Assembly: GCF_009857885.1 (NCBI RefSeq)
Contig: NZ_WWER01000005.1
Location: 62,001-126,000, forward strand
From: Pusillimonas sp. TS35
GTDB lineage: Bacteria > Pseudomonadota > Gammaproteobacteria > Burkholderiales > Burkholderiaceae_B
DNA length: 64,000 bases
Direction of reading: 5' to 3'
Shown here piece by piece: positions 1 through 64,000 of this stretch. A model generated the notes under the pieces. It had not been told where the DNA came from. It searched no databases and saw only the letters and a list, made by a program, of their open reading frames with translations. A program made the translations under genes and the position numbers. Numbering within the stretch: position 1 is the stretch's first letter; each line of letters opens with the position of its first letter.

Positions 1-1156
1 GTACCGAGGCAGCCTGCGGGTTTTGTGCCAGCACTTCCTGCCAAAGGCTGTGGTAACGGGCCAGCATGCGCTGGATGTCAAAATTTGCCGCGATGCGCGC
101 GCGGCATGCGATCCGCCTCACCCGCCATGTTTCGGGCTCGGCCAGTGCGGCAATCGCCGCCTGCATTGCATCGGCCAGGCTTGTGGCGTCGCGCCGTGGG
201 GCAAGCCATCCGGTATCGCCGATGATCAGTGCCGCATCGCCCACGTCGGTGCTTACGCAAGGTGTGCCACAGGCCATGGCTTCTGCCAGTACGTTGGGGA
301 AAGCCTCTCCACGGCTGGACAGTACATGGATGTCCAGGGCGTTCATGAGGTCGGGTACGTCGGACCGTGGGCCGAGCAGCATAAGGCGATCCGATATGCC
401 TGCTGTGTCGGCCATGCGGGCGAGCGCAGCGTTGTTCGCTGTCATTTCCGCACCGGCGAGCAAACAGCTGAAATCTACCCCGCGCTCCCGCAACTGACCC
501 AATGCGGCAAGCAGGTTGCCATGGTCTTTCTGCGGATCGAAGCGAGCCACCATGCCCAGTAACGGCCGGTCGGCGGGCAAGCTAAGCTCGGCGCGCAGGC
601 GCGCGCCCGCTTCTGGGCAGGGTGCCAGAGTGTCCAGGACGTAGCCATTGGGGATGACGGAGATCCGGGTATCGGGATAGCCGATGCTTACGTGCAGCGC
701 GCGCGCTTTTTCTGAGCAGCACGCGATGCGATCGGGCACGATGCGCGACAGTAGGCTGCACAGCCGGATAACGAGCAGCGAGCGCCGCGCATTGCTGTCT
801 ATGTCGAAGTTGGCGTGGCGGATACCCCATACAACAGCTGGCGCACTGGTCAGCCGCGCGGCTGTTCCGCCGATCAGATCGGCATGGTAGAGCCAGGTCT
901 GCACCACGTCGGGTTTGACTCTGCGCAGTGTCCGCACCAAGCGCATCAGGCCATGCACAGTGAGGCGGCCGCGCGGCATGCCCAGGCAGGTCACGGGTAT
1001 GCCGGCACGTTCGAGCCGTTCGCCGTATACGCCCATGTCCATCATGGAGATGACCTCGTGCTGGTACAGACCGGGGTCGTCCGACGAGCAGAGCCGGAAC
1101 AGCGCGCCTTCCGCGCCGCCGTTATTCAGACCGGTGATGATGTGCAGCACCTTCAT
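1..1156 (-). CDS. GT4-family glycosyltransferase, 3' end beyond window
   Basis: Reading the minus strand from an ATG at 1156 gives about 385 residues with no stop before the left edge. The start MKVLHIITGLNNGGAEGAL is the usual GT4 opening with its glycine-rich GG-AE loop. The C-terminal GT-B domain shows the NPNG-like IPNGY segment, an R-F-x-x-Q-K-D (VARFDPQKDHGNL) motif and the sugar-nucleotide-binding E-x7-E region (SSRGEAFPNVLAEAMACGTP). The last residues visible (FDIQRMLARYHSLW) are typical of the C-terminal helix, so only a few codons are probably missing. The ATG overlaps the stop of the amidotransferase gene by ATGA, so it is translationally coupled and belongs to the polysaccharide operon. 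It would transfer a sugar to the lipid-linked repeat unit; donor and linkage cannot be read from the sequence. Confidence 0.88.
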   Translation of the reverse strand, partial: MKVLHIITGLNNGGAEGALFRLCSSDDPGLYQHEVISMMDMGVYGERLERAGIPVTCLGMPRGRLTVHGLMRLVRTLRRVKPDVVQTWLYHADLIGGTAARLTSAPAVVWGIRHANFDIDSNARRSLLVIRLCSLLSRIVPDRIACCSEKARALHVSIGYPDTRISVIPNGYVLDTLAPCPEAGARLRAELSLPADRPLLGMVARFDPQKDHGNLLAALGQLRERGVDFSCLLAGAEMTANNAALARMADTAGISDRLMLLGPRSDVPDLMNALDIHVLSSRGEAFPNVLAEAMACGTPCVSTDVGDAALIIGDTGWLAPRRDATSLADAMQAAIAALAEPETWRVRRIACRARIAANFDIQRMLARYHSLWQEVLAQNPQAASV

Positions 1157-3135
1157 GACACCCTGGCCATCACATTGGATTCTTCGTTTTCCAGCCAAGC
1201 CTGGAACATCAGGATGCACCAGAGCCGGTTGGCATAGTCGCACTTGCCGCTCAGATGGGCTTCCCACGCGGCTTGCACGCTCTTGTAATCGAAATAGCCC
1301 TCTGCCAGCAGGCGATAGGGTGCAAGCAGAGATTGGGCCCAGTCGCGCAGCGGGCCGCGCAGCCACTGGGCCAGTGGTACTGAAAAACCCATCTTCGGAC
1401 GGTCGATCAGTGTCGCAGGCACATAGCGCTGCAAGACTTGGCGCAGCATCCACTTTCCTTGGCCGCTATGAATCTTGTAGTGCAGCGGCATGCGCCAGGC
1501 CAGTTCCACCACCCGGTGATCGAGCATGGGTACACGTACTTCCAGACTGGCGGCCATGGAGGCCCGATCGACCTTTACCAGAATGTCATCGGTCATATAA
1601 GTCTGGGCGCTCATGGCCATCATCCAGTGCTCATAGCAGTCCACGTCGGGCCACGACTTAGGCGTGGCCAGCAAGCAAGGCGGTTCGGTAGCGCCTTGAA
1701 CCAGGCGTTCGGGTTTGTTCCAGTGGCTGCTGAGCTGCAGGAAGAAATCCTGCGCGCTGTGCGCGGGCAGCAGGCTGGCCAGCTTGTGCATGCGCTCGCC
1801 GCTGACAGATCGCAGGCTGCCAGGCACCAAGGGGCGCAGTTGGCCAAGTGCGGTGTTCCACGCCGGAATGGACATGGCTGCCAGGCTGTTCGCTACAACT
1901 TGTCGCACGGGTGCTGGCAGACGGCTGATACGTCGCCACATGTCCGGCGCGTAGCGATAGGTGTCATACCCCCCGAAAAGCTCGTCACCGGCATCACCGC
2001 TGAGCGCGACAGTGACATGCTGGCGCGCCAATCTGCTCACGAGAATCGTTGGAATCTGCGAGCTGTCGGCAAACGGCTCGTCATAGATACCCGGCAGCTC
2101 TTGTACGATTGCCAGTGCGTCGCGCGGTTGGGCGACGATCTCCGTGTGATCGGTACCCAGGTGGGCCGCCACCGCGCGTGCATGTTCGGCCTCGTCGAAC
2201 CGCTTGTCGTCGAAGCCGATGGTGAAGGTGCGCACAGCGTTATGGCTCTGCGCCTGCATGAGCGCTACGATGGTGCTGCTATCCACGCCGCCACTCAGGA
2301 AGGCCCCCAACGGCACATCGGATTCCATTTGCAGGGCTACGCTTTCGGCCAGCTGCTTCTCCAATGCCTGCACGGCCTCATCGGCCGAGCCCGTAAAGGG
2401 ATCTGCCCTACCTGCCTGTATGGCATCGTTCAGTGTCCAGTATGGCTGCGGCTGGGTGTCGCGGGCGGCATCGGGATTCGACAACGACAGGCCCACGTAG
2501 TGACCGGGTCGCAGTTTCTGGATGCCTTCGTAGATAGAGTATGGCGTGGGGATGCTGGCATGGCGCATCAGCAGCGTGAGCGCAGCACGATCCACCTGGC
2601 CGGTGAAGCCTGGGGCGGCGCGCAGGGCCTTTAGCTCCGAACCAAATACAAACATGTCCTGGTTCCATCCCCAGTACAAGGGTTTTTCGCCCATGCGGTC
2701 GCGGGCCAGTGTGAGATGCAGCGTCAGACGGTCCCACAGACCCAACGCGAACATGCCCACCGTGGCCCGCAGTGTCGCTTCCACGCCCCATGCCGCAAAG
2801 CAGGCCAGCAGCGTCTCGGTGTCTGAATGTCCGCGCCAATGGGCGGGTGCGCCGCCTTCCTTCTCCAACTGAGCACGCAGCGTGCGGTGGTTGTAGATTT
2901 CGCCGTTAAAGACCAGGACATAGCGGCCGCAGGCAGATTGCATGGGCTGTCTGCCTGCGGCGCTCAAGTCGATGATCGACAGCCTCCGGTGCCCGAGCGC
3001 CAGACCGGCGCGATGGTCGACCCACGTATCCGCACCGTCAGGGCCGCGATGTGCGATCGCGTGTGCCATACGCGCTGCGGTATGTTGGAGCGTCGCGGTG
3101 TCGCGCGGTGCAAAGATGCCGGCAATGCCACACAT
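1153..3135 (-). CDS. AsnB-type glutamine amidotransferase of polysaccharide cluster
   Basis: This 660-residue class II (Ntn) glutamine-dependent asparagine synthetase homologue has an N-terminal MCGIAGIF, so Cys2 is exposed as the glutaminase nucleophile after Met removal. Other glutaminase-domain motifs are HRGPDG, RRLSIIDL and FNGEIYN. The synthetase domain carries the PP-loop SGGVDSS near residue 275 and LSGDAGDELFGGY. The start at 3135 is fixed by the required MCG terminus; the reading frame extends further upstream but that extension has no family resemblance. It starts 23 bases after the preceding glycosyltransferase gene and its stop overlaps the next start. Inside a cluster that makes a diacetamido-uronic acid, such homologues are thought to amidate the uronic carboxylate rather than make free asparagine. 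That role is inference from context. Confidence 0.88.
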   Translation of the reverse strand: MCGIAGIFAPRDTATLQHTAARMAHAIAHRGPDGADTWVDHRAGLALGHRRLSIIDLSAAGRQPMQSACGRYVLVFNGEIYNHRTLRAQLEKEGGAPAHWRGHSDTETLLACFAAWGVEATLRATVGMFALGLWDRLTLHLTLARDRMGEKPLYWGWNQDMFVFGSELKALRAAPGFTGQVDRAALTLLMRHASIPTPYSIYEGIQKLRPGHYVGLSLSNPDAARDTQPQPYWTLNDAIQAGRADPFTGSADEAVQALEKQLAESVALQMESDVPLGAFLSGGVDSSTIVALMQAQSHNAVRTFTIGFDDKRFDEAEHARAVAAHLGTDHTEIVAQPRDALAIVQELPGIYDEPFADSSQIPTILVSRLARQHVTVALSGDAGDELFGGYDTYRYAPDMWRRISRLPAPVRQVVANSLAAMSIPAWNTALGQLRPLVPGSLRSVSGERMHKLASLLPAHSAQDFFLQLSSHWNKPERLVQGATEPPCLLATPKSWPDVDCYEHWMMAMSAQTYMTDDILVKVDRASMAASLEVRVPMLDHRVVELAWRMPLHYKIHSGQGKWMLRQVLQRYVPATLIDRPKMGFSVPLAQWLRGPLRDWAQSLLAPYRLLAEGYFDYKSVQAAWEAHLSGKCDYANRLWCILMFQAWLENEESNVMARVS

Positions 3136-3158
3136 AAGCAAGATTCCTTCTTTGTGGA

Positions 3159-4220
3159 TCAGGCGAGTTCTTCGTACATCTTGGCCATCCGGGCGGACCA
3201 TACGTCCAGGTTGAACCGGGTTTCTATGGTGTCTACAGCAGCGTGCGACATTGCACGCCATATGTCGTCGGGCATGCGGGCGGCCCGTATCACTGCGTCG
3301 CGGAATGCCGGCTCATCGCGGGCGCACACAATGCCGTTGACGCCATTGGTGACGAGCTTGTCGATGCCGGGAGATTCTGTGACGATGGGGACGACGCCGT
3401 GGGCCATGGCTTCGAGCAGGGCGTTGTTTCCGAATACAAGGCGTGCAGGAAGTACAAAGAAGCGAGCGCGCGGATACCAGGTCGCGGTGTCCACAAAACC
3501 ATGCAGCGAGAGGTTGGCATCTTCGTATTGCCGTACTTCATTCTGCAGGGCGCGGTCGGTAGGAGTCAGGTAACCGTTGTCCTGCAGACCCAGCATTACA
3601 AATTTCTTGTCGGCAAGCGCCTCACTGCGTGCGGCGCGCGCCACCCAGTCGGGATGGCGCACGTGTACGAAGCGGTTGGCCCACAGGAAGTCCACGTTGC
3701 GCGCGGCTTCCGTGCTGGCGGGTGCCGGTATGCTGGCGGCATTAGGGATGAAATACAGCTTGCGGCTGCCCGCCTTGGCCAGCAACGGTAGCATGTACGG
3801 TTCCTTGTACCAGACAGCATTGGCAGCCTTGTAAGCGCGCCCGATCAGCAGTCGGGTACTGAAAGAATAGGTATCGATGGAGCCTATATCACCTCGTTCT
3901 ACGACGATCCAGTCGGCCTTGTAGTAACGCAGCAGCGGTAGGTAGAACGCCGTGAACCGGCCGCCAGCATACAGTTCAACATGGTTGTAGGGGCCGTCCC
4001 GAAGCAATGCAGCGACTTCGCGTAGCCGTCGCACGGGATTGGCGCCGAGCAGCATGAGGCGGTGCTGGGAAGCATCCAGGCTGGCAAAGTGCCGTGCCGA
4101 GTCCCCCCGGACATCGCAGGTCGCAATCGTGAATGCGTAGCCTCTGCGGCCGAGCATTTCAATCTGCGGCACATTCTTGGCTGCGAAGGTGTCGATGCCC
4201 AGTATCAGGACCTTCTTCAT
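3159..4220 (-). CDS. glycosyltransferase, GT4-like
   Basis: This gene encodes 353 residues. The N-terminus MKKVLILGIDTFAAKNVPQIE is a Rossmann-type start followed by an alternating beta/alpha pattern. The C-terminal half has FFVLPARLVFGNNALLEAMAHGVVPIVTESPGIDKLV, which matches the acceptor/donor E-x7-E region of GT-B glycosyltransferases, and then NGVNGIV and a terminal helix. Its N-terminal half is more divergent than that of the first GT in the window and gives no clue to specificity. It lies in line with the polysaccharide operon, 152 bases after the deacetylase-like gene (the largest gap in this stretch) and 23 bases before the amidotransferase. It probably builds the repeat unit on undecaprenyl diphosphate at the inner face of the membrane. 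Confidence 0.8.
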   Translation of the reverse strand: MKKVLILGIDTFAAKNVPQIEMLGRRGYAFTIATCDVRGDSARHFASLDASQHRLMLLGANPVRRLREVAALLRDGPYNHVELYAGGRFTAFYLPLLRYYKADWIVVERGDIGSIDTYSFSTRLLIGRAYKAANAVWYKEPYMLPLLAKAGSRKLYFIPNAASIPAPASTEAARNVDFLWANRFVHVRHPDWVARAARSEALADKKFVMLGLQDNGYLTPTDRALQNEVRQYEDANLSLHGFVDTATWYPRARFFVLPARLVFGNNALLEAMAHGVVPIVTESPGIDKLVTNGVNGIVCARDEPAFRDAVIRAARMPDDIWRAMSHAAVDTIETRFNLDVWSARMAKMYEELA

Positions 4221-4372
4221 GTATCCCCATCCCCTTGCGCCGCGCAGCCTTTCTCAGCGTAGCCGCTTGCAGCTTGCTCATCCGTGCCGCGCGGTTCGCA
4301 GGCGGCTTCTGTCCTACCTTGGCCTTTCCCGCAGCGCACGTTTGCTGCCTGTGGCACCGGCGGGGCTGACGT

Positions 4373-5848
4373 TCAATGCAGCAGGGCGGCGTAAAGCCTG
4401 CGCTTATCTTCTGTCTCGAACTCAGAGTTGTGCCACAGCAAGGTGAAGCAGCCAGCCACTGACCGGCAGGCGTCCTTGAGCTGTCGAAACTTTTCGTGTG
4501 CTGCGTCGCCGGTGCCCAGGCCCAGGTAGCGTGGCGCCATGATCGTGCATTCCATGGCGATGAGCGGACGGATGCGCAGATTCAACGCAGCCTGCTCCAC
4601 CGGGTCGAAGGCAGGGTATTCAAAACATGTCCCACAGCGGAAACCGGGACGGTCGGCATAGCTGAGGGTGCTGTCATAGTGCATGCCCACACTCTCCCAG
4701 TTGCGCAGCGTGGTCGGGGTTTCCCAGCGCAAGATATGCATACGTCCGCCCCATTCGAGTTGAGAGATGCCTTCTTCAGCACATATTTGGCGCAGATACG
4801 ACGCTTCGCGCGCAAAAGCGTGGGGGTCGCGATAGGTGTGGTAGCTGGGGTGCAGGCCGATCTCATGCCCGCGTGCATGGATGCGTCGAAGCAGGGCGCG
4901 GATAGCCGGATGCCCGAGTTCATATGTGGCATCCATGCCCGGGTTAGTGCGGCCGCAAATAAAATAGAACGCACTGGTCAGGCCGTGTCGGTCGGACAGG
5001 TCCATAATCCAGTCGAACGTATTGTTGGGATCGCCCGCCAGCAACTGATGGCGGGTGGCCATGCGGATAAAGGGAGCACGCAGCACTTCACGCATGCTTC
5101 GACCGTTGATGAGGTCGCTGAGCATCATGCGCATTAAGTGGGGAGGACCGCTGAAGCCGTAGCGGCTTGGCCAGTCGACATCGTGTGAGATGCGCATTGA
5201 GAAGGTTGACCGCTGGCGCGGAAACTGCGGCCACACGCGATTGATGGCTTGCCCAAGTATGGCTAACCATTCGTCCACCACCGGGCGCTCCAGGTAGCCG
5301 TGCCGCAGGGCGTGCGAGGCTGCGGCAGGGAACCGCTGGTGCTCGTCCCGTTCGGGGCGGCCCACTTCTTCCTGGCGGCTCAGCATCCAGTAAGTGAGGC
5401 CAAGGATGTCGTAGTTGACAGAGATGCCCTGTGCATCGGGCTGAAAAATCGGCGTATACAGGTTGGCGCCGCCTGGCGCGGGTAGCTTCCCGGGTAGCGC
5501 GGGCGCCCAGCCTTCGGCGGCCGCATCCCAGCGTGCACATGGCAAATCGGAATCGGCTCGGGTGAATGTGGAAGCGTCTGTCTGCAGCAGCAAGCGTCGA
5601 TTGCTGCCGTGCAGGCCGAGGCGTACGCGCCGATCGTCCTCGACTGTCAGGGTGAGCGGCGCGCCAAAACGCTCGATCAACACAGCCTCCAGCCATTGCA
5701 GGGCAGCGGCGCTATAGCCGACATCGCTGCCACGGGCCGCTCCGGGTCCGCGCACGCCCATAAAAGCATTGCGCCGTGCGCCGCTGTTCGCTGCATCCGA
5801 CCTCGTTCCCGAAGCCGCCATGCGCGCGGTTGTGACTATGCTTGTCAT
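4373..5848 (-). CDS. polysaccharide deacetylase-like protein
   Basis: This gene encodes 491 residues. The C-terminal half resembles NodB/CE4 deacetylases. MRISHDVDWPSRYGF near residue 235 supplies the H-D-V-D motif. GHEIGLHPSYHTY near residue 340 resembles the second CE4 motif with its metal-binding histidines. ECTIMAPRYL and LLWHNSEFE fall in the region of the last motifs. The N-terminal 200 residues look like the extra domain found in this clade in exopolysaccharide loci, and I see no signal peptide. The ATG at 5848 is 4 bases after the stop of the acyltransferase gene, consistent with coupling. It could deacetylate a sugar during polysaccharide assembly in the cytoplasm. Catalytic activity and substrate are inferred, not shown. 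Confidence 0.78.
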   Translation of the reverse strand: MTSIVTTARMAASGTRSDAANSGARRNAFMGVRGPGAARGSDVGYSAAALQWLEAVLIERFGAPLTLTVEDDRRVRLGLHGSNRRLLLQTDASTFTRADSDLPCARWDAAAEGWAPALPGKLPAPGGANLYTPIFQPDAQGISVNYDILGLTYWMLSRQEEVGRPERDEHQRFPAAASHALRHGYLERPVVDEWLAILGQAINRVWPQFPRQRSTFSMRISHDVDWPSRYGFSGPPHLMRMMLSDLINGRSMREVLRAPFIRMATRHQLLAGDPNNTFDWIMDLSDRHGLTSAFYFICGRTNPGMDATYELGHPAIRALLRRIHARGHEIGLHPSYHTYRDPHAFAREASYLRQICAEEGISQLEWGGRMHILRWETPTTLRNWESVGMHYDSTLSYADRPGFRCGTCFEYPAFDPVEQAALNLRIRPLIAMECTIMAPRYLGLGTGDAAHEKFRQLKDACRSVAGCFTLLWHNSEFETEDKRRLYAALLH

Positions 5849-5852
5849 CGCG

Positions 5853-6944
5853 TCAGCCCTGTTGCTTGAGTGACTTCAGGAAACGCATGAATGCGTAGAG
5901 CCGCGAGGGACATTTCCAGACCGCGAAGTACGGCGTCTGCGTGCTGTTGAACTGGCGTACCGACGCCTCCACAGCAGGGTTCATGCTGCCCTCGAAATCG
6001 AAGCGGCGCGTGCGTCCGGACAAATACCGTATTACCTCGCGCACGAGCAGCGTTGCCGCGCCGCTGGTCTTGTATTGTTGGTCGAGTGTGTTGATCAACC
6101 CGTAGGCGCTGCTCTCATCCCAGACAATGAATAGTGCGGCGTGCATGCGATTATGGCTGTCGAACGCACCCAATGCACAGGAGGCCTGGCGGGCGTGGCC
6201 CTGTTCGTAGATGCGCAGGAAGACATCCCACGAATACAGGATCCGGGTATTGCGTTGACGCAGCGACATGACATGGTGGTCATAGAAAGTTCGCGCCGGA
6301 ATGCCAAACTCTACACGCAGATTCTTCTCGGCCTTGCGCAGGTCTTGCCGCTTGCCGTGCTGAAACTGGGCACAGACGAAATCTGGATCGGAGATGTCAT
6401 TCAGGATATAGGTATAGCGAGTCGTTTGCTGGTAGCCGGCCCAGTAGAAAGGCAGCCAATTGGTCTGGGAGTAATGCCAGCGCTGCTCAAAATAATCGTG
6501 TGCGGGCAACTGCTCCATCAGTGCGTTCATCAGTTTCTTTTGCTCGCTTAGGCGCTTCATGCCGCACGCCGGAAGGTGCCGGAACCACGGCCCCATGGTT
6601 TGCGTGAGCGGCGGATGCACGATGAGCCGCATCCCCAGATGGCGTTTCATGTAATAAGGCATGGCCGCAACGATCTCACCTTCGTCCCACACGACGCTGA
6701 CATCCCAATTGTCCGGCCCCGCCGCCGCATCCAGCCACCAGCCGCGGCTGAAGAGAGGTATCGACGGCTCGATTTCGCACAGCGCCTGATAGGCTTCCTT
6801 GCCGCTGATAGCGGTGCGAACCGTGGAGGCAGGCGGGTTATTCGGCGTGGTGGTCGCCCGGGGCGTCCGCGCGTCGGGCGCCTGGACTCGGCGCCTATCG
6901 GTCTTGCGCAGCACGGAGGTACCGAGTGAAACGAGGTTTGTCAT
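5853..6944 (-). CDS. FemAB/GNAT-like acyltransferase
   Basis: This gene encodes 363 residues. After a low-complexity N-terminus rich in Thr, Pro and Ala (roughly residues 15-45), the body resembles the Acetyltransf_6 (FemAB-related) fold. Examples are SRGWWLDAAAGPDNWDV, PPLTQTMGPWF, the CoA/tRNA-type region GKRQDLRKAEKN, and the terminal RFDFEGSMNPAVEASVRQF, which is typical of polysaccharide-locus GNAT proteins. It sits between the flippase gene (18 bases upstream) and the deacetylase-like gene (4 bases downstream). The family transfers acyl or aminoacyl groups. Here a plausible role is N- or O-acylation of a sugar in the repeat unit, but the donor is unknown. Confidence 0.75.
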   Translation of the reverse strand: MTNLVSLGTSVLRKTDRRRVQAPDARTPRATTTPNNPPASTVRTAISGKEAYQALCEIEPSIPLFSRGWWLDAAAGPDNWDVSVVWDEGEIVAAMPYYMKRHLGMRLIVHPPLTQTMGPWFRHLPACGMKRLSEQKKLMNALMEQLPAHDYFEQRWHYSQTNWLPFYWAGYQQTTRYTYILNDISDPDFVCAQFQHGKRQDLRKAEKNLRVEFGIPARTFYDHHVMSLRQRNTRILYSWDVFLRIYEQGHARQASCALGAFDSHNRMHAALFIVWDESSAYGLINTLDQQYKTSGAATLLVREVIRYLSGRTRRFDFEGSMNPAVEASVRQFNSTQTPYFAVWKCPSRLYAFMRFLKSLKQQG

Positions 6945-6962
6945 GCGGAGAGTCTCGTTGAT

Positions 6963-8408
6963 TCAATATGCTCGTCGGAGCAGATAAAGGAAGCGCGCCG
7001 CTACGAAGAGCAGGCTGACTGCAAGCGCCGGCAGCCATAGGTCATACGGCTCGGTGAAGAAGGTTTTTGCGGTGATGAGCGGTGTCATGCAGAGCGCCCC
7101 CCAGATCAGGGCGCTCAAAGAGGGCCTCAGTAATGCGGAGGGCGAGTTGCCCACGCGGAGAGTGATCCATATCAGGTAGCCGACCCAGCAAAGCATGCTG
7201 CCGATCGAGAACAGCGCCACAGTCAATACGAGATCGCCCAAGAGGCCGCCGGCAAGGATGGCGGTGACGCGCACCGCGAAGACAATCATATAGAACACCA
7301 GACCTTCCCGTTGCACTTCGAGTACCGGGATTAGGGTGCTGAGCGGGGAGGCTATGAACCGCACATACAGCCAAGGCGCCATCCACTGCACCAGTACACC
7401 CGCTTCACGCCATGCTTTGCCGAACACGAAGGCAAAGAGATCCGGTGCGGTGAAAACCAGCACCATGACGATGGGCATGGCGATCTGCGCTAGTTTCTCG
7501 TAGACCGTACGAACCAGCGCCCCTAGTCGGGCATCGCGGTGTGCCTGGGAGGCATTGACCAGCAGCACTTGAGCGATCGCACTGCCCAGCACGGTCATTG
7601 GCAGCCCCAGCACGCGATTGGCCAACGCATACAGACCTGCTGCGCCAGCACCGAACAGATAGGCGAGCAGGATTGTTGGGAGTTCGCGTCCCGCGGCATC
7701 CATCAGATTCGACCAAGTTGAGAACATCGGGAAATTGCGATAGCGCATCGCTGCCAAACGCATACCCGTCCAGCTTACGTGCCGAAACACCCCGCTGGCT
7801 GCGGCACTGCGCCCCAAGGCAATGCAACCCGCGCCTTGGCCCAGGGCATGTCCAAGCAGCAGCGCCAGCGGACCCAGGGACACACCACCCAGCTGCATTG
7901 CCAGGGTGGCTCCAGTCTGTTTGAAGCGAGTACGAGCAACCAGCCCGTATGACTTGCGGCGCAGCGCCCAGAATCCCAACACTTGGCTCAGGCTGCCCAG
8001 CAGCAGGCCAAGTGGCAGGACCCACATGTAGGGGGTGAGCGCCTCGCCGTCCATGATCCACGCCAGCCTGTCTCCCCAAGCGTGGATCACCACCGCGCTC
8101 AAAGCCGTCATGCCCACTGCAACCAACATGCTGAGTACGGCGATGTTTGCGCCGTCTTCTTCCGCTGCCGGCAGGGGAATCGCCTCGTCGTAACACAGGG
8201 TGCATACACTCAAGAGCATTATCAGCATGGCGGTGTAGATGGCCAACAGCCCGAACTCGTCCGGCGTATACAGACGCGTGAGCAGAGGCGCGGCGATGAT
8301 CAGCAGCAGCTGTGAACCTGCCGTGCCTCCGACCAGTAGCGCCACACCCCGCGCAAACGGATTGTTCGGCAGCCGCAGAAGACTCCACGGCATGGGTCTC
8401 TGAGTCAT
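6963..8408 (-). CDS. Wzx-type polysaccharide flippase (MOP superfamily)
   Basis: This 481-residue polytopic membrane protein has about 12-14 hydrophobic segments. The N-terminus FARGVALLVGGTAGSQLLLI followed by PLLTRLYTPDEFGLLAIY is the hallmark of Wzx/RfbX O-unit flippases in the MATE-like MOP superfamily. It would flip lipid-linked repeat units to the periplasm, where they are polymerised and exported through Wza-Wzc. Its ATG at 8408 overlaps the stop of wlbC by ATGA, so it is translationally coupled. No Wzy polymerase is recognisable between here and the left edge; it may lie further left. Confidence 0.85.
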   Translation of the reverse strand: MTQRPMPWSLLRLPNNPFARGVALLVGGTAGSQLLLIIAAPLLTRLYTPDEFGLLAIYTAMLIMLLSVCTLCYDEAIPLPAAEEDGANIAVLSMLVAVGMTALSAVVIHAWGDRLAWIMDGEALTPYMWVLPLGLLLGSLSQVLGFWALRRKSYGLVARTRFKQTGATLAMQLGGVSLGPLALLLGHALGQGAGCIALGRSAAASGVFRHVSWTGMRLAAMRYRNFPMFSTWSNLMDAAGRELPTILLAYLFGAGAAGLYALANRVLGLPMTVLGSAIAQVLLVNASQAHRDARLGALVRTVYEKLAQIAMPIVMVLVFTAPDLFAFVFGKAWREAGVLVQWMAPWLYVRFIASPLSTLIPVLEVQREGLVFYMIVFAVRVTAILAGGLLGDLVLTVALFSIGSMLCWVGYLIWITLRVGNSPSALLRPSLSALIWGALCMTPLITAKTFFTEPYDLWLPALAVSLLFVAARFLYLLRRAY

Positions 8409-9492
8409 GCAACGATCTCTTGCAGAAGGTCGGCAATGCGTTGCTGTGTTTCTTCATTCAAGTAAGGGTGCATGGGCAGGCTCAGTACTTCCCGCGCTGC
8501 GGCATTGCCGCGTGGAAGGTGTGCATGGGGATTTTCCACGGCTGGCTGCTTATTCAACGGCACTGGATAGTGGATAGCGGTAGGGATGCCCGCTTCGCGC
8601 AGTTTCTCCTGCACCGTTTCACGATCCGCCACGCGCACTGTGTACTGGGCGTACACGCTGACATTGTGCGCCTCTATGCGCGGAGGGATTGCCGCGCCCG
8701 AGCCAGTCAGCATGCGCTGATAGCCTTGGGCCACGTGTTGACGTTGCGCGATCTCGTCGGGAAATATCTCCAGCTTGGCCAGCAGGACGGCGGCCTGCAG
8801 CGTGTCCAGGCGGCTGTTTACGCCGACGCGCACATGATGATAGCGTCGGCTCTGGCCATGGCGGGCGATCTGACGCATGGCCAGCGCCAGATCGTCATCG
8901 TTGGTGAACATAGCGCCGCCGTCGCCGTAGCAGCCCAGTGGTTTGCTCGGGAAGAAGCTGGTGCAGGCAATGGTGCTCAGATTGCACGACATGCCATTCT
9001 TATAGCGGGCTCCGAAACTTTGCGCGGCGTCTTCGATGACAGGCAGCCGATGGCGTGCGGCCACGGCGTTAATCGCGTCCATATCGGCGCACTGGCCATA
9101 CAGCGACACGGGGATAATAGCTCGCGTGCGCGGCGTGATGGCTGCTTCGAGCAGGCGCGGGTTGAGTGTATAGGTGTGCGGATCGATGTCGACATACACG
9201 GGTTTCGCACCCAGCAGCGCAATGGTCTCGGCGGTGGCGATATAGCTGAAGCCAGGCGTGATCACCTCGTCGCCGGGGTGTATTCCCAGTGCCATCTGCG
9301 CGATCTGCAGAGCATCGGTGCCATTGGCGCAGGTGATGCAGTGTTTCGCACCGACGAAATTCGCCAGTTTGTCTTCCAGTTCGTCCACCTCGGGGCCCAG
9401 TATGTATTGGCCGTGAGCCAGCACGCGCGAAATGCGGATGTCGATCTGGACGCGGATCCTGCGCTGCTGCGTCTGCAAGTCTATGAATTCGA

Positions 9493-9496
<4 letters not shown>
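8405..9496 (-). CDS. wlbC: UDP-2-acetamido-3-oxo-glucuronate aminotransferase
   Basis: This 363-residue PLP-dependent DegT/DnrJ/EryC1 aminotransferase starts [15 protein letters not shown]. The PLP-site segments are [19 protein letters not shown] and the lysine-bearing [15 protein letters not shown], where the Lys forms the internal aldimine. The start at 9496 matches the family and overlaps the stop of wlbB by ATGA; an open frame continues upstream but only antisense to nothing conserved. In the WlbA-WlbB-WlbC (WbpB-WbpD-WbpE) route the order is oxidation at C3, transamination by this enzyme using glutamate, and N-acetylation, yielding UDP-GlcNAc3NAcA. All three enzymes are adjacent here, which supports the assignment over other DegT family members. 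Confidence 0.86.
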
Positions 9497-11059
<1,563 letters not shown>

Positions 11060-13324
11060 TCAGGGGCGGTGAGTGGTGTAGTGCAGTCTGTCCTGGCTAT
11101 AGCCGCTGCCGTAGCGGCTGCTGAAGCGATGGTTGGCCGGGTTGAAGTCATTCAGGATGACGCCGTTGACATGTGAGCCCACTTGGCGCAGACGCTTGGC
11201 GGATTCGCCGAGGTCTTCAAGCGTGGTCTGGTCAGCGCGCGCGAGCATAAAGAGCGTGCCAGCCAAGGGAGCCAGTGCAAGCGCATCCGACACTGGAAGC
11301 AGCGGCGCCGTATCGAACACCACTACGTCATAGTGGCTCTCCAGTGTTTTAATCAGCTTGGCGGTGCGTTCGGAGAGCAAGATCTCAGCGGGGTTCACCG
11401 GTAGTCGTCCGGTTGTGATCAGGTCGACGTTGGGCAGGACCGATGCGTGCAGGCAGGTGTCCAGGGCCTCGCCGCGCAGTATGTCCACCAAGCCCAGTTC
11501 GCGCTTCAGGCCGAAATGTGTATGCAGGGCGCCGCCACGCAGATCCGTATCGATCAGCAACACCTTTTTATCGGCCGCGCCGAGGACGGCGGCAAGATTC
11601 AGGCTGGTAAATGTTTTGCCCACATCCGCGGTTGGGCCGGCAATCATGACGATGTTGTTGGGTGCGGCCTCGAGGATGGTGTGCAGTGAAGTGCGCAGGC
11701 TGCGCAGACTTTCCACGGCGGGGTCGTCGGGCGCCACGCGCGCAAGCACGCGGGGTTCTCCGTGGCGCCGGACGGGCCGGCGCAGTTGGCGGTTGGCGCG
11801 CGGCTGCATTTTTGGCACGGTAGCGTACACATGCATGCCCGTACGCATTTCGATATCCCCAGCCCCACGTACGCCGCTGCCCAGCATGCCGCGCAGCAGC
11901 GCCAGTGCAATACCGGCGAAAAGCCCTGCTACACCTGCTATGGCCAGGGCCAGCGGCGGATCTGGTCTGACAGGATTCTCGGGGATGATGGCGGGATCGA
12001 CCACGCGCACGTTGCCGACCTTGCCTTCCTTGATCAGGCGAAGTTGCTGCGTGCTGTTGAGCAGCGTGGCATACAGTTCGCTGGTCACGCGCGAATCGCG
12101 CTGCAGGTTCAACAACTGCTGCTCCAGCTCGGGCAAGCCGCGGATATGTTGATTGAGTTCGGCAACTCGGCCTTCGGCGGCGTTGATCTGTGCCGCCAGT
12201 GCCCGCATGGTAGGGTGATCCGGTCCGAATTGTGTGCTGTTTTGCCTGCGGCTCTGCTGCAGTTCGAACAATTGCGTCTGTAGCGTGACCAGAGCGTTCA
12301 GGGACAGCGAGCCTTCGGTGCCCAGGTCAAATGTGCCGTGCTTGTCGCGGAACGCGGTGTAGCGACTGTCCGCATCGTCCATCTGATTGCGTAGCTGCGG
12401 CAGGAAGGAGTCCAGGAAGGAAAGGGATTTCTCTGCCTCGGCGGCTTTGCGCCGGGTATTCTGCTCCACATACATGTCGCCCACTGTATTGAGAATGGTA
12501 GCGACACGCGCAGGGTCGCTCCCTTGCAGCGATACCGCCAGCACGCCGGACGGCTTGTTCTTCTCTTGGATGGTCAGTTCTTTCTGGAGCGCCTCCACAA
12601 CGTGTTGTTGCGAATGACGAACCAGGCGAAACTCGGTTCCGGGCGCTGCGGAGAGTGTGGCCAAATCCAGTGAGCCTGGCCCGGCCGAGGTATTGAACTG
12701 CAGAGGTTTTCCCACTGCGCCTTGCGCCAGCGTGACGCCGTCCTGGTCGTGCAGCGCGTAGCCAGTGGCTGTTGCCACCACCGTCATGGGTTTGTTGTAA
12801 AGCGCTTCGGGAAGCTCGAACTGGCGCACCTGTATATGGGCCGGCCCCCAGGCGTAATGAGACAGCCACGGCAGGCTGGCGTAGGGCAGGCCGGGTGCAT
12901 GCTGGGCAAACCAGCGGCCGACCAATGGAAAGTACTTAGGTTCGGCCGTCACATGGAGCCCTAAGTGGTCGCTGGCGCGGCCCACCACCAGGCGCGATTT
13001 GAGAATCTCCATCTCGGCGGTGGCGGGCGACTGGATGTTGAACGCGGTCGCAAGCGCCCCCATCACATTGTTGTCGCCCTGATCTTTGTTCTGCTCGACC
13101 TGTATCAGGAGATCCGCCTGGTATACGGGTTTGCTGAGTACGACGTAGCCAGCGCCGGTCAGCAACGCGATGAGGATGCTGGCGGCGATGAGCCCGCGAG
13201 AATTGAACAAGGTGTCGAGAACGCCAAGCACATCGACGTCATCCTTGCTGTCCGCCGTTGCGACCGCGACTAACTGCTGCGGATCGGCAGGGGTCAGTGG
13301 GTAGGCTTGCATGGTAGGCCTCAT
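11060..13324 (-). CDS. wzc: Wzc-type polysaccharide co-polymerase / BY-kinase
   Basis: This gene encodes 754 residues. The Wzz-type chain-length domain comes first (first transmembrane segment about residues 40-60, second about 450-475, with periplasmic coiled coil between). A cytoplasmic bacterial tyrosine kinase domain follows: Walker A in IAGPTADVGKTFTS, Walker A' in VLLIDTDLRGG, Walker B in VVVFDTAPLLP. The C-terminus carries a short tyrosine cluster (YGSGYSQDRLHY), the usual autophosphorylation site, although sparser than in E. coli Wzc. The start MRPTMQAYP at 13324 was chosen because it overlaps the wza stop by ATGA; the open frame extends 23 codons further without support. It works with Wza to set length and export polymer through the envelope. 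Confidence 0.9.
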   Translation of the reverse strand: MRPTMQAYPLTPADPQQLVAVATADSKDDVDVLGVLDTLFNSRGLIAASILIALLTGAGYVVLSKPVYQADLLIQVEQNKDQGDNNVMGALATAFNIQSPATAEMEILKSRLVVGRASDHLGLHVTAEPKYFPLVGRWFAQHAPGLPYASLPWLSHYAWGPAHIQVRQFELPEALYNKPMTVVATATGYALHDQDGVTLAQGAVGKPLQFNTSAGPGSLDLATLSAAPGTEFRLVRHSQQHVVEALQKELTIQEKNKPSGVLAVSLQGSDPARVATILNTVGDMYVEQNTRRKAAEAEKSLSFLDSFLPQLRNQMDDADSRYTAFRDKHGTFDLGTEGSLSLNALVTLQTQLFELQQSRRQNSTQFGPDHPTMRALAAQINAAEGRVAELNQHIRGLPELEQQLLNLQRDSRVTSELYATLLNSTQQLRLIKEGKVGNVRVVDPAIIPENPVRPDPPLALAIAGVAGLFAGIALALLRGMLGSGVRGAGDIEMRTGMHVYATVPKMQPRANRQLRRPVRRHGEPRVLARVAPDDPAVESLRSLRTSLHTILEAAPNNIVMIAGPTADVGKTFTSLNLAAVLGAADKKVLLIDTDLRGGALHTHFGLKRELGLVDILRGEALDTCLHASVLPNVDLITTGRLPVNPAEILLSERTAKLIKTLESHYDVVVFDTAPLLPVSDALALAPLAGTLFMLARADQTTLEDLGESAKRLRQVGSHVNGVILNDFNPANHRFSSRYGSGYSQDRLHYTTHRP

Positions 13325-14478
13325 CGAGTCATGTCGCGGGTGGCGGCGACTGCGCCGTAGCTTGGAAGAATGTTGCTGATCACACGCTGCCACCGGACCA
13401 CCGGCGCCGGGTCGACAAAGACCATGTCCCGACCCCGCAGCTGGAAGTCTGACGCCAGCACCATGGCAGTCGGTTTGCTGGCATCCAGGTGGTAGATCTG
13501 TGCATTACCGTCTTCGCCTTTGCGGATCACATACACCTGGCGGGGATTGCCCGACAGCGGATTGACGCCGCCGGCTTCACCCAGGGCCTGCGCCAGAGTC
13601 AGCCGTCCGTCATGCATGGGCTGTGCGCGTGGTACGTAGACGTCGCCCAGCACGAAAACCTTGTTTTCCTGCTGGTTAATGACCTGGAGCAGGTCACCAT
13701 TGCGCAGCATGATCCGTGAAGGATTGACGCCCGCGTCGGCCAACCGCATCAGATTGATGACGGTGCGCTTCCCATCGCGCGTCAGGACCACGGAAGACCG
13801 GTCTGCTTCCTCTGTGAAACCACCTGCGCGACTGATGGCTTCGGGCAGTGTCATGGGCACGTCATTGATGGTCTGCAGGCCGGGGGTGCGCACCTCCCCG
13901 TCGACATACACGCGCCCGTTGCGGTACGCCTGTATGCGCACCGTGATCTGGGGCTCGCTGATGTGGCCGACCAGGCGGCGCACGAGCATTGCGCGGATCT
14001 GGTATTCGTTCATCCCGGACACGCGGACAGGGCCCAGGAACGGGAACTGGATCATGCCGTCGGGGCTCACGTTGTAGCCATTGCCAACGTCGGGCGCGCC
14101 CGGCACTGCCGTGGTAGACGCTGTGCCCGCTCCGCTGAGCGCGAGCTCTGGATGGTTCCAGACGACGATGTTGAGGATGTCTCCAGGGCCCACGAGATAG
14201 CGCTCGGGGGGGGTGAACAGTTGCTCGACATCCGGCGCAACGTTCGTCCGTGCGGCATTGGCTTCGCGTGCCAGCAAGTCCGTGGAGATGGGAATAAGCG
14301 CGCCCGGAGGTGCGCCAGGCTCATTCAGTTCTTGTTCGACCTTCTTCGGGTCGCCCATATAGACGCCGGGAGAAATGCTGCAGGCAGCCAGAAACAAGGG
14401 GAGGGCGGCCAGCGACAATGACGCGGCGGTCCGCTTCGCCAGATGCAGGCGGCGGAAAGCAGGGTGCGTGGTATTCAT
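13321..14478 (-). CDS. wza: Wza-type outer-membrane polysaccharide export lipoprotein
   Basis: This gene encodes 385 residues. The lipoprotein signal is residues 1-31, ending in the lipobox LFLAAC with Cys31 or so as the lipidated residue. The poly_export domain YLVGPGDILNIVVWNHPEL follows near residue 95. Two SLBB domains come next (VYVDGEVRTPGLQTINDV and VFVLGDVYVPRAQPM). The start at 14478 places the signal peptide correctly; upstream in-frame codons would bury it. It is the first structural gene after the 305-base leader that contains the ops-like element, so its expression is likely controlled by the NusG-like protein encoded just upstream. It forms the octameric export channel in the outer membrane. 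Confidence 0.9.
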   Translation of the reverse strand: MNTTHPAFRRLHLAKRTAASLSLAALPLFLAACSISPGVYMGDPKKVEQELNEPGAPPGALIPISTDLLAREANAARTNVAPDVEQLFTPPERYLVGPGDILNIVVWNHPELALSGAGTASTTAVPGAPDVGNGYNVSPDGMIQFPFLGPVRVSGMNEYQIRAMLVRRLVGHISEPQITVRIQAYRNGRVYVDGEVRTPGLQTINDVPMTLPEAISRAGGFTEEADRSSVVLTRDGKRTVINLMRLADAGVNPSRIMLRNGDLLQVINQQENKVFVLGDVYVPRAQPMHDGRLTLAQALGEAGGVNPLSGNPRQVYVIRKGEDGNAQIYHLDASKPTAMVLASDFQLRGRDMVFVDPAPVVRWQRVISNILPSYGAVAATRDMTR

Positions 14479-14518
14479 AGTGGCGAGTTTCCGGGTGCGG
14501 GATTCCAGTGTTGAGGGT

Positions 14519-14633
14519 CTCCCCAGGCGGCGCGTCCGGTGGCATCCCATCACCGCGCATGGCCCGAAACCGGGCAGGCTACCGCAGTGTCCGGTTGCGG
14601 AACCGGGCACGTTGCGGCGCGTTGCCTGGGGAG
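14519..14633 (-). promoter_or_regulatory. structured leader of the polysaccharide operon
   Basis: In the untranslated region between the antiterminator gene and wza, an inverted repeat of 10 bp (CTCCCCAGGC at 14519-14528 against its complement at 14624-14633) is extended inward by a CGCG/CGCG pair after a 2-base mismatch. It encloses about 83 bases. Inside lie a perfect 6-bp hairpin with a 4-base loop (14591-14606), the ops-like element (14574-14586) and a 5-bp hairpin (14562-14575). The transcript could therefore fold into a closed multibranched leader resembling JUMPstart/ops leaders of enterobacterial capsule operons. The function is inferred. Confidence 0.5.
14574..14586 (-). promoter_or_regulatory. 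ops-like element for RfaH-type antiterminator
   Basis: The minus strand reads TGCGGTAGCCTGC, against the enterobacterial ops core GGCGGTAGCGTGC. Eleven of 13 positions match, including the central GCGGTAGC and the T and G that follow. It lies about 97 bases before wza and directly downstream of an RfaH/NusG-like gene, which is the expected arrangement for recruitment to a paused polymerase. Small hairpins flank it on both sides. Binding is not demonstrated, and the consensus from enterics may not hold in this lineage. Confidence 0.5.
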
Positions 14634-14783
14634 GAGGCGCTGTCCGCGTCGTTGACGACGCTGTTTTCCGATTCGCCCCCAGGCCTCATTCCGGATGTTT
14701 CCGGTATTATTTTTGGGGCGCCGGCCACCTCACTGTCCGTGAGGCGATCTTTGCAATCAATGCTTGTCGGGACCTTGCCGCCT

Positions 14784-15368
14784 TCAGGCGACCTGCACCA
14801 TATGTGGGCTGAGCTTCACACGGGTCTGTCGACCCAATAGCGACATCAGGACAATCACGCGTTGCGCCGAAGAAACCTGCACCAGGCCCTCCAGCCCTTC
14901 CAAGCCTGCGGCGTCGTAATGGCTGATGCGCACCCGGGTGCCCGGAGCTGGCAGGTGTGCCGAATTCGGAAGCGTTTTGAGCTGGGTTTCGCGTGCGCGG
15001 ATCGCATCGATCAGTACCGACTGAACCTGTGCGTAATTGCCGCCAAAGCTCAGGATGGACAGCACGCCCCGGGTGGAATGCACGGGGCGGATGGATTGTC
15101 GGGGCGACGCGGGCCTGAAGAACAGGTAACGCGAGAACATCGGTTCATACGCATGTGTGGCGGGCGCGATACCTCGGCGCGGTATCATCGGATACAGCGG
15201 CAGATAGGCCTCATAGCCTTGGCGTTCAAGGTTTGCCAGCGCTACCGATTCTTGACGGGCGTGGGTGTATGCAACAAACCAGTCTCCGGGCGTGGTAGTC
15301 GGCAGATCCACTGACCTGTTCTGCGGCGTCTGTGCGGCAGCTTGCCCGATCAATGTCAAATTTCGCAT
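14784..15368 (-). CDS. NusG/RfaH-family specialised antiterminator
   Basis: This gene encodes 194 residues. The NGN domain starts near residue 27 (DWFVAYTHARQESVALANLERQ, followed by GYEAYLPLYP), and FSRYLFF is the usual beta-strand. A C-terminal KOW-type segment follows (GTRVRIS and GLEGLVQV). The length and the YEAYLP motif fit specialised NusG paralogues encoded at the head of polysaccharide operons (RfaH, LoaP, UpxY types) rather than housekeeping NusG. The start at 15368 has a good Shine-Dalgarno GGAGGGG four bases upstream; the frame stays open for 84 more codons without recognisable protein. It probably binds polymerase at the ops-like site in the wza leader and lets it read through the long operon. 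Confidence 0.85.
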   Translation of the reverse strand: MRNLTLIGQAAAQTPQNRSVDLPTTTPGDWFVAYTHARQESVALANLERQGYEAYLPLYPMIPRRGIAPATHAYEPMFSRYLFFRPASPRQSIRPVHSTRGVLSILSFGGNYAQVQSVLIDAIRARETQLKTLPNSAHLPAPGTRVRISHYDAAGLEGLEGLVQVSSAQRVIVLMSLLGRQTRVKLSPHMVQVA

Positions 15369-15740
15369 GGATCCCCTCCGTCCCTTCCGCTTCGCCCATC
15401 GGTTCATCGTGTCGAACGACTGATCTGGCGAGGGATAACAGTTGTTTTCAAGATGTGTAATTGATAACCGGGACGGGCCTGGCTCTGCCATCAGCCAAAG
15501 TGCATAAACCGCAATGCTTACCGTATTTACGCTTACGCCATTCTCTGGAGGCGGGTTATGGGCACGTGATGGGAAATTGCCAGGCGGATTCATACCTGGC
15601 GGGTGGACAGCCACGTGCACACCGAAACTGGATTAATCCGAACAGCCAATGAAGGTGGATGCCAACCCGCGGTTTGTTATGCCCGTCGCATGGGCGATAG
15701 GCGAGCGGCCAGCGTGAAACGGGTTGCTACAAGAGATGAA
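15369..15740 (-). other. upstream region of antiterminator gene, no gene seen
   Basis: About 370 bases without a convincing reading frame separate the antiterminator start from the terminator of the Cds1-like gene. It should hold the promoter of the polysaccharide operon on the minus strand, but I could not pick a sigma-70 pair with good spacing. Two structures are visible: a 6-bp inverted repeat GCCAGG-N10-CCTGGC at 15579-15600, and two CACGTG hexamers about 48 bases apart (near 15563 and 15612). Either could be a regulator site; neither is assigned. Confidence 0.4.
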
Positions 15741-15777
15741 ATAAAAACGGCGCCCGACCGGGGAAGGTCGGGCGCCG
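15741..15777 (-). terminator. intrinsic terminator of Cds1-like gene
   Basis: A perfect 12-bp GC-rich stem (15748-15759 with 15766-15777) encloses a 6-base loop. On the minus strand it is followed by TTTTTAT (15741-15747). It lies 70 bases beyond the stop of the Cds1-like gene and isolates it from the polysaccharide operon downstream. Confidence 0.9.
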
Positions 15778-15847
15778 TCCGGGTCAGGGCGGACCAGCGG
15801 GCACCAATGCAGATTCCGCGTGTGTTTGCGGAAAGCGGAACCGGCGT

Positions 15848-16960
15848 TCAGGGCGCCATAGCGGGTTCCGCGCCGCACGGCGCCGCTACCTTGACCGGCC
15901 AGCAGCAGGTGGCAAACGCTGTCTCGATCTGCTCGGCATAAGGTGCCAGATTGAACTTATTCTCAGCGACCCAGCGGTCATCGTAATACGTGTCCAGATA
16001 CCGGTCTCCGTCATCGCAGGCGAGCAAAACGATGGAGCCTTCTCTTTTCTCGTGCTTCATTTCGCATGTCAGTTGCAGGGCGCCGTAGAAACCGGTGCCT
16101 GTGGAGCCGCCATAGCGACGCCCAAGCAGCCTGTGGAGAAACCGTATTGCGGCCAGTGAAGCCGCATCAGGCACCTGGATCATGTGGTCAATTACGCTGC
16201 GGATGAAGGACGGTTCTACACGAGGGCGGCCGATACCTTCTATCCTGGAGCCTGCGGCGCTTGTAACATCCGCGTCCCCACACGCGAAGTACGTCTGGAA
16301 GACCGAGTTTTCCGGATCTACGACGCACAGGCGGGTTGTCAGCTTGCGGTAGCGGATATAGCGTCCGATGGTCGCCGATGTACCTCCTGTGCCGGCGCCC
16401 ACGACGATCCAATCCGGTATTGCATGTTCTTCTTCCTGCATCTGGTCGTAGATGGATTCCGCGATATTGTTGTTGCCGCGCCAGTCGGTCGCGCGTTCGG
16501 CATACGTGAACTGATCCATATAATGCCCGCCGCACGCATCGGCCAGTCGCTGCGCTTCGGCGTACACGTCGCCCGGCCGGTCGACAAAATGGCAGCGGCC
16601 GCCGTAGAACGCGATCTGCTCCACTTTCGCCCGGGCGGTGGATCGCGGCATGACGGCGACGAAAGGCAGGCCCAGCATCCGCGCGAAATAAGCCTCCGAG
16701 ACCGCTGTGCTGCCCGATGACGCTTCGATGATTGTCGTGTCTTCGTTCACCCAGCCATTGCACAGCGCATAGAGGAACAGCGAGCGCGCAAGACGGTGCT
16801 TCAGGCTTCCGGTTGGATGTGTCGATTCATCCTTGATGTACAGCTTGATGCCAGGCGCGTCCGGAAGCGGCAAGGGAAGCAGATGGGTATCGGCGGATCG
16901 TCTGTAGTCGCGCTCGATAATCTCGATGGCATTGATGGTCCAGTTGCTGCGTTTTGTCAT
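15848..16960 (-). CDS. Cds1-like PLP-dependent cysteine synthase/desulfhydrase
   Basis: This 370-residue protein belongs to the fold type II PLP enzymes. The N-terminus [21 protein letters not shown] and the PLP lysine segment [20 protein letters not shown] (Lys of S-L-K-H) match the clade of mycobacterial Cds1 cysteine desulfhydrases more closely than CysK/Cys[15 protein letters not shown] is the substrate/phosphate region and [14 protein letters not shown] is the PLP-phosphate glycine loop. GGAGACCGCC before the ATG at 16960 is a good ribosome site. It would release sulfide, pyruvate and ammonia from cysteine, or replace a beta-substituent; the reaction direction is not readable. It lies 133 bases after the LysR gene on the same strand and has its own terminator. 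Confidence 0.8.
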
Positions 16961-17093
16961 GGCGGTCTCCGTTGGCAGACAGGCGCGGCCGCCTGTGTCG
17001 GGCCGCGCTCGATATGGCCGGGAGTGTGCCAGCGGGGCGCGGGTAGCGACAGCGGTATTTCACAAAACGCGTCTTCGTATTTGGCGAATCGTC

Positions 17094-17999
17094 CTAGCCG
17101 TCCATGGGGTGATCGCCCTGCTTGCGCAAGTGCTCGATGAGCCTTGCCACATAGGGCAGGCGTGCCTCTCCGTCGTTGCGCACGCATACGCGAAGCGAGC
17201 GCCGGGCCCATGATTCATCCAGAGGCAGGATGCGCACGTTGTCGCAGTTGGCGCTTTGAAGTGCCGAAAACGGCACGATGCTCAGGCCGGCACCTGCGCC
17301 AACCATGGCTACCACGGAACTGAAGCTGCTGACCTGTATGCGGATATCCAGTGCATGCCCGAGCGATGCGGCCCGGCGCGTTAGAAATGTGTAGATGGCA
17401 CTGCCGGCTTGCAGGGTGACGATTGGGTGTTCAAGACATTGAAGGAATGTCACCTGCTCATGCGAAGCCATAGCGTGATCGGCGGCAACCGCTACCATCA
17501 GGTGGTCTTCGTGATAGGGGTAAAACGTCAGGCCAGGATGATCCCCCGCCCAGGTGACCACACCGACGTCCGCACTTCCTTCGGCCAGCGCTTCAATAAT
17601 CTGGTGGCTTACCCTTTCGTGCATCACGATGCGCACTTCGGGTTGTTCGCGCAGAAACCGTTGCAGGTCGCTGGGTAGAAAGGACGCAACTGCGCTGCTG
17701 TTTGCCAGCAGCCGAACCTGTGCCTTGACGCCGTGCGCATAAGGCGCCAGCTCGGCATGCATTTCTTCGAGCGCCGTCAGGCAGCCGCGCACGTGTTTGA
17801 CGATGACTTTACCGGCCGGTGTGAGTGCGACGCCTCGGGCCTGGCGCAGCAGAAGCTGGGCGCCCAACGACTCCTCGAGCCGTTTGATTCGCATGCTCGC
17901 CGATGAGGGCGCCAGGAAACAGGCCGCCGCGCCGCCGGTGACACTGCCGCTGTCGGCAATGGCGACGAGAAGCTTGAGATCGGTGAGACTGTAGTGCAT
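17094..17999 (-). CDS. LysR-family transcriptional regulator
   Basis: This gene encodes 301 residues. The N-terminal winged helix-turn-helix (MHYSLTDLKLLVAIADSGSV through SASMRIKRLEESLGAQLLLR) is standard LysR. The effector domain begins about residue 90 and contains GVVTWAGDHPGL and GAGLSIVPFSALQ. The start at 17999 gives the canonical length; a longer open frame adds 22 residues. It is transcribed away from the URO-D/Bug receptor pair with 154 bases between the starts, the usual arrangement for a LysR regulator of the divergent genes. It may also affect the Cds1-like gene downstream. The inducer is unknown. Confidence 0.88.
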   Translation of the reverse strand: MHYSLTDLKLLVAIADSGSVTGGAAACFLAPSSASMRIKRLEESLGAQLLLRQARGVALTPAGKVIVKHVRGCLTALEEMHAELAPYAHGVKAQVRLLANSSAVASFLPSDLQRFLREQPEVRIVMHERVSHQIIEALAEGSADVGVVTWAGDHPGLTFYPYHEDHLMVAVAADHAMASHEQVTFLQCLEHPIVTLQAGSAIYTFLTRRAASLGHALDIRIQVSSFSSVVAMVGAGAGLSIVPFSALQSANCDNVRILPLDESWARRSLRVCVRNDGEARLPYVARLIEHLRKQGDHPMDG

Positions 18000-18153
18000 G
18001 TGGGTTCGCGTTATACGAAAGCTGGTTTCTGAAAAGCCCGTTTGTAGCGGGGGAGCGAATGTCACAGAATTGAAACTATACCGCCAACATACGGTAACAG
18101 CCGGGCAAGGCCGCCGGGCTTTCTTACCGCAGACTCAGCAGGGGGAATAGCAC

Positions 18154-19164
18154 ATGAAATCCATGGATCATTGGGGCCGCATACAGGCCGCAATCAATGG
18201 CGACGAGGTAGATCATCCGCCCATCGCATTCTGGAAGCACTTTCCGGAAGACGATATGCATGTCATGAAATTGGTGCGGCATACCGTGGAGTGGCAGCGC
18301 AAATGGGCGTTTGATCTGGTTAAGTTCATGCCGCCAGGAACGTTCAGCGCGGAAGCTTGGGGGGCGGTGTCTGCGTTCGAATCGGCGCAAAATGGCGCCC
18401 GCGTCATTATCGAGCCTGCCGTGCGCCAGTATGCCGACTGGGCGCAGATCAAGCCGGTTTCGGCCACGCGTGGCGCATTCGGGCGCCAGAATGAGGCGCT
18501 GGCCTATGCCGCGCGCTTTCTGCGGGGAAGCGTGCCTATCCTCCAAACCGTATTCAGCCCTCTGGCTACCGCGCGGAAGATGTCGTCGGACAGGCTGTAC
18601 GCCGACCTGCGATGCGCCCCCGATGCGGTGGAGCAGGCACTGGAGGCCATTACCGAAACCACCATCGAGTTTGCACTCGCCGCGCTTGATGCCGGCGCGC
18701 ATGGTGTGTTCTTTGCAACGCAACAAGCGTCAAGCCGGATACTGACTGAAGCGGAATATGAGCGCTTCGGGAAGAAATACGACCTGATGGTGCTGGATGC
18801 GATACGGGACAAAACACGCTTCAATATGCTCCACGCCCACGGCGAGGACATCATGGTGCCGCTGCTGTCAGCATATCCGGTGCACATGGTCAATTGGCAC
18901 GACCGGTTGACCTATCCTTCGCTCGCACAGGCTGTGGCCACACTACCCGGCCTGCTGGTAGGCGGCGTTGATGAATCGCGTACACTCCTGTACGGATCGG
19001 ATGAAGACATCGCACTCGAGATCCGGGATGCGCTTGAACAGACCGGCGGCAGGCGCCTTATGCTGGCGCCCGGCTGCGTCCTGCACACGGCAACGCCTGA
19101 TCGCGCCATTGCCGCAGCGATCGCTGCCGTGCGCAGCCCCGAGCACCAAGCATTGTGCGCGTGA
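18154..19164 (+). CDS. URO-D superfamily protein of unknown substrate
   Basis: This gene encodes 336 residues of the uroporphyrinogen decarboxylase fold. It has the start MDHWGRIQAAINGDEVDHPPIAFW, a family feature, and PILQTVFSPLATARKM, LHAHGED and LMLAPGCVLHTATPD. It lacks features I associate with true HemE, and housekeeping hemE is unlikely to pair with a solute receptor. The superfamily also includes corrinoid and thiol methyltransferases, whose zinc-binding His-x-Cys motif I do not clearly see. GGGGGAA before the ATG supports the start. It is divergent from the LysR gene and 62 bases before a Bug receptor, suggesting breakdown of an imported organic acid or methylated compound. The reaction is not assigned. 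Confidence 0.75.
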   Translation: MKSMDHWGRIQAAINGDEVDHPPIAFWKHFPEDDMHVMKLVRHTVEWQRKWAFDLVKFMPPGTFSAEAWGAVSAFESAQNGARVIIEPAVRQYADWAQIKPVSATRGAFGRQNEALAYAARFLRGSVPILQTVFSPLATARKMSSDRLYADLRCAPDAVEQALEAITETTIEFALAALDAGAHGVFFATQQASSRILTEAEYERFGKKYDLMVLDAIRDKTRFNMLHAHGEDIMVPLLSAYPVHMVNWHDRLTYPSLAQAVATLPGLLVGGVDESRTLLYGSDEDIALEIRDALEQTGGRRLMLAPGCVLHTATPDRAIAAAIAAVRSPEHQALCA

Positions 19165-19226
19165 CCATGCTGTAGCGCAGCAGTTGCGTTACGCGAGTCG
19201 TATACGAAAACATACAAGGAGACACT

Positions 19227-20213
19227 ATGCGTTCACGCATCCTCAAAACCCTGTTCAGCCTGTCCCTGGCGTCGTCTTGCCTGGTGTCGGCCAATGCATT
19301 GGCTGCATGGCCGGAGGCAGATAAGCCCATCCACCTTATTGTGCCTGCGCCAGGCGGCGCCGGCACAGCCGATACCATCGCGCGGCTGCTTGCCGACAAG
19401 CTAGGTGGCAAGCTGGGGGCGAATGTCATTGTCGAAAACCGGGGTGGCGCCAATGGCAATATCGGCGCAGCCATGGCCGCCAAAGCCAAGCCCGACGGAT
19501 ACAGCATTCTGTTTTCGTGGGCAGGCACCTTGGCGGTGAGCCCGCATATCTATAAAGAGCCTGGATTCAATCCGACCAAGGATTTCGAGCCCATTGGGCT
19601 GGTCGCCGAGGTGCCTAACATCCTCGTGGTGAACAACACACTGCCCGTCAAGACATTGGGGGAGTTCATCGATTACGCGAAGAAAAACCCCAACGAGCTG
19701 AACTTTGGTTCGAGCGGCGTTGGCAGCTCCATGCACATCGCGGGCGAGTTTTTCATGCGTGAAACCGGCACGAAGCTGATGCATGTGCCCTATTCCGCGC
19801 CGGGGCAGGCCACCACCAACCTCATCGCCAATGATATCCAGGCGATGTTCCAGTTGGTGCCGGGCATCATCGGCCAGATCAAGAGTCAGCAGGTACGCCC
19901 GTTGGCCCTGTTGGCCAAGCAGCCGTCGCCCAGTCTGCCCGGTGTGCCAACAACAGCATCGTTGGGCCATCCTGAGTTATTGTCCTCCACCTGGTTTGCC
20001 CTCCTGGCACCGCGCTCGACGCCCGCATCCATCACCGATCGGGTAAACGGCGCCTTGAACGAAATCCTGAAAGATCCCGCCGTCATCGACAAGCTCGGCG
20101 CCATGGGCGCCACGACAATCGGCGGCACCCGTCAGGAACTCGCAGCCTATATGGGTGACGAACTGAAGAAGTGGGGCACTGTGCTAAACACTGCGGGAAT
20201 CACGGCCAAGTAA
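19227..20213 (+). CDS. Bug-family (TctC) periplasmic solute receptor
   Basis: This gene encodes 328 residues. A Sec signal peptide covers residues 1-27 (MRSRILKTLFSLSLASSCLV, cleavage after ALA). The mature protein starts with the WPEADKPIHLIVPAPGGAGTADTIAR motif that identifies Bug receptors. VENRGGANGNIGAAMAAKAKPDG, which binds carboxylate through main chain, follows. AAGGAGACACT is its ribosome site. Bug proteins are greatly expanded in Alcaligenaceae and feed tripartite tricarboxylate transporters; no TctA/TctB membrane genes are here, so it must share one encoded elsewhere or act as a sensor. Its ligand may be the substrate of the URO-D-family neighbour. Confidence 0.9.
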   Translation: MRSRILKTLFSLSLASSCLVSANALAAWPEADKPIHLIVPAPGGAGTADTIARLLADKLGGKLGANVIVENRGGANGNIGAAMAAKAKPDGYSILFSWAGTLAVSPHIYKEPGFNPTKDFEPIGLVAEVPNILVVNNTLPVKTLGEFIDYAKKNPNELNFGSSGVGSSMHIAGEFFMRETGTKLMHVPYSAPGQATTNLIANDIQAMFQLVPGIIGQIKSQQVRPLALLAKQPSPSLPGVPTTASLGHPELLSSTWFALLAPRSTPASITDRVNGALNEILKDPAVIDKLGAMGATTIGGTRQELAAYMGDELKKWGTVLNTAGITAK

Positions 20214-20245
20214 GGCGGCCCGGGCGCCCGCCGTAGCGGCCGCAA

Positions 20246-20281
20246 AAACAAACAAGCGCCCCGAGAGGCGCTTGTTTGTTT
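20246..20281 (+). terminator. bidirectional intrinsic terminator
   Basis: A perfect 15-bp stem (20246-20260 with 20267-20281) encloses a 6-base loop. It has an A-run on its left flank and a T-rich right arm. It sits between the Bug receptor gene and the convergent tRNA-Ser gene, so it can stop transcription from both sides. Confidence 0.88.
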
Positions 20282-20288
20282 GATATTC

Positions 20289-20378
20289 TGGCGGACAGGG
20301 TGAGATTCGAACTCACGATACGCCTAAACGTATACCGGATTTCGAGTCCGGCGCATTCGACCACTCTGCCACCTGTCC
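20289..20378 (-). tRNA. tRNA-Ser (anticodon CGA)
   Basis: On the minus strand the acceptor stem GGACAGG pairs with CCTGTCC. It is followed by discriminator G and an encoded CCA. The anticodon loop reads ACTCGAAA, giving anticodon CGA for UCG codons. There is a long variable arm (TATACGTTTAGGCGTA region) and the T-loop GTTCGAATC, as required for a class II serine tRNA. The total is 90 bases with CCA. Confidence 0.96.
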
Positions 20379-20552
20379 TGGTGGGGCTGGCATTGCCGGC
20401 CTTTTGCCTGCTGCCTTTGCCTACTATCGTGCTAGGCAAGGTATGCGCAGGGCCGGGTCGATGGCAGCCACGCTGTCAGGCAAGTCCGCTATTCTAGCAG
20501 CGTTTTTCTAAAAATCAAATCAGCTTGGGCGGATGTGTTGGATCTGTAATCA

Positions 20553-20682
20553 CCGAGATCCAACTCTCTGTTCCCTGCTGGTGGGAAACGCTCGGACAGG
20601 TCATAGTGGATTAGCAACCGAGGCCGGAATCTCTGGATCCTGCTGGTATGAAACGCGCGGACAGGTCAGCGGTAAACTATGT
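20553..20682 (+). repeat. two imperfect 51-base direct repeats, period 65
   Basis: The stretch 20553-20603 recurs at 20618-20668. The best-conserved part (20574-20603 against 20639-20668) differs at only a few positions and ends in the shared CGGACAGGTCA. The copies lie between the tRNA-Ser gene and the start of the 3-hydroxybutyrate dehydrogenase gene. GGACAGG also occurs as the acceptor-stem sequence of the neighbouring tRNA gene, so the copies might be tRNA-end relics, but no CCA or tRNA body is present. The rest of the 349-base gap shows no gene. Confidence 0.6.
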
Positions 20683-20727
20683 GGCGTACGCAGGCGGCAC
20701 TCAACCACTTATCGAAAAAGGAAGATC

Positions 20728-21510
20728 ATGCTGACAGGTAAACATGCGATTGTGACCGGTTCCACCAGCGGGATTGGCCTGGCCATTGCCCGTGAACTGG
20801 CATCCAATGGCGCCAATATCGTGCTGAACGGGTTCGGTGATCCCGAGGCGATCGAAAAAGAGCGCGTCAATATCGAACTGGAGTACGACGTCAAGGTTTA
20901 TTACCTCAATGCTGATCTTTCCCAAGCGGCGGGTACGCGCGCATTTATTGCGGAGGCTGCTGGCAAGCTGGGAGGGCTGGACATCCTGGTCAACAACGCC
21001 GGCATCCAGCATACGGATCTGATCGAAGATTTTCCGATCGACAAGTGGGACGCCATCATTGCGCTGAACCTGTCGGCGGTATTCCATGGCACTGCGGCCG
21101 CACTGCCGTATATGAAGAAGCAGGGTTGGGGCCGCATTATTAACATCGCGTCGGCGCACGGTCTGGTGGCGTCGGCGCACAAGTCCGCCTACGTGGCGGC
21201 CAAGCACGGTGTGGTTGGCCTCACTAAAGTCACGGCGCTCGAAAATGCTGGCAATGGCGTCACGTGCAATGCGATCTGTCCGGGCTGGGTGCGTACTGCC
21301 TTGGTCGAGCGGCAGATCGAGGCGCTGGCGAAAGAGCGCGGCGTGGATATCGAGGCGGCCGCGCGTGAGTTGCTGTCAGAAAAGCAGCCGTCGCTGCAGT
21401 TCGTCACGCCCCAACAACTGGCCGGCGCCGCAGTGTTCCTCACATCCGAGGCGGCTGACCAGATGACGGGCACCACGCTCACGCTGGACGGCGGCTGGAC
21501 GGCGCGCTAA
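20728..21510 (+). CDS. bdhA: 3-hydroxybutyrate dehydrogenase
   Basis: This 260-residue classical SDR has the cofactor loop VTGSTSGIGLAIA, NNAGIQH and the catalytic Ser..Tyr-x-x-x-Lys (SAHGLVASAHKSAYVAAKHG). The C-terminal signature VERQIEALAKERGV with QFVTPQQLAGAAVFL is typical of D-3-hydroxybutyrate dehydrogenases in PHB-cycling bacteria. The length is exactly usual. The start at 20728 has AAGGAAG upstream; the frame is open 65 codons earlier but without SDR features. It interconverts D-3-hydroxybutyrate and acetoacetate with NAD, which links to the 3-oxoacid CoA-transferase genes at 59979-61342. Confidence 0.86.
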   Translation: MLTGKHAIVTGSTSGIGLAIARELASNGANIVLNGFGDPEAIEKERVNIELEYDVKVYYLNADLSQAAGTRAFIAEAAGKLGGLDILVNNAGIQHTDLIEDFPIDKWDAIIALNLSAVFHGTAAALPYMKKQGWGRIINIASAHGLVASAHKSAYVAAKHGVVGLTKVTALENAGNGVTCNAICPGWVRTALVERQIEALAKERGVDIEAAARELLSEKQPSLQFVTPQQLAGAAVFLTSEAADQMTGTTLTLDGGWTAR

Positions 21511-21648
21511 GGCCGAGAAGGGGCGGAAGCAGCCGGCCTGGAGGGCCGCCGCTTCAGCGGCTGAAATACACGCAACGAGCCAACGCGGTGCTGCTCGGTG
21601 CCGCGATTCGTTGATGACGACTCAACAGGATTACAGGAATACACAAGC

Positions 21649-22437
21649 ATGCTGTTGGTACTTTCTCCGGCCAAGAAGCTGGACTATGACTCGCCGGTGC
21701 GCACGACGCTGCATACGCAGCCGCAGTTCGTGCCACAGGCCGCCGAGCTCATCAAGGTGCTCAAGAAAAAGTCGGCGTCGGACATCGCCACCCTGATGAA
21801 GCTCAGCGATGCGTTGGCGCAATTGAATGCCGAGCGCTATGCGGCATGGAAGCCCGAGTTCACACTGAGCAACGCTCGCCAGGCTATTCTGGCGTTCAAC
21901 GGCGACGTATACGAGGGCCTGAATGCGGCGACGCTCTCCGATGCCAAGCTGAAATGGGCGCAGGATCACGTCGCATTGTTGAGCGGCCTGTATGGCGTCT
22001 TGCGCCCGCTGGATTTGATGCGGCCCTACCGGCTCGAGATGGGGACGCGGTTGGCGACAGCCAAGGGCGAAAACTTATACGACTTCTGGGGCGGCACCAT
22101 TGCCGCTTACCTCAACGAGCGCCTAGATGCGCTGCCGGCGCGCGGCAAGAGCAGCCGTGTGCTGCTGAATCTGGCGTCGGAAGAATATTTCAAGGCAGTG
22201 GACCGCCAGACGCTGGATGCGCGTGTGGTGCAATGTGTATTCCAGGACGCCAAGAATGGTGTCTGGAAAGTGATCAGTTTTCATGCCAAGCGGGCTCGCG
22301 GCCTGATGGCACGCTACATTATCGATCACCGCGTCGACAAGCCCGAAGCGCTTAGCGGCTTTGACAGCGAGGGCTATGCGTACGCGCCGGATCAGTCCAC
22401 ACCCGACCGGATGGTGTTCCGCCGCGCTGAGGCCTGA
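21649..22437 (+). CDS. yaaA: YaaA-family peroxide stress protein
   Basis: This gene encodes 262 residues. The DUF328/UPF0246 opening MLLVLSPAKKLDYDSP and the motifs FNGDVYEGL, LSGLYGVLRPLD, MRPYRLEMGTRL and NLYDFWG are unmistakable for YaaA. In E. coli it limits free iron and oxidative damage after hydrogen peroxide and binds DNA. It ends in AEA-stop, whose last 12 bases form one half of a perfect palindrome shared with the convergent FUSC gene. The start was set at 21649 by family alignment. Confidence 0.93.
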   Translation: MLLVLSPAKKLDYDSPVRTTLHTQPQFVPQAAELIKVLKKKSASDIATLMKLSDALAQLNAERYAAWKPEFTLSNARQAILAFNGDVYEGLNAATLSDAKLKWAQDHVALLSGLYGVLRPLDLMRPYRLEMGTRLATAKGENLYDFWGGTIAAYLNERLDALPARGKSSRVLLNLASEEYFKAVDRQTLDARVVQCVFQDAKNGVWKVISFHAKRARGLMARYIIDHRVDKPEALSGFDSEGYAYAPDQSTPDRMVFRRAEA

Positions 22438-22449
22438 TCAGGCCTCAGC
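22426..22449. terminator. perfect 24-bp palindrome over two convergent stop codons
   Basis: GCTGAGGCCTGA is followed immediately by its own reverse complement, with the axis between 22437 and 22438. The TGA of yaaA and the TGA of the FUSC gene on the other strand are back to back, and both proteins end Ala-Glu-Ala as a result. A hairpin in either transcript could act as a bidirectional 3' end, but there is no T-run and no loop, so its strength as a terminator is doubtful. Confidence 0.6.
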
Positions 22450-24645
22450 CGTCGCGCCACTCAGCCCACGCATTTCATGGCCGATAAGCTCGGCTGCCTT
22501 CATCATCTGCCGAAGTGGATAGGCGAGCGTAGCCAGCTCGCCTTCGGTTTCGATGGAGGCTGGTGGGCTGGCGTTTTCGTCGCGCAAATAGGCGGCGATA
22601 GCGTCTAGCGACGCCTGGATGCCTGGCGGCACCGTGCGCAGGCTGGCCAGGATGGGGATGGCCGACGTAATCTGCAGCGCCAGCACATGGTTCTGTATGA
22701 GCAGATGGTTCAATTCAGGCACATTGCGCTGGCGTCGTACGGGTTCGTCCATCATGCGATAGAACGCCGCCGCAAAGTTTCCGAAGGCGATGTGCACGTT
22801 CTTGCGTGCAACGCGCCAGCGCATTTCCGCATCATGCTGGGCTGTTTCCAGGGCCGGCTGTGGCTGGCCGGCGACGGCCTGGTCGCGGCTAAGGCGTGCA
22901 TACTCGATGCCCGCGTTCAAAAACTCGATGTTGGCGCGGCGCAGTGCCGCTGCGAGCGATGGCATGAAGTTGTATTCCCACCATGGCAGGATATAACTGC
23001 AAAGCAGGGCGATCGCGCAGCCTAACAGTGTGTCGATCAGGCGCTCGCCGATCACCAGGCTTGAGTTTGGCGAGATGAAGTGGAAAACGAGCAGCACGAA
23101 TATCGTATTGAACAGGGCCGCAAGCATGAAATTCACCTGAATCAGGCTGTAGCCCAGCACGCAAGTGACGATCATAATTGCGAAGTAGGCCTGCGGGTTG
23201 TCGGTGAGCGAGAACAGCAGCAGGGCGATGGCACAGCCGAGCAGTGTGCCCGTGAGCCGCCAGCCGTTGCGCTGGCGTGTCAGCGCATAGCCCGGCTTCA
23301 TCACGACAAATATAGTCAGGATGATCCAGTAGCTGTGCCCGCTGAGGGCCTGGTTAACACCTTCCTTGGCAAACAGTGTGCTGATCACTGCCGACAGCGT
23401 CAGGGCCACAAGGGTGGCGGCCGAGACACGCACCGCATATCGGAAATGCGGTGAATCCATGCGCAGGTTGCTGGTTAGCATGCCCAGCCGCCATTTCTTG
23501 CGCTGCAGGAAGCGGTTTAGGGAGCTTTCCAGGCGCGCGTCCACGAGCTGTGTACTACCTTCGCCGCGCATGTGTTCGGCCATGCGGTCTACCAGCCGCG
23601 ATGCATTGCGCAGCCGACGCAATATCTGCACCAGCAACGCATAGATTTCCGGGCTATTTTCGGCCATGCCATCGCGTTTGTAGTTTTCGAGTTCGTATTC
23701 GATGGCGCGCATTTCCGCCTTGACGCTGCTGCGTTCGGGCGTGGCGCGGTTGCGGGCGATATTGAGCGCCTGCACTGATATAAAGCGGGCAAGTTTGCGC
23801 AACGCGTCGCGCGCAAACAGCAGCACGTCGCTCTCGGGCAGGCTGCGCCGCAGCGTGGCGTAGTCGGTATGCGTGGCCACCAGCGTGTCGAGCAGCGCCA
23901 CCATGTCGATGAACACATTCAACAGGCGCCCGCGCAGGCGATCGGCACGCCGTTCGCCCCGCGGCAGCTCACGCAGCACCATATCGCGTGCGGCCTGATG
24001 CTGGTCTGTCATTGAGGCCTGAGCATGCACTAATTGCCGATAGCTGGTTTCGAGGTCTTCGTTGATGTCGTAGAACTGCGAGCGCACACGCATGTAGTCG
24101 GCTGTGGCAAACAGGGCGGAGGACAGGGTTTGTTGAGCTTCCCGGTGCCAGAACAGCCGGTGTATGAGCAGGCTGTACAACAAATAGAACAGACCGCCCA
24201 GGAATGAGTAGGCCGTATGGGCCAGCACTGCCTGGGGGGCAAGCGGCTCGCGCAGGGTCAGCGCCATGATCAGCAAGCAGGCGAAACCCAACAGGCCGCC
24301 ATGCTTGCCAAACACCGTGAACATGGAAAACGTGAAGGTAAGCGCCGGTACGACAAACCACAGCACCAGGCTATGGGAAGACGCCAAGCCAGTCACAAGC
24401 GACGAAACCGACCCCAGCAGCAAGGCTGCCAGCATGCCATTTCGCCCATAGCGCCGCGGCCCGCCCGGCTGATCGATGACCGCAACGCAGGCTGCGCCAA
24501 TCGAGGCGATGACCCCAGCCAGGAAATGCTGCATCATCGCGCCGATTACCAAGGCGGGAAGCAGCACACCGATTGCCTGGCGCAGCCCACCGAAAAAATA
24601 GTGGCTGTAGAAAAAGCGCTGGAGTTCGGGCAGGCGGTACACCAT
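22438..24645 (-). CDS. YccS/FUSC-family inner-membrane protein
   Basis: This gene encodes 735 residues in the arrangement of YccS/YhfK: an N-terminal block of six hydrophobic segments (about residues 15-165), a helical cytoplasmic linker, and a second hydrophobic block (about 400-530) starting RMDSPHFRYAVRVSAATLVAL. A cytoplasmic tail follows. HSYWIILTIFVVMKPGYALTRQRNGWRLTGTLLG is the strongly conserved FUSC motif. The family is related to AaeB efflux proteins for aromatic carboxylic acids; substrates of YccS types are mostly unknown. It shares its upstream region with the lva-like SDR promoter, which is divergent to it. Confidence 0.87.
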   Translation of the reverse strand: MVYRLPELQRFFYSHYFFGGLRQAIGVLLPALVIGAMMQHFLAGVIASIGAACVAVIDQPGGPRRYGRNGMLAALLLGSVSSLVTGLASSHSLVLWFVVPALTFTFSMFTVFGKHGGLLGFACLLIMALTLREPLAPQAVLAHTAYSFLGGLFYLLYSLLIHRLFWHREAQQTLSSALFATADYMRVRSQFYDINEDLETSYRQLVHAQASMTDQHQAARDMVLRELPRGERRADRLRGRLLNVFIDMVALLDTLVATHTDYATLRRSLPESDVLLFARDALRKLARFISVQALNIARNRATPERSSVKAEMRAIEYELENYKRDGMAENSPEIYALLVQILRRLRNASRLVDRMAEHMRGEGSTQLVDARLESSLNRFLQRKKWRLGMLTSNLRMDSPHFRYAVRVSAATLVALTLSAVISTLFAKEGVNQALSGHSYWIILTIFVVMKPGYALTRQRNGWRLTGTLLGCAIALLLFSLTDNPQAYFAIMIVTCVLGYSLIQVNFMLAALFNTIFVLLVFHFISPNSSLVIGERLIDTLLGCAIALLCSYILPWWEYNFMPSLAAALRRANIEFLNAGIEYARLSRDQAVAGQPQPALETAQHDAEMRWRVARKNVHIAFGNFAAAFYRMMDEPVRRQRNVPELNHLLIQNHVLALQITSAIPILASLRTVPPGIQASLDAIAAYLRDENASPPASIETEGELATLAYPLRQMMKAAELIGHEMRGLSGATAEA

Positions 24646-24749
24646 GGTGGTGATCAGAGGGGTCGCGAAGCCTAGACATTAGCACGGCGCATACGGCCCG
24701 GCGCCCCGGTTTGGTCGAAGGGTTCAAAAAATGCCTCTTGGGGCGATTA

Positions 24750-24778
24750 TTGAAAAAAACGAACGATCGTTCTATAAT
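24750..24778 (+). promoter_or_regulatory. sigma-70 promoter with TetR-type operator
   Basis: TTGAAA at 24750-24755 and a perfect TATAAT at 24773-24778 are separated by exactly 17 bases. The last 12 of those bases (24761-24772) are the perfect palindrome GAACGATCGTTC. This is a textbook repressible promoter for the SDR gene starting at 24797. A TetR-family gene lies at the end of the same cluster (35274-35960) and is the likely ligand-responsive repressor. The palindrome is also 116 bases upstream of the divergent FUSC gene. Confidence 0.82.
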
Positions 24779-24796
24779 TGATCGGGGAGACAAATC

Positions 24797-25564
24797 ATGA
24801 ACGAACTATTCAGCCTGAAAGGCAAGACTGCGCTCGTTACTGGCGCGGCTGGCGGGCTCGGCACACGGTTTTCCCAAGTGCTGGGGGCGGCGGGTGCGCG
24901 GGTGGCGCTTGTGGGGCGCAGGCTCGACCCGTTGCGGACGCTGGCCGATACGCTGGTGGCCCAGGGCATCCAGGCCCATCCCGTTTCAGCCGATGTCACC
25001 TGCGAGGAATCGTTTAGCGCCTGTCTCGATGACGTCGAATCTACGCTGGGCCCGGTGGATATCGCGGTCTGCAATGCCGGCGCAACGGTTACCGGCAACG
25101 CGCTGTCGCTGCGGCTCGACGACTGGCAGCAGGTAATGGATGTCAATTTGAAGGGCTGTTGGATTGTGGCCAGCCAGGTGGCCCGGCGCTTGGTCAAGGC
25201 AGGGCGGCCCGGCGCGATTATCAACGTCTCATCGATTCTGGGCCACCGTGTGGCAGGTGGTGTGTTGCCCTATACCGTCTCTAAGGCGGGGCTGGAACAA
25301 ATGACTCGGGCGCTTGCGCTGGAGTGGGCGCGCCATGGCATACGCGTCAATGCCTTGGCGCCGGGCTATGTCGAAACTGACTTGAATCGCGAGTTCTTTG
25401 CGTCGGAGCCGGGCCAGGCGCTCATCCGGCGTGTCCCGCAACGGCGTTTGGGGCAGCCTGGCGATCTGGACGGCGCACTTTTGCTGCTGGCATCCGATGC
25501 GGGGCGATACATGACAGGCAGTTCGGTGGTGGTCGATGGCGGCCATCTACAGTCGACACTGTAG
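24797..25564 (+). CDS. SDR oxidoreductase, LvaD-like position
   Basis: This 255-residue short-chain dehydrogenase has the cofactor loop VTGAAGGLGTRF, CNAGATVTGN, the catalytic Ser in NVSSILG and the Tyr-x-x-x-Lys in LPYTVSKAGLEQ. It is the first gene after the regulated promoter. It is followed by the acyl-CoA dehydrogenase, APH kinase, DUF6285 and acyl-CoA synthetase genes. In the Pseudomonas putida levulinate pathway the SDR LvaD reduces levulinyl-CoA to 4-hydroxyvaleryl-CoA. The same family set here suggests an equivalent ketone/alcohol step on a 4-oxo or 4-hydroxy acyl-CoA. SDR specificity cannot be read from sequence, so the substrate is inference. Confidence 0.82.
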   Translation: MNELFSLKGKTALVTGAAGGLGTRFSQVLGAAGARVALVGRRLDPLRTLADTLVAQGIQAHPVSADVTCEESFSACLDDVESTLGPVDIAVCNAGATVTGNALSLRLDDWQQVMDVNLKGCWIVASQVARRLVKAGRPGAIINVSSILGHRVAGGVLPYTVSKAGLEQMTRALALEWARHGIRVNALAPGYVETDLNREFFASEPGQALIRRVPQRRLGQPGDLDGALLLLASDAGRYMTGSSVVVDGGHLQSTL

Positions 25565-25595
25565 GCCGAGCGCCACTGGCTACACAAGGTATATG

Positions 25596-25616
25596 TGCGC
25601 GATGCGCGATGCGCGT
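25596..25616 (+). repeat. three tandem heptamers TGCGCGA
   Basis: TGCGCGA occurs twice in tandem, followed by TGCGCGT, in the gap between the SDR and acyl-CoA dehydrogenase genes. It is the smaller of two heptanucleotide tracts in this 192-base spacer. Confidence 0.75.
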
Positions 25617-25674
25617 ATATGCCGTATAGCAGGCAGTAGACAGATCGCGGGCAGCACGCAAACTGAAGTTCGCC

Positions 25675-25709
25675 AGCAAGCAGCAAGCAGCAAGCAGCAA
25701 GCAGCAAGC
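25675..25709 (+). repeat. five tandem heptamers AGCAAGC
   Basis: Five perfect copies of AGCAAGC lie 48 bases upstream of the acyl-CoA dehydrogenase start. Perfect short tandem repeats of this kind are prone to slipped-strand mispairing. The tract is outside any credible reading frame, so changes in copy number would alter spacing within the operon leader rather than a protein. Confidence 0.9.
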
Positions 25710-25756
25710 AGGTAACTCATCCACGAAGCAGTTTCTGAAACAGGAGCCGGAAAGGC

Positions 25757-26953
25757 ATGGATTTCACACTCTCAGCGCGGGCCGACGACATGCGCCGCCG
25801 TATCCGCCGATTTGTCGATGAACAGTTGATTCCGCTGGAAGCGGATGCCGCGTCCTTCGATGAGCACGAAAACATCGAGCCTGGGCTGCTTTTGCGCATG
25901 CAGGACACGGCACGCGGGCAGGGGCTGTGGAGCCTGCAGATGCCCACCGAAAGAGGTGGGCAGGGCTTCTCCATCAACGAGATGGCCGCCTGCTATGAAG
26001 AAATGAACCGTTCGATTTTCGGGCCGGTTGTCTTTAACAGCGCCGCGCCCGACGACGGCAACATGATGGTCCTGAACAAAGTAGCCACGCCGGAACAGAA
26101 GGCACGCTGGCTGCAGCCCATCGTTGATGGCACGGTAAGGTCGTCTTTTGTCATGACCGAACCGGCGCCCGGCTCGGGGTCTGATCCTGCCATGATGCGC
26201 ACGACGGCCGTGCGCGATGGCCGCAACTGGATCGTCAACGGCCACAAGCATTTCATCACAGGCGCGGGTGCGGCATCGCACTTCATCCTGATCGCACGGA
26301 CGTCGGATGACACGCGCAAAGGGCTCAGTGCCTTTCTTTTTCACAAGGACGACCCGGGCTGGGAAATCGTGCGCCGCATCCCCATCATGGGGCCCGAGGA
26401 ACATGGCGGCCACTGCGAGCTGCGCTTTCACGACATGGTGATTCCGGACGAAAACCGCTTGATGGAAGTGGGCGATGGCTTGAAGCTGACGCAGATCCGC
26501 CTCGGGCCGGCCAGGCTCACGCACTGCATGCGCTGGCTGGGCTTGTCCAAGCGGTCGCTGGAGATCGCGTCGGAGTACGTGTCGCACCGTGAATCGTTTG
26601 GCGCCCGTCTTGCGGACCACGAAGGCGTGCAGTGGATGCTGGGTGAGGCAGCCATGGCGATCCAGACGGGTCGGTTGCTGACCATGCACGCGGCGTGGAA
26701 GCTGGATCAGGGCGACTTCGCGCGCAAAGAAGTGTCCATGGCCAAGGTCGTGGTGGCCGACACCCTGCACAAGGCGGTCGATACCGCCATCCAGCTTTGC
26801 GGCGCCCGCGGCTATTCGCGCGACACGCCGCTGGAATGGATCTACCGCTACGCGCGGCAGGCGCGGCTGGTGGATGGCGCATCCGAAATCCACAAGATGG
26901 TGTTGTCGCGCAACCTCATCAAGGAAGGCGCTGATTTCTGGCAATGGGGCTGA
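25757..26953 (+). CDS. acyl-CoA dehydrogenase, LvaC-like
   Basis: This 398-residue acyl-CoA dehydrogenase shows SFVMTEPAPGSGSDPAMMRT (FAD/substrate loop), the GHKHFITGAG region, RHSITFG-like HRESFGARLADHEGVQWML, and the C-terminal LCGARGYSRDTPLEWIYRYARQARLVDGASEIHKM with the usual R..DG..E. The position of the catalytic base was not assigned. It is followed after one base by the APH-type kinase gene. In the Lva/ACAD10-11 scheme such enzymes act with the kinase on 4-phosphoacyl-CoA, eliminating phosphate and isomerising the 4-hydroxy to a 3-hydroxyacyl-CoA. GAGCCGGAAAGGC precedes the ATG. Confidence 0.85.
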   Translation: MDFTLSARADDMRRRIRRFVDEQLIPLEADAASFDEHENIEPGLLLRMQDTARGQGLWSLQMPTERGGQGFSINEMAACYEEMNRSIFGPVVFNSAAPDDGNMMVLNKVATPEQKARWLQPIVDGTVRSSFVMTEPAPGSGSDPAMMRTTAVRDGRNWIVNGHKHFITGAGAASHFILIARTSDDTRKGLSAFLFHKDDPGWEIVRRIPIMGPEEHGGHCELRFHDMVIPDENRLMEVGDGLKLTQIRLGPARLTHCMRWLGLSKRSLEIASEYVSHRESFGARLADHEGVQWMLGEAAMAIQTGRLLTMHAAWKLDQGDFARKEVSMAKVVVADTLHKAVDTAIQLCGARGYSRDTPLEWIYRYARQARLVDGASEIHKMVLSRNLIKEGADFWQWG

Positions 26954-26954
26954 G

Positions 26955-27986
26955 ATGAGTGCACTGTCGACGCATGCGTACGTACTGGCGGAATATATTC
27001 GCGCTCGTTGCGGTGCACGTGCGGCGCGGGTGCGGGATTTCGCGCAACTGTCGGGCGGCGCCATCCAAAGCAATTACGCGCTGACGCTGGAGTGCGAGGG
27101 CGGCGAGTATCCGGGGTGTCTCGAGGTCGTGGTGCGCAGCGATGCGCCGTCCAAGGTTGATGCAAGCATGACGCGGGCCCAGGAGTTTGCGGTGCTGCAG
27201 GCTGCTTATGAAGCCGGCGTCACTGTCCCGAAGCCGCTGTGGGCATGCGACGACGCCAGCCTGATCGGTGCGCCGTTCTGTGTCATGGCGCGCGTGCGCG
27301 GCGTGGCGTCGGGCCGCACGCTGGTGCGCGGTGGCGTGGCCCCCGAGCAGGCTGCCGCGCTGGTGCGCCAACTCGGGCAGGAGCTGGCTCGGCTGCACAG
27401 GGTGTTGCCGCCGCAGCCTCGGCTGGCGTTCTTGCCATTGCCGGATGCGCCGCCGGCATTGTCGCGCATCACAGCGCTGAGAAGGGCGCTTGATGTGCTG
27501 CCTGATCCACACCCGGTGCTTGAATATGCATTGAACTGGCTGGAAGACAATGCGCCCGGGCCGACGCCGCGGGTGCTTTGTCATGGCGACTTTCGCACCG
27601 GCAACTATATGGTGGACAACGGGCGGGTAACTGGCATACTCGATTGGGAGTTCGCCGCATGGAGCGATCCGTACGAAGACCTGGGCTGGCTGTGTGCACG
27701 CAGTTGGCGCTTTGGCGGCTTTGACAAGGAAGTGGGCGGCATCGGCCATAAGCAAGACTTGTTCGGTGCCTACGAGCAGGCCGGTGGGCGCAAGGTGGAT
27801 CCGCGCTGTATCCTGTACTGGGAGGTGATGGGCATGGCGCGCTGGGCGGTCATTGCATTGCAGCAGGCCCAGCGGCACATTTCCGGCGAGCAGTCCTCCC
27901 TTGAACTGGCGCTTACGGGGCGCCTGTTGCCCGAGATCGAGCACGATATTCTTGCCCAGATCGATGACATGGGGAGTTTCACATGA
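26955..27986 (+). CDS. APH-family phosphotransferase, LvaA-like
   Basis: This 343-residue protein kinase-like fold protein has the Brenner motif LCHGDFRTGNYMV (catalytic Asp, Asn) and the metal-binding ILDWEFAAWSDPYEDLGW. GGAIQSNYALTLE is the nucleotide loop. The sequence resembles the kinase half of ACAD10/11 and LvaA, which phosphorylates the 4-hydroxyl of 4-hydroxyacyl-CoA, rather than antibiotic kinases. The start at 26955 is one base after the dehydrogenase stop, and the end overlaps the DUF6285 start by ATGA. That tight coupling supports a joint kinase complex with the DUF6285 protein. Confidence 0.85.
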   Translation: MSALSTHAYVLAEYIRARCGARAARVRDFAQLSGGAIQSNYALTLECEGGEYPGCLEVVVRSDAPSKVDASMTRAQEFAVLQAAYEAGVTVPKPLWACDDASLIGAPFCVMARVRGVASGRTLVRGGVAPEQAAALVRQLGQELARLHRVLPPQPRLAFLPLPDAPPALSRITALRRALDVLPDPHPVLEYALNWLEDNAPGPTPRVLCHGDFRTGNYMVDNGRVTGILDWEFAAWSDPYEDLGWLCARSWRFGGFDKEVGGIGHKQDLFGAYEQAGGRKVDPRCILYWEVMGMARWAVIALQQAQRHISGEQSSLELALTGRLLPEIEHDILAQIDDMGSFT

Positions 27987-28429
27987 GTTTGCGACCCGAT
28001 GCCGGGGCGCTGCTTGCGGTTGCGCGGCGCACCCTGCTCGATACGATTCTGCCGGCCTTGCCAGAAGAACAGCGCTACGATGTGCTGATGATTGCCAACG
28101 CCATGGCCATCGCGGGGCGCGAGCTGGCGCCTGTGGCCGAGTGGGCGCTCGCGGAGCAGCGCATGTATGCAGCGTTCGTGGGGGCAGGCGCGGGCGTGGC
28201 CGATCAGCCGGGTGCGCCTGCCATCGACAACCATGGCGCCGGCGGCACAGCGCAGGGCAAGGACGTCGGCCTGGTCGATGCCGCCGATGCGGAGCCGGAG
28301 CGGCTGTTGGCCCGGCGCATCCGTGCGCGCGCCATCCCTGCCGAAGATGATGTGCGCCTGCGCGCGCTGTTGCGCGCGGTCACGCTGGCCAGGCTCAAGA
28401 TCAGCAACCCCAAGTATCCAACGCGATGA
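27983..28429 (+). CDS. DUF6285 protein, LvaB-like kinase partner
   Basis: This gene encodes 148 residues, mostly helical, starting MSLRPDAGALLAVARRTLLD and with the family-typical RYDVLMIANAMAIAGRELA. A low-complexity stretch (about residues 70-95) is less conserved, and the C-terminus ends KISNPKYPTR. DUF6285 proteins accompany APH-type kinases and acyl-CoA dehydrogenases. In P. putida the equivalent LvaB is a small protein needed for LvaA kinase activity. The ATGA overlap with the kinase gene is consistent with a fixed-stoichiometry complex. No catalytic motif is visible. Confidence 0.78.
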   Translation: MSLRPDAGALLAVARRTLLDTILPALPEEQRYDVLMIANAMAIAGRELAPVAEWALAEQRMYAAFVGAGAGVADQPGAPAIDNHGAGGTAQGKDVGLVDAADAEPERLLARRIRARAIPAEDDVRLRALLRAVTLARLKISNPKYPTR

Positions 28430-28438
28430 GGGCGGCAT

Positions 28439-30091
28439 ATGGGCGATAAGCATAAGAGCGGCCAATACGTGGCCAACAAATACGAGCTGGGGCTGGATCG
28501 GAACTCCGCCAACTATGCCAGCCTCACGCCACTGTCTTTTCTCGAGCGTTCCGCGCATATCTTCCCCGGCAAGGTGGCAGTCATCGATGACGATGGTGCG
28601 TTCACCTACCTTGATCTCCTGGCCCGCTGCAAGGCCATGGCCAGCGTGCTGGCGCGGCACGGCATAGGTCGAGGTGACACCGTATCGATGTTGTGTCACA
28701 ACAGCCATGAGTTGCTGGAGGGGCATTATTTTGTGCCCATGGCCGGAGCGGTGCTCAATGCGCTGAATACACGGTTGGACGCAGACACGCTGCGATTCAT
28801 CCTGGTGCATGCCGAATCGCGCATCCTGTTCTACGACACGGAGTTCGAGGCTTTGGTGCGCGCTGTGACGCAAGGCATGGACGATGCGCCGCTTTTGGTG
28901 GCGATTGAGCGCGATGCCGGCCCAACGCAAGGCCTGGCGCAGCACGAGTACGAGGCGCTCTGTGCGGCGGGCGACACAGCGTTCGTGCCGGTGGATATAC
29001 GTGATGAATGGGATGCCATCACCCTCAACTACACCTCAGGCACCACGGGCAATCCAAAAGGCGTGGTCTATCACCATCGCGGCGCCTACCTGGCTGCCAT
29101 GAGCAATGCCATGGCCATGGAAATGACCGCCGCCGCGGTGTACCTGTGGACCTTGCCCATGTTCCATTGCAATGGCTGGTCATACACTTGGGCCGTGACG
29201 GCGGTAGGCGGCACTCACGTATGTCTTCGCAAAGTAACGGCCGACGCGGTGCTGGCGCGCATCGAAAGCCACCGCGTCACCCATATGTGCGGTGCCCCTA
29301 TTGTGCTCAATATGCTGGTCAACGACTTTCACCAGGCGGGGCGGCGCCTGGGCAGCGCCGTACAGTTCGCGGTGGGCGGCGCAGCGCCGCCCAGCACGGT
29401 GATCAGGAACGGGCGCGAGGTGGGCTTCGACATTACCCACCTGTATGGCTTGACCGAATCGTACGGCCCGTCCACGCTATGCGTGCGCCAACTCGAATGG
29501 GACGGCCTCCCCATCGAGGCGCTGGCATTGAAGATGGCGCGCCAGGGCGTGGGGCTGCACGCGATCGGCCAAGTGGCTGTGGCGGGGTCCGATGCCGGTA
29601 CGCTGGCGCCCGCCGACGGGCAGACCATGGGCGAGATGCTGATGCGCGGCAACACGCTGATGAAAGGCTATTTGAAAAACGAGGCGGCGACGCGCGAGGC
29701 CTTTCGCGACGGCTGGTTCCACACCGGCGACTTGGCGGTGATGCACGACGATGGCTATGTAGAGGTCAAGGACCGCGCCAAAGACATCATCATCTCGGGT
29801 GGCGAGAACATTTCCAGCCAGGAGGTCGAAGAGGTGCTGTACCGCCATCCGGCCATCCTGGAAGCGGCCGTGGTTGCCATGGCTGACGACAAATGGGGCG
29901 AAACGCCCTGCGCCTTCGTCACCTTGCGCGACACCGCGAGCGCGGTCGACGAAGCCGCCGTGATTGCCTTCTGCAAGGCAAACATGGCATCCTTCAAGGC
30001 ACCACGCAAAATAATCTTCGGCCCCTTGCCCAAGACGTCTACCGGAAAAATCCGCAAGAACGTGCTGCGCGATAGCCTCAGGCAGGCTTGA
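28439..30091 (+). CDS. acyl-CoA synthetase, LvaE-like
   Basis: This 550-residue ANL-superfamily ligase has the P-loop YTSGTTGNPKGVVYHHRG, the LYGLTESYGP adenylate motif, WFHTGDLAVMHDDGYVEVKDR (hinge Asp) and the catalytic Lys in PKTSTGKIRKNVLRD. It activates a carboxylic acid to its CoA thioester through an acyl-AMP. Its clade resembles medium-chain or methylmercaptopropionate-CoA ligases. It closes the five-gene enzyme set before the LIV transporter and would provide the entry reaction for the imported acid. The start is 9 bases after the DUF6285 stop. Confidence 0.88.
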   Translation: MGDKHKSGQYVANKYELGLDRNSANYASLTPLSFLERSAHIFPGKVAVIDDDGAFTYLDLLARCKAMASVLARHGIGRGDTVSMLCHNSHELLEGHYFVPMAGAVLNALNTRLDADTLRFILVHAESRILFYDTEFEALVRAVTQGMDDAPLLVAIERDAGPTQGLAQHEYEALCAAGDTAFVPVDIRDEWDAITLNYTSGTTGNPKGVVYHHRGAYLAAMSNAMAMEMTAAAVYLWTLPMFHCNGWSYTWAVTAVGGTHVCLRKVTADAVLARIESHRVTHMCGAPIVLNMLVNDFHQAGRRLGSAVQFAVGGAAPPSTVIRNGREVGFDITHLYGLTESYGPSTLCVRQLEWDGLPIEALALKMARQGVGLHAIGQVAVAGSDAGTLAPADGQTMGEMLMRGNTLMKGYLKNEAATREAFRDGWFHTGDLAVMHDDGYVEVKDRAKDIIISGGENISSQEVEEVLYRHPAILEAAVVAMADDKWGETPCAFVTLRDTASAVDEAAVIAFCKANMASFKAPRKIIFGPLPKTSTGKIRKNVLRDSLRQA

Positions 30092-30252
30092 GGTCGCGGT
30101 GCAGGGCCATCCGCGTCATCCCGCTGCCGGCGGCGGGGCAAGGCATCATCGCGGTTAGGCCGCAACAACGCCGGATTGCAACACAGTTGGAACGCAGCAC
30201 AGTCGTATAAGCATCATGCTCTTGTATTACCAAAATATAAAAGGAGACAGAC

Positions 30253-31530
30253 ATGTTCAGGCTAGCGGCATCAGTGGTTCGTGTATCCACTCACGTATCG
30301 GCGCGCCCATCTATGCGCACTTCATTCCAGGTTTCGCTGGCCGTGCTGGCCAGTGCTGCGGCGCTGGCGGCCACGCCGGCGCGCGCGGCGCAAGAGCCCA
30401 TACGCATCGGGGCTATCTACATCATGTCGGGCAGTGCGGCCAGTTATGGCAAGTTCGCCCAGCAAGGCATTGATCTGGCCATCGACGAAATCAATAACAG
30501 CGGCGGCGTCCTGGGCCGTAAGCTCGCGGTGCAGCTGGAAGACGGGCAAGGCAAGGCCGCCGTTGCCATCCAGGCGGCGCGCAAGCTCGTGTTCCAGGAC
30601 AAGGCCGACGTGCTCATGGGGCTGGACAGCTCTGGTGTAGCGCAGGGGCTGGCCCCGGTCGTACCCGAGTTGCGCAAGCCTTTCATGATCACGCACGCAG
30701 CCACGCCCGACGTGACCGGAAAGCTGTGCAACAAGTACACATATCGGCTGAGTGTCAACGTTAACCAGAACATGGCAGGTGCGGCGGCGATCGCGGCCGG
30801 CTCGGGCGCCCGCAAATGGACCACTATCGGGCCTGACTACGCCTTCGGCCATCAGTCCTGGGAGTTTTTCAGCAAGTACCTCAAGGAGCAGAAGCCCGAT
30901 GTCGAGTTGATGAGCGAGGTGGCGTTTCCGCGCTTTGGCGCTGAAGACTTCACCCCCTTCATCAACAGCGTCATGGCGAGCAAGCCGGATGGCGTGCTCA
31001 TTTCGCTGTGGGGCGGCGACTTGGTCAACTTCGTACGCCAAGCCAATGACCGCGGCTTTTTCAAGCAGGGTTTCCAGGTGCTGATGTCGGTAGGTGCGGC
31101 AACCGAAGTACTGGCCGCGCTTGGCGACCAAATGCCGGAAGGCGTCTGGCTGGGTACGCGCTACTGGTACGCCTCGCACGACAATGATCTGAACAAGAAG
31201 TTCGTGCAGGCCTACAAAAAAGCCTATGGCGTGCCGCCCAGCTATAACGCCGAGGGGGCTTACATGGCCGTTCATGTGTTCAAGGCCGCCATCGAAAAGG
31301 CAGGTTCAGTGGACGGCGATGCCGTTGCCAAGGCGCTGTCCGGTCTGACTGTGTCCGCGCCCACCGGCGGCTTGACCTTCCGCAAGGAAGACAACCAGGC
31401 GCTGATCGGGCCGACCTGGGGGCTGACCGGCGCCATGAATACAGAAGACAAAATCCGTTCGCTCACCAAGGTGCAGAACTTCGACGGCAACAAGATCACG
31501 CCGGCCCCCGATTCTGCCTGCAAGCTGTAG
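30253..31530 (+). CDS. LIV-type ABC transporter substrate-binding protein
   Basis: This gene encodes 425 residues. A signal peptide ends at ARAA near residue 45; the hydrophobic core FQVSLAVLASAAALAA follows a long basic N-region. The start at 30253 was kept because AAAGGAGACAG precedes it; an internal Met at codon 21 would give a more usual leader. The mature part begins PIRIGAIYIMSGSAASYGKFAQQGIDLAIDEIN, the type I periplasmic receptor fold of LivK/amide-type receptors. It is followed by its permeases and ATPases. In this operon the ligand is more likely the carboxylic acid degraded by the upstream enzymes than a branched-chain amino acid. Confidence 0.88.
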   Translation: MFRLAASVVRVSTHVSARPSMRTSFQVSLAVLASAAALAATPARAAQEPIRIGAIYIMSGSAASYGKFAQQGIDLAIDEINNSGGVLGRKLAVQLEDGQGKAAVAIQAARKLVFQDKADVLMGLDSSGVAQGLAPVVPELRKPFMITHAATPDVTGKLCNKYTYRLSVNVNQNMAGAAAIAAGSGARKWTTIGPDYAFGHQSWEFFSKYLKEQKPDVELMSEVAFPRFGAEDFTPFINSVMASKPDGVLISLWGGDLVNFVRQANDRGFFKQGFQVLMSVGAATEVLAALGDQMPEGVWLGTRYWYASHDNDLNKKFVQAYKKAYGVPPSYNAEGAYMAVHVFKAAIEKAGSVDGDAVAKALSGLTVSAPTGGLTFRKEDNQALIGPTWGLTGAMNTEDKIRSLTKVQNFDGNKITPAPDSACKL

Positions 31531-31729
31531 CGCAGGTGTGCGCGTCCGCGGGCGGTGGGGCGCAATAGTGTGTTGATTGTCCCCTGCCGCAGCCGGGCGT
31601 GCCAGCGTTGATCGGGTTGCGAGCCGCTGCCTGGTACGTCCATTTTCGTGCGACCTGCCGGGCGCAATCTTGCCGGCGGACCGTTCCGAGGTGCAAGTTG
31701 GCGCGCCGCCAACCTTTTCTGGAGTTCCC

Positions 31730-32602
31730 ATGAGCAGTCTGGGTCTGGCTTTGCTCAACAGCCTCGATATCGGGCTGTTGCTGTTCGTCATTGCCGTCGG
31801 TCTGAATATCGTCTTCGGCGTGTTGAATGTCATCAACTTCGCGCATGGCGCGCTGTACATGGTGGGGGCGTATCTTGCCTATAGCTGCATTGCTGTGCTG
31901 GGCTGGCCGTTCTGGCTCACACTGCTGGCTGCGCCGCCGGTAGTGGCGGCGCTTGCCGTGGTGATCGACCGCGCCATGCTGCGCTTTGTATATCAACGCG
32001 AAGTCACCGACAGCCTGTTGCTGACGTTTGCGCTGCTGCTGATCATCAACGAGTCAGTTCGCATGATCTGGGGGACCGGTATCCATGTGGTCGATCCACC
32101 CGCGCTGCTGCGCGGCACCATGATGCTGCCGGGCGGCATCTCGTATCCGGTCTACAGCCTGTTCGTGGTCGGGGTGGGGCTGGTGTCGCTGGCTGGCCTA
32201 TGGCTGTTGTTCAATCGTACGCGCGTGGGCAAAATCATGCGCGCAGCGGCGCTGGACAGGGAAATGGCGCAGGTGCTGTGCATCAACACACGGCTGGTGA
32301 TCACTGGCGTCTTTGCCTTTGGCGCATGGCTGGCGGCGTTGGCTGGTGTCGTGGCGGCACCCATGCGCGCCATCGACCCTGGCATGGGCGACAAGGTCAT
32401 CATCGAGAGCTTTATCGTGGTGGTGATTGGCGGGCTGGGCAGTTTTCCAGGTGCGCTGATGGGCGCAATCGTATTGGGGCTGATACATGGCCTGGGCGGG
32501 CGCTATATGCCGGAAGTGAATCTGGTACTGCCCTTCGTGGGCATGGCCATAGTGCTGCTGCTCAAGCCGCATGGTCTCATGGGAAGGAGGGCGTCGCTGT
32601 GA
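31730..32602 (+). CDS. LivH-type ABC permease
   Basis: This gene encodes 290 residues, about eight hydrophobic segments. LNIVFGVLNVINFAHGALYMVGAY is the LivH signature near the N-terminus, and IGGLGSFPGALMGAIVLGL is the conserved cytoplasmic coupling motif. TCTGGAGTTCCC before the ATG at 31730 is its ribosome site. It lies 199 bases after the receptor gene. The stop overlaps the GTG start of the second permease. It pairs with the LivM-type protein in the inner membrane. Confidence 0.9.
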   Translation: MSSLGLALLNSLDIGLLLFVIAVGLNIVFGVLNVINFAHGALYMVGAYLAYSCIAVLGWPFWLTLLAAPPVVAALAVVIDRAMLRFVYQREVTDSLLLTFALLLIINESVRMIWGTGIHVVDPPALLRGTMMLPGGISYPVYSLFVVGVGLVSLAGLWLLFNRTRVGKIMRAAALDREMAQVLCINTRLVITGVFAFGAWLAALAGVVAAPMRAIDPGMGDKVIIESFIVVVIGGLGSFPGALMGAIVLGLIHGLGGRYMPEVNLVLPFVGMAIVLLLKPHGLMGRRASL

Positions 32603-33543
32603 AAACTACCGTCAATGTGGCTTTGCTTGCCGCCATGCTTGCGCTGCTGGTCGCCGTACCCTGGATCGCGCCTTATTTCTACATCTTCATCGCCACTGAG
32701 ATACTGATCCTGGGTCTGTTCGCTGCCAGTTTCAATCTGGTCTTCGGCTATACCGGCATGCTCAGTTTCGGGCATGCTGCTTTCTTTGGCGTAGGTGCAT
32801 ATGCCACGGCCATGCTGCTGCAGTCCTGGCAATGGCCGCTGCTGGCCTGTCTGGTCGCATCCGTCGCGGCCGGTGCTGTGCTGGCGCTCATCATCGGTTT
32901 CTTCAGTGTGCGCCTGAACGAAGTTTATTTCGCGATGCTCACGCTGGCCTTCGGCATGATGGTTTTCGGTGTCGTTCATCAATGGCGCTCGGTGACCAAC
33001 GGCAGCGACGGTATTGCTGGCTTTACCGTCGGGTCGCTCGGGCTGGGGATGGATCTGGCGCTGGGTAATCCCAGTGTCTACTACCATGTGGTACTGGTGC
33101 TGGTCGTGCTGGCCGCCGCGGTGTTGTACCGTATCTGCCGCTCATCCTTTGGCTTGATTTTGCGTGCAATACGCCAAAATCCCGAGCGTGTCGCATTCTG
33201 CGGCGTCAACGTGCGCGCCTACCGGCTTGCCGCCTTCACGATTGCGGGCGCCTTTGCCGGCCTGGCGGGCGGGCTGATGGCGCCATTTTTGCGTATCGCC
33301 AGCCCCGAGTTGGTGCATTGGTCCATGTCCGCCGAGCCGGTGTTGATGACTATCCTTGGCGGAAGCGGCTATTTCCTTGGCCCTTTCTTTGGCGCCGGTA
33401 TGTTCGTACTGCTCGAAACATGGATCACCAGTGTCACGCAGGCCTGGATGCTGGTGCTGGGCATCATCCTGGCGCTGATGGTAATGTTTTTTCGCCGCGG
33501 GGTGCTTGGCACGCTGCTCGACTGGGCGCAGGCGCGCAAATGA
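32599..33543 (+). CDS. LivM-type ABC permease, GTG start
   Basis: This gene encodes 314 residues, about nine hydrophobic segments. FNLVFGYTGMLSFGHAAFFGVGAYATAM is the LivM signature, and ILGGSGYFLGPFFGAG is the coupling motif. The GTG at 32599 overlaps the TGA of the first permease (GTGA) and follows GGGAAGGAGG; no earlier start gives a sensible membrane protein. It is the second half of the transmembrane channel. Confidence 0.9.
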   Translation: MKTTVNVALLAAMLALLVAVPWIAPYFYIFIATEILILGLFAASFNLVFGYTGMLSFGHAAFFGVGAYATAMLLQSWQWPLLACLVASVAAGAVLALIIGFFSVRLNEVYFAMLTLAFGMMVFGVVHQWRSVTNGSDGIAGFTVGSLGLGMDLALGNPSVYYHVVLVLVVLAAAVLYRICRSSFGLILRAIRQNPERVAFCGVNVRAYRLAAFTIAGAFAGLAGGLMAPFLRIASPELVHWSMSAEPVLMTILGGSGYFLGPFFGAGMFVLLETWITSVTQAWMLVLGIILALMVMFFRRGVLGTLLDWAQARK

Positions 33544-33555
33544 CCGGGGGCAATC

Positions 33556-34347
33556 ATGGCTGAACCCATCATGGCCGAACCAATTCTGCGGGTATCGGGG
33601 CTGGGCAAGCAGTTCGGCGGCGTGGCCGCTGTGTCTGGCATCGACCTCGACGTCAACCGCCACGAAACACTGGCCATCATCGGCCCCAATGGCGCGGGCA
33701 AGACCACGTTTTACAACCTGCTGTCGGGCCGCATGCAGCCAAGCGCGGGCCGCATCCACTTCGATGGGCGAGACATCACCGGCATGCCCGCTCATCAGAT
33801 CAGCCGGCTGGGCATCTCGCGATCCTTCCAGATAAACAATATTTTCAATGAGATGACCGTGCGCGAGAACGTCGAAGTGGCGGTGACCGCGCGACGCGGC
33901 GAGGGTAAGCGCTGGTTCAATCTGGCCTCGCGCAACGCGTCGGTCCGCAAAGAGGCCGACGCATTGATCGAGCGGTTGTCGTTATCGGAGCTCTCCAGCC
34001 AACGGGCGGGGGTGATCAGCTACGGCGACAAGCGTCTGGTCGAGATTGCGGTGGTGCTTGCCACCCGCCCGCACCTTGTGCTGCTGGACGAACCTACCGC
34101 GGGCATGACGCCCGATGAAACCCATCGCGTGATGGCGCTGGTGAAATCGCTATCCCAAAGTGGCGACTATACCTTTCTGGTCACTGAGCACGACATGCAC
34201 GTGGTGTTCGGGCTGGCCGACCGCATTCTGGTAATGCACCGTGGCCGAAAACTGGCGCTTGGTACGCCCGAAGAGGTCCGGGCGCACCCCGACGTGCGGC
34301 GGGCCTATCTGGGCGATGCCGACGAAGACTTGGGAGGGCAGGCATAA
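33556..34347 (+). CDS. LivG-type ABC ATPase
   Basis: This 263-residue ABC ATPase has Walker A GPNGAGKTTF, Q-loop region SRSFQINNIF, Walker B VLLDEPTAGM and H-loop VTEHDMHVVF. The ABC signature reads ISYGDKRLVEIAVVLA rather than LSGGQ, as is normal for LivG. It starts 12 bases after the second permease gene, and its TAA shares one base with the ATG of the next ATPase gene. Confidence 0.91.
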   Translation: MAEPIMAEPILRVSGLGKQFGGVAAVSGIDLDVNRHETLAIIGPNGAGKTTFYNLLSGRMQPSAGRIHFDGRDITGMPAHQISRLGISRSFQINNIFNEMTVRENVEVAVTARRGEGKRWFNLASRNASVRKEADALIERLSLSELSSQRAGVISYGDKRLVEIAVVLATRPHLVLLDEPTAGMTPDETHRVMALVKSLSQSGDYTFLVTEHDMHVVFGLADRILVMHRGRKLALGTPEEVRAHPDVRRAYLGDADEDLGGQA

Positions 34348-35045
34348 TGCTGGAAGTCAGGGATATCCACACTTATTACGGCGAAAGCCATGCCCTGCAG
34401 GGCGTGTCTCTGCACCTGGAAGAGGGCGAGATCGTATGCCTGCTGGGGCGCAACGGGGCAGGTAAAAGCACCACGCTGCGCAGCATCATCGGACTGACGC
34501 CCCCGCGCGAAGGCAGCATCGCCTTTTGCGGTAAAGAGGTCGCCGGGCTGCCGGCCTACCGCATCGCCCGCCGCGGCATTGGCCTGGTGCCCGAAGACCG
34601 CCGCATTTTTCCCACGCTGACGGTGCGCGAAAACCTGGAAGTCGGCCAGTACCGGCGCTCTGATGCCTCAGGCTCATGGACAGTGGAACGCATTTTCGAT
34701 CAGTATCCCATGCTGGCCGAGCTGGCCAACCAGGACGGCGGCACACTGTCGGGCGGCCAGCAGCAGATGCTGGCGGTGGCCCGTTCGCTCATGAGCGAAC
34801 CGCGCCTGTTGCTGCTGGACGAGCCCAACGAAGGCCTCGCACCAGTCATTGTCAGGCAGATCGGCGCGCTGATCGACGAGTTGGCCAAGACCACAACGAT
34901 TTTGTTCACCGACCAGAGCGTGCACTTTGCGCTGCGCCACGCGCGCCGCGCCTATATCCTGGAAAAGGGCAGGGTGGTGCATGAGGCCAGCAGCGAGGCC
35001 CTGCGTGCCGACACGGAAACACAGCAGCGCTATCTTTCGGTCTAG
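34347..35045 (+). CDS. LivF-type ABC ATPase
   Basis: This 232-residue ABC ATPase has Walker A GRNGAGKSTT, signature LSGGQQQMLAVARSL, Walker B LLLLDEPNEGLAP and the LivF-typical LVPEDRRIFPTLTVRENLEVG. It completes a full five-component importer (receptor, two permeases, two ATPases). It is the last gene of the catabolic operon before a 228-base gap and the TetR gene. Confidence 0.91.
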   Translation: MLEVRDIHTYYGESHALQGVSLHLEEGEIVCLLGRNGAGKSTTLRSIIGLTPPREGSIAFCGKEVAGLPAYRIARRGIGLVPEDRRIFPTLTVRENLEVGQYRRSDASGSWTVERIFDQYPMLAELANQDGGTLSGGQQQMLAVARSLMSEPRLLLLDEPNEGLAPVIVRQIGALIDELAKTTTILFTDQSVHFALRHARRAYILEKGRVVHEASSEALRADTETQQRYLSV

Positions 35046-35126
35046 CGCCGCGAGCCTATTCGTGTCCGACCCGATTACGCGAGCGGGTCATACGTGCGCC
35101 AGACCAGCGATCAGCGTCATTCAGGA

Positions 35127-35182
35127 GGGCATCTGGCGCGCCTCTTCTCGTAACGGGGCATCTGGTGCGCTTCTTCCCGTAA
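35127..35182 (+). repeat. two 27-base direct repeats, period 29
   Basis: The units at 35127-35153 and 35156-35182 agree at 24 of 27 positions, both beginning GGGCATCTGG and ending CGTAA. They lie between the last transporter gene and the TetR gene, about 90 bases before the TetR start. Their function is unknown; they could be tandem binding sites. They do not resemble the GAACGATCGTTC palindrome. Confidence 0.75.
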
Positions 35183-35273
35183 ACTTTCGTTCTTTCGCTT
35201 TTATTGCGGTTTTGCTGCTTTCCGTATTCCTTGCGTCCCGCGTATCTCCTATGTTTTGCCGGAGTGTTTGCCG

Positions 35274-35960
35274 ATGATCGGTGATTTCGAGTCATTCAAG
35301 GCCGGTCTGAGCCTGTCGCAGACGGAGATCTGCCGCGCGTTGTACCGTCAGAATCCCGACCTTATCCGCATCAAGAAGGAGCACGTTGCAGTACGCAACC
35401 TGGTGCGCATCATCGATTCGACCCTCAAGCTTACCCGCCGCAATGGTTTTCATGCGATGTCGCTGCGTGATCTGTCCGCCGACACCGGTATGAGCATAGG
35501 CGGCCTGTATGCGTATATCCGCGGCAAGGAAGATCTCATCTATCTGATCCAGCATCACGGCATCCATCTTACGCGGCGCACGCTGCTCGACTACACGCAA
35601 AATATCGCCGACCCGTGCGAACGCTTGCACGCGGGCATCAAGGCTCACGTCTACCTGAGCGAATTGCTGCAGCCCTGGTTTTATTTTTCCTTCATGGAGG
35701 CGAAAAACCTGCCCGAGCCCCACAAAAAAGAGGCCATCGCAGTCGAACTCGAGGTGGAAGGCATTCTGCGGGATATCATCGCCGACGGCATGGCCGCCGG
35801 CGTCTTCCGCGCTGTCGATGCGGGCTTGCTGGCCGCCCTGTGCAAAGCCATGATGCAGGATTGGTATCTCAAGCGGCGCAAGTACACCACTTACCAGGTA
35901 GACGCCACTGGATACGCTGCGTTCATCTGCGGCGTGCTCGACCGCTACCTGGCGCCGTGA
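35274..35960 (+). CDS. TetR-family regulator, likely controller of the lva-like operon
   Basis: This gene encodes 228 residues. The helix-turn-helix region lies about residues 45-95 (RNGFHAMSLRDLSADTGMSI then GGLYAYIRGKEDLIYLI), the TetR N-terminal signature. It is preceded by an unusual extra 40 residues containing LSQTEICRALYRQNPDLIRIKKEH. The C-terminal ligand domain is helical. The start at 35274 has GGAG nine bases upstream; a start six codons earlier is possible. TetR genes next to acyl-CoA operons usually encode repressors released by an acyl-CoA. The palindrome in the promoter at 24750-24778 is its probable target. Confidence 0.85.
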   Translation: MIGDFESFKAGLSLSQTEICRALYRQNPDLIRIKKEHVAVRNLVRIIDSTLKLTRRNGFHAMSLRDLSADTGMSIGGLYAYIRGKEDLIYLIQHHGIHLTRRTLLDYTQNIADPCERLHAGIKAHVYLSELLQPWFYFSFMEAKNLPEPHKKEAIAVELEVEGILRDIIADGMAAGVFRAVDAGLLAALCKAMMQDWYLKRRKYTTYQVDATGYAAFICGVLDRYLAP

Positions 35961-36154
35961 AGCGGCGCGCCTGCTGAACAGCCAACTGCGACGCTGCGGC
36001 TAAGGCGCCTATAGCCATGCCAGCGCCCGTCCAGGCTGCCCGTTCAACTCATGCCGGCGCCGCTGCCTGGGCAGCAAGCAGCGCGGGCCCCCCTCCCATC
36101 CCGCGCCACCGTTGCGCAATCCCCGCATTCGGCCCCAATTTGCCGGCTTTGCAT

Positions 36155-36259
36155 TTGCCTGATCCCCCGCAACGCGGTACATTAAGCAGTCTATTTGTTC
36201 AACACCCCGAACAAATCTGCTCCAAGGCTATGTTGCCCGGGCCACCCGCCCGGTTTTTT
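36155..36259 (+). promoter_or_regulatory. ilv leader: weak promoter, hairpin and short terminator
   Basis: In the 540-base gap before ilvI, TTGCCT (36155-36160) and TACATT (36178-36183) have 17-base spacing. About ten bases later lies a perfect 8-bp inverted repeat ATTTGTTC/GAACAAAT (36193-36216). Then comes a 6-bp GC stem (36237-36253) followed by six T (36254-36259), which looks like an intrinsic terminator or attenuator. I found no leader peptide rich in Ile, Leu or Val. An ilvH RNA motif upstream of acetolactate synthase genes has been described in Betaproteobacteria and could lie in this leader. The remaining 240 bases to ilvI show no gene. Confidence 0.45.
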
Positions 36260-36500
36260 GTGCCTGTCTTACCTGCTGTTGGCCGCGCCAAAAGCGTGTC
36301 GCCACAGCTTCCGTTTCTACCTCCCGCATCCCAAGGATGCTCGTGCTTTGTTTCGACGAGTGCGGGTCGGGTCGGCAAGGTGTCTGGGTGGAGTGGCTCC
36401 GTGAGCCATCAAGCGCCAGATCATGTTGCCGGTACCGGTTCAATCTCTGGCCTGTCATGGCCGATCGGGGCATTCGCACTGGTTACGAAAGGAAAACCAG

Positions 36501-38222
36501 ATGGAACTCAATGGCGCCGATATCGTCGTGCGCTGCCTTGCCGAAGAGGGCGTAGAACACGTCTTCGGCTATCCTGGCGGTGCCGTACTCTACATCTACG
36601 ACGCAATCTACAAGCAGGAATCCTTCAAGCACATTCTCGTGCGTCACGAGCAGGCAGCCGTGCACGCCGCCGATGCGTATTCCCGTTCATCCGACAAGGT
36701 CGGCGTGGCCCTGGTAACCAGCGGTCCCGGGCTCACCAATGCCGTCACCGGCATTGCCACTGCCTATATGGACTCTATCCCGATGGTGATCATCAGCGGC
36801 CAGGTTCCTACTGCGGCCATTGGCGAAGACGCCTTCCAGGAGTGCGACACAGTCGGCATCACACGCCCCTGCGTCAAGCATAACTTCCTGGTGCGCGACA
36901 TCAAGGATCTCGCCGAGACCATGCGCCGCGCCTTCTATATCGCCAAGACTGGCCGTCCCGGCCCGGTGCTGGTCGATATCCCCAAAGACATTACCGTCGC
37001 CACATACAAATACACGCCTCGGCGGGGCGACGTACGCATGCGCTCCTATGCGCCGGTCACCAAGGGCCATCATGGGCAGATCAAAAAAGCTGTCCAGATG
37101 CTGCTGTCGGCCGAGCGCCCCATGATCTACGCGGGCGGCGGCGTTGTGCTGTCCGACGCCTCCCAAGAGCTGCGCGAATTGGTGGCACTGGCCGGAGCGC
37201 CATGTACCACCACGCTGATGGGTCTGGGCGCCTATCCCGGCTGCGACGACAAATTCGTCGGCATGCCGGGCATGCACGGCACCTACGAAGCCAACATGGG
37301 CATGCAGCATTGCGATGTGCTGGTGGCCGTGGGCGCGCGCTTCGACGACCGCGTCATCGGCAACCCGCGCCATTTTGCGCAAAATCCGCGCAAAATCATA
37401 CATGTGGATATCGACCCTTCGTCGATTTCCAAGCGCGTGCGCGTCGATGTGCCTATTGTCGGCAGCGTCAAAGACGTCCTGCAGGATATGATCGAACTCT
37501 ACAGCCAGGCTGTTGCCGAAACGCCGCCCGAGGCCGGGCGGCTCGCCAAGTGGTGGGAGCAGATCAACACCTGGCGCGGCCGTAAGTGCCTGGACTACGA
37601 AAAGTCCGATACGCTCATCAAGCCGCAGTCGGTTGTCGAGGCGCTGTGGGAAGTCACTGGCGGCAATGCGTTTGTGACGTCCGACGTCGGCCAGCACCAG
37701 ATGTGGGCGGCGCAGTACTACCGCTTCAACGAGCCGCGCCGCTGGATCAACTCCGGCGGCCTGGGCACCATGGGCGTTGGCCTGCCCTACGCCATGGGCG
37801 TGCAGATGGCCAATCCGGATGCCGATGTGGCCGTCATCACGGGCGAGGGCTCCATCCAGATGAACATCCAGGAGCTCTCCACCTGCAGCCAGTATCGCCT
37901 CACACCCAAGATTCTGTGCCTGAACAACCGCTATCTGGGTATGGTGCGGCAATGGCAGCAGATCGATTACGGCTCGCGCTATTCCGAATCGTACGTCGAC
38001 GCCTTGCCCGACTTCGTCAAGCTCGTCGAAAGCTACGGCCATGTGGGCCTGCGCATCGACAAGCCCGCGGATGTCGTGCCGGCGATCCGCGAAGCGTTTA
38101 CCAAGCACAAGAACAGGCTGGTGTTTCTCGACTTCATCACCGACCAGACCGAAAACGTCTGGCCTATGGTGAAGGCGGGCCGCGGTCTTACCGAAATGTT
38201 GCTCGGTTCCGAAGACCTGTAA
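36501..38222 (+). CDS. ilvI: acetolactate synthase large subunit
   Basis: This 573-residue thiamine-diphosphate enzyme starts MELNGADIVVRCLAEEGVEHVFGYPGGAVLYIYDAI. The catalytic Glu sits in VRHEQAAVHAADAY. The ThDP motif GEGSIQMNIQELSTCSQYRLTPKILCLNN corresponds to the GDG...NN motif with GEG, as is common in the IlvI/IlvB clade. It makes acetolactate or acetohydroxybutyrate for valine, leucine and isoleucine synthesis. GAAAGGAAAACC precedes the ATG at 36501. The regulatory subunit gene starts 10 bases after the stop. An antisense open frame of similar length exists but is a codon-bias shadow. Confidence 0.96.
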   Translation: MELNGADIVVRCLAEEGVEHVFGYPGGAVLYIYDAIYKQESFKHILVRHEQAAVHAADAYSRSSDKVGVALVTSGPGLTNAVTGIATAYMDSIPMVIISGQVPTAAIGEDAFQECDTVGITRPCVKHNFLVRDIKDLAETMRRAFYIAKTGRPGPVLVDIPKDITVATYKYTPRRGDVRMRSYAPVTKGHHGQIKKAVQMLLSAERPMIYAGGGVVLSDASQELRELVALAGAPCTTTLMGLGAYPGCDDKFVGMPGMHGTYEANMGMQHCDVLVAVGARFDDRVIGNPRHFAQNPRKIIHVDIDPSSISKRVRVDVPIVGSVKDVLQDMIELYSQAVAETPPEAGRLAKWWEQINTWRGRKCLDYEKSDTLIKPQSVVEALWEVTGGNAFVTSDVGQHQMWAAQYYRFNEPRRWINSGGLGTMGVGLPYAMGVQMANPDADVAVITGEGSIQMNIQELSTCSQYRLTPKILCLNNRYLGMVRQWQQIDYGSRYSESYVDALPDFVKLVESYGHVGLRIDKPADVVPAIREAFTKHKNRLVFLDFITDQTENVWPMVKAGRGLTEMLLGSEDL

Positions 38223-38232
38223 GGAGAACACC

Positions 38233-38724
38233 ATGAAACACGTGATTTCCATTCTGCTGGAAAACGAACCGGGCGCGTTGTCGCGCGTGGTCGGCCTGTT
38301 CTCCGCCCGTGGCTACAATATCGAAACGCTTACTGTCGCGCCCACCGAAGATCCCACACTGTCGCGCATGACCATTGTCAGCATTGGGTCTGATGAGGTG
38401 ATCGAGCAGATCACCAAGCACCTGAACCGGCTGATTGACGTTGTGAAAGTAGTGGATCTTTCGGAAGGCCCGCACATCGAGCGCGAGCTCATGCTGATCA
38501 AGGTCAGGGCTGTCGGCAAAGAGCGTGAAGAGGTCAAGCGCATGGCCGACATCTTCCGCGGCCGCATCATCGATGTCACCGACAAGGCGTACACCATCGA
38601 GCTGACCGGCAATCAGGATAAAATCGAGGCCTTCATCGGGGCGCTGGACCGCAGTGCCATCCTGGAAACTGTGCGCACGGGTGTGTCCGGCATCGGCCGC
38701 GGCGAACGTGTGCTCAAGCTCTAG
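38233..38724 (+). CDS. ilvH: acetolactate synthase small (regulatory) subunit
   Basis: This gene encodes 163 residues. The N-terminal ACT domain MKHVISILLENEPGALSRVVGLFSARGYNIETL binds valine for feedback inhibition. A second ferredoxin-like domain follows (VDLSEGPHIERELMLIKV and FRGRIIDVTDKAYTIELTG). The length is standard for IlvH. It sits 10 bases after ilvI, with AAGGAGAACACC as ribosome site, so the two subunits are made together. Confidence 0.97.
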   Translation: MKHVISILLENEPGALSRVVGLFSARGYNIETLTVAPTEDPTLSRMTIVSIGSDEVIEQITKHLNRLIDVVKVVDLSEGPHIERELMLIKVRAVGKEREEVKRMADIFRGRIIDVTDKAYTIELTGNQDKIEAFIGALDRSAILETVRTGVSGIGRGERVLKL

Positions 38725-38853
38725 CCAGGCCCCGGTCGGGCAGGGTGGGCCAAGCGGCCGCCCGCCCACGGCAAAAGCAGTACCAAAACAAGAGACACCC
38801 TCTCTCTACGAATTACGAATCCATCCCTGCATACAAGCATTGGAGCAAGATAA

Positions 38854-39870
<1,017 letters not shown>

Positions 39871-39994
39871 TTTTGCTTTGCCGGCGGCCGGCCCCAGCGG
39901 GGCGCAGGCCGCTGGCGAAACGCCTTGTGCGCTCGCGCGATTGGCTGGCCCGCAGGCGCCACGCCAGGGCCGCCAGGCTAATCAGGCATCTGTA

Positions 39995-40075
39995 AAAACA
40001 CGCCCTCAAGCGTCTTACCCCCATCGTTGGAATTACTCCAACCACAGGGTGCGGCACTTGGGGGCGTGTTTTTTT
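39995..40075 (+). terminator. large structured terminator after ilvC
   Basis: A 16-bp basal stem (39995-40010 with 40057-40072, one G-U pair) encloses an inner 6-bp hairpin GTTGGA/TCCAAC (40026-40042) and a short ACCC/GGGT pair. The left flank is A-rich and the right flank ends in seven T, so it works in both directions. The size is larger than a simple terminator, and the element could also be the 3' part of a small RNA. Confidence 0.8.
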
Positions 40076-40104
40076 CCGTTCCTGTTTGTCTGGGCCCGCA
40101 GCCC

Positions 40105-40134
40105 TTGTTCCAATCGATAATAGAAATTATTATC
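40105..40134 (+). promoter_or_regulatory. Fur-box promoter of heme operon
   Basis: TTGTTC (40105-40110) and TATTAT (40128-40133) are separated by 17 bases. The 19-mer at 40116-40134 begins GATAAT and ends ATTATTATC, matching 15 of 19 positions of the Fur consensus and overlapping the -10. This would give iron repression of hmuSTUV. Confidence 0.8.
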
Positions 40135-40255
40135 ATGTGTTGCGTCGCCGCTATGTCGTCGCCGCGGTAGGGTGCCCGCGTTGTCCGTTCCGTCGCCCTG
40201 CTGCGTTGTCGGCACTCACGCAAAGCAATATAGAATAAGCAAGGAAGCCTCGCCT

Positions 40256-41299
40256 ATGACTACCTCATTCGATACTCACGCCCAGGCGCTGCGCGCGCGC
40301 TACGACGCCTTCGTGGCAGGGCAGCCCAAGGCTCGCATACGCACGCTGGCGGCGCAGATGCGCGTTTCCGAGGCCGAGTTGGTCGCCGCCGGCTGCGGCG
40401 GTATCCGGGCCACCGCCTTAAAAGGCCCGGTACAAGATATCTTCAAGTCACTGGGCAGCTTGGGCCGCGTCATGGCGCTTACACGCAACAACTGGTGCGT
40501 ACATGAGCGCCATGGCCGCTACGAGGACATCCGCGCCGGTAAAACCATGGGTTTGGTGCTGGGGCCAGATATCGACCTGAGGGTGTTTTTCGGTCCGTGG
40601 CGATACGCCTGGGCTGTCACCGACAACGGTCGGCGCAGCCTGCAGTTCTTCGATGCCGCAGGCATGGCGGTGCATAAGGTGTTCGTCACCGACGAAACCG
40701 ACGCCTTAGCCTACGATGCGCTGGTCGATGCATTCATCGAGCCCGATCCCCGGTGGCCCGCCATCCAGCCCGCGCAGCCCTTCCAGGCGCCGGCAACGCC
40801 CGCAACGCCGGCACTTCGCACCGACTGGCTCGCCATGCAAGATACGCACGAGTTCCACGGCCTGCTCCAAAAGCACAAGGTCTCGCGGCTTACCGCTCTG
40901 CGGGCAGCGGGCCAAGACCTGGCCCAGCAGGTGCCGCCGAGCATAACCGAACGCATGCTAGCCGATGTCGTCGCGCAGCAGGTGTCCTTCATGTGCTTCG
41001 TTGGCAACCACGGCATGATCCAGATCCATACCGGGCCCATCCACAAGCTGCTGCGCACGGGGCCTTGGTTCAATGTGCTCGACCCGCACTTCAACCTGCA
41101 CCTGGATACCACCGCCATTCACACGGCTTGGGTCGTCAACAAGCCCACGTCCGACGGCTGGGTCACCTCGCTCGAATGCTACACCGAGAACGGCGAGCTC
41201 ATCGTCCAGTTCTTTGGCGCCCGCAAGCCCGGCCAGCCCGAGCTTGCCAACTGGCGCGCATTGTTGTGCAGCTACTGCGCTCAGCCGCTGGCGGCATGA
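40256..41299 (+). CDS. hmuS: heme utilisation/degradation protein HmuS
   Basis: This 347-residue HemS/HmuS/ChuS family protein consists of two tandem structural repeats. The first contains GRVMALTRNNWCVHERHGRYED and the second contains FMCFVGNHGMIQIHTGPI and FNLHLDTTAIHTAWVVNKPT. AAGGAAG precedes the ATG at 40256; the frame extends 28 codons upstream without homology. The family receives imported heme in the cytoplasm and can open the ring or store heme. It is first in a Fur-box-controlled operon and overlaps hmuT by ATGA. Confidence 0.93.
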   Translation: MTTSFDTHAQALRARYDAFVAGQPKARIRTLAAQMRVSEAELVAAGCGGIRATALKGPVQDIFKSLGSLGRVMALTRNNWCVHERHGRYEDIRAGKTMGLVLGPDIDLRVFFGPWRYAWAVTDNGRRSLQFFDAAGMAVHKVFVTDETDALAYDALVDAFIEPDPRWPAIQPAQPFQAPATPATPALRTDWLAMQDTHEFHGLLQKHKVSRLTALRAAGQDLAQQVPPSITERMLADVVAQQVSFMCFVGNHGMIQIHTGPIHKLLRTGPWFNVLDPHFNLHLDTTAIHTAWVVNKPTSDGWVTSLECYTENGELIVQFFGARKPGQPELANWRALLCSYCAQPLAA

Positions 41300-42141
41300 A
41301 CATGTGCATAAGGATGAGCATCCGCACATTCATCGCCGCGGTGTTCCTGGCCGGCTACACGTGCATGGCGAGCGCCGCGCCCGCGCCCGAGCGCGTTGTC
41401 ACTCTGGGTGGCAGCGTCACCGAAATCGTCTACGCGCTCGATCGCGGCGCCTTGCTTGTTGCCACCGACGAATCCAGTCTGCATCCCGAAGCGGCCACGC
41501 GGCTGCCCCGGGTGGGCTATTACCGCAACGTGCCTCTCGAAGGCGTCGTGTCCATGCAGCCCGATCTGGTCCTGGCCTCCAGCAACACGGGCCCGCCGCA
41601 CGCGCTTGAGCGTATCGCGGGTCTGGGCATCACCGTCGAAAAGGTCTCAGACGACCCCAATATCGAATCACTTTATCGTCGTATCGGGCAGGTGGCTGAG
41701 GCGCTGGGCGCGCAGGCCGAAGGCAGGGCGTTGGCCGCGCGCATTCGTGCCGATGTCGCGCGTGCGCAGCAAGGCGGTACGCCAGCGCTGCGTACAGTGG
41801 TGCTGATCAATCGCACCGGCACCTTCATGGCGGCAGGCAGGCACACCGCTGCCGATGCCGTGCTTGGCCTGGCGGGGCTGCGCAACGCATTGGCCGATCA
41901 GCAGGGGTACAAGCCCCTGTCCACCGAGGGTCTAGCCGCCCTGCGGCCCGAGTTGATCATTATCACTGCCGCATCGGCCCAGGCCAGTGGAGGGCTGCAA
42001 GCGTTCAGCCGCCAGGCTGGCGTGTCATCCACGCCGGCGGGCCGCCAGGGGCGTGTGTTCGGCATGGATGATGCGCTCATCCTGGGCATCGGTCCGCGCG
42101 TGGCTCAGGCAATCACCCAGCTCAAGCAGGCCGCCCATTGA
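41296..42141 (+). CDS. hmuT: periplasmic hemin-binding protein
   Basis: This gene encodes 281 residues. A signal peptide of about 27 residues (MSIRTFIAAVFLAGYTCMAS as core) precedes ERVVTLGGSVTEIVYALDRG, the class III metal/heme-receptor start. VGYYRNVPLEGVVSMQPDLVLAS contains the conserved heme-ligand Tyr region of HmuT/ShuT. It delivers heme to HmuUV. The ATG at 41296 overlaps the hmuS stop (ATGA). Two further Met codons just downstream are possible starts. Confidence 0.93.
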   Translation: MNMCIRMSIRTFIAAVFLAGYTCMASAAPAPERVVTLGGSVTEIVYALDRGALLVATDESSLHPEAATRLPRVGYYRNVPLEGVVSMQPDLVLASSNTGPPHALERIAGLGITVEKVSDDPNIESLYRRIGQVAEALGAQAEGRALAARIRADVARAQQGGTPALRTVVLINRTGTFMAAGRHTAADAVLGLAGLRNALADQQGYKPLSTEGLAALRPELIIITAASAQASGGLQAFSRQAGVSSTPAGRQGRVFGMDDALILGIGPRVAQAITQLKQAAH

Positions 42142-43160
42142 TGCCGCAGGCCATGTCGTCCGGTTCGCGCAAGCTTGCCCCCCGTCTCGTCATGGCCATG
42201 TTGGCTGCGGCGGTGGTGTTGGCCATGCTGGCCGCGGCAGCAGGCGGGGCGGTCGCCATACCCTGGGCCCGCATCCCTGGCCTGTTGTGGGGCGCGCAAG
42301 AGCCAGGCGAAGCATTGCTGCGCAACATCCTTGTCGATATCCGTTTGCCGCGTGTGCTATTTAGCGCGCTGGCGGGCGCAGCGCTTGCGCTCACCGGCGC
42401 GGTCATCCAGGCGCTGTTTCGCAATCCGCTGGCCGAACCGGGGCTGGTGGGCATCAGCGCGGGCGGGGCGCTGGGCGCGGTGGCCGCTATCGTGCTCACG
42501 TCCGGCGGCTTCGTGGCCATCGCTGTCAGCGCGTTTGCAGGCAGTCTGCTCGCCACCTTCATGGCCTATGGCATAGGCCGCCGCCATCCCGGCGTTGCCG
42601 GCATCCTGCTGGCGGGCATCGCCATCAATGCGGTATGCGGCAGTGGCATCGGCGTTTTCACATACTTGGCCAACGACGCCCAACTGCGCGACCTCACCTT
42701 CTGGAACCTTGGCAGTCTTGCGGGTGCCGACTGGCCTACCTTGGCCTGGGTAGGCCCCTGGACGCTGCTGCTGCTGCTCTACTTGTGCAGGCAGTGGCGT
42801 GTGCTCAACGCCTTGTTGCTGGGCGAACGCGAAGCCGCGCATCTGGGGTTCGCCCTGCAGGTGGTGCGGCGGAGGCTCATCATCGCGATTGCCTTGGTCA
42901 TTGGACCACTCGTGGCCGTAACGGGCGGCATTGGCTTTGTCGGCCTGGTTGTGCCGCACCTGATGCGCATGCTGCTGGGCGCGCATCATCGCCATCTGCT
43001 GCCTGCCGCGGTGTTGGGCGGGGCTTTGGTGCTTACGCTGGCAGACTGGCTGGCTCGCGTGCTGGTGAGTCCGGCCGAGCTTCCCATCGGTCTGGTCACT
43101 AGTCTGGTGGGCGGGCCGTTCTTCTTCTGGCTGCTGTTGCGTCGGCGGGCGGTCGCATGA
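42141..43160 (+). CDS. hmuU: hemin ABC permease
   Basis: This gene encodes 339 residues, about ten transmembrane segments of the FecCD/BtuC family. Landmarks are IRLPRVLFSALAGAALALTGAVIQALFRNPLAEPGLVGISAG and GGIGFVGLVVPHLMRML. The ATG at 42141 shares its A with the TGA of hmuT; a TTG one codon earlier is less likely. It is the inner-membrane channel for heme. Confidence 0.93.
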   Translation: MPQAMSSGSRKLAPRLVMAMLAAAVVLAMLAAAAGGAVAIPWARIPGLLWGAQEPGEALLRNILVDIRLPRVLFSALAGAALALTGAVIQALFRNPLAEPGLVGISAGGALGAVAAIVLTSGGFVAIAVSAFAGSLLATFMAYGIGRRHPGVAGILLAGIAINAVCGSGIGVFTYLANDAQLRDLTFWNLGSLAGADWPTLAWVGPWTLLLLLYLCRQWRVLNALLLGEREAAHLGFALQVVRRRLIIAIALVIGPLVAVTGGIGFVGLVVPHLMRMLLGAHHRHLLPAAVLGGALVLTLADWLARVLVSPAELPIGLVTSLVGGPFFFWLLLRRRAVA

Positions 43161-44008
43161 ACGGGCAGGGGGCCATGATGCCGTCATTGGGCCGCGGTAT
43201 CGACCGCATTGAGGCCATCGGCGCTACGGGTGTTCACCTCGCGCGCGGAGGGCGCGAGGTGCTGCGCGGCGCCACACTCGCCGTGCAGGCGGGCGAGGCA
43301 GTGTCGCTGCTGGGCGCAAATGGTGCCGGCAAGTCCAGCCTGATGGCCGTGCTTGCTGGTGAACTGGCGGCCAGCCGCGCCGACGATGGGCCCTATATCA
43401 ATGCGCAGCCGCTTGCCTCGCTGCCCTTGGCCCGCCAGGCGCGCATGCGTGCCATGCTGCCCCAGCGCTCCGCATTAGCCTTCGACCTGCTGGTGGCCGA
43501 GGTCGTGGCCATGGGCGCCTATCCGTTTCCCGAGCTCATGCCCGATGCCGTCCGGGCGCTCATTGCCCAAGCGCTCGACAGAGCTGATGCCGCTCATCTG
43601 GCCGGCCGCCGGTATCTTGAACTGTCTGGCGGCGAGCAGCAGCGTGTGCATCTGGCGCGTGTTTTTGTGCAGGTATTGGCGGGTCGGGGCGACGACACAG
43701 CGGGGCGCTACCTGTTGCTCGACGAGCCCACCTCCAGCCTCGACCCGAGGCATCAGCACGAATTGCTGCGCGCAGTGATCGCACTTGCGCGCGGCGAACG
43801 CATTGGCGTGCTACTCATCCTGCACGATATCAACCTGGCCGCGTTATGGAGCGACCGCATAGCGTTGCTGGAGCAGGGTACGATATTTGCCTGCGATACG
43901 CCTGAGCGCGTGCTTACGCCCGCCAACCTGCGCCGCGTCTTCGGCATGGATGTCCATGTGGCACCGCATCCGCGCCATCCGGGCAAGCCGCTGGTGGTAT
44001 TTGGCTGA
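43157..44008 (+). CDS. hmuV: hemin ABC ATPase
   Basis: This 283-residue ABC ATPase of the HmuV/FepC type has Walker A GANGAGKSSL, signature ELSGGEQQRVHLARVF, Walker B LLLDEPTSSLDP and H-loop ILHDINLAAL. It overlaps hmuU by ATGA. The operon lacks the TonB-dependent receptor and the HurI/HurR surface-signalling genes found in Bordetella bhu loci; these must be elsewhere or absent. Confidence 0.93.
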   Translation: MNGQGAMMPSLGRGIDRIEAIGATGVHLARGGREVLRGATLAVQAGEAVSLLGANGAGKSSLMAVLAGELAASRADDGPYINAQPLASLPLARQARMRAMLPQRSALAFDLLVAEVVAMGAYPFPELMPDAVRALIAQALDRADAAHLAGRRYLELSGGEQQRVHLARVFVQVLAGRGDDTAGRYLLLDEPTSSLDPRHQHELLRAVIALARGERIGVLLILHDINLAALWSDRIALLEQGTIFACDTPERVLTPANLRRVFGMDVHVAPHPRHPGKPLVVFG

Positions 44009-44278
44009 AGGTGGTGAGGCAATCGGTCAAGGTCGGTTCTGGGCCCGCGCTGGCCGCCCATGGCAGGTTGCATGCGTGTATTTGCATGCGCGCCACACAA
44101 ACATTGTGGCCAATTGGGTTATTCTTCTACAACGAACCGGGTTATAGCCGGCGCCTTGCCACCGTCCGTGGCATTGCTTCAGCTCGCCAAAGGCGACAAG
44201 GCGCGCGCCACCCTGGGGTGCGCCCAATCAATTGTCGTGCCACCAGCCCTGAATCCCACTCCTGTTGCCATTCAATCT

Positions 44279-45235
44279 ATGCCAGAACACCTGTCCAACG
44301 ACGAGACACTGCGCCGGCGCAGCATCTACCTGCTGCCCAATGCTTTCACTACCGCCAATCTATTTGCTGGTTTCTACGCTGTCGTGCAGGCCATGAACGG
44401 TCGCTTCGAAGTGGCCGCCATCGCTATTTTCCTGGCCATGGTCTTTGACGGCATGGACGGGCGGGTGGCGCGCCTGACAAACACGCAGTCCGCCTTCGGC
44501 GAGCAATACGACTCGCTGTCCGACATGACATCCTTCGGCATTGCGCCCGCACTCGTGATGTATGTATGGGCGCTGCAAGGTCTGGGCCGTTGGGGCTGGC
44601 TGGCCGCCTTTGTCTACGTGGTGGGGGCCGCGCTGCGTTTGGCGCGTTTCAACACCAATATCGCTGTGGTCGATAAACGCTTCTTCCAGGGCCTGCCTAG
44701 CCCTGCAGCGGCGGCGCTTGTGGCCGGCTTCGTATGGCTCAACGTCGATAACAAGCTGCTCATGGACCCAGTCACCATTTCCTGGCTGGCCTTCGTGCTG
44801 ACAGTCTATGCAGGCGTGTGCATGGTGTCGAACGCCCCGTTCTATAGTGGAAAAACCTTCGCCCTGGGCCGCAGTGTGCCGTTCTGGGTCATGCTGGTGC
44901 TGGTGGCTGGCTTTGTGTTTGTATCCAGCGATCCACCCGTCGTATTGTTCCTGTTGTTTGTCATCTACGGGTTGTCAGGCTGGGTAACCCAGTATTGGCG
45001 CTGGCGTCGCGCGCGCGCACTCACCCGCATGCGCCAGGATCCCCCCGAGCCCGCCGAGACACCGACCGAGCCTTCTATCGGCCCCGCTGCGTCCTTCGGT
45101 ATGGCGCAAGGCGCGCCAGGCCCTGATCGCGGCGCGTCGGGCAGCACCGGCGGGCCTGACGCCGCGCCTGGTGTGCGCGGCCCCGCTGCGGATGAGCCAC
45201 AGCCCGGCGGCAAACCACCGGGCCCGCGTTTCTAG
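44279..45235 (+). CDS. pssA: CDP-diacylglycerol-serine O-phosphatidyltransferase
   Basis: This gene encodes 318 residues. The CDP-alcohol phosphatidyltransferase motif is complete: D-G-M-D-G-R-V-A-R, eight residues, G, three residues, D, three residues, D (about residues 60-85). About seven hydrophobic segments follow, then a Pro/Gly-rich cytoplasmic tail of some 70 residues that is longer than usual. The start MPEHLSNDETLRRRSIYLLPN was chosen from family similarity; the frame is open 73 codons upstream and no clear ribosome site decides. It makes phosphatidylserine, the precursor of phosphatidylethanolamine. Confidence 0.92.
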   Translation: MPEHLSNDETLRRRSIYLLPNAFTTANLFAGFYAVVQAMNGRFEVAAIAIFLAMVFDGMDGRVARLTNTQSAFGEQYDSLSDMTSFGIAPALVMYVWALQGLGRWGWLAAFVYVVGAALRLARFNTNIAVVDKRFFQGLPSPAAAALVAGFVWLNVDNKLLMDPVTISWLAFVLTVYAGVCMVSNAPFYSGKTFALGRSVPFWVMLVLVAGFVFVSSDPPVVLFLLFVIYGLSGWVTQYWRWRRARALTRMRQDPPEPAETPTEPSIGPAASFGMAQGAPGPDRGASGSTGGPDAAPGVRGPAADEPQPGGKPPGPRF

Positions 45236-45331
45236 CGGCCATTGGCGGCCGGTGTGGCGCCAACTGGTGCGGTTTGCAGGCCTGCCGCAGGGCCCCGCAG
45301 TGCTGGCGCTTTCCGCCAGATACGCCCGCGC

Positions 45332-45874
45332 CTAGTTGAACCAACTGTTGTCATTCTGTTCGTACATCGGGTCGGGGCCTGGGTGAAAACTTGTCACCCG
45401 CTCCCCGTCGGTGCCGAAGTACACGTACATCAGCGAATTCCATACCCCCGATTGCAGATAGCGGTAGCTCCATACCAATTGCGTATTCGATGGCAGGCCA
45501 ACTGTGCTGATATCGGCGGGTGGGCCGAATTCGCACCGCACTTGATCTCGTGTCCAGGTGCCCGTACGAAGTTTTTCGAAATGCCGGTCGGTTAACAAAG
45601 GCTCGATACGATCGATATTGCCCGAGGCATTCACGTTGGCGCCCCAGGCATACTGCCCCAAGGGCTGCTGGCTCCAGATTACGCGCTGTGTGCCGTTTGG
45701 CCCAGGGCATGAAAACCCGGGCTTGCCCCATTTGGCCTCTACCACCGAAAGCGGCGAACCCGGTGGGGTTTGGCTCATGTTGGCACAGGCGGCAAGCAAG
45801 CCGAGCACCACAGCGCTGGCGGCCAGGCGCGCACGGCGAGGCAGGAAAGAGGTGGGTTGCGGGGGCGATTTCAT
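45332..45874 (-). CDS. SmpA/OmlA (BamE)-like outer-membrane lipoprotein
   Basis: This gene encodes 180 residues. The lipoprotein signal has its lipobox GLLAAC near residue 30. The mature part has two related segments: VVEAKWGKPG and the second TWTRDQVRCEFGPPAD, which resembles the M-T-x-x-Q-V-x-x-x-x-G-x-P pattern of SmpA/BamE domains. The start at 45874 has CGGAGCC upstream; an earlier in-frame ATG would break the signal. It is convergent with pssA and divergent from rpsO. Similarity to true BamE is partial, so a general envelope lipoprotein is the safer call. Confidence 0.75.
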   Translation of the reverse strand: MKSPPQPTSFLPRRARLAASAVVLGLLAACANMSQTPPGSPLSVVEAKWGKPGFSCPGPNGTQRVIWSQQPLGQYAWGANVNASGNIDRIEPLLTDRHFEKLRTGTWTRDQVRCEFGPPADISTVGLPSNTQLVWSYRYLQSGVWNSLMYVYFGTDGERVTSFHPGPDPMYEQNDNSWFN

Positions 45875-45905
45875 GGGGGGCTCCGATCGGGCCGGCATTT
45901 TCCGG

Positions 45906-45911
45906 TATAAT
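45906..45911 (+). promoter_or_regulatory. possible -10 of rpsO promoter
   Basis: A perfect TATAAT lies 132 bases before rpsO in the divergent region shared with the lipoprotein gene. No good -35 is seen at the expected distance, so this rests on the -10 and the position alone. Confidence 0.4.
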
Positions 45912-46042
45912 GCTCTCTTCTTTGCGGCAGGCGCGTAAAAATATGCGTGGCAAGCCCTAAAGAAGGCATGCATAAATTGTAGTTTGTTCAACACTCCACG
46001 TCAGGGCACCTCGGCTCTGTCGCTCGTAAAAGAGGATCAATA

Positions 46043-46312
46043 ATGTCTGTTTCTGACATCAACAAGTCTGACATCGTCGCGCAATATCAGCGCGCGCAAG
46101 GCGATACCGGCTCCCCCGAAGTGCAGGTTGCGCTGCTTACCGCCCGCATCAACGAACTGACGGGCCACTTCAAGGCGCACGTCAAAGACCACCACTCGCG
46201 TCGTGGCCTTCTGCGCATGGTCAGCCGCCGTCGCAAGCTGCTCGATTACCTGAAGGGCCGCAATCCCGATTCGTACCGCACTCTGATCGAAAAGCTCGGT
46301 CTGCGTAAGTGA
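46043..46312 (+). CDS. rpsO: 30S ribosomal protein S15
   Basis: This gene encodes 89 residues of standard length. Diagnostic segments are [22 protein letters not shown] and [22 protein letters not shown], the 16S rRNA-binding helices. AGAGGATCAATA precedes the ATG. It is followed by a strong hairpin and pnp, the arrangement seen across proteobacteria, where S15 represses its own translation. Confidence 0.98.
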
Positions 46313-46339
46313 TACCGGGGGCTGGCTCCCCGCGTTGGA

Positions 46340-46383
46340 ACCGTGCACACTGCGATAGCCATCGCGGTGTACACGGTTTTTTT
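46340..46383 (+). terminator. rpsO terminator in rpsO-pnp spacer
   Basis: An imperfect stem of about 17 bp (ACCGTG with CACGGT outside, GCGAT with ATCGC inside) with a 4-base loop is followed by seven T. It lies between rpsO and pnp and should partially terminate rpsO transcripts. The hairpin is also positioned where RNase III processing occurs in the E. coli rpsO-pnp transcript. Confidence 0.88.
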
Positions 46384-46402
46384 ATTGTAAGGATACCTCC
46401 TA

Positions 46403-48550
46403 ATGTTTAATAAAGTGAGCAAATCGTTTCAGTACGGTCAGCACACGGTAGTTCTGGAAACCGGCGAGATTGCTCGCCAAGCCTCGGGCGCCGTACTGGT
46501 TTCGATTGACGATACCGTCATCCTTGCCACTGTCGTGGCAGCCAAGACGCCCAAGCCGGGCCAGGATTTCTTCCCGCTTACCGTTGACTACGTCGAAAAA
46601 ACCTATGCCGCCGGCCGTATTCCGGGCGGGTTTTTCAAGCGCGAAGGCAAGCCCTCCGAAAAAGAAACCCTCACCTCGCGTCTGATCGACCGCCCCTTGC
46701 GTCCGCTGTTCCCTGAGGGCTTCTACAACGACGTCCAAGTCATTATCCACACGGTTTCGGTCAACCCCGAAGTCGATCCGGATATCGCCGCCATGATCGG
46801 CGCCTCCGCCGCGCTGGCCATTTCGGGCATTCCGTTCAATGGCCCGATTGGCGCCGCGCGGGTGGGCTACATCAATGGCCAATACGTGCTCAACCCCACC
46901 TCCACGCAGCTCAAGCAGTCGCAAATGGATCTGGTCGTGGCCGGCACCGAAGCCGCCGTGCTGATGGTCGAGTCCGAAGCCAAGCAGTTGCCCGAAGACG
47001 TGATGCTGGGCGGCGTGGTATTTGGCCATGAGCAGATGCAGGCCGCCATCAACGCCATTCACGATCTGGTCGCCGAAGCCGGCAAGCCCGAGTGGGATTG
47101 GCAGCCCGCCGCCAAGAACCTGGCGCTCGAAACCGCCGTCTTGGCAGCCGCCGATGCTGGCCTGAAGGCTGCATACCAGATCCGCGAGAAGCAGGCGCGC
47201 ACTGCCCGCCTGCGCGAGGTCTATGTCGAGGTCAAGACGCGCCTGGCCGAGCACGCCGCGGCCAAGGGTGAAGATGCGCCCGACAGCGTCGAGGTCGACA
47301 ACATCCTGTTCGCCTTGGAATCGCGTATCGTGCGCGGCCAGATCCTGAACGGCGAGCCCCGCATCGACGGCCGCGATACCCGCACCGTGCGTCCCATCAG
47401 TGTCCGCCTGGGTGTGCTCCCGCGCGCGCACGGCAGCGCGCTGTTCACCCGTGGCGAAACGCAGGCGCTGGTGGTTGCCACGCTGGGTACCAAGCAGGAT
47501 GAGCAGATTATCGATTCCATCATGGGCGAGCACCGCGACCGCTTCATGCTCCACTACAACATGCCGCCGTTCGCCACCGGCGAAACCGGCCGCTTCGGTG
47601 TGCCCAAGCGCCGCGAAATCGGCCACGGCCGCCTGGCCAAGCGCGCGCTCGCGTCGCTGCTGCCCGCGCCCGAAGACTTCCAGTACACCATTCGCGTGGT
47701 ATCCGAGATCACCGAGTCCAACGGTTCCTCGTCCATGGCTTCTGTGTGCGGCGGCTCGCTTGCCATGATGGACGCCGGCGTGCCCGTCGGCGATCACGTG
47801 GCTGGCGTGGCAATGGGTCTGATCAAAGACGGCGGCAAGTTCGCTGTGCTCACCGACATCCTGGGCGACGAAGATCACCTGGGCGATATGGACTTCAAGG
47901 TTGCCGGTACAGTGCAGGGCATCACCGCCCTGCAGATGGATATCAAGATCCAGGGCATCACCAAGGAAATCATGCAGGTTGCCCTGGCGCAGGCCAAGGA
48001 AGGCCGCCTGCATATCCTGGGCAAAATGCGCGAGGCCATCGAAGGCTCGCGCACCGAGCTGTCCGAGTTCGCTCCACGCATGCTCAGCCTGAAGATCAAC
48101 CCCGAGAAGATTCGCGACGTGATCGGAAAGGGCGGCGCCACCATTCGTGCGCTCACCGAAGAAACCGGCACGCAGATCGACATTGGCGACGATGGCACGA
48201 TCACCATTTCCAGTGCCGATCTCGACAAGGCCCGTGAAGCCGAGCGCCGCATCAAGGAACTCACCGCCGACGTCGAAGTGGGGCAGGAATACGAAGGCCC
48301 TGTGTTGCGCCTGCTGGATTTCGGCGCCATCGTGCAGGTGCTGCCCGGCCGTGACGGCCTGCTGCACATTTCCGAAATCGCCAACTATCGCATCGCCAAC
48401 ATCAACGATGTGCTCAAGGTTGGCCAAACGGTGCGTGTCAAAGTCATCGAGGCCGACGACAAGGGCCGTCTGCGCCTGTCGGTCAAGGCGATTGGCGGCA
48501 TCGAGGCCCAGGGCGGCCCGCAAGGCCCGTCCGCTGGCGGCGAAGGCTGA
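46403..48550 (+). CDS. pnp: polynucleotide phosphorylase
   Basis: This gene encodes 715 residues. There are two RNase PH-like core domains ([20 protein letters not shown] near the start; [28 protein letters not shown] in the second) separated by a helical domain. A KH domain follows ([22 protein letters not shown], about residue 560), then an S1 domain ([32 protein letters not shown]). The tail is a short Gly-rich end. It degrades RNA from the 3' end using phosphate in the degradosome. The region just before the ATG contains AGGATACCTCCT, in which the ribosome site could pair with its own complement. Confidence 0.98.
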
Positions 48551-48622
48551 TCGGCGCATGAACGCGGCGCGGCTTGTCCGCGCCCGCCCCACGGCTGTTG
48601 CGGCTAACCCCGCGGCACATAT

Positions 48623-48667
48623 AAACCCCGCATTGTCGCGCTCGCGTATATGCGGGGTTTTTGTTTT
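48623..48667 (+). terminator. pnp intrinsic terminator
   Basis: A 10-bp stem AAACCCCGCA/TGCGGGGTTT (48623-48632 with 48651-48660) is followed by a T-rich stretch to 48667. It lies 72 bases after the pnp stop. Confidence 0.88.
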
Positions 48668-48699
48668 CTGTGGCAATACTGGGTATGTGCGTGCCGAGC

Positions 48700-48843
48700 C
48701 TGGATCAATTATTTTCGTACTGCTTCTCGCTATTGATGCCGCTTATAGCTTGTTTATATATAAATAAATAATTAAAAAGTTGATTTAATGATGGATTATG
48801 CATGAGAAAATCATATAGCTAACTGTTATGTAAGGTGGCCTTC
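48700..48843 (+). promoter_or_regulatory. AT-rich upstream region of rhodanese operon
   Basis: This stretch stands out from the GC-rich surroundings as strongly A+T-rich, especially 48750-48830, with several overlapping possible -10 hexamers (for example TATATA and TTATGT). It precedes the rhodanese gene. It may be a promoter with an UP-like element or a site for a nucleoid protein. No single promoter could be chosen. Confidence 0.4.
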
Positions 48844-49809
48844 ATGAAATTCTCGCTTTCCCGCGCAGGTGCGGTTTTGTTGGCCGGCGCTGCGTTGCTC
48901 GCCGCCGGCTCGTCGTTCGCTGCGCCGGCGTCCCAGCCGCTGCTCACGCCAGCGCAGCTCGATACCCTTCGCCAGGATGCCGCCGTGCGCGTCATTGATA
49001 TCCGTCCGCCCGAAGCGTACAGCGCCAATCACATCCCTGGCGCTGTGTCGGCACCGTATGGAAAATGGCGTGGCCCGGCCAACAGCCCCGGCCAGTTGCC
49101 CGAAGTCTCCAAGCTTGCGGCGTTGATCGGCAGCTTGGGGCTCAAGCCTGACAGCCATGCCGTCGTGGTATCGTCGGGCGCCAATGACACCGATTTTGGT
49201 GCGTCCGCGCGGGTGTACTGGACACTCAAGTATCTCGGGCTTACCAATCTTTCGGTACTCAACGGCGGCATGAAGGCCTGGAGCGCCGCCAGCCTGCCGC
49301 AAGACACTGCAGTGCCGTCGATTGCGGCCACACAGTACACGCCCGCATTGAACGAAGCGATTCTGGCTACGCAGGCGCATGTCGAATCCCAGGTCAGCAA
49401 CCCCAAGGCCCGGCTGGTTGATGCACGCCCGGCCAATTTTTTCGCCGGCGAGGCCAAAGCGCCCACCGCTAAAGTGCCGGGCACCATCCACAATGCAGTC
49501 AATCTGCCGCACAGTAAATGGTTCAAGCCGGGTACGTCTGAGTTCGTCTCGCCGGAAGCGGCGAAGAAGATCGCCGCCAGCGAGTTCGCCACCCAGGCCG
49601 ATGAAACTATTTCGTTCTGCAATACCGGTCACTGGGCCGCTACAGATTGGTTCGCGCTGTCGGAGGTCGTGGGGCTGGACAATGTCAAACTATACCCCGC
49701 GTCGTTGGCAGAATGGACACAATCGGCGCGTGCACTGCCCATGGACAATGTGCCTAGCCGCGGCAGCCAGATCATCAACAGCCTCAAAGGCCTCATCGGG
49801 AAATCCTGA
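48844..49809 (+). CDS. periplasmic two-domain rhodanese (sulfurtransferase)
   Basis: This gene encodes 321 residues. A signal peptide of about 28 residues (MKFSLSRAGAVLLAGAALLA, cleavage after SFA) is followed by two rhodanese domains. The first has VRVIDIRPPEAYSANHIPGAV but no active-site Cys (VVVSSGAND). The second has RLVDARPANFF and the catalytic loop FCNTGHWAATDWFAL with Cys. A single active centre in the C-terminal domain is the usual rhodanese pattern. TAAGG precedes the ATG at 48844; a GTG three codons earlier is an alternative. It is followed closely by a YeeE/YedE transporter, suggesting periplasmic handling of thiosulfate-type sulfane sulfur. Confidence 0.87.
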   Translation: MKFSLSRAGAVLLAGAALLAAGSSFAAPASQPLLTPAQLDTLRQDAAVRVIDIRPPEAYSANHIPGAVSAPYGKWRGPANSPGQLPEVSKLAALIGSLGLKPDSHAVVVSSGANDTDFGASARVYWTLKYLGLTNLSVLNGGMKAWSAASLPQDTAVPSIAATQYTPALNEAILATQAHVESQVSNPKARLVDARPANFFAGEAKAPTAKVPGTIHNAVNLPHSKWFKPGTSEFVSPEAAKKIAASEFATQADETISFCNTGHWAATDWFALSEVVGLDNVKLYPASLAEWTQSARALPMDNVPSRGSQIINSLKGLIGKS

Positions 49810-49818
49810 TTTATCTAC

Positions 49819-50964
49819 ATGAGTACTGCTTACGTAACCCAAGCGGGTGCCGTGTCGCTGCCGGCAGGGCGCGTCACCCGCAACCGTATTTTCCTTGGTT
49901 CGGCAATTGCTGCGTTCTTCCTCTTCCTGATCTGGTTCGTCTCTCTGCGCCAGTCCGTCCTGTTTCTGGTGGGGCTGGGCATGGGCAGTGTGCTGGCGGG
50001 CATGCGTTTTGGCTTCACCACAGGCTGGCGCAAACTGATCGAGCAGCGCGACGCCAGTGGCGTGCTGGCGCAGATTACTTTGCTGATCCTCGCTGCCGCT
50101 GTGGCCATGCCCTTGCTGGCAGTCTTTCCCGGCGATCTGATCGCCGCATTGGGGCCGCCAAGCATCAGCCTGCTGGTGGGCGCTTTCATATTCGGCCTGA
50201 CGATGCAGATTGCCGATGGCTGCGGCTCGGGCACGCTTTACAAGGCCGGCCTGGGTATCCCACTCAATACGGTGATTCTGCCGGTGTTCGCGATCGGCAG
50301 CTTCCTGGGCTCCGCTCACCTTGAAAGCTGGCTGAGCCTGGGCGCCGTCAAGCCTGTAAGCTTGGTGGCCCAGCTCGGTGCGCCTGGGGCATTTGCCCTC
50401 ACCCTGGCCGGCCTGGCCGCGGTGGGCGTCATCGTCTGGCGCATCTCGGACAAAACCCGCCCATGGCTGGACAAACGGCTGCTTATTGGTGCCGTGCTTC
50501 TGGCCATATTCGCCACGCTGAACCTGGTCATTGCCGGACAGCCTTGGGGGATTGTGTATGGCTTCGGCCTGTGGGGTGCCAAGCTCGCCACCGCCGCCGG
50601 TGCCTTCGACCCGGCCGCAAATGCGTTCTGGAGCCAGACGGTCAACCTCACCAATTTGTCGCAGTCTGTGTTTCTGGATGTCACGTCCATCACCAACATC
50701 GGCATTCTGGCTGGTGCCTTGTGGATTGCCGCCGGCAAGCCACCTGCATCAGCCACCACCAAGCCGCTCAATGGCACGCAATGGGTCGTGGGGATCGCTG
50801 CCGGCTTTTTGCTGGGCTATAGCTCCCGCCTGGCCTTTGGTTGCAATATCGGCGCCATGGTCAGCGGCATTTCCACCGGCAGTTTGCACGGCTGGATCTG
50901 GGTGCCGCTGGCATTCTGCGGTTCGCTGATCGGTGTGCGCGTGCGCCGCTATTTCAAGTTCTGA
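49819..50964 (+). CDS. YeeE/YedE (TsuA-like) sulfur-compound transporter
   Basis: This gene encodes 381 residues with about nine to ten hydrophobic segments. The family motifs with conserved cysteines are present: DGCGSGTLYKAGLG near residue 133 and AFGCNIGAMVSGISTGSLHGW near residue 345. These correspond to the thiosulfate-relaying cysteines in TsuA. It starts 9 bases after the rhodanese stop, so the two are almost certainly one operon. It would import thiosulfate or a related sulfane-sulfur ion. Confidence 0.88.
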   Translation: MSTAYVTQAGAVSLPAGRVTRNRIFLGSAIAAFFLFLIWFVSLRQSVLFLVGLGMGSVLAGMRFGFTTGWRKLIEQRDASGVLAQITLLILAAAVAMPLLAVFPGDLIAALGPPSISLLVGAFIFGLTMQIADGCGSGTLYKAGLGIPLNTVILPVFAIGSFLGSAHLESWLSLGAVKPVSLVAQLGAPGAFALTLAGLAAVGVIVWRISDKTRPWLDKRLLIGAVLLAIFATLNLVIAGQPWGIVYGFGLWGAKLATAAGAFDPAANAFWSQTVNLTNLSQSVFLDVTSITNIGILAGALWIAAGKPPASATTKPLNGTQWVVGIAAGFLLGYSSRLAFGCNIGAMVSGISTGSLHGWIWVPLAFCGSLIGVRVRRYFKF

Positions 50965-50976
50965 ACGGAGGCCATC

Positions 50977-51141
50977 ATGAAGAAACCCGTGCTTGCTTCC
51001 GTTTTCTGGATCGTGCTGCTCGCGTTCTTTGCCTGGGATTGGGTGTCGTCCGCCCCCATCAACGTGCGGCTCGAGCCGCCCTTTATCGCGGCGGGATCAG
51101 GCCAGGCGCCCACCGGCGGGCACTGTGCCGCTACGTTCTAG
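50977..51141 (+). CDS. 54-residue single-span membrane protein
   Basis: The frame starting at 50977 encodes MKKPVLASVFWIVLLAFFAW and continues for 54 residues in all. A basic N-terminus leads into one hydrophobic helix (about residues 5-22), then a short polar tail that contains a single Cys at position 50. AACGGAGGCC gives a strong ribosome site, and the gene begins 12 bases after the YeeE/YedE stop. It is probably a third member of the sulfur operon, perhaps an accessory subunit. I do not recognise the family. Confidence 0.7.
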   Translation: MKKPVLASVFWIVLLAFFAWDWVSSAPINVRLEPPFIAAGSGQAPTGGHCAATF

Positions 51142-51160
51142 CTTGGCCGGCCCGGCTATG

Positions 51161-51166
51161 TATAAT
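51161..51166 (+). promoter_or_regulatory. -10 of riboswitch promoter
   Basis: A perfect TATAAT ends seven bases before the first bases of the TPP riboswitch (P1 begins about 51173), fitting a transcription start at its 5' edge. No convincing -35 is visible at the usual spacing. Confidence 0.55.
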
Positions 51167-51170
51167 GCCC

Positions 51171-51268
51171 AATGCTCCGGGGTGTGTTTGCAGCCGTGCT
51201 GAAACACTGAGATGGCCAGGTCGAACCCGCGAACTTGATTCGGCTCATACCGACGTAAGAAGAGTGCT
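51171..51268 (+). ncRNA. TPP (THI-box) riboswitch
   Basis: The conserved parts appear in order. GGGGTGTG follows the P1 5' side (GCTC at 51174-51177, able to pair with GAGT at 51262-51265). CTGAGATG at 51207-51214 is the pyrimidine-binding loop. ACCCGCGAACTTGATTCGG is next, and ATACCGACGTAAGAA corresponds to the pyrophosphate side (usually ATACCAGCGTAGGGAA). The P3 arm (GTGTTTGCAG...CTGAAACAC) is also present. It precedes the LuxE-like gene by about 110 bases, and TPP binding should turn the operon off. Confidence 0.93.
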
Positions 51269-51322
51269 TTGACTGTGCCCGCATGGCGGTTGCCGTGCGG
51301 CGCACATCCATCCCATACGCAT

Positions 51323-51372
51323 CCCTTTCGGAGCAGTCCCCGGCCTGTGCCGGCGCTACACCTTAGAAAGGG
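51323..51372 (+). promoter_or_regulatory. Shine-Dalgarno-sequestering hairpin
   Basis: CCCTTTC (51323-51329) is perfectly complementary to GAAAGGG (51366-51372), which is the ribosome site of the LuxE-like gene. Between them a 5-bp hairpin CCGGC-CTGT-GCCGG (51340-51353) brings the arms together. There is no T-run, so this looks like a translational rather than a transcriptional expression platform for the riboswitch. Confidence 0.65.
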
Positions 51373-51377
51373 CTTTT

Positions 51378-52472
51378 GTGTCTACCTCACCATCAGCAGT
51401 GCCGCAGGCCTTGCTGGCAGACCTGCAGCAGTTCATGCGTCAGCCGCAAGAAGGCGACGAGGCCTTCAACGCGTTGGCGCTGCGCCTCTTCGAACATCAG
51501 TTCCGCCACAATGCGGCCTATCAGCGCTATTGCCGCTTCGTGGGCAAGACGCCGCGCCTGCTGACGCGCTGGCAGGATATCCCGTCTGTGCCCATTGATG
51601 CCTTCAAGGATCTCACGCTGAGCTGTGTCGCACCCGATCAGTGCGAACGGGTCTTCATGACCAGCGGCACCACGCGGGCCGAACGCCGAGGCCGCAATTA
51701 TCATCCGCATCTCCAGGTCTACGATCTGTCCATGCGCCTGTATTTCAGCCAGCGCTTCATGCGCGGCACGCCCCGCATGCGTATGGGCATCCTGTTTCCC
51801 ACAGAGCAGATGATGCCCAATTCATCGCTGGCGCATTATCTCGCGCTGGCGCTGGAGCATTTCGGCGACGCGGGCAGCCGCTATTTTGTCAGTCCAAGTG
51901 GTGTAGAGCTCGATGCGCTGTGTCAGGCGCTGGCGCAGGCGCAACACGACCACACACCCTTTGCGCTGCTGGGGGCCAGCTACAGCTTTGTGCACGTCAT
52001 GGACGCTCTGGGCGAGCGCGGCCTGCGCTTTCAACTGCCCGCGGGCAGCCGTTTGTTCGATACCGGCGGCTTCAAAGGCCAGTCGCGCACCATGCAGGCC
52101 GCCGAGTTTTACGATTTGCTGCACCATTGCTTTGGTGTGCCCCCGCAGCACTGCACCAACATGTATGGCATGACTGAACTGAGCTCGCAGATCTACGACA
52201 ACGGCAACGCCACGCTGCCGGCCGTAAAGTCGGGCCCTCACTGGACACGCACGCGCGTACTGGATCCCGTCACCGGGCAGGAGATGCTTGATGGCGAGGA
52301 GGGTATTTTGGCCCACACGGATCTGGCCAACTTCAATTCAGTGTGCGCCATCCTTACCGAAGACCTCGGCGTGCGTGTACCGGGTGGTTTCCTGCTGCTG
52401 GGGCGGGCCGATGGCGCAGCGGCCAAAGGCTGTTCGCTGGCCATGGAAGCCTTTCTGCAGGCGGCGCAATGA
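51378..52472 (+). CDS. LuxE-like acyl-protein synthetase
   Basis: This gene encodes 364 residues from a GTG start preceded by GAAAGGG. The LuxE domain features are IPSVPIDAFKDLTL, the adenylation P-loop FMTSGTTRAERRG, CTNMYGMTELSSQIYDN and the C-terminal GRADGAAAKGCSLAMEAFL. The Cys at 352 matches the acyl-accepting cysteine of LuxE. The enzyme activates a carboxylic acid with ATP, carries it as a thioester and passes it to a LuxC reductase, whose gene overlaps this one by ATGA. There are no luciferase genes here. Position behind a TPP riboswitch suggests a carboxylate related to thiamine rather than a fatty acid. The ANL fold and Cys are visible; the substrate is inference. Confidence 0.85.
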   Translation: MSTSPSAVPQALLADLQQFMRQPQEGDEAFNALALRLFEHQFRHNAAYQRYCRFVGKTPRLLTRWQDIPSVPIDAFKDLTLSCVAPDQCERVFMTSGTTRAERRGRNYHPHLQVYDLSMRLYFSQRFMRGTPRMRMGILFPTEQMMPNSSLAHYLALALEHFGDAGSRYFVSPSGVELDALCQALAQAQHDHTPFALLGASYSFVHVMDALGERGLRFQLPAGSRLFDTGGFKGQSRTMQAAEFYDLLHHCFGVPPQHCTNMYGMTELSSQIYDNGNATLPAVKSGPHWTRTRVLDPVTGQEMLDGEEGILAHTDLANFNSVCAILTEDLGVRVPGGFLLLGRADGAAAKGCSLAMEAFLQAAQ

Positions 52473-53932
52473 ATACAGCCAGCCTGGCTTGCGGCTATCT
52501 GCCGCCGGGCGCCGACTTGGGCCCGATCGAATGGTCCGCCCGGCAGGTGGTTGGCCCACATGGCGCATTTCCGCTGGCTTTGCCTCGCTTGAATCCTGCG
52601 CAGTTGCGGCAACTGGGCGCTTACTTGCAGGCTCAGGCGCGCGTTCATCTCCACCCGCTCGCCGTGCTAGACATCGCAGCGGGCATTGATCGCTGCATCG
52701 CCGATATGCTGCAGCCCGGGCAGCCGCTGCGCCTGCGCTACGAACCCGCGCTGCTGGCGCAGACCGGCTACGACGCTGAAATGCTGCGCTTGGGCATCAA
52801 TAATTGCCTGCGCAACTTCAGGCGCCCCGAACTGCTGCGCATGCTGTGCGAAGATCTCGGCGACCCGGGTCTGCTCGATGGCTTTCGCCCGCGCGTGCAG
52901 GGGGGCTGGTCGCGTGCCTACGGCCCTGGGTTGCTGGGGCAGGTCTGGGCCGGTAATGTGCCCGGTATCCCCTTGTGGGGCATGGTGGCCTGCCTGCTGA
53001 CCAAAGGCGCCAGCCTGGGCAAGCTGGCCAGCGCGGAGCCCATCTTTGCAAGCTGGTTTGCCCACAGCCTGGCGCAGGCCGCACCTGAGCTGGCGCAGGC
53101 GTTGGCGGTGGTCTGGTGGCCGGGTGGCGATGCGGGCAGCGAGGCTGCCTTGGTGGACGCGGCCGATGTCATGATGGTTTACGGGGGCGACGAAGCCCTG
53201 CGGGCGTGGCAGGCCAAGATTCCACCCCATGTGCGCTTCCTCCCTCATGGTCATAAATTCAGCGTTGCTCTCGTTGCAGCCTCGGCCTTGGATACCCGCC
53301 AGGCGGCGCAGTGCGCGCGCTTGGCGGCGCGAGACATTGCCCAGTGGGATCAGCAGGCTTGTTATGCGCCGCAAAGCATTTATGTGCAACGCGGCGCTGC
53401 GGTTAGTCCACGAGATTTCGCGCTGCTGCTGGCGGGCGAATTGGCTGCATTGGCGCGCCGCCACCCACGGCAGGCATTGCCCTTGGATGACAAAACACAA
53501 TTCGCAAAGTGGCGCCAATCGCTCAGCCTGCGGGCGCTGCGGGGCGAAGCGCTTGAGTTGATGGGCCCGGCCGATGCCGACTGGTCAGTCGCTTATCTGG
53601 ACGACGCCGTTGCGCCAGAAGCCAGCGCTACGTTTCGCAGCGTATCGGTCATTGCAGTGGACAACGTGGAAGTCGTTGCGCGCCAGCTGCAGCCGTATCG
53701 TCGCTATTTGCAAACCGCAGCGGTCGCCGCCAGCCCCGAATCCCTGTTCGACGTGGCCGAAGCGCTCGCTCAAGTCGGCATCAATCGCATAAGCGCACTG
53801 GGCGCCACGGCCAGCCCACAACCAGGATGGCATCACGATGGCCGCTTCAGCGTGCTGGACCTGCTGCGGATGTCCGACATCGAGGCCAGCGCCGAGACGC
53901 TGGCCCAGGATTTTGCGAGTTATCGTGATTGA
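52469..53932 (+). CDS. LuxC-like acyl-CoA/acyl-protein reductase
   Basis: This 487-residue aldehyde-dehydrogenase-like reductase of the LuxC family has GQVWAGNVPGIPLWGMVACLLTKGASLGKLAS, the nucleotide-binding region. QWDQQACYAPQSIYVQRG holds the catalytic Cys at 298. FRSVSVIAVDNVE and a C-terminal GINRISALGATASPQPGWHHDG, family-typical, follow. It would accept the acyl group from the LuxE-like protein and reduce it to an aldehyde with NADPH. The ATGA overlap with the LuxE-like gene and the 8-base overlap with the ABC ATPase gene indicate tight coupling. Catalytic residues appear intact. Confidence 0.86.
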   Translation: MNTASLACGYLPPGADLGPIEWSARQVVGPHGAFPLALPRLNPAQLRQLGAYLQAQARVHLHPLAVLDIAAGIDRCIADMLQPGQPLRLRYEPALLAQTGYDAEMLRLGINNCLRNFRRPELLRMLCEDLGDPGLLDGFRPRVQGGWSRAYGPGLLGQVWAGNVPGIPLWGMVACLLTKGASLGKLASAEPIFASWFAHSLAQAAPELAQALAVVWWPGGDAGSEAALVDAADVMMVYGGDEALRAWQAKIPPHVRFLPHGHKFSVALVAASALDTRQAAQCARLAARDIAQWDQQACYAPQSIYVQRGAAVSPRDFALLLAGELAALARRHPRQALPLDDKTQFAKWRQSLSLRALRGEALELMGPADADWSVAYLDDAVAPEASATFRSVSVIAVDNVEVVARQLQPYRRYLQTAAVAASPESLFDVAEALAQVGINRISALGATASPQPGWHHDGRFSVLDLLRMSDIEASAETLAQDFASYRD

Positions 53933-54701
53933 AGCGGCTGCCGGCTCATCCTTTTTGCGCCTCGATGCTCTGGATTATCGATATCCTGGCACGGATTACG
54001 GCCTGCGCGATATCGATCTGCGGCTCGATGCCGGTGAGTTTCATTGCCTGCTGGGCCGCAGCGGTTGCGGCAAGTCTACGCTGCTCAAGCTGGCGGCGGG
54101 GCTGCTGCAGCCCACGGCCGGGCGAGTGCTCTTGCAAGGCAAGCCGCTGTTCAAGCCCACGTCTGCGATCGGTTTTGTATTTCAGCAGCCAACGCTGTTG
54201 GACTGGCTGACTGTGCTGGACAATGTGTTGTTGCCGGCCTCGCTGAAAGGCCGCGCGCAGGGGCGGGCGGGTGCGGCCATTCGCGACGATGCTCTGCAGC
54301 TGCTGGATGAGCTTGAGTTGGGCAGTCATGCGCACAGGTATCCCACACAGCTTTCGGGCGGGCAGCAGAGCAGGGTGGCGATCGCCCGCGCCATGCTGAT
54401 GCGCCCGGCCTTGCTGTTGATGGACGAGCCCTTCGCTGCGCTGGACGCGCTGACGCGTGAGCAGTTGCAGGACACCTTGCTGTACACCTGTGGGCAGCAC
54501 GGCAGCACGGTATTGTTTGTAACCCATGACATCGCCGAGGCCGTCTACTTGGCTGACCGGGTGACCGTGCTGGACGACGGGCGGCAGGCGCATTGCCAGC
54601 CGGTGAACCTGCCGCGCCCGCGCCACAGCGCGCTACGCGACAGCCCGGCCTATCATCACGCATGTGCGGAACTACGCAGCCACATTGGGCGGGTGCCATG
54701 A
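53925..54701 (+). CDS. ABC ATPase, ThiZ-like
   Basis: This gene encodes 258 residues from a GTG at 53925 that lies 8 bases inside the end of the LuxC-like gene. It has Walker A LLGRSGCGKST, Q-loop FVFQQPTLLDWLTVLDNV, signature LSGGQQSRVAIARAM, Walker B LLLMDEPFAALDAL and H-loop FVTHDIAEAVYLADRV. It is the nitrate/taurine/ThiZ class that powers importers with NMT1-like receptors. Its genes for permease and receptor follow directly. Confidence 0.86.
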   Translation: MIEAAAGSSFLRLDALDYRYPGTDYGLRDIDLRLDAGEFHCLLGRSGCGKSTLLKLAAGLLQPTAGRVLLQGKPLFKPTSAIGFVFQQPTLLDWLTVLDNVLLPASLKGRAQGRAGAAIRDDALQLLDELELGSHAHRYPTQLSGGQQSRVAIARAMLMRPALLLMDEPFAALDALTREQLQDTLLYTCGQHGSTVLFVTHDIAEAVYLADRVTVLDDGRQAHCQPVNLPRPRHSALRDSPAYHHACAELRSHIGRVP

Positions 54702-55498
54702 AGCCGTTGTTTGCCATGCGTCGCGTTCGCACAGGGATCGGCTCCCTAATCATACTGGTCGTACTTATCGCCGCCTGGGAAGCGGCCGTCCGCCAATTCG
54801 GTTGGTCGCCCTTGGTCCTTCCGGCACCCAGCCGGGTCTGGCACAGCTTGTGGTCGGGCCTGGTCGCTGGCTATTTCTGGCCGCACATTGTGCAAACAAC
54901 GCGAGAAGTCTTGCTGGGCCTGCTGCTCGGCGGGGCCATCGGTTTTGGCATGGGCCTATTGCTGGCGCAGTCGCGTTTTGTCCAGGCGGTTCTCATGCCA
55001 TACATTCTGGCCAGCCAGGTCGTGCCCAAACTTGCGCTGGCCCCGCTGCTGACGCTGTGGCTGGGTTTTGGCACGCTGCCGATGGTGGTGATCACCGCGC
55101 TGGTCTGTTTCTTCCCCTTGTTGGAAAACACCCTTACCGGCCTGGGCCAGACAGACCAGGCCAGGTTGGAACTGTTCCGCATGCTGGGGGCCAGCCGTTG
55201 GCAAACCTTGTGGCGGCTGCGGCTGCCGATGGCCATGCCTGGCGTCATGGCAGGTGTGCGCATCGCCGCGGTGCTTGCGCTGGTTGGCGCCGTGGTGGGC
55301 GAGTTCATTGGCGCCAGCCAGGGCCTGGGGGCGCTCATCATCGCCGCCCAGGGCTCTATGGATACCGCCTTGATGTTTGCCGTTCTGTTGCTGATCACCA
55401 TACTGGGCTTGCTGCTGTATCAGCTAAGCCTGCTGTTGCAGCACATTATGCTGCGCCATTATTCATCTACTCGGGAGTCAAGCGCCCATGAATACTAG
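54698..55498 (+). CDS. ABC permease, ThiX-like
   Basis: This gene encodes 266 residues with about six hydrophobic segments. LVLPAPSRVWHSLWSGLVAGYFWPHIVQTTREVLLG is the standard start of the SsuC/TauC/ThiX class. FRMLGASRWQTLWRLRLPMAMPGVMAGVRIA is the EAA loop that contacts the ATPase. The ATG at 54698 overlaps the ATPase stop by ATGA, and the gene overlaps the receptor gene by 11 bases. Confidence 0.87.
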   Translation: MKPLFAMRRVRTGIGSLIILVVLIAAWEAAVRQFGWSPLVLPAPSRVWHSLWSGLVAGYFWPHIVQTTREVLLGLLLGGAIGFGMGLLLAQSRFVQAVLMPYILASQVVPKLALAPLLTLWLGFGTLPMVVITALVCFFPLLENTLTGLGQTDQARLELFRMLGASRWQTLWRLRLPMAMPGVMAGVRIAAVLALVGAVVGEFIGASQGLGALIIAAQGSMDTALMFAVLLLITILGLLLYQLSLLLQHIMLRHYSSTRESSAHEY

Positions 55499-56486
55499 AC
55501 GCCGAATTCTGCACGCAATTGCCGCTTTGTGCGCGGCGGGTGGGTTGGGTGCATACGCTGTGCCGACCTTCGCCCAGGCGGCGCCGCAGCCCATCACCTT
55601 GGCTGGTTGGAGCAAACCGATCAGCGAGATCACTCAGATTCTCGCCGAACCTGAGCTTGGCCATTTCAGGCACGAAGGGCTGACGCTGAATTATCTGCCG
55701 GGCGCGGGCGGGGGCGACGCCCTGCGCAATCTGTTGAGCGGGCAGGCGGATGTCGCCTTCACTGATCCGGGCTCCTTCTTTGCGGCCCTGGACAAAGGGG
55801 CGAAGCTGCGCGCCATTTATGACATCTATCCCCAGAACGTCTTCAATGTTGTAACGCTGGAGGGCAGCCCCATACAGAGCGCGGCCGATCTCAAAGGCAA
55901 GCGCATCGGGGTGTACAGCCTGTCCAGCGGTACGCGCCAGAATCTGCAGATCCTGCTGCACAAGGCGGGGCTGAACGAAGGTGATGTCACCATCATCGTC
56001 ACCGGTCTGCTGAACTTTGCTCCGTTGATGCAGGGGCAGGTAGACGCCACCGCGGCCACGGATACAGGTCTGTTGCTGGCAAAATACCGCGGCCTTAAAA
56101 ACCCTGGTGTGATAAAGGTGGCGGATTACCTGAATTACTCCAGCGATCTGTTCGTGGTGCGCGAAGAAGACTATCAGCGGCGCAAACCCTTGCTGCAGCG
56201 ATTTCTGCGCGCTTATCGCGCCAGCACGCAGTGGATGATGGGCCACCCCGACGACGCGGCCCGTCTCGCGGTCAAATACGCCATCGATGGCCGCGACCCA
56301 GTGCTGAATCGGCAGATCATCGAGGCGCGCAATGCGTCCAGCCTTTCGGCATATACCGATCAGCATGGGCTGGGGGCGCTGGATCTGGTGTCTTTGCAGG
56401 CCGCGGCGGACGCTTATTACGAGCTGGGGCTGATCGGCCATAAACTCGACCTGCGCGATGCGGTGGCGACGGATATGCTGCCATGA
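55488..56486 (+). CDS. ThiY/NMT1-like periplasmic receptor
   Basis: This gene encodes 332 residues. A signal peptide ends at about residue 30 (TFAQA). The mature protein starts PITLAGWSKPISEITQILAEPELGHFRHEGLTL and carries GAGGGDALRNLLSGQADVAFTDPGSFFAAL, the NMT1/THI5-like receptor motif. ThiY proteins of this family bind formylaminopyrimidine and related thiamine-pyrimidine fragments. Here the TPP riboswitch 4.3 kb upstream supports a thiamine precursor as ligand. The exact ligand could differ, because taurine and nitrate receptors share the fold. Confidence 0.84.
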   Translation: MNTRRRILHAIAALCAAGGLGAYAVPTFAQAAPQPITLAGWSKPISEITQILAEPELGHFRHEGLTLNYLPGAGGGDALRNLLSGQADVAFTDPGSFFAALDKGAKLRAIYDIYPQNVFNVVTLEGSPIQSAADLKGKRIGVYSLSSGTRQNLQILLHKAGLNEGDVTIIVTGLLNFAPLMQGQVDATAATDTGLLLAKYRGLKNPGVIKVADYLNYSSDLFVVREEDYQRRKPLLQRFLRAYRASTQWMMGHPDDAARLAVKYAIDGRDPVLNRQIIEARNASSLSAYTDQHGLGALDLVSLQAAADAYYELGLIGHKLDLRDAVATDMLP

Positions 56487-56559
56487 GTGGTGGCGCACCA
56501 CAGGTTAGTTGCAATGCATGTGGCACGCATTGGCTGCGGCGGCCAGTCAGGAAACTTCA

Positions 56560-57327
56560 ATGAAACTGAACGATAAAGTCGTATTGATCACGGGTGCCGG
56601 CCGGGGCCTGGGCGCGGCTACGGCGCGTGCCTTTGCCCGCGAGGGGGCGGTGGTGATCGTCAACTATCTGCAAAATACCCAGGCGGCCGAACAAGTGGTC
56701 GCCGACTGCAAGCAAGCGGGTGGGCAGGCCTGGGCCATGCAGGCCGACGTCACGGACGCTGTGGCGGTCCAGGATATGGTGAGCGAGATCGTCCTGGAAA
56801 CAGGGCGCATCGACGTTCTGGTCAACAATGCATTCGCGCCGTATCGCTTTGATCCCGACACCCGTCTCCGTTTTACGCAATTGGGGTGGGAAGCCTGCCA
56901 GCGGCAGTTCGAGGGGGCGGTGAAGAGCGCGTGGCAGACGAGCCAGGCCGTGGTGCCGCACATGCAGCGGCAGGCCGGCGGCAGTATCATCAACATCAGT
57001 ACCGACCTGACCGAGCAGGCGGTGGTGCCATATCCTGACTACGCCACAGGCAAGGCGGCCCTGCAGGGCCTGAGCCGACAAATGGCGGCCGACCTGGGGC
57101 AATATGGTATCCGCGTCAATTGTGTAGCGCCGGGCCTTGTCTGGCCCACCGATGCCAGCCGCGACACCCGCGCCAGCATACGGCAGCAGATCATCGCCCA
57201 GACGCCGCTGCGGCGCGTAGCCACACCAGAGGACATCACCGGCCCCATCTTGTTTCTGGCGTCAGCTTACAGCCAGTTCATGACGGGGCAAGTGATTTAC
57301 GTGGATGGCGGGCTGTTGATGCGCTGA
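56560..57327 (+). CDS. SDR-family reductase at end of TPP-regulated operon
   Basis: This gene encodes 255 residues. The cofactor loop is LITGAGRGLGAATA, then NNAFAPYRFD in place of the usual NNAG. The catalytic Ser is in IINISTDLTEQ and Tyr-x-x-x-Lys in PYPDYATGKAALQ; C-terminal GQVIYVDGG follows. It is annotated-by-similarity as a 3-oxoacyl-ACP reductase type, but true substrate is open. It follows the receptor gene by 73 bases on the same strand with no terminator seen between, so it probably belongs to the riboswitch operon. There it could reduce the aldehyde produced by the LuxC-like enzyme to an alcohol. Confidence 0.82.
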   Translation: MKLNDKVVLITGAGRGLGAATARAFAREGAVVIVNYLQNTQAAEQVVADCKQAGGQAWAMQADVTDAVAVQDMVSEIVLETGRIDVLVNNAFAPYRFDPDTRLRFTQLGWEACQRQFEGAVKSAWQTSQAVVPHMQRQAGGSIINISTDLTEQAVVPYPDYATGKAALQGLSRQMAADLGQYGIRVNCVAPGLVWPTDASRDTRASIRQQIIAQTPLRRVATPEDITGPILFLASAYSQFMTGQVIYVDGGLLMR

Positions 57328-57490
57328 CCCGCGCAGGGCACCCGGGCAGGTGGCCCGCGGCATGTGCAGGCCTGCGCAGGCTGCAAACAGCAGCCGTGCC
57401 TGCCGGCAAGTGCGTACCGGCCACCCCGGCAGGCCCGGGCGCCGCCTGGCGGCGGCGCTGCGTTGTGTGAACAACGCCTTCCCGGCTTGT

Positions 57491-59137
57491 TTACAGTCCG
57501 TTGTAGACCGGCCCTTCGCCACCCTGCGGTGCCACCCACACGATGTTCTGTGTCGGATCCTTGATGTCGCAGGTCTTGCAGTGCACGCAATTCTGTGCGT
57601 TGATCTGCAGGCGGTCGGCGCCGTCGTCCGTCTTGACGAATTCGTACACGCCGGCAGGGCAGTAGCGTGCTTCGGGGCCGGCATACTTGGCCAGGTTGAT
57701 GTTCACCGGCACCGTGTCATCCTTCAGTGTGAGGTGCACGGGTTCGTTTTCGTCGTGGTTGGTGTTAGAGATGAACACCGAGCTCAGGCGGTCAAAGGTG
57801 AGCTTGCCGTCGGGTTTGGGGTACTCGATGCGCGCGCACTCGGCGGCTGGCTGCAGACAGGCGTGATCGGGCTTGTTGTGGCGAAGCGTCCAGGGCATTT
57901 TGCCCTTGAGCAGCTTTTGCTCGATGCCGGTCATCAAGGTGGCGATGGTGCGGCCTTTCTTGAACCATTGCTTGAAGTTGCGCGCCTTGTTCAGCTCTTC
58001 GTGGAGCCACGAGGCCTTGAAGGCTTCGGGGTAGGCGGCCAACTCGTCGTAGCTGCGGCCGGCAGCCAGGGCTTCGAAGGCGGCCTCGGCGGCCAGGGCG
58101 CCGGTCTTGATGGCGGCATGGCTGCCCTTGATCCGCGAAGCGTTCAGGAAGCCCGCTTCGCAGCCTATCATGGCGCCACCCGGGAAAACAAATTTGGGAA
58201 GCGCCATCAGGCCGCCGGCCGTCAACGACCGCGCACCATAGGCGATGCGCTTGCCGCCCTCAAACGTGGGCCGGATAGCGGGATGCGTTTTGTAGCGCTG
58301 GAATTCTTCGAAAGGAGAGAGCCAGGGGTTGGCGTAATCCAGCCCCACCACCAGGCCCACCACAACGATGTTGTCGTTCAGGTGATAAAGGAAGGAGCCG
58401 CCGTAGGTGTCGGAATCCAGCGGCCAGCCGGCGGTGTGCATGACCAGGCCGGGCCGCGACTGCGAGGGGTCGACTTCCCACATTTCTTTGATGCCGATGC
58501 CGTAGCTTTGCGGATTGCAGTCGGTGTCGAGTTTGTAGTTGGCGATGAGCTGGCGGCCCAGTTGGCCGCGCGAGCCTTCGGCAAACAGCGTGTAGCGGGC
58601 GTGCAGCTCCATGCCGGGCTGATAATGCGCGGTATGCGTACCGTCGCGCGCGACGCCCATGTCGCCGGTGGCCACGCCCTTGACGGCGCCCTGTTCGTTG
58701 TAAAGCACTTCAACGGCAGCGAAGCCGGGGAAAATATCCACACCCAGCGCCTCGGCCTGTTCGCCCATCCATCGCACTACATGCCCCAGGCGAACGATGT
58801 AGCTGCCGTGGTTCTTGAAGCAGTCGGGCAGTAGCCAGCCTGGCGTGCTGCGTGCACCTTTCTCGGTGAGAAACAAGAATTTGTCTTCTGTTACTTCGGT
58901 ATCGAGGGGGGCGCCTTTTTCTTTCCAATCGGGGATCAGTTCAGTCAGGGCGCGTGGGTCCATCACAGCGCCGGAAAGAATATGCGCGCCGATCTCGGCC
59001 CCTTTTTCGAGCACACAGACGCTGATTTCAGTGTCGCGCTGGGCAGCCAGCTGCTTGAGCCGAATGGCGGCGGCCAGGCCAGCGGGCCCGCCGCCGACCA
59101 CGACTACGTCATACTCCATCGATTCGCGTTCAGACAT
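57491..59137 (-). CDS. electron transfer flavoprotein-ubiquinone oxidoreductase
   Basis: This gene encodes 548 residues. The FAD-binding start YDVVVVGGGPAGLAAAIRLKQLA and GAEIGAHILSGAVMDPRAL are diagnostic. The C-terminal 4Fe-4S cluster has Cys in ARYCPAGVYEF and the C-x2-C-x2-C of NAQNCVHCKTCDIKDP. It passes electrons from ETF, reduced by acyl-CoA dehydrogenases such as the one at 25757-26953, to ubiquinone at the inner membrane. GGAGATCC precedes the ATG. It is convergent with the TPP-regulated operon; the 163-base gap between them contains GC-rich inverted repeats but no T-run terminator. Confidence 0.95.
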   Translation of the reverse strand: MSERESMEYDVVVVGGGPAGLAAAIRLKQLAAQRDTEISVCVLEKGAEIGAHILSGAVMDPRALTELIPDWKEKGAPLDTEVTEDKFLFLTEKGARSTPGWLLPDCFKNHGSYIVRLGHVVRWMGEQAEALGVDIFPGFAAVEVLYNEQGAVKGVATGDMGVARDGTHTAHYQPGMELHARYTLFAEGSRGQLGRQLIANYKLDTDCNPQSYGIGIKEMWEVDPSQSRPGLVMHTAGWPLDSDTYGGSFLYHLNDNIVVVGLVVGLDYANPWLSPFEEFQRYKTHPAIRPTFEGGKRIAYGARSLTAGGLMALPKFVFPGGAMIGCEAGFLNASRIKGSHAAIKTGALAAEAAFEALAAGRSYDELAAYPEAFKASWLHEELNKARNFKQWFKKGRTIATLMTGIEQKLLKGKMPWTLRHNKPDHACLQPAAECARIEYPKPDGKLTFDRLSSVFISNTNHDENEPVHLTLKDDTVPVNINLAKYAGPEARYCPAGVYEFVKTDDGADRLQINAQNCVHCKTCDIKDPTQNIVWVAPQGGEGPVYNGL

Positions 59138-59396
59138 TTTGAAAGGATCTCCCTATTTGTAATACTCAATACTTGCGCCATTGTATTGCAGACTGCTTTG
59201 GTCATGACCGCTCGCGGTGCCGGGGCTGCGCGATATCGATCCGCAAGAATCAACGGGAATGGCGCAGTGCAGCATCGGCCGTTATACTTTAAACACAGCG
59301 TCGGTGACGAGCCCGGTCTGCTGTAGCCGCCGCGCTCGCAGTGCGATGGCACACGGCGGGTCGCATGACAATCAATCAACAAAGGTCGGTCAAACC

Positions 59397-59825
59397 ATGC
59401 AGGCAGGTGAAGCAGCAAGCCCTGCGCCCCTGGCAGTTCGCAAGTTCGCGATGCCGGTGCGCTGGGGCGATCTCGATGCGCTCAGGCACGTCAACAATAC
59501 GGTGTACTTCCGCTTCTTCGAAGAGGCCCGGGTGCGTTTTATGGATGAAGTGCGGGCTCAAACCGGCATTTATAAGGCGTTTGTGCTCGCCCATACAGAA
59601 TGTGACTTCATGCGGCCGCTGCATTATCCCGTCACGGTGGTCGTGCAGCAGGCCTTGCTGCGCATCGGCGGCAGCAGCCTGTTGTTCGAGGCTGTAATCG
59701 AACGTGAAGACCAGCCGGGGGTGGCCTGCGCGATAGGGCGGTACACCATCGTGGGTGTAGACGGCGCCACACAGCGGCCGCAGCCGTGGTCCGACGCCGA
59801 ACGCGCACTGCTGGCCTCGCTGTAG
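59397..59825 (+). CDS. hotdog-fold acyl-CoA thioesterase (YbgC/FadM-like)
   Basis: This gene encodes 142 residues. The 4-hydroxybenzoyl-CoA thioesterase motif VRWGDLDALRHVNNTVYFRFFEEAR carries the catalytic Asp of W-G-D-x-D. CDFMRPLHYPVTVVVQ follows. The start MQAGEAASP at 59397 gives the family length; the frame is open 60 codons upstream. It hydrolyses an acyl-CoA, with chain length unknown. It is divergent from the ETF-QO gene. Confidence 0.88.
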   Translation: MQAGEAASPAPLAVRKFAMPVRWGDLDALRHVNNTVYFRFFEEARVRFMDEVRAQTGIYKAFVLAHTECDFMRPLHYPVTVVVQQALLRIGGSSLLFEAVIEREDQPGVACAIGRYTIVGVDGATQRPQPWSDAERALLASL

Positions 59826-59978
59826 TACGAAGGCGCCGGCCCGGTATAAATGTGGGCCCATGGCCATGGCGCGCTGTCCGGCATTATCATTCATCGCATA
59901 TGCGGTATCGGCACGGTCCTCGCGCATGCGCGGCATCATATAACCCAAAGCACATCGTCATAACAAAGGAAAGGAGTA

Positions 59979-60686
59979 ATGAATAAAGTCTATCCAAGCG
60001 CCCCAGAGGCGCTCAAAGGCATCGTCGCCGATGGGCAAACCATTGCCGTCGGCGGTTTCGGCCTGTGCGGCATCCCCGAGGCGCTTATTGCCGCGCTGCG
60101 CGATTCCAACGTCCAGAACCTCACCTGCGTCAGCAATAACGCCGGTGTCGATGGCTTTGGCCTTGGCCAGTTGCTGGAAACCCGCCAAGTCAAGAAAATG
60201 ATCGCCTCATATGTCGGCGAAAACAAAGAGTTCGAACGCCAGTACCTGGCCGGCGAACTCGAACTCGAGTTCACGCCCCAGGGCACGCTGGCTGAAAAAC
60301 TGCGCGCCGGCGGCGCGGGCATCCCCGCATTCTTTACGCGTACCGGCGTGGGTACGCTGGTGGCAGAGGGCAAAGAGGTGCGCGAATTCGACGGCCACCA
60401 GTACGTCATGGAGCGCTCCATCGTTGCCGATGTGTCACTGGTCAAGGCCTGGAAGGCCGACCGCAGCGGCAACCTGGTGTTCCGCAAGACGGCGCGCAAC
60501 TTCAACCCCAATGTGGCGATGGCTGGCAAGATCACTGTTGTCGAAGTCGAAGAAATCGTCGATACCGGCGCGCTCGATCCCGACCAGATCCACCTGCCAG
60601 GCATTTACGTACACCGCATCGTGCTCAATGCACACCCCGAGAAACGCATCGAAAAACGTACCGTGCGCAACGGTCAAGGAGCTTGA
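59979..60686 (+). CDS. scoA: 3-oxoacid CoA-transferase subunit A
   Basis: This gene encodes 235 residues. Family marks are [36 protein letters not shown] and [24 protein letters not shown] with [24 protein letters not shown]. It transfers CoA from succinyl-CoA to acetoacetate together with ScoB. AAAGGAAAGGAG is a strong ribosome site. Product acetoacetyl-CoA connects with 3-hydroxybutyrate dehydrogenase at 20728-21510 in ketone body and PHB use. Confidence 0.94.
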
Positions 60687-60688
60687 AC

Positions 60689-61342
60689 ATGGCCTGGGAT
60701 CGTGAACAAATGGCTGCGCGCGCCGCGCGCGAACTGCAGGATGGTTTCTATGTGAACCTGGGCATCGGCCTGCCTACGCTGGTGGCTAACCACGTGCCTC
60801 AGGGTGTCGAAGTCTGGCTGCAATCCGAAAACGGTCTGTTGGGCATCGGCCCCTTCCCGACAGAAGATGAAGTGGACGCCGACTTGATCAACGCGGGCAA
60901 ACAGACCGTGACCACGCTGCCGGGTTCGTCCATCTTTGCCTCGGCGGATTCCTTCGCCATGATCCGCGGCGGCAAGATCAACCTGGCCATACTGGGCGCC
61001 ATGCAGGTGTCTGAAAAAGGCGATCTGGCCAACTGGATGATTCCGGGCAAGATGATCAAAGGCATGGGCGGCGCCATGGATCTGGTCGCCGGCGTCGGCC
61101 GGGTAGTGGTGTTGATGGAACATGTCGCCCGCAAGAAAGACGGCACGGAAGACTTCAAGCTCTTGCCGGAATGCACGCTGCCGCTAACCGGCGTGGGCGT
61201 GGTCGATTTGATCATCACCGACTTGGGTGTGATGGAAGTCGCCGAAGATGGCCTGAGGCTGATCGAGTTGGCGCCTGGTGTCACGGTGGACGAAATCAAG
61301 TCCAAGACACCGGCCAGGCTCGACGTGTCCGCGGTCAGTTGA
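60689..61342 (+). CDS. scoB: 3-oxoacid CoA-transferase subunit B
   Basis: This gene encodes 217 residues. [19 protein letters not shown] is followed by the catalytic-Glu motif [10 protein letters not shown], then [29 protein letters not shown]. It starts 2 bases after the scoA stop with CAAGGAGC upstream. It forms the heteromeric transferase with ScoA. Confidence 0.95.
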
Positions 61343-61358
61343 TCATCCGGGAGCGCGC

Positions 61359-63152
61359 ATGCAGTCTCTACCCATTGTGGAACGCCTGCGCGCGCTGCGC
61401 GCAGCCCTGACGGCGCGCGGCATTGATGCGTACGCCGTACTCACTGCCGATCCCCACCTCTCCGAGTACCTGCCGGCACACTGGCAGGGCAGGGAGTGGC
61501 TGAGCGGGTTCACCGGTTCAGCCGGCACGCTCGTCGTCACCGAAGCCTACGCTGGGCTTTGGACCGACAGCCGCTATTGGGAGCAGGCCGAGGGCGAATT
61601 GGCGGGTACGGGTATCGCAACCATGCGCGCCGGCGAAGCGGATGTCCCGGAGCCGGCGCAGTGGCTGGCCGCCAATTTGCCGCATGGCGCCAAAGTCGGC
61701 GTTGATGGCCAAGCCATGTCGGCGCAGGCGTATCGGCAGTGGCAAGAGGCGCTGGCGCCCTCTGGCGTCCGGCTGGTTGTAGATCAAGACCTCCTGGCCG
61801 ATATCTGGCATGATCGTCCACCGCTTCCCGCCGCTCCCGTCTACGAACACCTGCCGCCCTACGCATGCCGCACCCGCGCCGAGAATCTCGCGGCGGTGCG
61901 CGCAGCCATTGTCGAACATGGCGCGCAATGGCATTGGCTGTCATCCCTGGACGACATTGCCTGGCTGTTCAACCTGCGCGGCAGCGACGTACCTCACAAT
62001 CCAGTTTTCCTGGCCTTTGCGCTTATCGCCAGCGAACGCGCCACGCTGTTCGTGGCGCCCGGCAAGGTCAGCCCGGCCCTGGCAGAGGCGCTGGCCGCCG
62101 ACGGCATTTCCCTCCAGCCCTACGAGGCAGCGGCCGGCGCGTTGGCCTGCCTGCCTGAGGGTGACACCCTGTTGGTGGATCCAGCCCGCATCACAGCCGG
62201 AACGCTGGCCGCGGCGGCCTATGTCGGCAAGGCAGAAGCGCTCAACCCCTCGCAGCGTCTGAAGGCGCGCAAGAACGCGGCCGAAATCGCCAATGTGCGT
62301 CGGGCCATGGAGCAGGACGGCGCCGCGCTGTGCGAGTTTTTTTCCTGGTTCGAGGCAGCACAGGGTGTCGAACGCATTAGTGAACTCACCATAGACGAAA
62401 AGATCTGCGCCGCCCGCGCGCGCCAGCCAGGCTTTGTCACCACCAGTTTCGGCACTATTGCAGCCTTCAATGCCAATGGCGCCATGCCCCACTACCATGC
62501 CACACCCGAGGCTCACGCGGTCATCGAAGGCGACGGCTTGCTGCTCATCGATTCAGGCGGGCAGTATCCGGGTGGCACCACAGACATCACCCGGGTTGTG
62601 CCCGTGGGGCAGCCTAGCGCCGACCAACGGCGCGATTTCACCCTTGTGCTGCAAGGCATGATCGCGCTGTCGCAGGCGGTGTTCCCGCGCCGCATACAGG
62701 CCTCGCTGCTCGACACGCTCGCGCGGGCACCCATCTGGCGCTCGGGTGCCGAATTCGGCCACGGCACTGGCCACGGTGTGGGTTATTTCCTCAATGTCCA
62801 TGAGGGCCCGCAGTCTATTTCCTATCGCGCACGCCAGACACCGGACACGGTGATGGACCTGGGCATGATCACCTCCAACGAGCCGGGCCTGTATCGGCCC
62901 GGGAAGTGGGGCATACGCATCGAGAACCTGGTGCTGGCGGTGCCGGCGCTGCACACCGAATTCGGCGAGTTCCTCCAGTTTGAAACCCTTACGCTATGTC
63001 CCATCGACACGCGCTGCATCGAATGCGCAATGCTGTCCGATAGCGAGCGTGCCTGGCTCAACAGTTATCACCAAGAGGTGCGTGCACGGCTTGCGCCGCT
63101 GGTGCAAGGTGCGGCGCTCAATTGGTTGCGGGTGCGCACCGAGCCGATCTGA
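61359..63152 (+). CDS. Xaa-Pro aminopeptidase (aminopeptidase P, M24B)
   Basis: This 597-residue long-form aminopeptidase P has two N-terminal creatinase-like domains (LRALRAALTARGIDAYAVLTADPHLSEYLP; DDIAWLFNLRGSDVPHNPVFLAF) and a pita-bread catalytic domain. Metal ligands are visible: Asp in LLIDSGGQYPGGTTDITR (two), His in GHGTGHGVGYFLNVHEGP, Glu in SNEPGLY and Glu in IRIENLVL. It removes N-terminal residues before proline. It starts 16 bases after scoB, so it may be cotranscribed, though there is no metabolic link. Confidence 0.93.
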   Translation: MQSLPIVERLRALRAALTARGIDAYAVLTADPHLSEYLPAHWQGREWLSGFTGSAGTLVVTEAYAGLWTDSRYWEQAEGELAGTGIATMRAGEADVPEPAQWLAANLPHGAKVGVDGQAMSAQAYRQWQEALAPSGVRLVVDQDLLADIWHDRPPLPAAPVYEHLPPYACRTRAENLAAVRAAIVEHGAQWHWLSSLDDIAWLFNLRGSDVPHNPVFLAFALIASERATLFVAPGKVSPALAEALAADGISLQPYEAAAGALACLPEGDTLLVDPARITAGTLAAAAYVGKAEALNPSQRLKARKNAAEIANVRRAMEQDGAALCEFFSWFEAAQGVERISELTIDEKICAARARQPGFVTTSFGTIAAFNANGAMPHYHATPEAHAVIEGDGLLLIDSGGQYPGGTTDITRVVPVGQPSADQRRDFTLVLQGMIALSQAVFPRRIQASLLDTLARAPIWRSGAEFGHGTGHGVGYFLNVHEGPQSISYRARQTPDTVMDLGMITSNEPGLYRPGKWGIRIENLVLAVPALHTEFGEFLQFETLTLCPIDTRCIECAMLSDSERAWLNSYHQEVRARLAPLVQGAALNWLRVRTEPI

Positions 63153-63169
63153 CGCCGCGCAAGCTATAA

Positions 63170-64000
<831 letters not shown>

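Follow-up and report, generated by a model that had tools for sequence, protein, structure and literature searches.

The window analyzed here, a stretch of DNA of 64,000 nucleotides from Pusillimonas sp. TS35, contains a TPP riboswitch followed by a six-gene operon that seems to represent a route to vitamin B1 not described before. We consider it probable that this operon, under repression by TPP, salvages the pyrimidine half of thiamine through the import of a carboxylated pyrimidine and its reduction to HMP. That the pyrimidine branch is the target of the operon is well supported; the substrate, the reactions and the direction in which each would run are those suggested by the gene families. 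Among the open-licence matches listed in our literature search, none was found to tie LuxE or LuxC to thiamine in its title or in the opening of its abstract. The riboswitch and the six genes are located as follows.

51168..51278, + strand, TPP riboswitch aptamer (THI element, RF00059), matching model positions 1-105 of 105
51378..52472, + strand, LuxE-like acid-activating, acyl-carrying protein (PF04443, 9.6e-20; GTG start; presumed acyl-acceptor Cys352 in KGCS)
52469..53932, + strand, LuxC-like acyl-thioester reductase (PF05893, 1e-80; presumed catalytic Cys298)
53925..54701, + strand, ABC importer ATPase (PF00005, 2.8e-33; GTG start)
54698..55498, + strand, ABC importer permease (PF00528, 1.6e-33)
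55488..56486, + strand, periplasmic receptor of the NMT1/THI5 family, ThiY-like by fold (PF09084, 1.6e-44)
56560..57327, + strand, SDR, presumed aldehyde-to-alcohol reductase (PF13561, 2.4e-58)

This order of riboswitch, LuxE, LuxC, ATPase, permease, receptor and SDR had been proposed in an earlier sequence-only reading of the window, and the Rfam and Pfam matches confirm it. The same reading described overlapping genes from LuxE to the receptor, followed by the SDR. The start codons of the six genes are our choice and the overlaps depend on them; given these starts, the first five genes, from LuxE to the receptor, overlap by 4 to 11 bases, and the SDR gene, which starts 73 bases past the end of the receptor gene, does not overlap. 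Thiamine synthesis and uptake are under the control of TPP riboswitches. The covariance model RF00059 matches upstream of the operon with 61.9 bits (E 9.7e-10), above the Rfam gathering score of 54.3, and repression of the operon by TPP is predicted from this match. A second TPP match in the genome, directly upstream of thiC, scores 44.4 bits (E 2e-5), which is below the gathering score. RNA folding of the operon leader gave a minimum-energy fold different from the aptamer.

In the pathway that we propose, the receptor, permease and ATPase would take up a pyrimidine that is oxidised and carboxylated; the most likely candidate is 4-amino-2-methylpyrimidine-5-carboxylate, or a compound close to it. 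The LuxE-like protein would adenylate the acid with ATP and then move it onto Cys352, the LuxC-like enzyme would reduce the thioester to the 5-aldehyde by way of Cys298, and the SDR would reduce the 5-aldehyde to HMP, from which ThiD and ThiE would lead to thiamine phosphate. LuxE and LuxC are known from bacterial light production, where together they convert an acyl group to an aldehyde. As in the LuxC-LuxE fatty-acid reductase of bioluminescent bacteria (7xc6), the two homologues in the window are adjacent and retain the acyl-acceptor and catalytic cysteines: the LuxE-like protein matches LuxE of 7xc6 (E 1e-14) with its KGCS aligned to the KGCS of that protein, the LuxC-like protein matches LuxC of 7xc6 (E 1.6e-16) with DQQAC aligned to DQQAC, and both Cys352 and Cys298 are invariant in all 25 aligned copies. 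No luciferase gene is present in the operon. The LuxE model of the window has PaaK-type aryl-acid (aromatic-acid) ligases at the head of its structural matches, and 7xc6 is absent among the best 50 listed; such a PaaK-like fold is a trait of the whole superfamily and alone is no proof of an aromatic substrate. In the SDR, the YxxxK motif (Y161, K165) is invariant in the 25 aligned copies, and position 148 holds the usual Ser in 17 of them and Thr in 8, the window copy having Thr148.

The ATPase, the permease and the NMT1/THI5 receptor under the riboswitch make the ThiXYZ-type importer set complete in the window; among the 38 loci L044-L081, the ATPase gene is missing in four. All 25 aligned relatives of the receptor match PF09084. 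The AF2 model of the receptor (pLDDT 88.1) has as its best fold match in the PDB the formylaminopyrimidine receptor ThiY, 3ix1 (E 3.4e-22, TM 0.76 by query), followed by the thiamin receptor 4nmy and by SsuA in third place, with TauA ranked 28th, in agreement with the earlier view of a ThiY-like rather than a taurine or sulfonate receptor. By sequence, the PDB entry that matches best is 3qsl, an exported protein whose ligand is unstated. From the fold of the model, the receptor is predicted to bind a pyrimidine of thiamine. The THI5 HMP synthase belongs to the same protein superfamily (PF09084), but the receptor differs from it in having transporter partners and an N terminus that by eye resembles a signal peptide. 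Its only Cys is residue 15, so the THI5 active-site cysteine motif is absent. The missing cysteines and the transporter partners led us to reject a THI5-type enzyme.

The search for relatives of the LuxE-like protein found 77 places, spread over three families of the Burkholderiales, the order to which the window belongs, and the scan for TPP elements covered the genomes of 75 of these places. At 70 of the 75 scanned places (70 of 77 overall) a TPP element lies on the same strand at most 3 kb upstream of LuxE, the distance being 52-269 bp in 65 places and about 1 kb in 5; the link between LuxE and the riboswitch is thus kept in relatives across three families. This arrangement is far beyond chance. 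In the carriers G366, G458 and G475, relaxing the threshold to E<=1 still revealed no TPP element. The gene order of the unit is conserved across loci. Thiamine genes lie near the operon at 15 of 74 loci, with thiD at 14, thiE at 12, thiG at 11 and thiO at 10, and at 59 of the 74 the fetched stretch contained no thi gene of those searched for. In six loci the HMP kinase gene thiD is placed between the riboswitch and LuxE; the copy of G550 matches PF08543 at 2.1e-95 and the five other in-unit copies are 71-75% identical to it. One arrangement of this type, at the G240 locus, reads TPP riboswitch, thiD, LuxE, LuxC, ATPase, permease, receptor, SDR, thiE, thiO, a thiS-like gene and thiG, and no thiC was found in this genome, which is 98% complete.

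In the carriers as a group, thiC is still present in 58 of the 75 tested, so the LuxE operon would usually be a supplement. The absence of thiC requires at least six changes on the LuxE tree. The co-occurrence with ThiC loss suggested from the window was found in 11 carriers that are at least 90% complete and lack ThiC, all of which have ThiG. Among thiC-negative genomes of that completeness, ThiG is thus present in 11 of 11 with LuxE versus 9 of 22 without it (Fisher p 0.0016), and the same comparison by genus gives 9 of 9 versus 4 of 15 (p 0.0006). Since ThiG is kept in those 9 of the 22 LuxE-negative genomes, other sources of pyrimidine probably exist. In one scanned set of genomes, ThiG was found in 43 of 43. 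The operon would meet the same need as ThiC (HMP-P synthase), the pyrimidine of thiamine, although it would do so by reducing an imported ring, as salvage, whereas ThiC performs a radical synthesis from AIR.

We lean, by a smaller measure of confidence, toward a wider proposal: a ThiC-independent pyrimidine route in which a LuxE/LuxC-type carboxylate reductase and an SDR would turn an imported 5-carboxy pyrimidine, a product of thiamine oxidation, into HMP, and which may travel together with thiD, thiE, thiO, thiS and thiG as a cassette, letting HMP auxotrophs make thiamine. If true, carboxylate reduction would be a further entry to the known recycling of the thiamine pyrimidine, LuxE/LuxC proteins would have a defined job outside light production, and a supposedly dead-end catabolite of thiamine would be a usable B1 vitamer. 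Auxotrophy predictions would need correction, because a genome that lacks ThiC but has ThiG together with this operon could not be classed simply as auxotrophic for HMP. The proposal also predicts the exchange of a B1-related acid, passing from thiamine-oxidising organisms to bacteria that reduce it back.

A rather unlikely alternative is that the importer serves some other thiamine pyrimidine (HMP, FAMP, or an aminomethyl- or formyl-pyrimidine) and that LuxE/LuxC act in a different step, for example on an unknown acyl or aldehyde intermediate. It draws on the fact that FAMP, the ligand of the best structural match ThiY, is not an acid, and the known route of FAMP salvage, according to an excerpt of PMC10470507, proceeds via AmMP and TenA. 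The window operon resembles the ThiXYZ/ThiY formylaminopyrimidine system in its TPP control, its ABC importer and its NMT1/THI5-type receptor with 3ix1 as nearest to the model, and in the probable salvage of a pyrimidine from degraded thiamine into ThiD. It differs from ThiXYZ with YlmB and TenA in its acid-activating protein, acyl-thioester reductase and SDR, and neither YlmB nor TenA is among its six genes. An importer for another pyrimidine leaves LuxE/LuxC with no clear role, yet the two cysteines are intact in every aligned copy. Representatives of ten of the 21 clusters of non-thi neighbours that recur in at least four loci were scanned, and none was a thiamine gene, deformylase, TenA or YlmB.

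Import of thiamine acetic acid and its reduction to intact thiamine is improbable. This acid is a described metabolite, and the thiamin-bound receptor 4nmy is the second structural match. However, delivery of intact thiamine would make the retained ThiG and the adjoining thi genes useless, and ThiG is kept in all of the near-complete thiC-negative carriers, several of which have thiD, thiE, thiO or thiG beside the operon; we therefore rejected it.

The sequence-only reading had left the product open between HMP and hydroxyethylthiazole. ThiM is required for the use of the thiazole alcohol, and our search for it covered part of the carriers, G204, G093, G133 and G240 among them: it exceeded the cut-off in only 10 of 39 LuxE-positive genomes, and in the other 29, the window's genome included, there was no match (26) or a weak partial one (3). 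This result, together with the thiD inside the unit in six loci, disfavours the thiazole limb and points to HMP as the product. The salvage of 4-methylthiazole-5-acetic acid, a known thiamine metabolite, and its reduction to hydroxyethylthiazole would suit the chemistry of LuxE/LuxC and the SDR equally well and has those ten ThiM-positive carriers in its favour, but we give it little credence: the kinase borne by the operon is ThiD, and the retention of ThiG, in the scanned set and in the near-complete carriers without thiC, also stands against it. As the main reading it was rejected.

Still less credible is a reductase of fatty acids or of carboxylates in general that has nothing to do with thiamine and happened to fall under the riboswitch through gene order. 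Among relatives, the LuxE and LuxC that have been characterised (7xc6) do use long-chain acids, but the window pair falls far below the NCBIfam equivalog cut-offs, at 63.1 of 550 bits for fatty-acid LuxE (NF052244) and 87.1 of 750 bits for the fatty-acyl LuxC model (NF052251), and its context is thiamine-linked, both in the riboswitch link kept in three families and in the thi genes near some of the loci. Import of taurine or an alkanesulfonate is highly improbable and was rejected, for although the NCBIfam model that the receptor matches best is that of the SsuA sulfonate-receptor subfamily (2.9e-30; 105.5 bits, below the cut-off of 163.5), SsuC and TauC are the second and third NCBIfam matches of the permease, both below cut-off, and SsuA is the third structural match, it is outranked by ThiY and the thiamin receptor, the operon is under predicted TPP control, and LuxE/LuxC and thiD in the unit would have no use in sulfonate uptake.

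As for the 21 recurring clusters of non-thi neighbours, most occur in 4-8 loci that, judged by eye, are apparently near relatives, and the widest is a TctC receptor family present in 21 loci.

The operon at 51378-57327 very probably serves the pyrimidine branch of thiamine synthesis, and we somewhat favor the narrower reading in which its enzymes turn a 5-carboxy pyrimidine into HMP by reduction. The TPP riboswitch and the six gene families named in the sequence-only reading are both present in the window. Downstream of the riboswitch and sharing its strand, the genes run LuxE-like, LuxC-like, ATPase, permease, NMT1/THI5 receptor and SDR. The genome carrying the window (4.10 Mb, 99.98% complete) also encodes thiC, with a weak TPP element, and thiG, accompanied by a DAO-family (ThiO-like) gene. 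The second TPP element was missing from the first whole-genome TPP search at its threshold. The two elements are:

51168-51278, + strand: TPP riboswitch, covariance-model match
2647-2755 of fetched locus L119, contig C23: second TPP element of the same genome, preceding thiC; 44.4 bits, E 2e-5, below gathering score

To become HMP, the 5-carboxylate ring would have to be activated and then reduced twice, by two electrons each time, first to the aldehyde and then to the alcohol; LuxE, LuxC and the SDR would supply the activation and both reductions. 2-Methyl-4-amino-5-pyrimidinecarboxylic acid is a urinary metabolite of thiamine. The importer and riboswitch of the operon are of a described type. 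PMC10470507 gives the known salvage as FAMP to AmMP to HMP through TenA. PMC3766115 reports that the TPP-regulated genes of nearly every lineage it covered include those for thiamin and precursor transporters, with exceptions such as Burkholderia and Ralstonia; Alcaligenaceae and Comamonadaceae are not among the rows listed from its table. Among the matches listed from the open-licence literature, none describes a LuxE/LuxC carboxylate reductase tied to importer and riboswitch in the pyrimidine branch, and to the extent of those matches the union is undescribed.

Searching named GTDB genomes with the window LuxE alone yielded 8 loci, and the closest named relative comes from an Alcaligenaceae MAG (68% identity). 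The order survey detected the protein in 7 of 300 genomes and the own-family survey in 37 of 250 (own genome included; two matches, in surveyed genomes G509 and G453, span only 64 and 72 residues); it also occurs in 3 of 74 genomes of a second family and in 37 of 399 of a third, to which Acidovorax sp. Leaf160 belongs. Its distribution is patchy, since four same-genus genomes listed in the own-family survey lack it. These surveys combined gave 77 places, which were set against TPP searches of 43 + 36 genomes. The conserved link between LuxE and TPP riboswitches expected in relatives held: in 70 of the 77 places LuxE has an element on its own strand within 3 kb upstream, some of these matches falling below the Rfam gathering score. 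The element is 52-269 bp away (median 89) in 65 places and 884-1024 bp away in five. Among the other seven, G509 and G453 lay outside the scanned genomes, G553 and G693 gave no match, their LuxE genes beginning no more than 250 bases from the end of a contig, and G366, G458 and G475 showed no element even at E<=1. Seven of the eight named loci have the element, at least two of the eight (L002, L005) coming from genomes already surveyed; the eighth, L008, gave no match at the gathering threshold, the sole threshold used there.

Two product branches had been proposed, HMP or hydroxyethylthiazole. The thiazole product is disfavored because ThiM, needed for use of the thiazole alcohol, exceeded the cut-off in just 10 of 39 LuxE-positive genomes (the own-order and own-family set), nine of them in one genus, and had no match in the window's own genome. 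Three more of the 39 gave weak matches under the cut-off, and ThiM was also not found in four LuxE-negative genomes of the same search. The HMP branch stood, favored by thiD inside six loci and by ThiG kept without thiC. In L007, G240, G550, G697, G921 and G984, thiD lies between riboswitch and LuxE; the G550 copy matches PF08543 (2.1e-95), and the remaining five copies share 71-75% identity with it. The unit in G240 (locus L080) extends through thiE, thiO, a ThiS-like ORF (GG ending, read by eye) and thiG, and thiC was not found in this 98% complete genome. Because no LuxE, thiC or thiG was found in G210, G563 and G270 of the same genus, G240 appears to have acquired the cassette, which suggests gain as one piece. 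L096 (G745) carries thiE, thiG and thiO upstream on the opposite strand and a thiD match upstream on the operon strand, and its stretch contains three TPP matches.

The profile of thiC and ThiG points the same way. thiC is present in 58 of 75 LuxE-positive genomes tested (35/39 in the own-order and own-family set, 23/36 in the later set), counting a partial match in G475 (E 4.6e-32). ThiG occurs in 16 of the 17 without thiC, the exception being G693 (55% complete). The check on co-occurrence with ThiC loss came out as ThiG retention in carriers without thiC: at completeness >=90%, all 11 thiC-negative carriers have ThiG, against 9 of 22 thiC-negative genomes among 44 LuxE-negative genomes of the second and third families. 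Five more of those 22 show weak partial ThiG matches (E 4e-4 to 8.4e-4), which were not counted, two being flagged over the cut-off together with their neighbours. The difference in retention gives Fisher p 0.0016 by genome, 0.0036 after dropping two LuxE-positive genomes with >5% contamination and 0.0006 by genus (9/9 versus 4/15), with the caveats that genomes of one family are not independent and that the controls, picked from listed genomes before their thiC state was known and with high completeness preferred, are not a random sample. Loss of thiC itself is not commoner with LuxE (in the later set, absent in 13/36 LuxE-positive versus 22/44 LuxE-negative genomes). The 73-row LuxE tree, a gene tree and not a species tree, requires at least six changes to account for thiC absence, with 12 rows labelled thiC-absent and G422, G404 and G458 (85-86% complete) unlabelled; the absence is therefore not one event.

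LuxE and LuxC match by sequence the respective chains of the fatty-acid reductase 7xc6, and the LuxE KGCS and LuxC QQAC cysteines align with it; neither varies across the 25 copies sampled. Both proteins missed by far the cut-offs of the NCBIfam fatty-acid equivalog models. The best structural match of the LuxE model (pLDDT 88.3) is PaaK2 bound to phenylacetyl adenylate, followed by other acyl/aryl-acid ligases, and 7xc6 is not among its best 50 matches; this would fit a heteroaromatic acid substrate, weakly so because that superfamily includes LuxE itself. The receptor, predicted to be ThiY-like, agrees as a model (pLDDT 88.1) with that assignment: 3ix1 (FAMP receptor ThiY) ranks first, ahead of thiamin-bound 4nmy and third-ranked SsuA, with Thi5 chains from rank 9 and TauA at 28. 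A sequence-profile search puts 3qsl first (exported protein, ligand unstated), then 4nmy and THI5, and among NCBIfam models an SsuA-like one scores highest, below its cut-off. The SDR YxxxK is invariant in 25 of 25 copies; at position 148, 17 copies have Ser and 8, the window copy among them, have Thr.

Genes were assigned by BLAST with the proteins of the window as reference, and their order follows the ORF ends. Homologues of LuxE, LuxC, permease, receptor and SDR follow in this order in all 38 loci L044-L081. The ATPase gene is missing in four (L044, the same locus as L002, L046, L047 and L053), where the permease comes directly after LuxC; these operons may use a shared ATPase. Thirty-five further loci (L084-L118) agree in order, bar L089, L091, L110, L113 and L118, which the end of a contig or of the fetched stretch truncates. 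Together with L007 these make a neighbour set of 74 loci. In 15 of them the fetched stretch carries thiD, thiE, thiO or thiG, and in the other 59 it carries none of these; among the 45 largest neighbour clusters, thiD counts 14, thiE 12, thiG 11 and thiO 10. Besides operon and thi genes, 21 clusters recur in at least 4 loci, and the ten scanned against Pfam held no thiamine gene. The widest is a TctC-type tricarboxylate receptor (21/74 loci, e.g. L050 14919-16139), a very numerous family in these bacteria, and its recurrence probably reflects that size. Other genes met in scattered loci encode a TsaD-type protein (5 loci), a LysR regulator (4) and an FAA hydrolase (4); the remaining clusters seem, by eye, confined to near relatives. 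Just upstream of the riboswitch, and on its strand, the window encodes a rhodanese-domain protein along with a YeeE/YedE-type sulfur transporter (48835-50964), possibly a sulfur supply unit, and a short ORF of 54 codons (50977-51141) between transporter and riboswitch apparently encodes, by eye, a small membrane-like protein.
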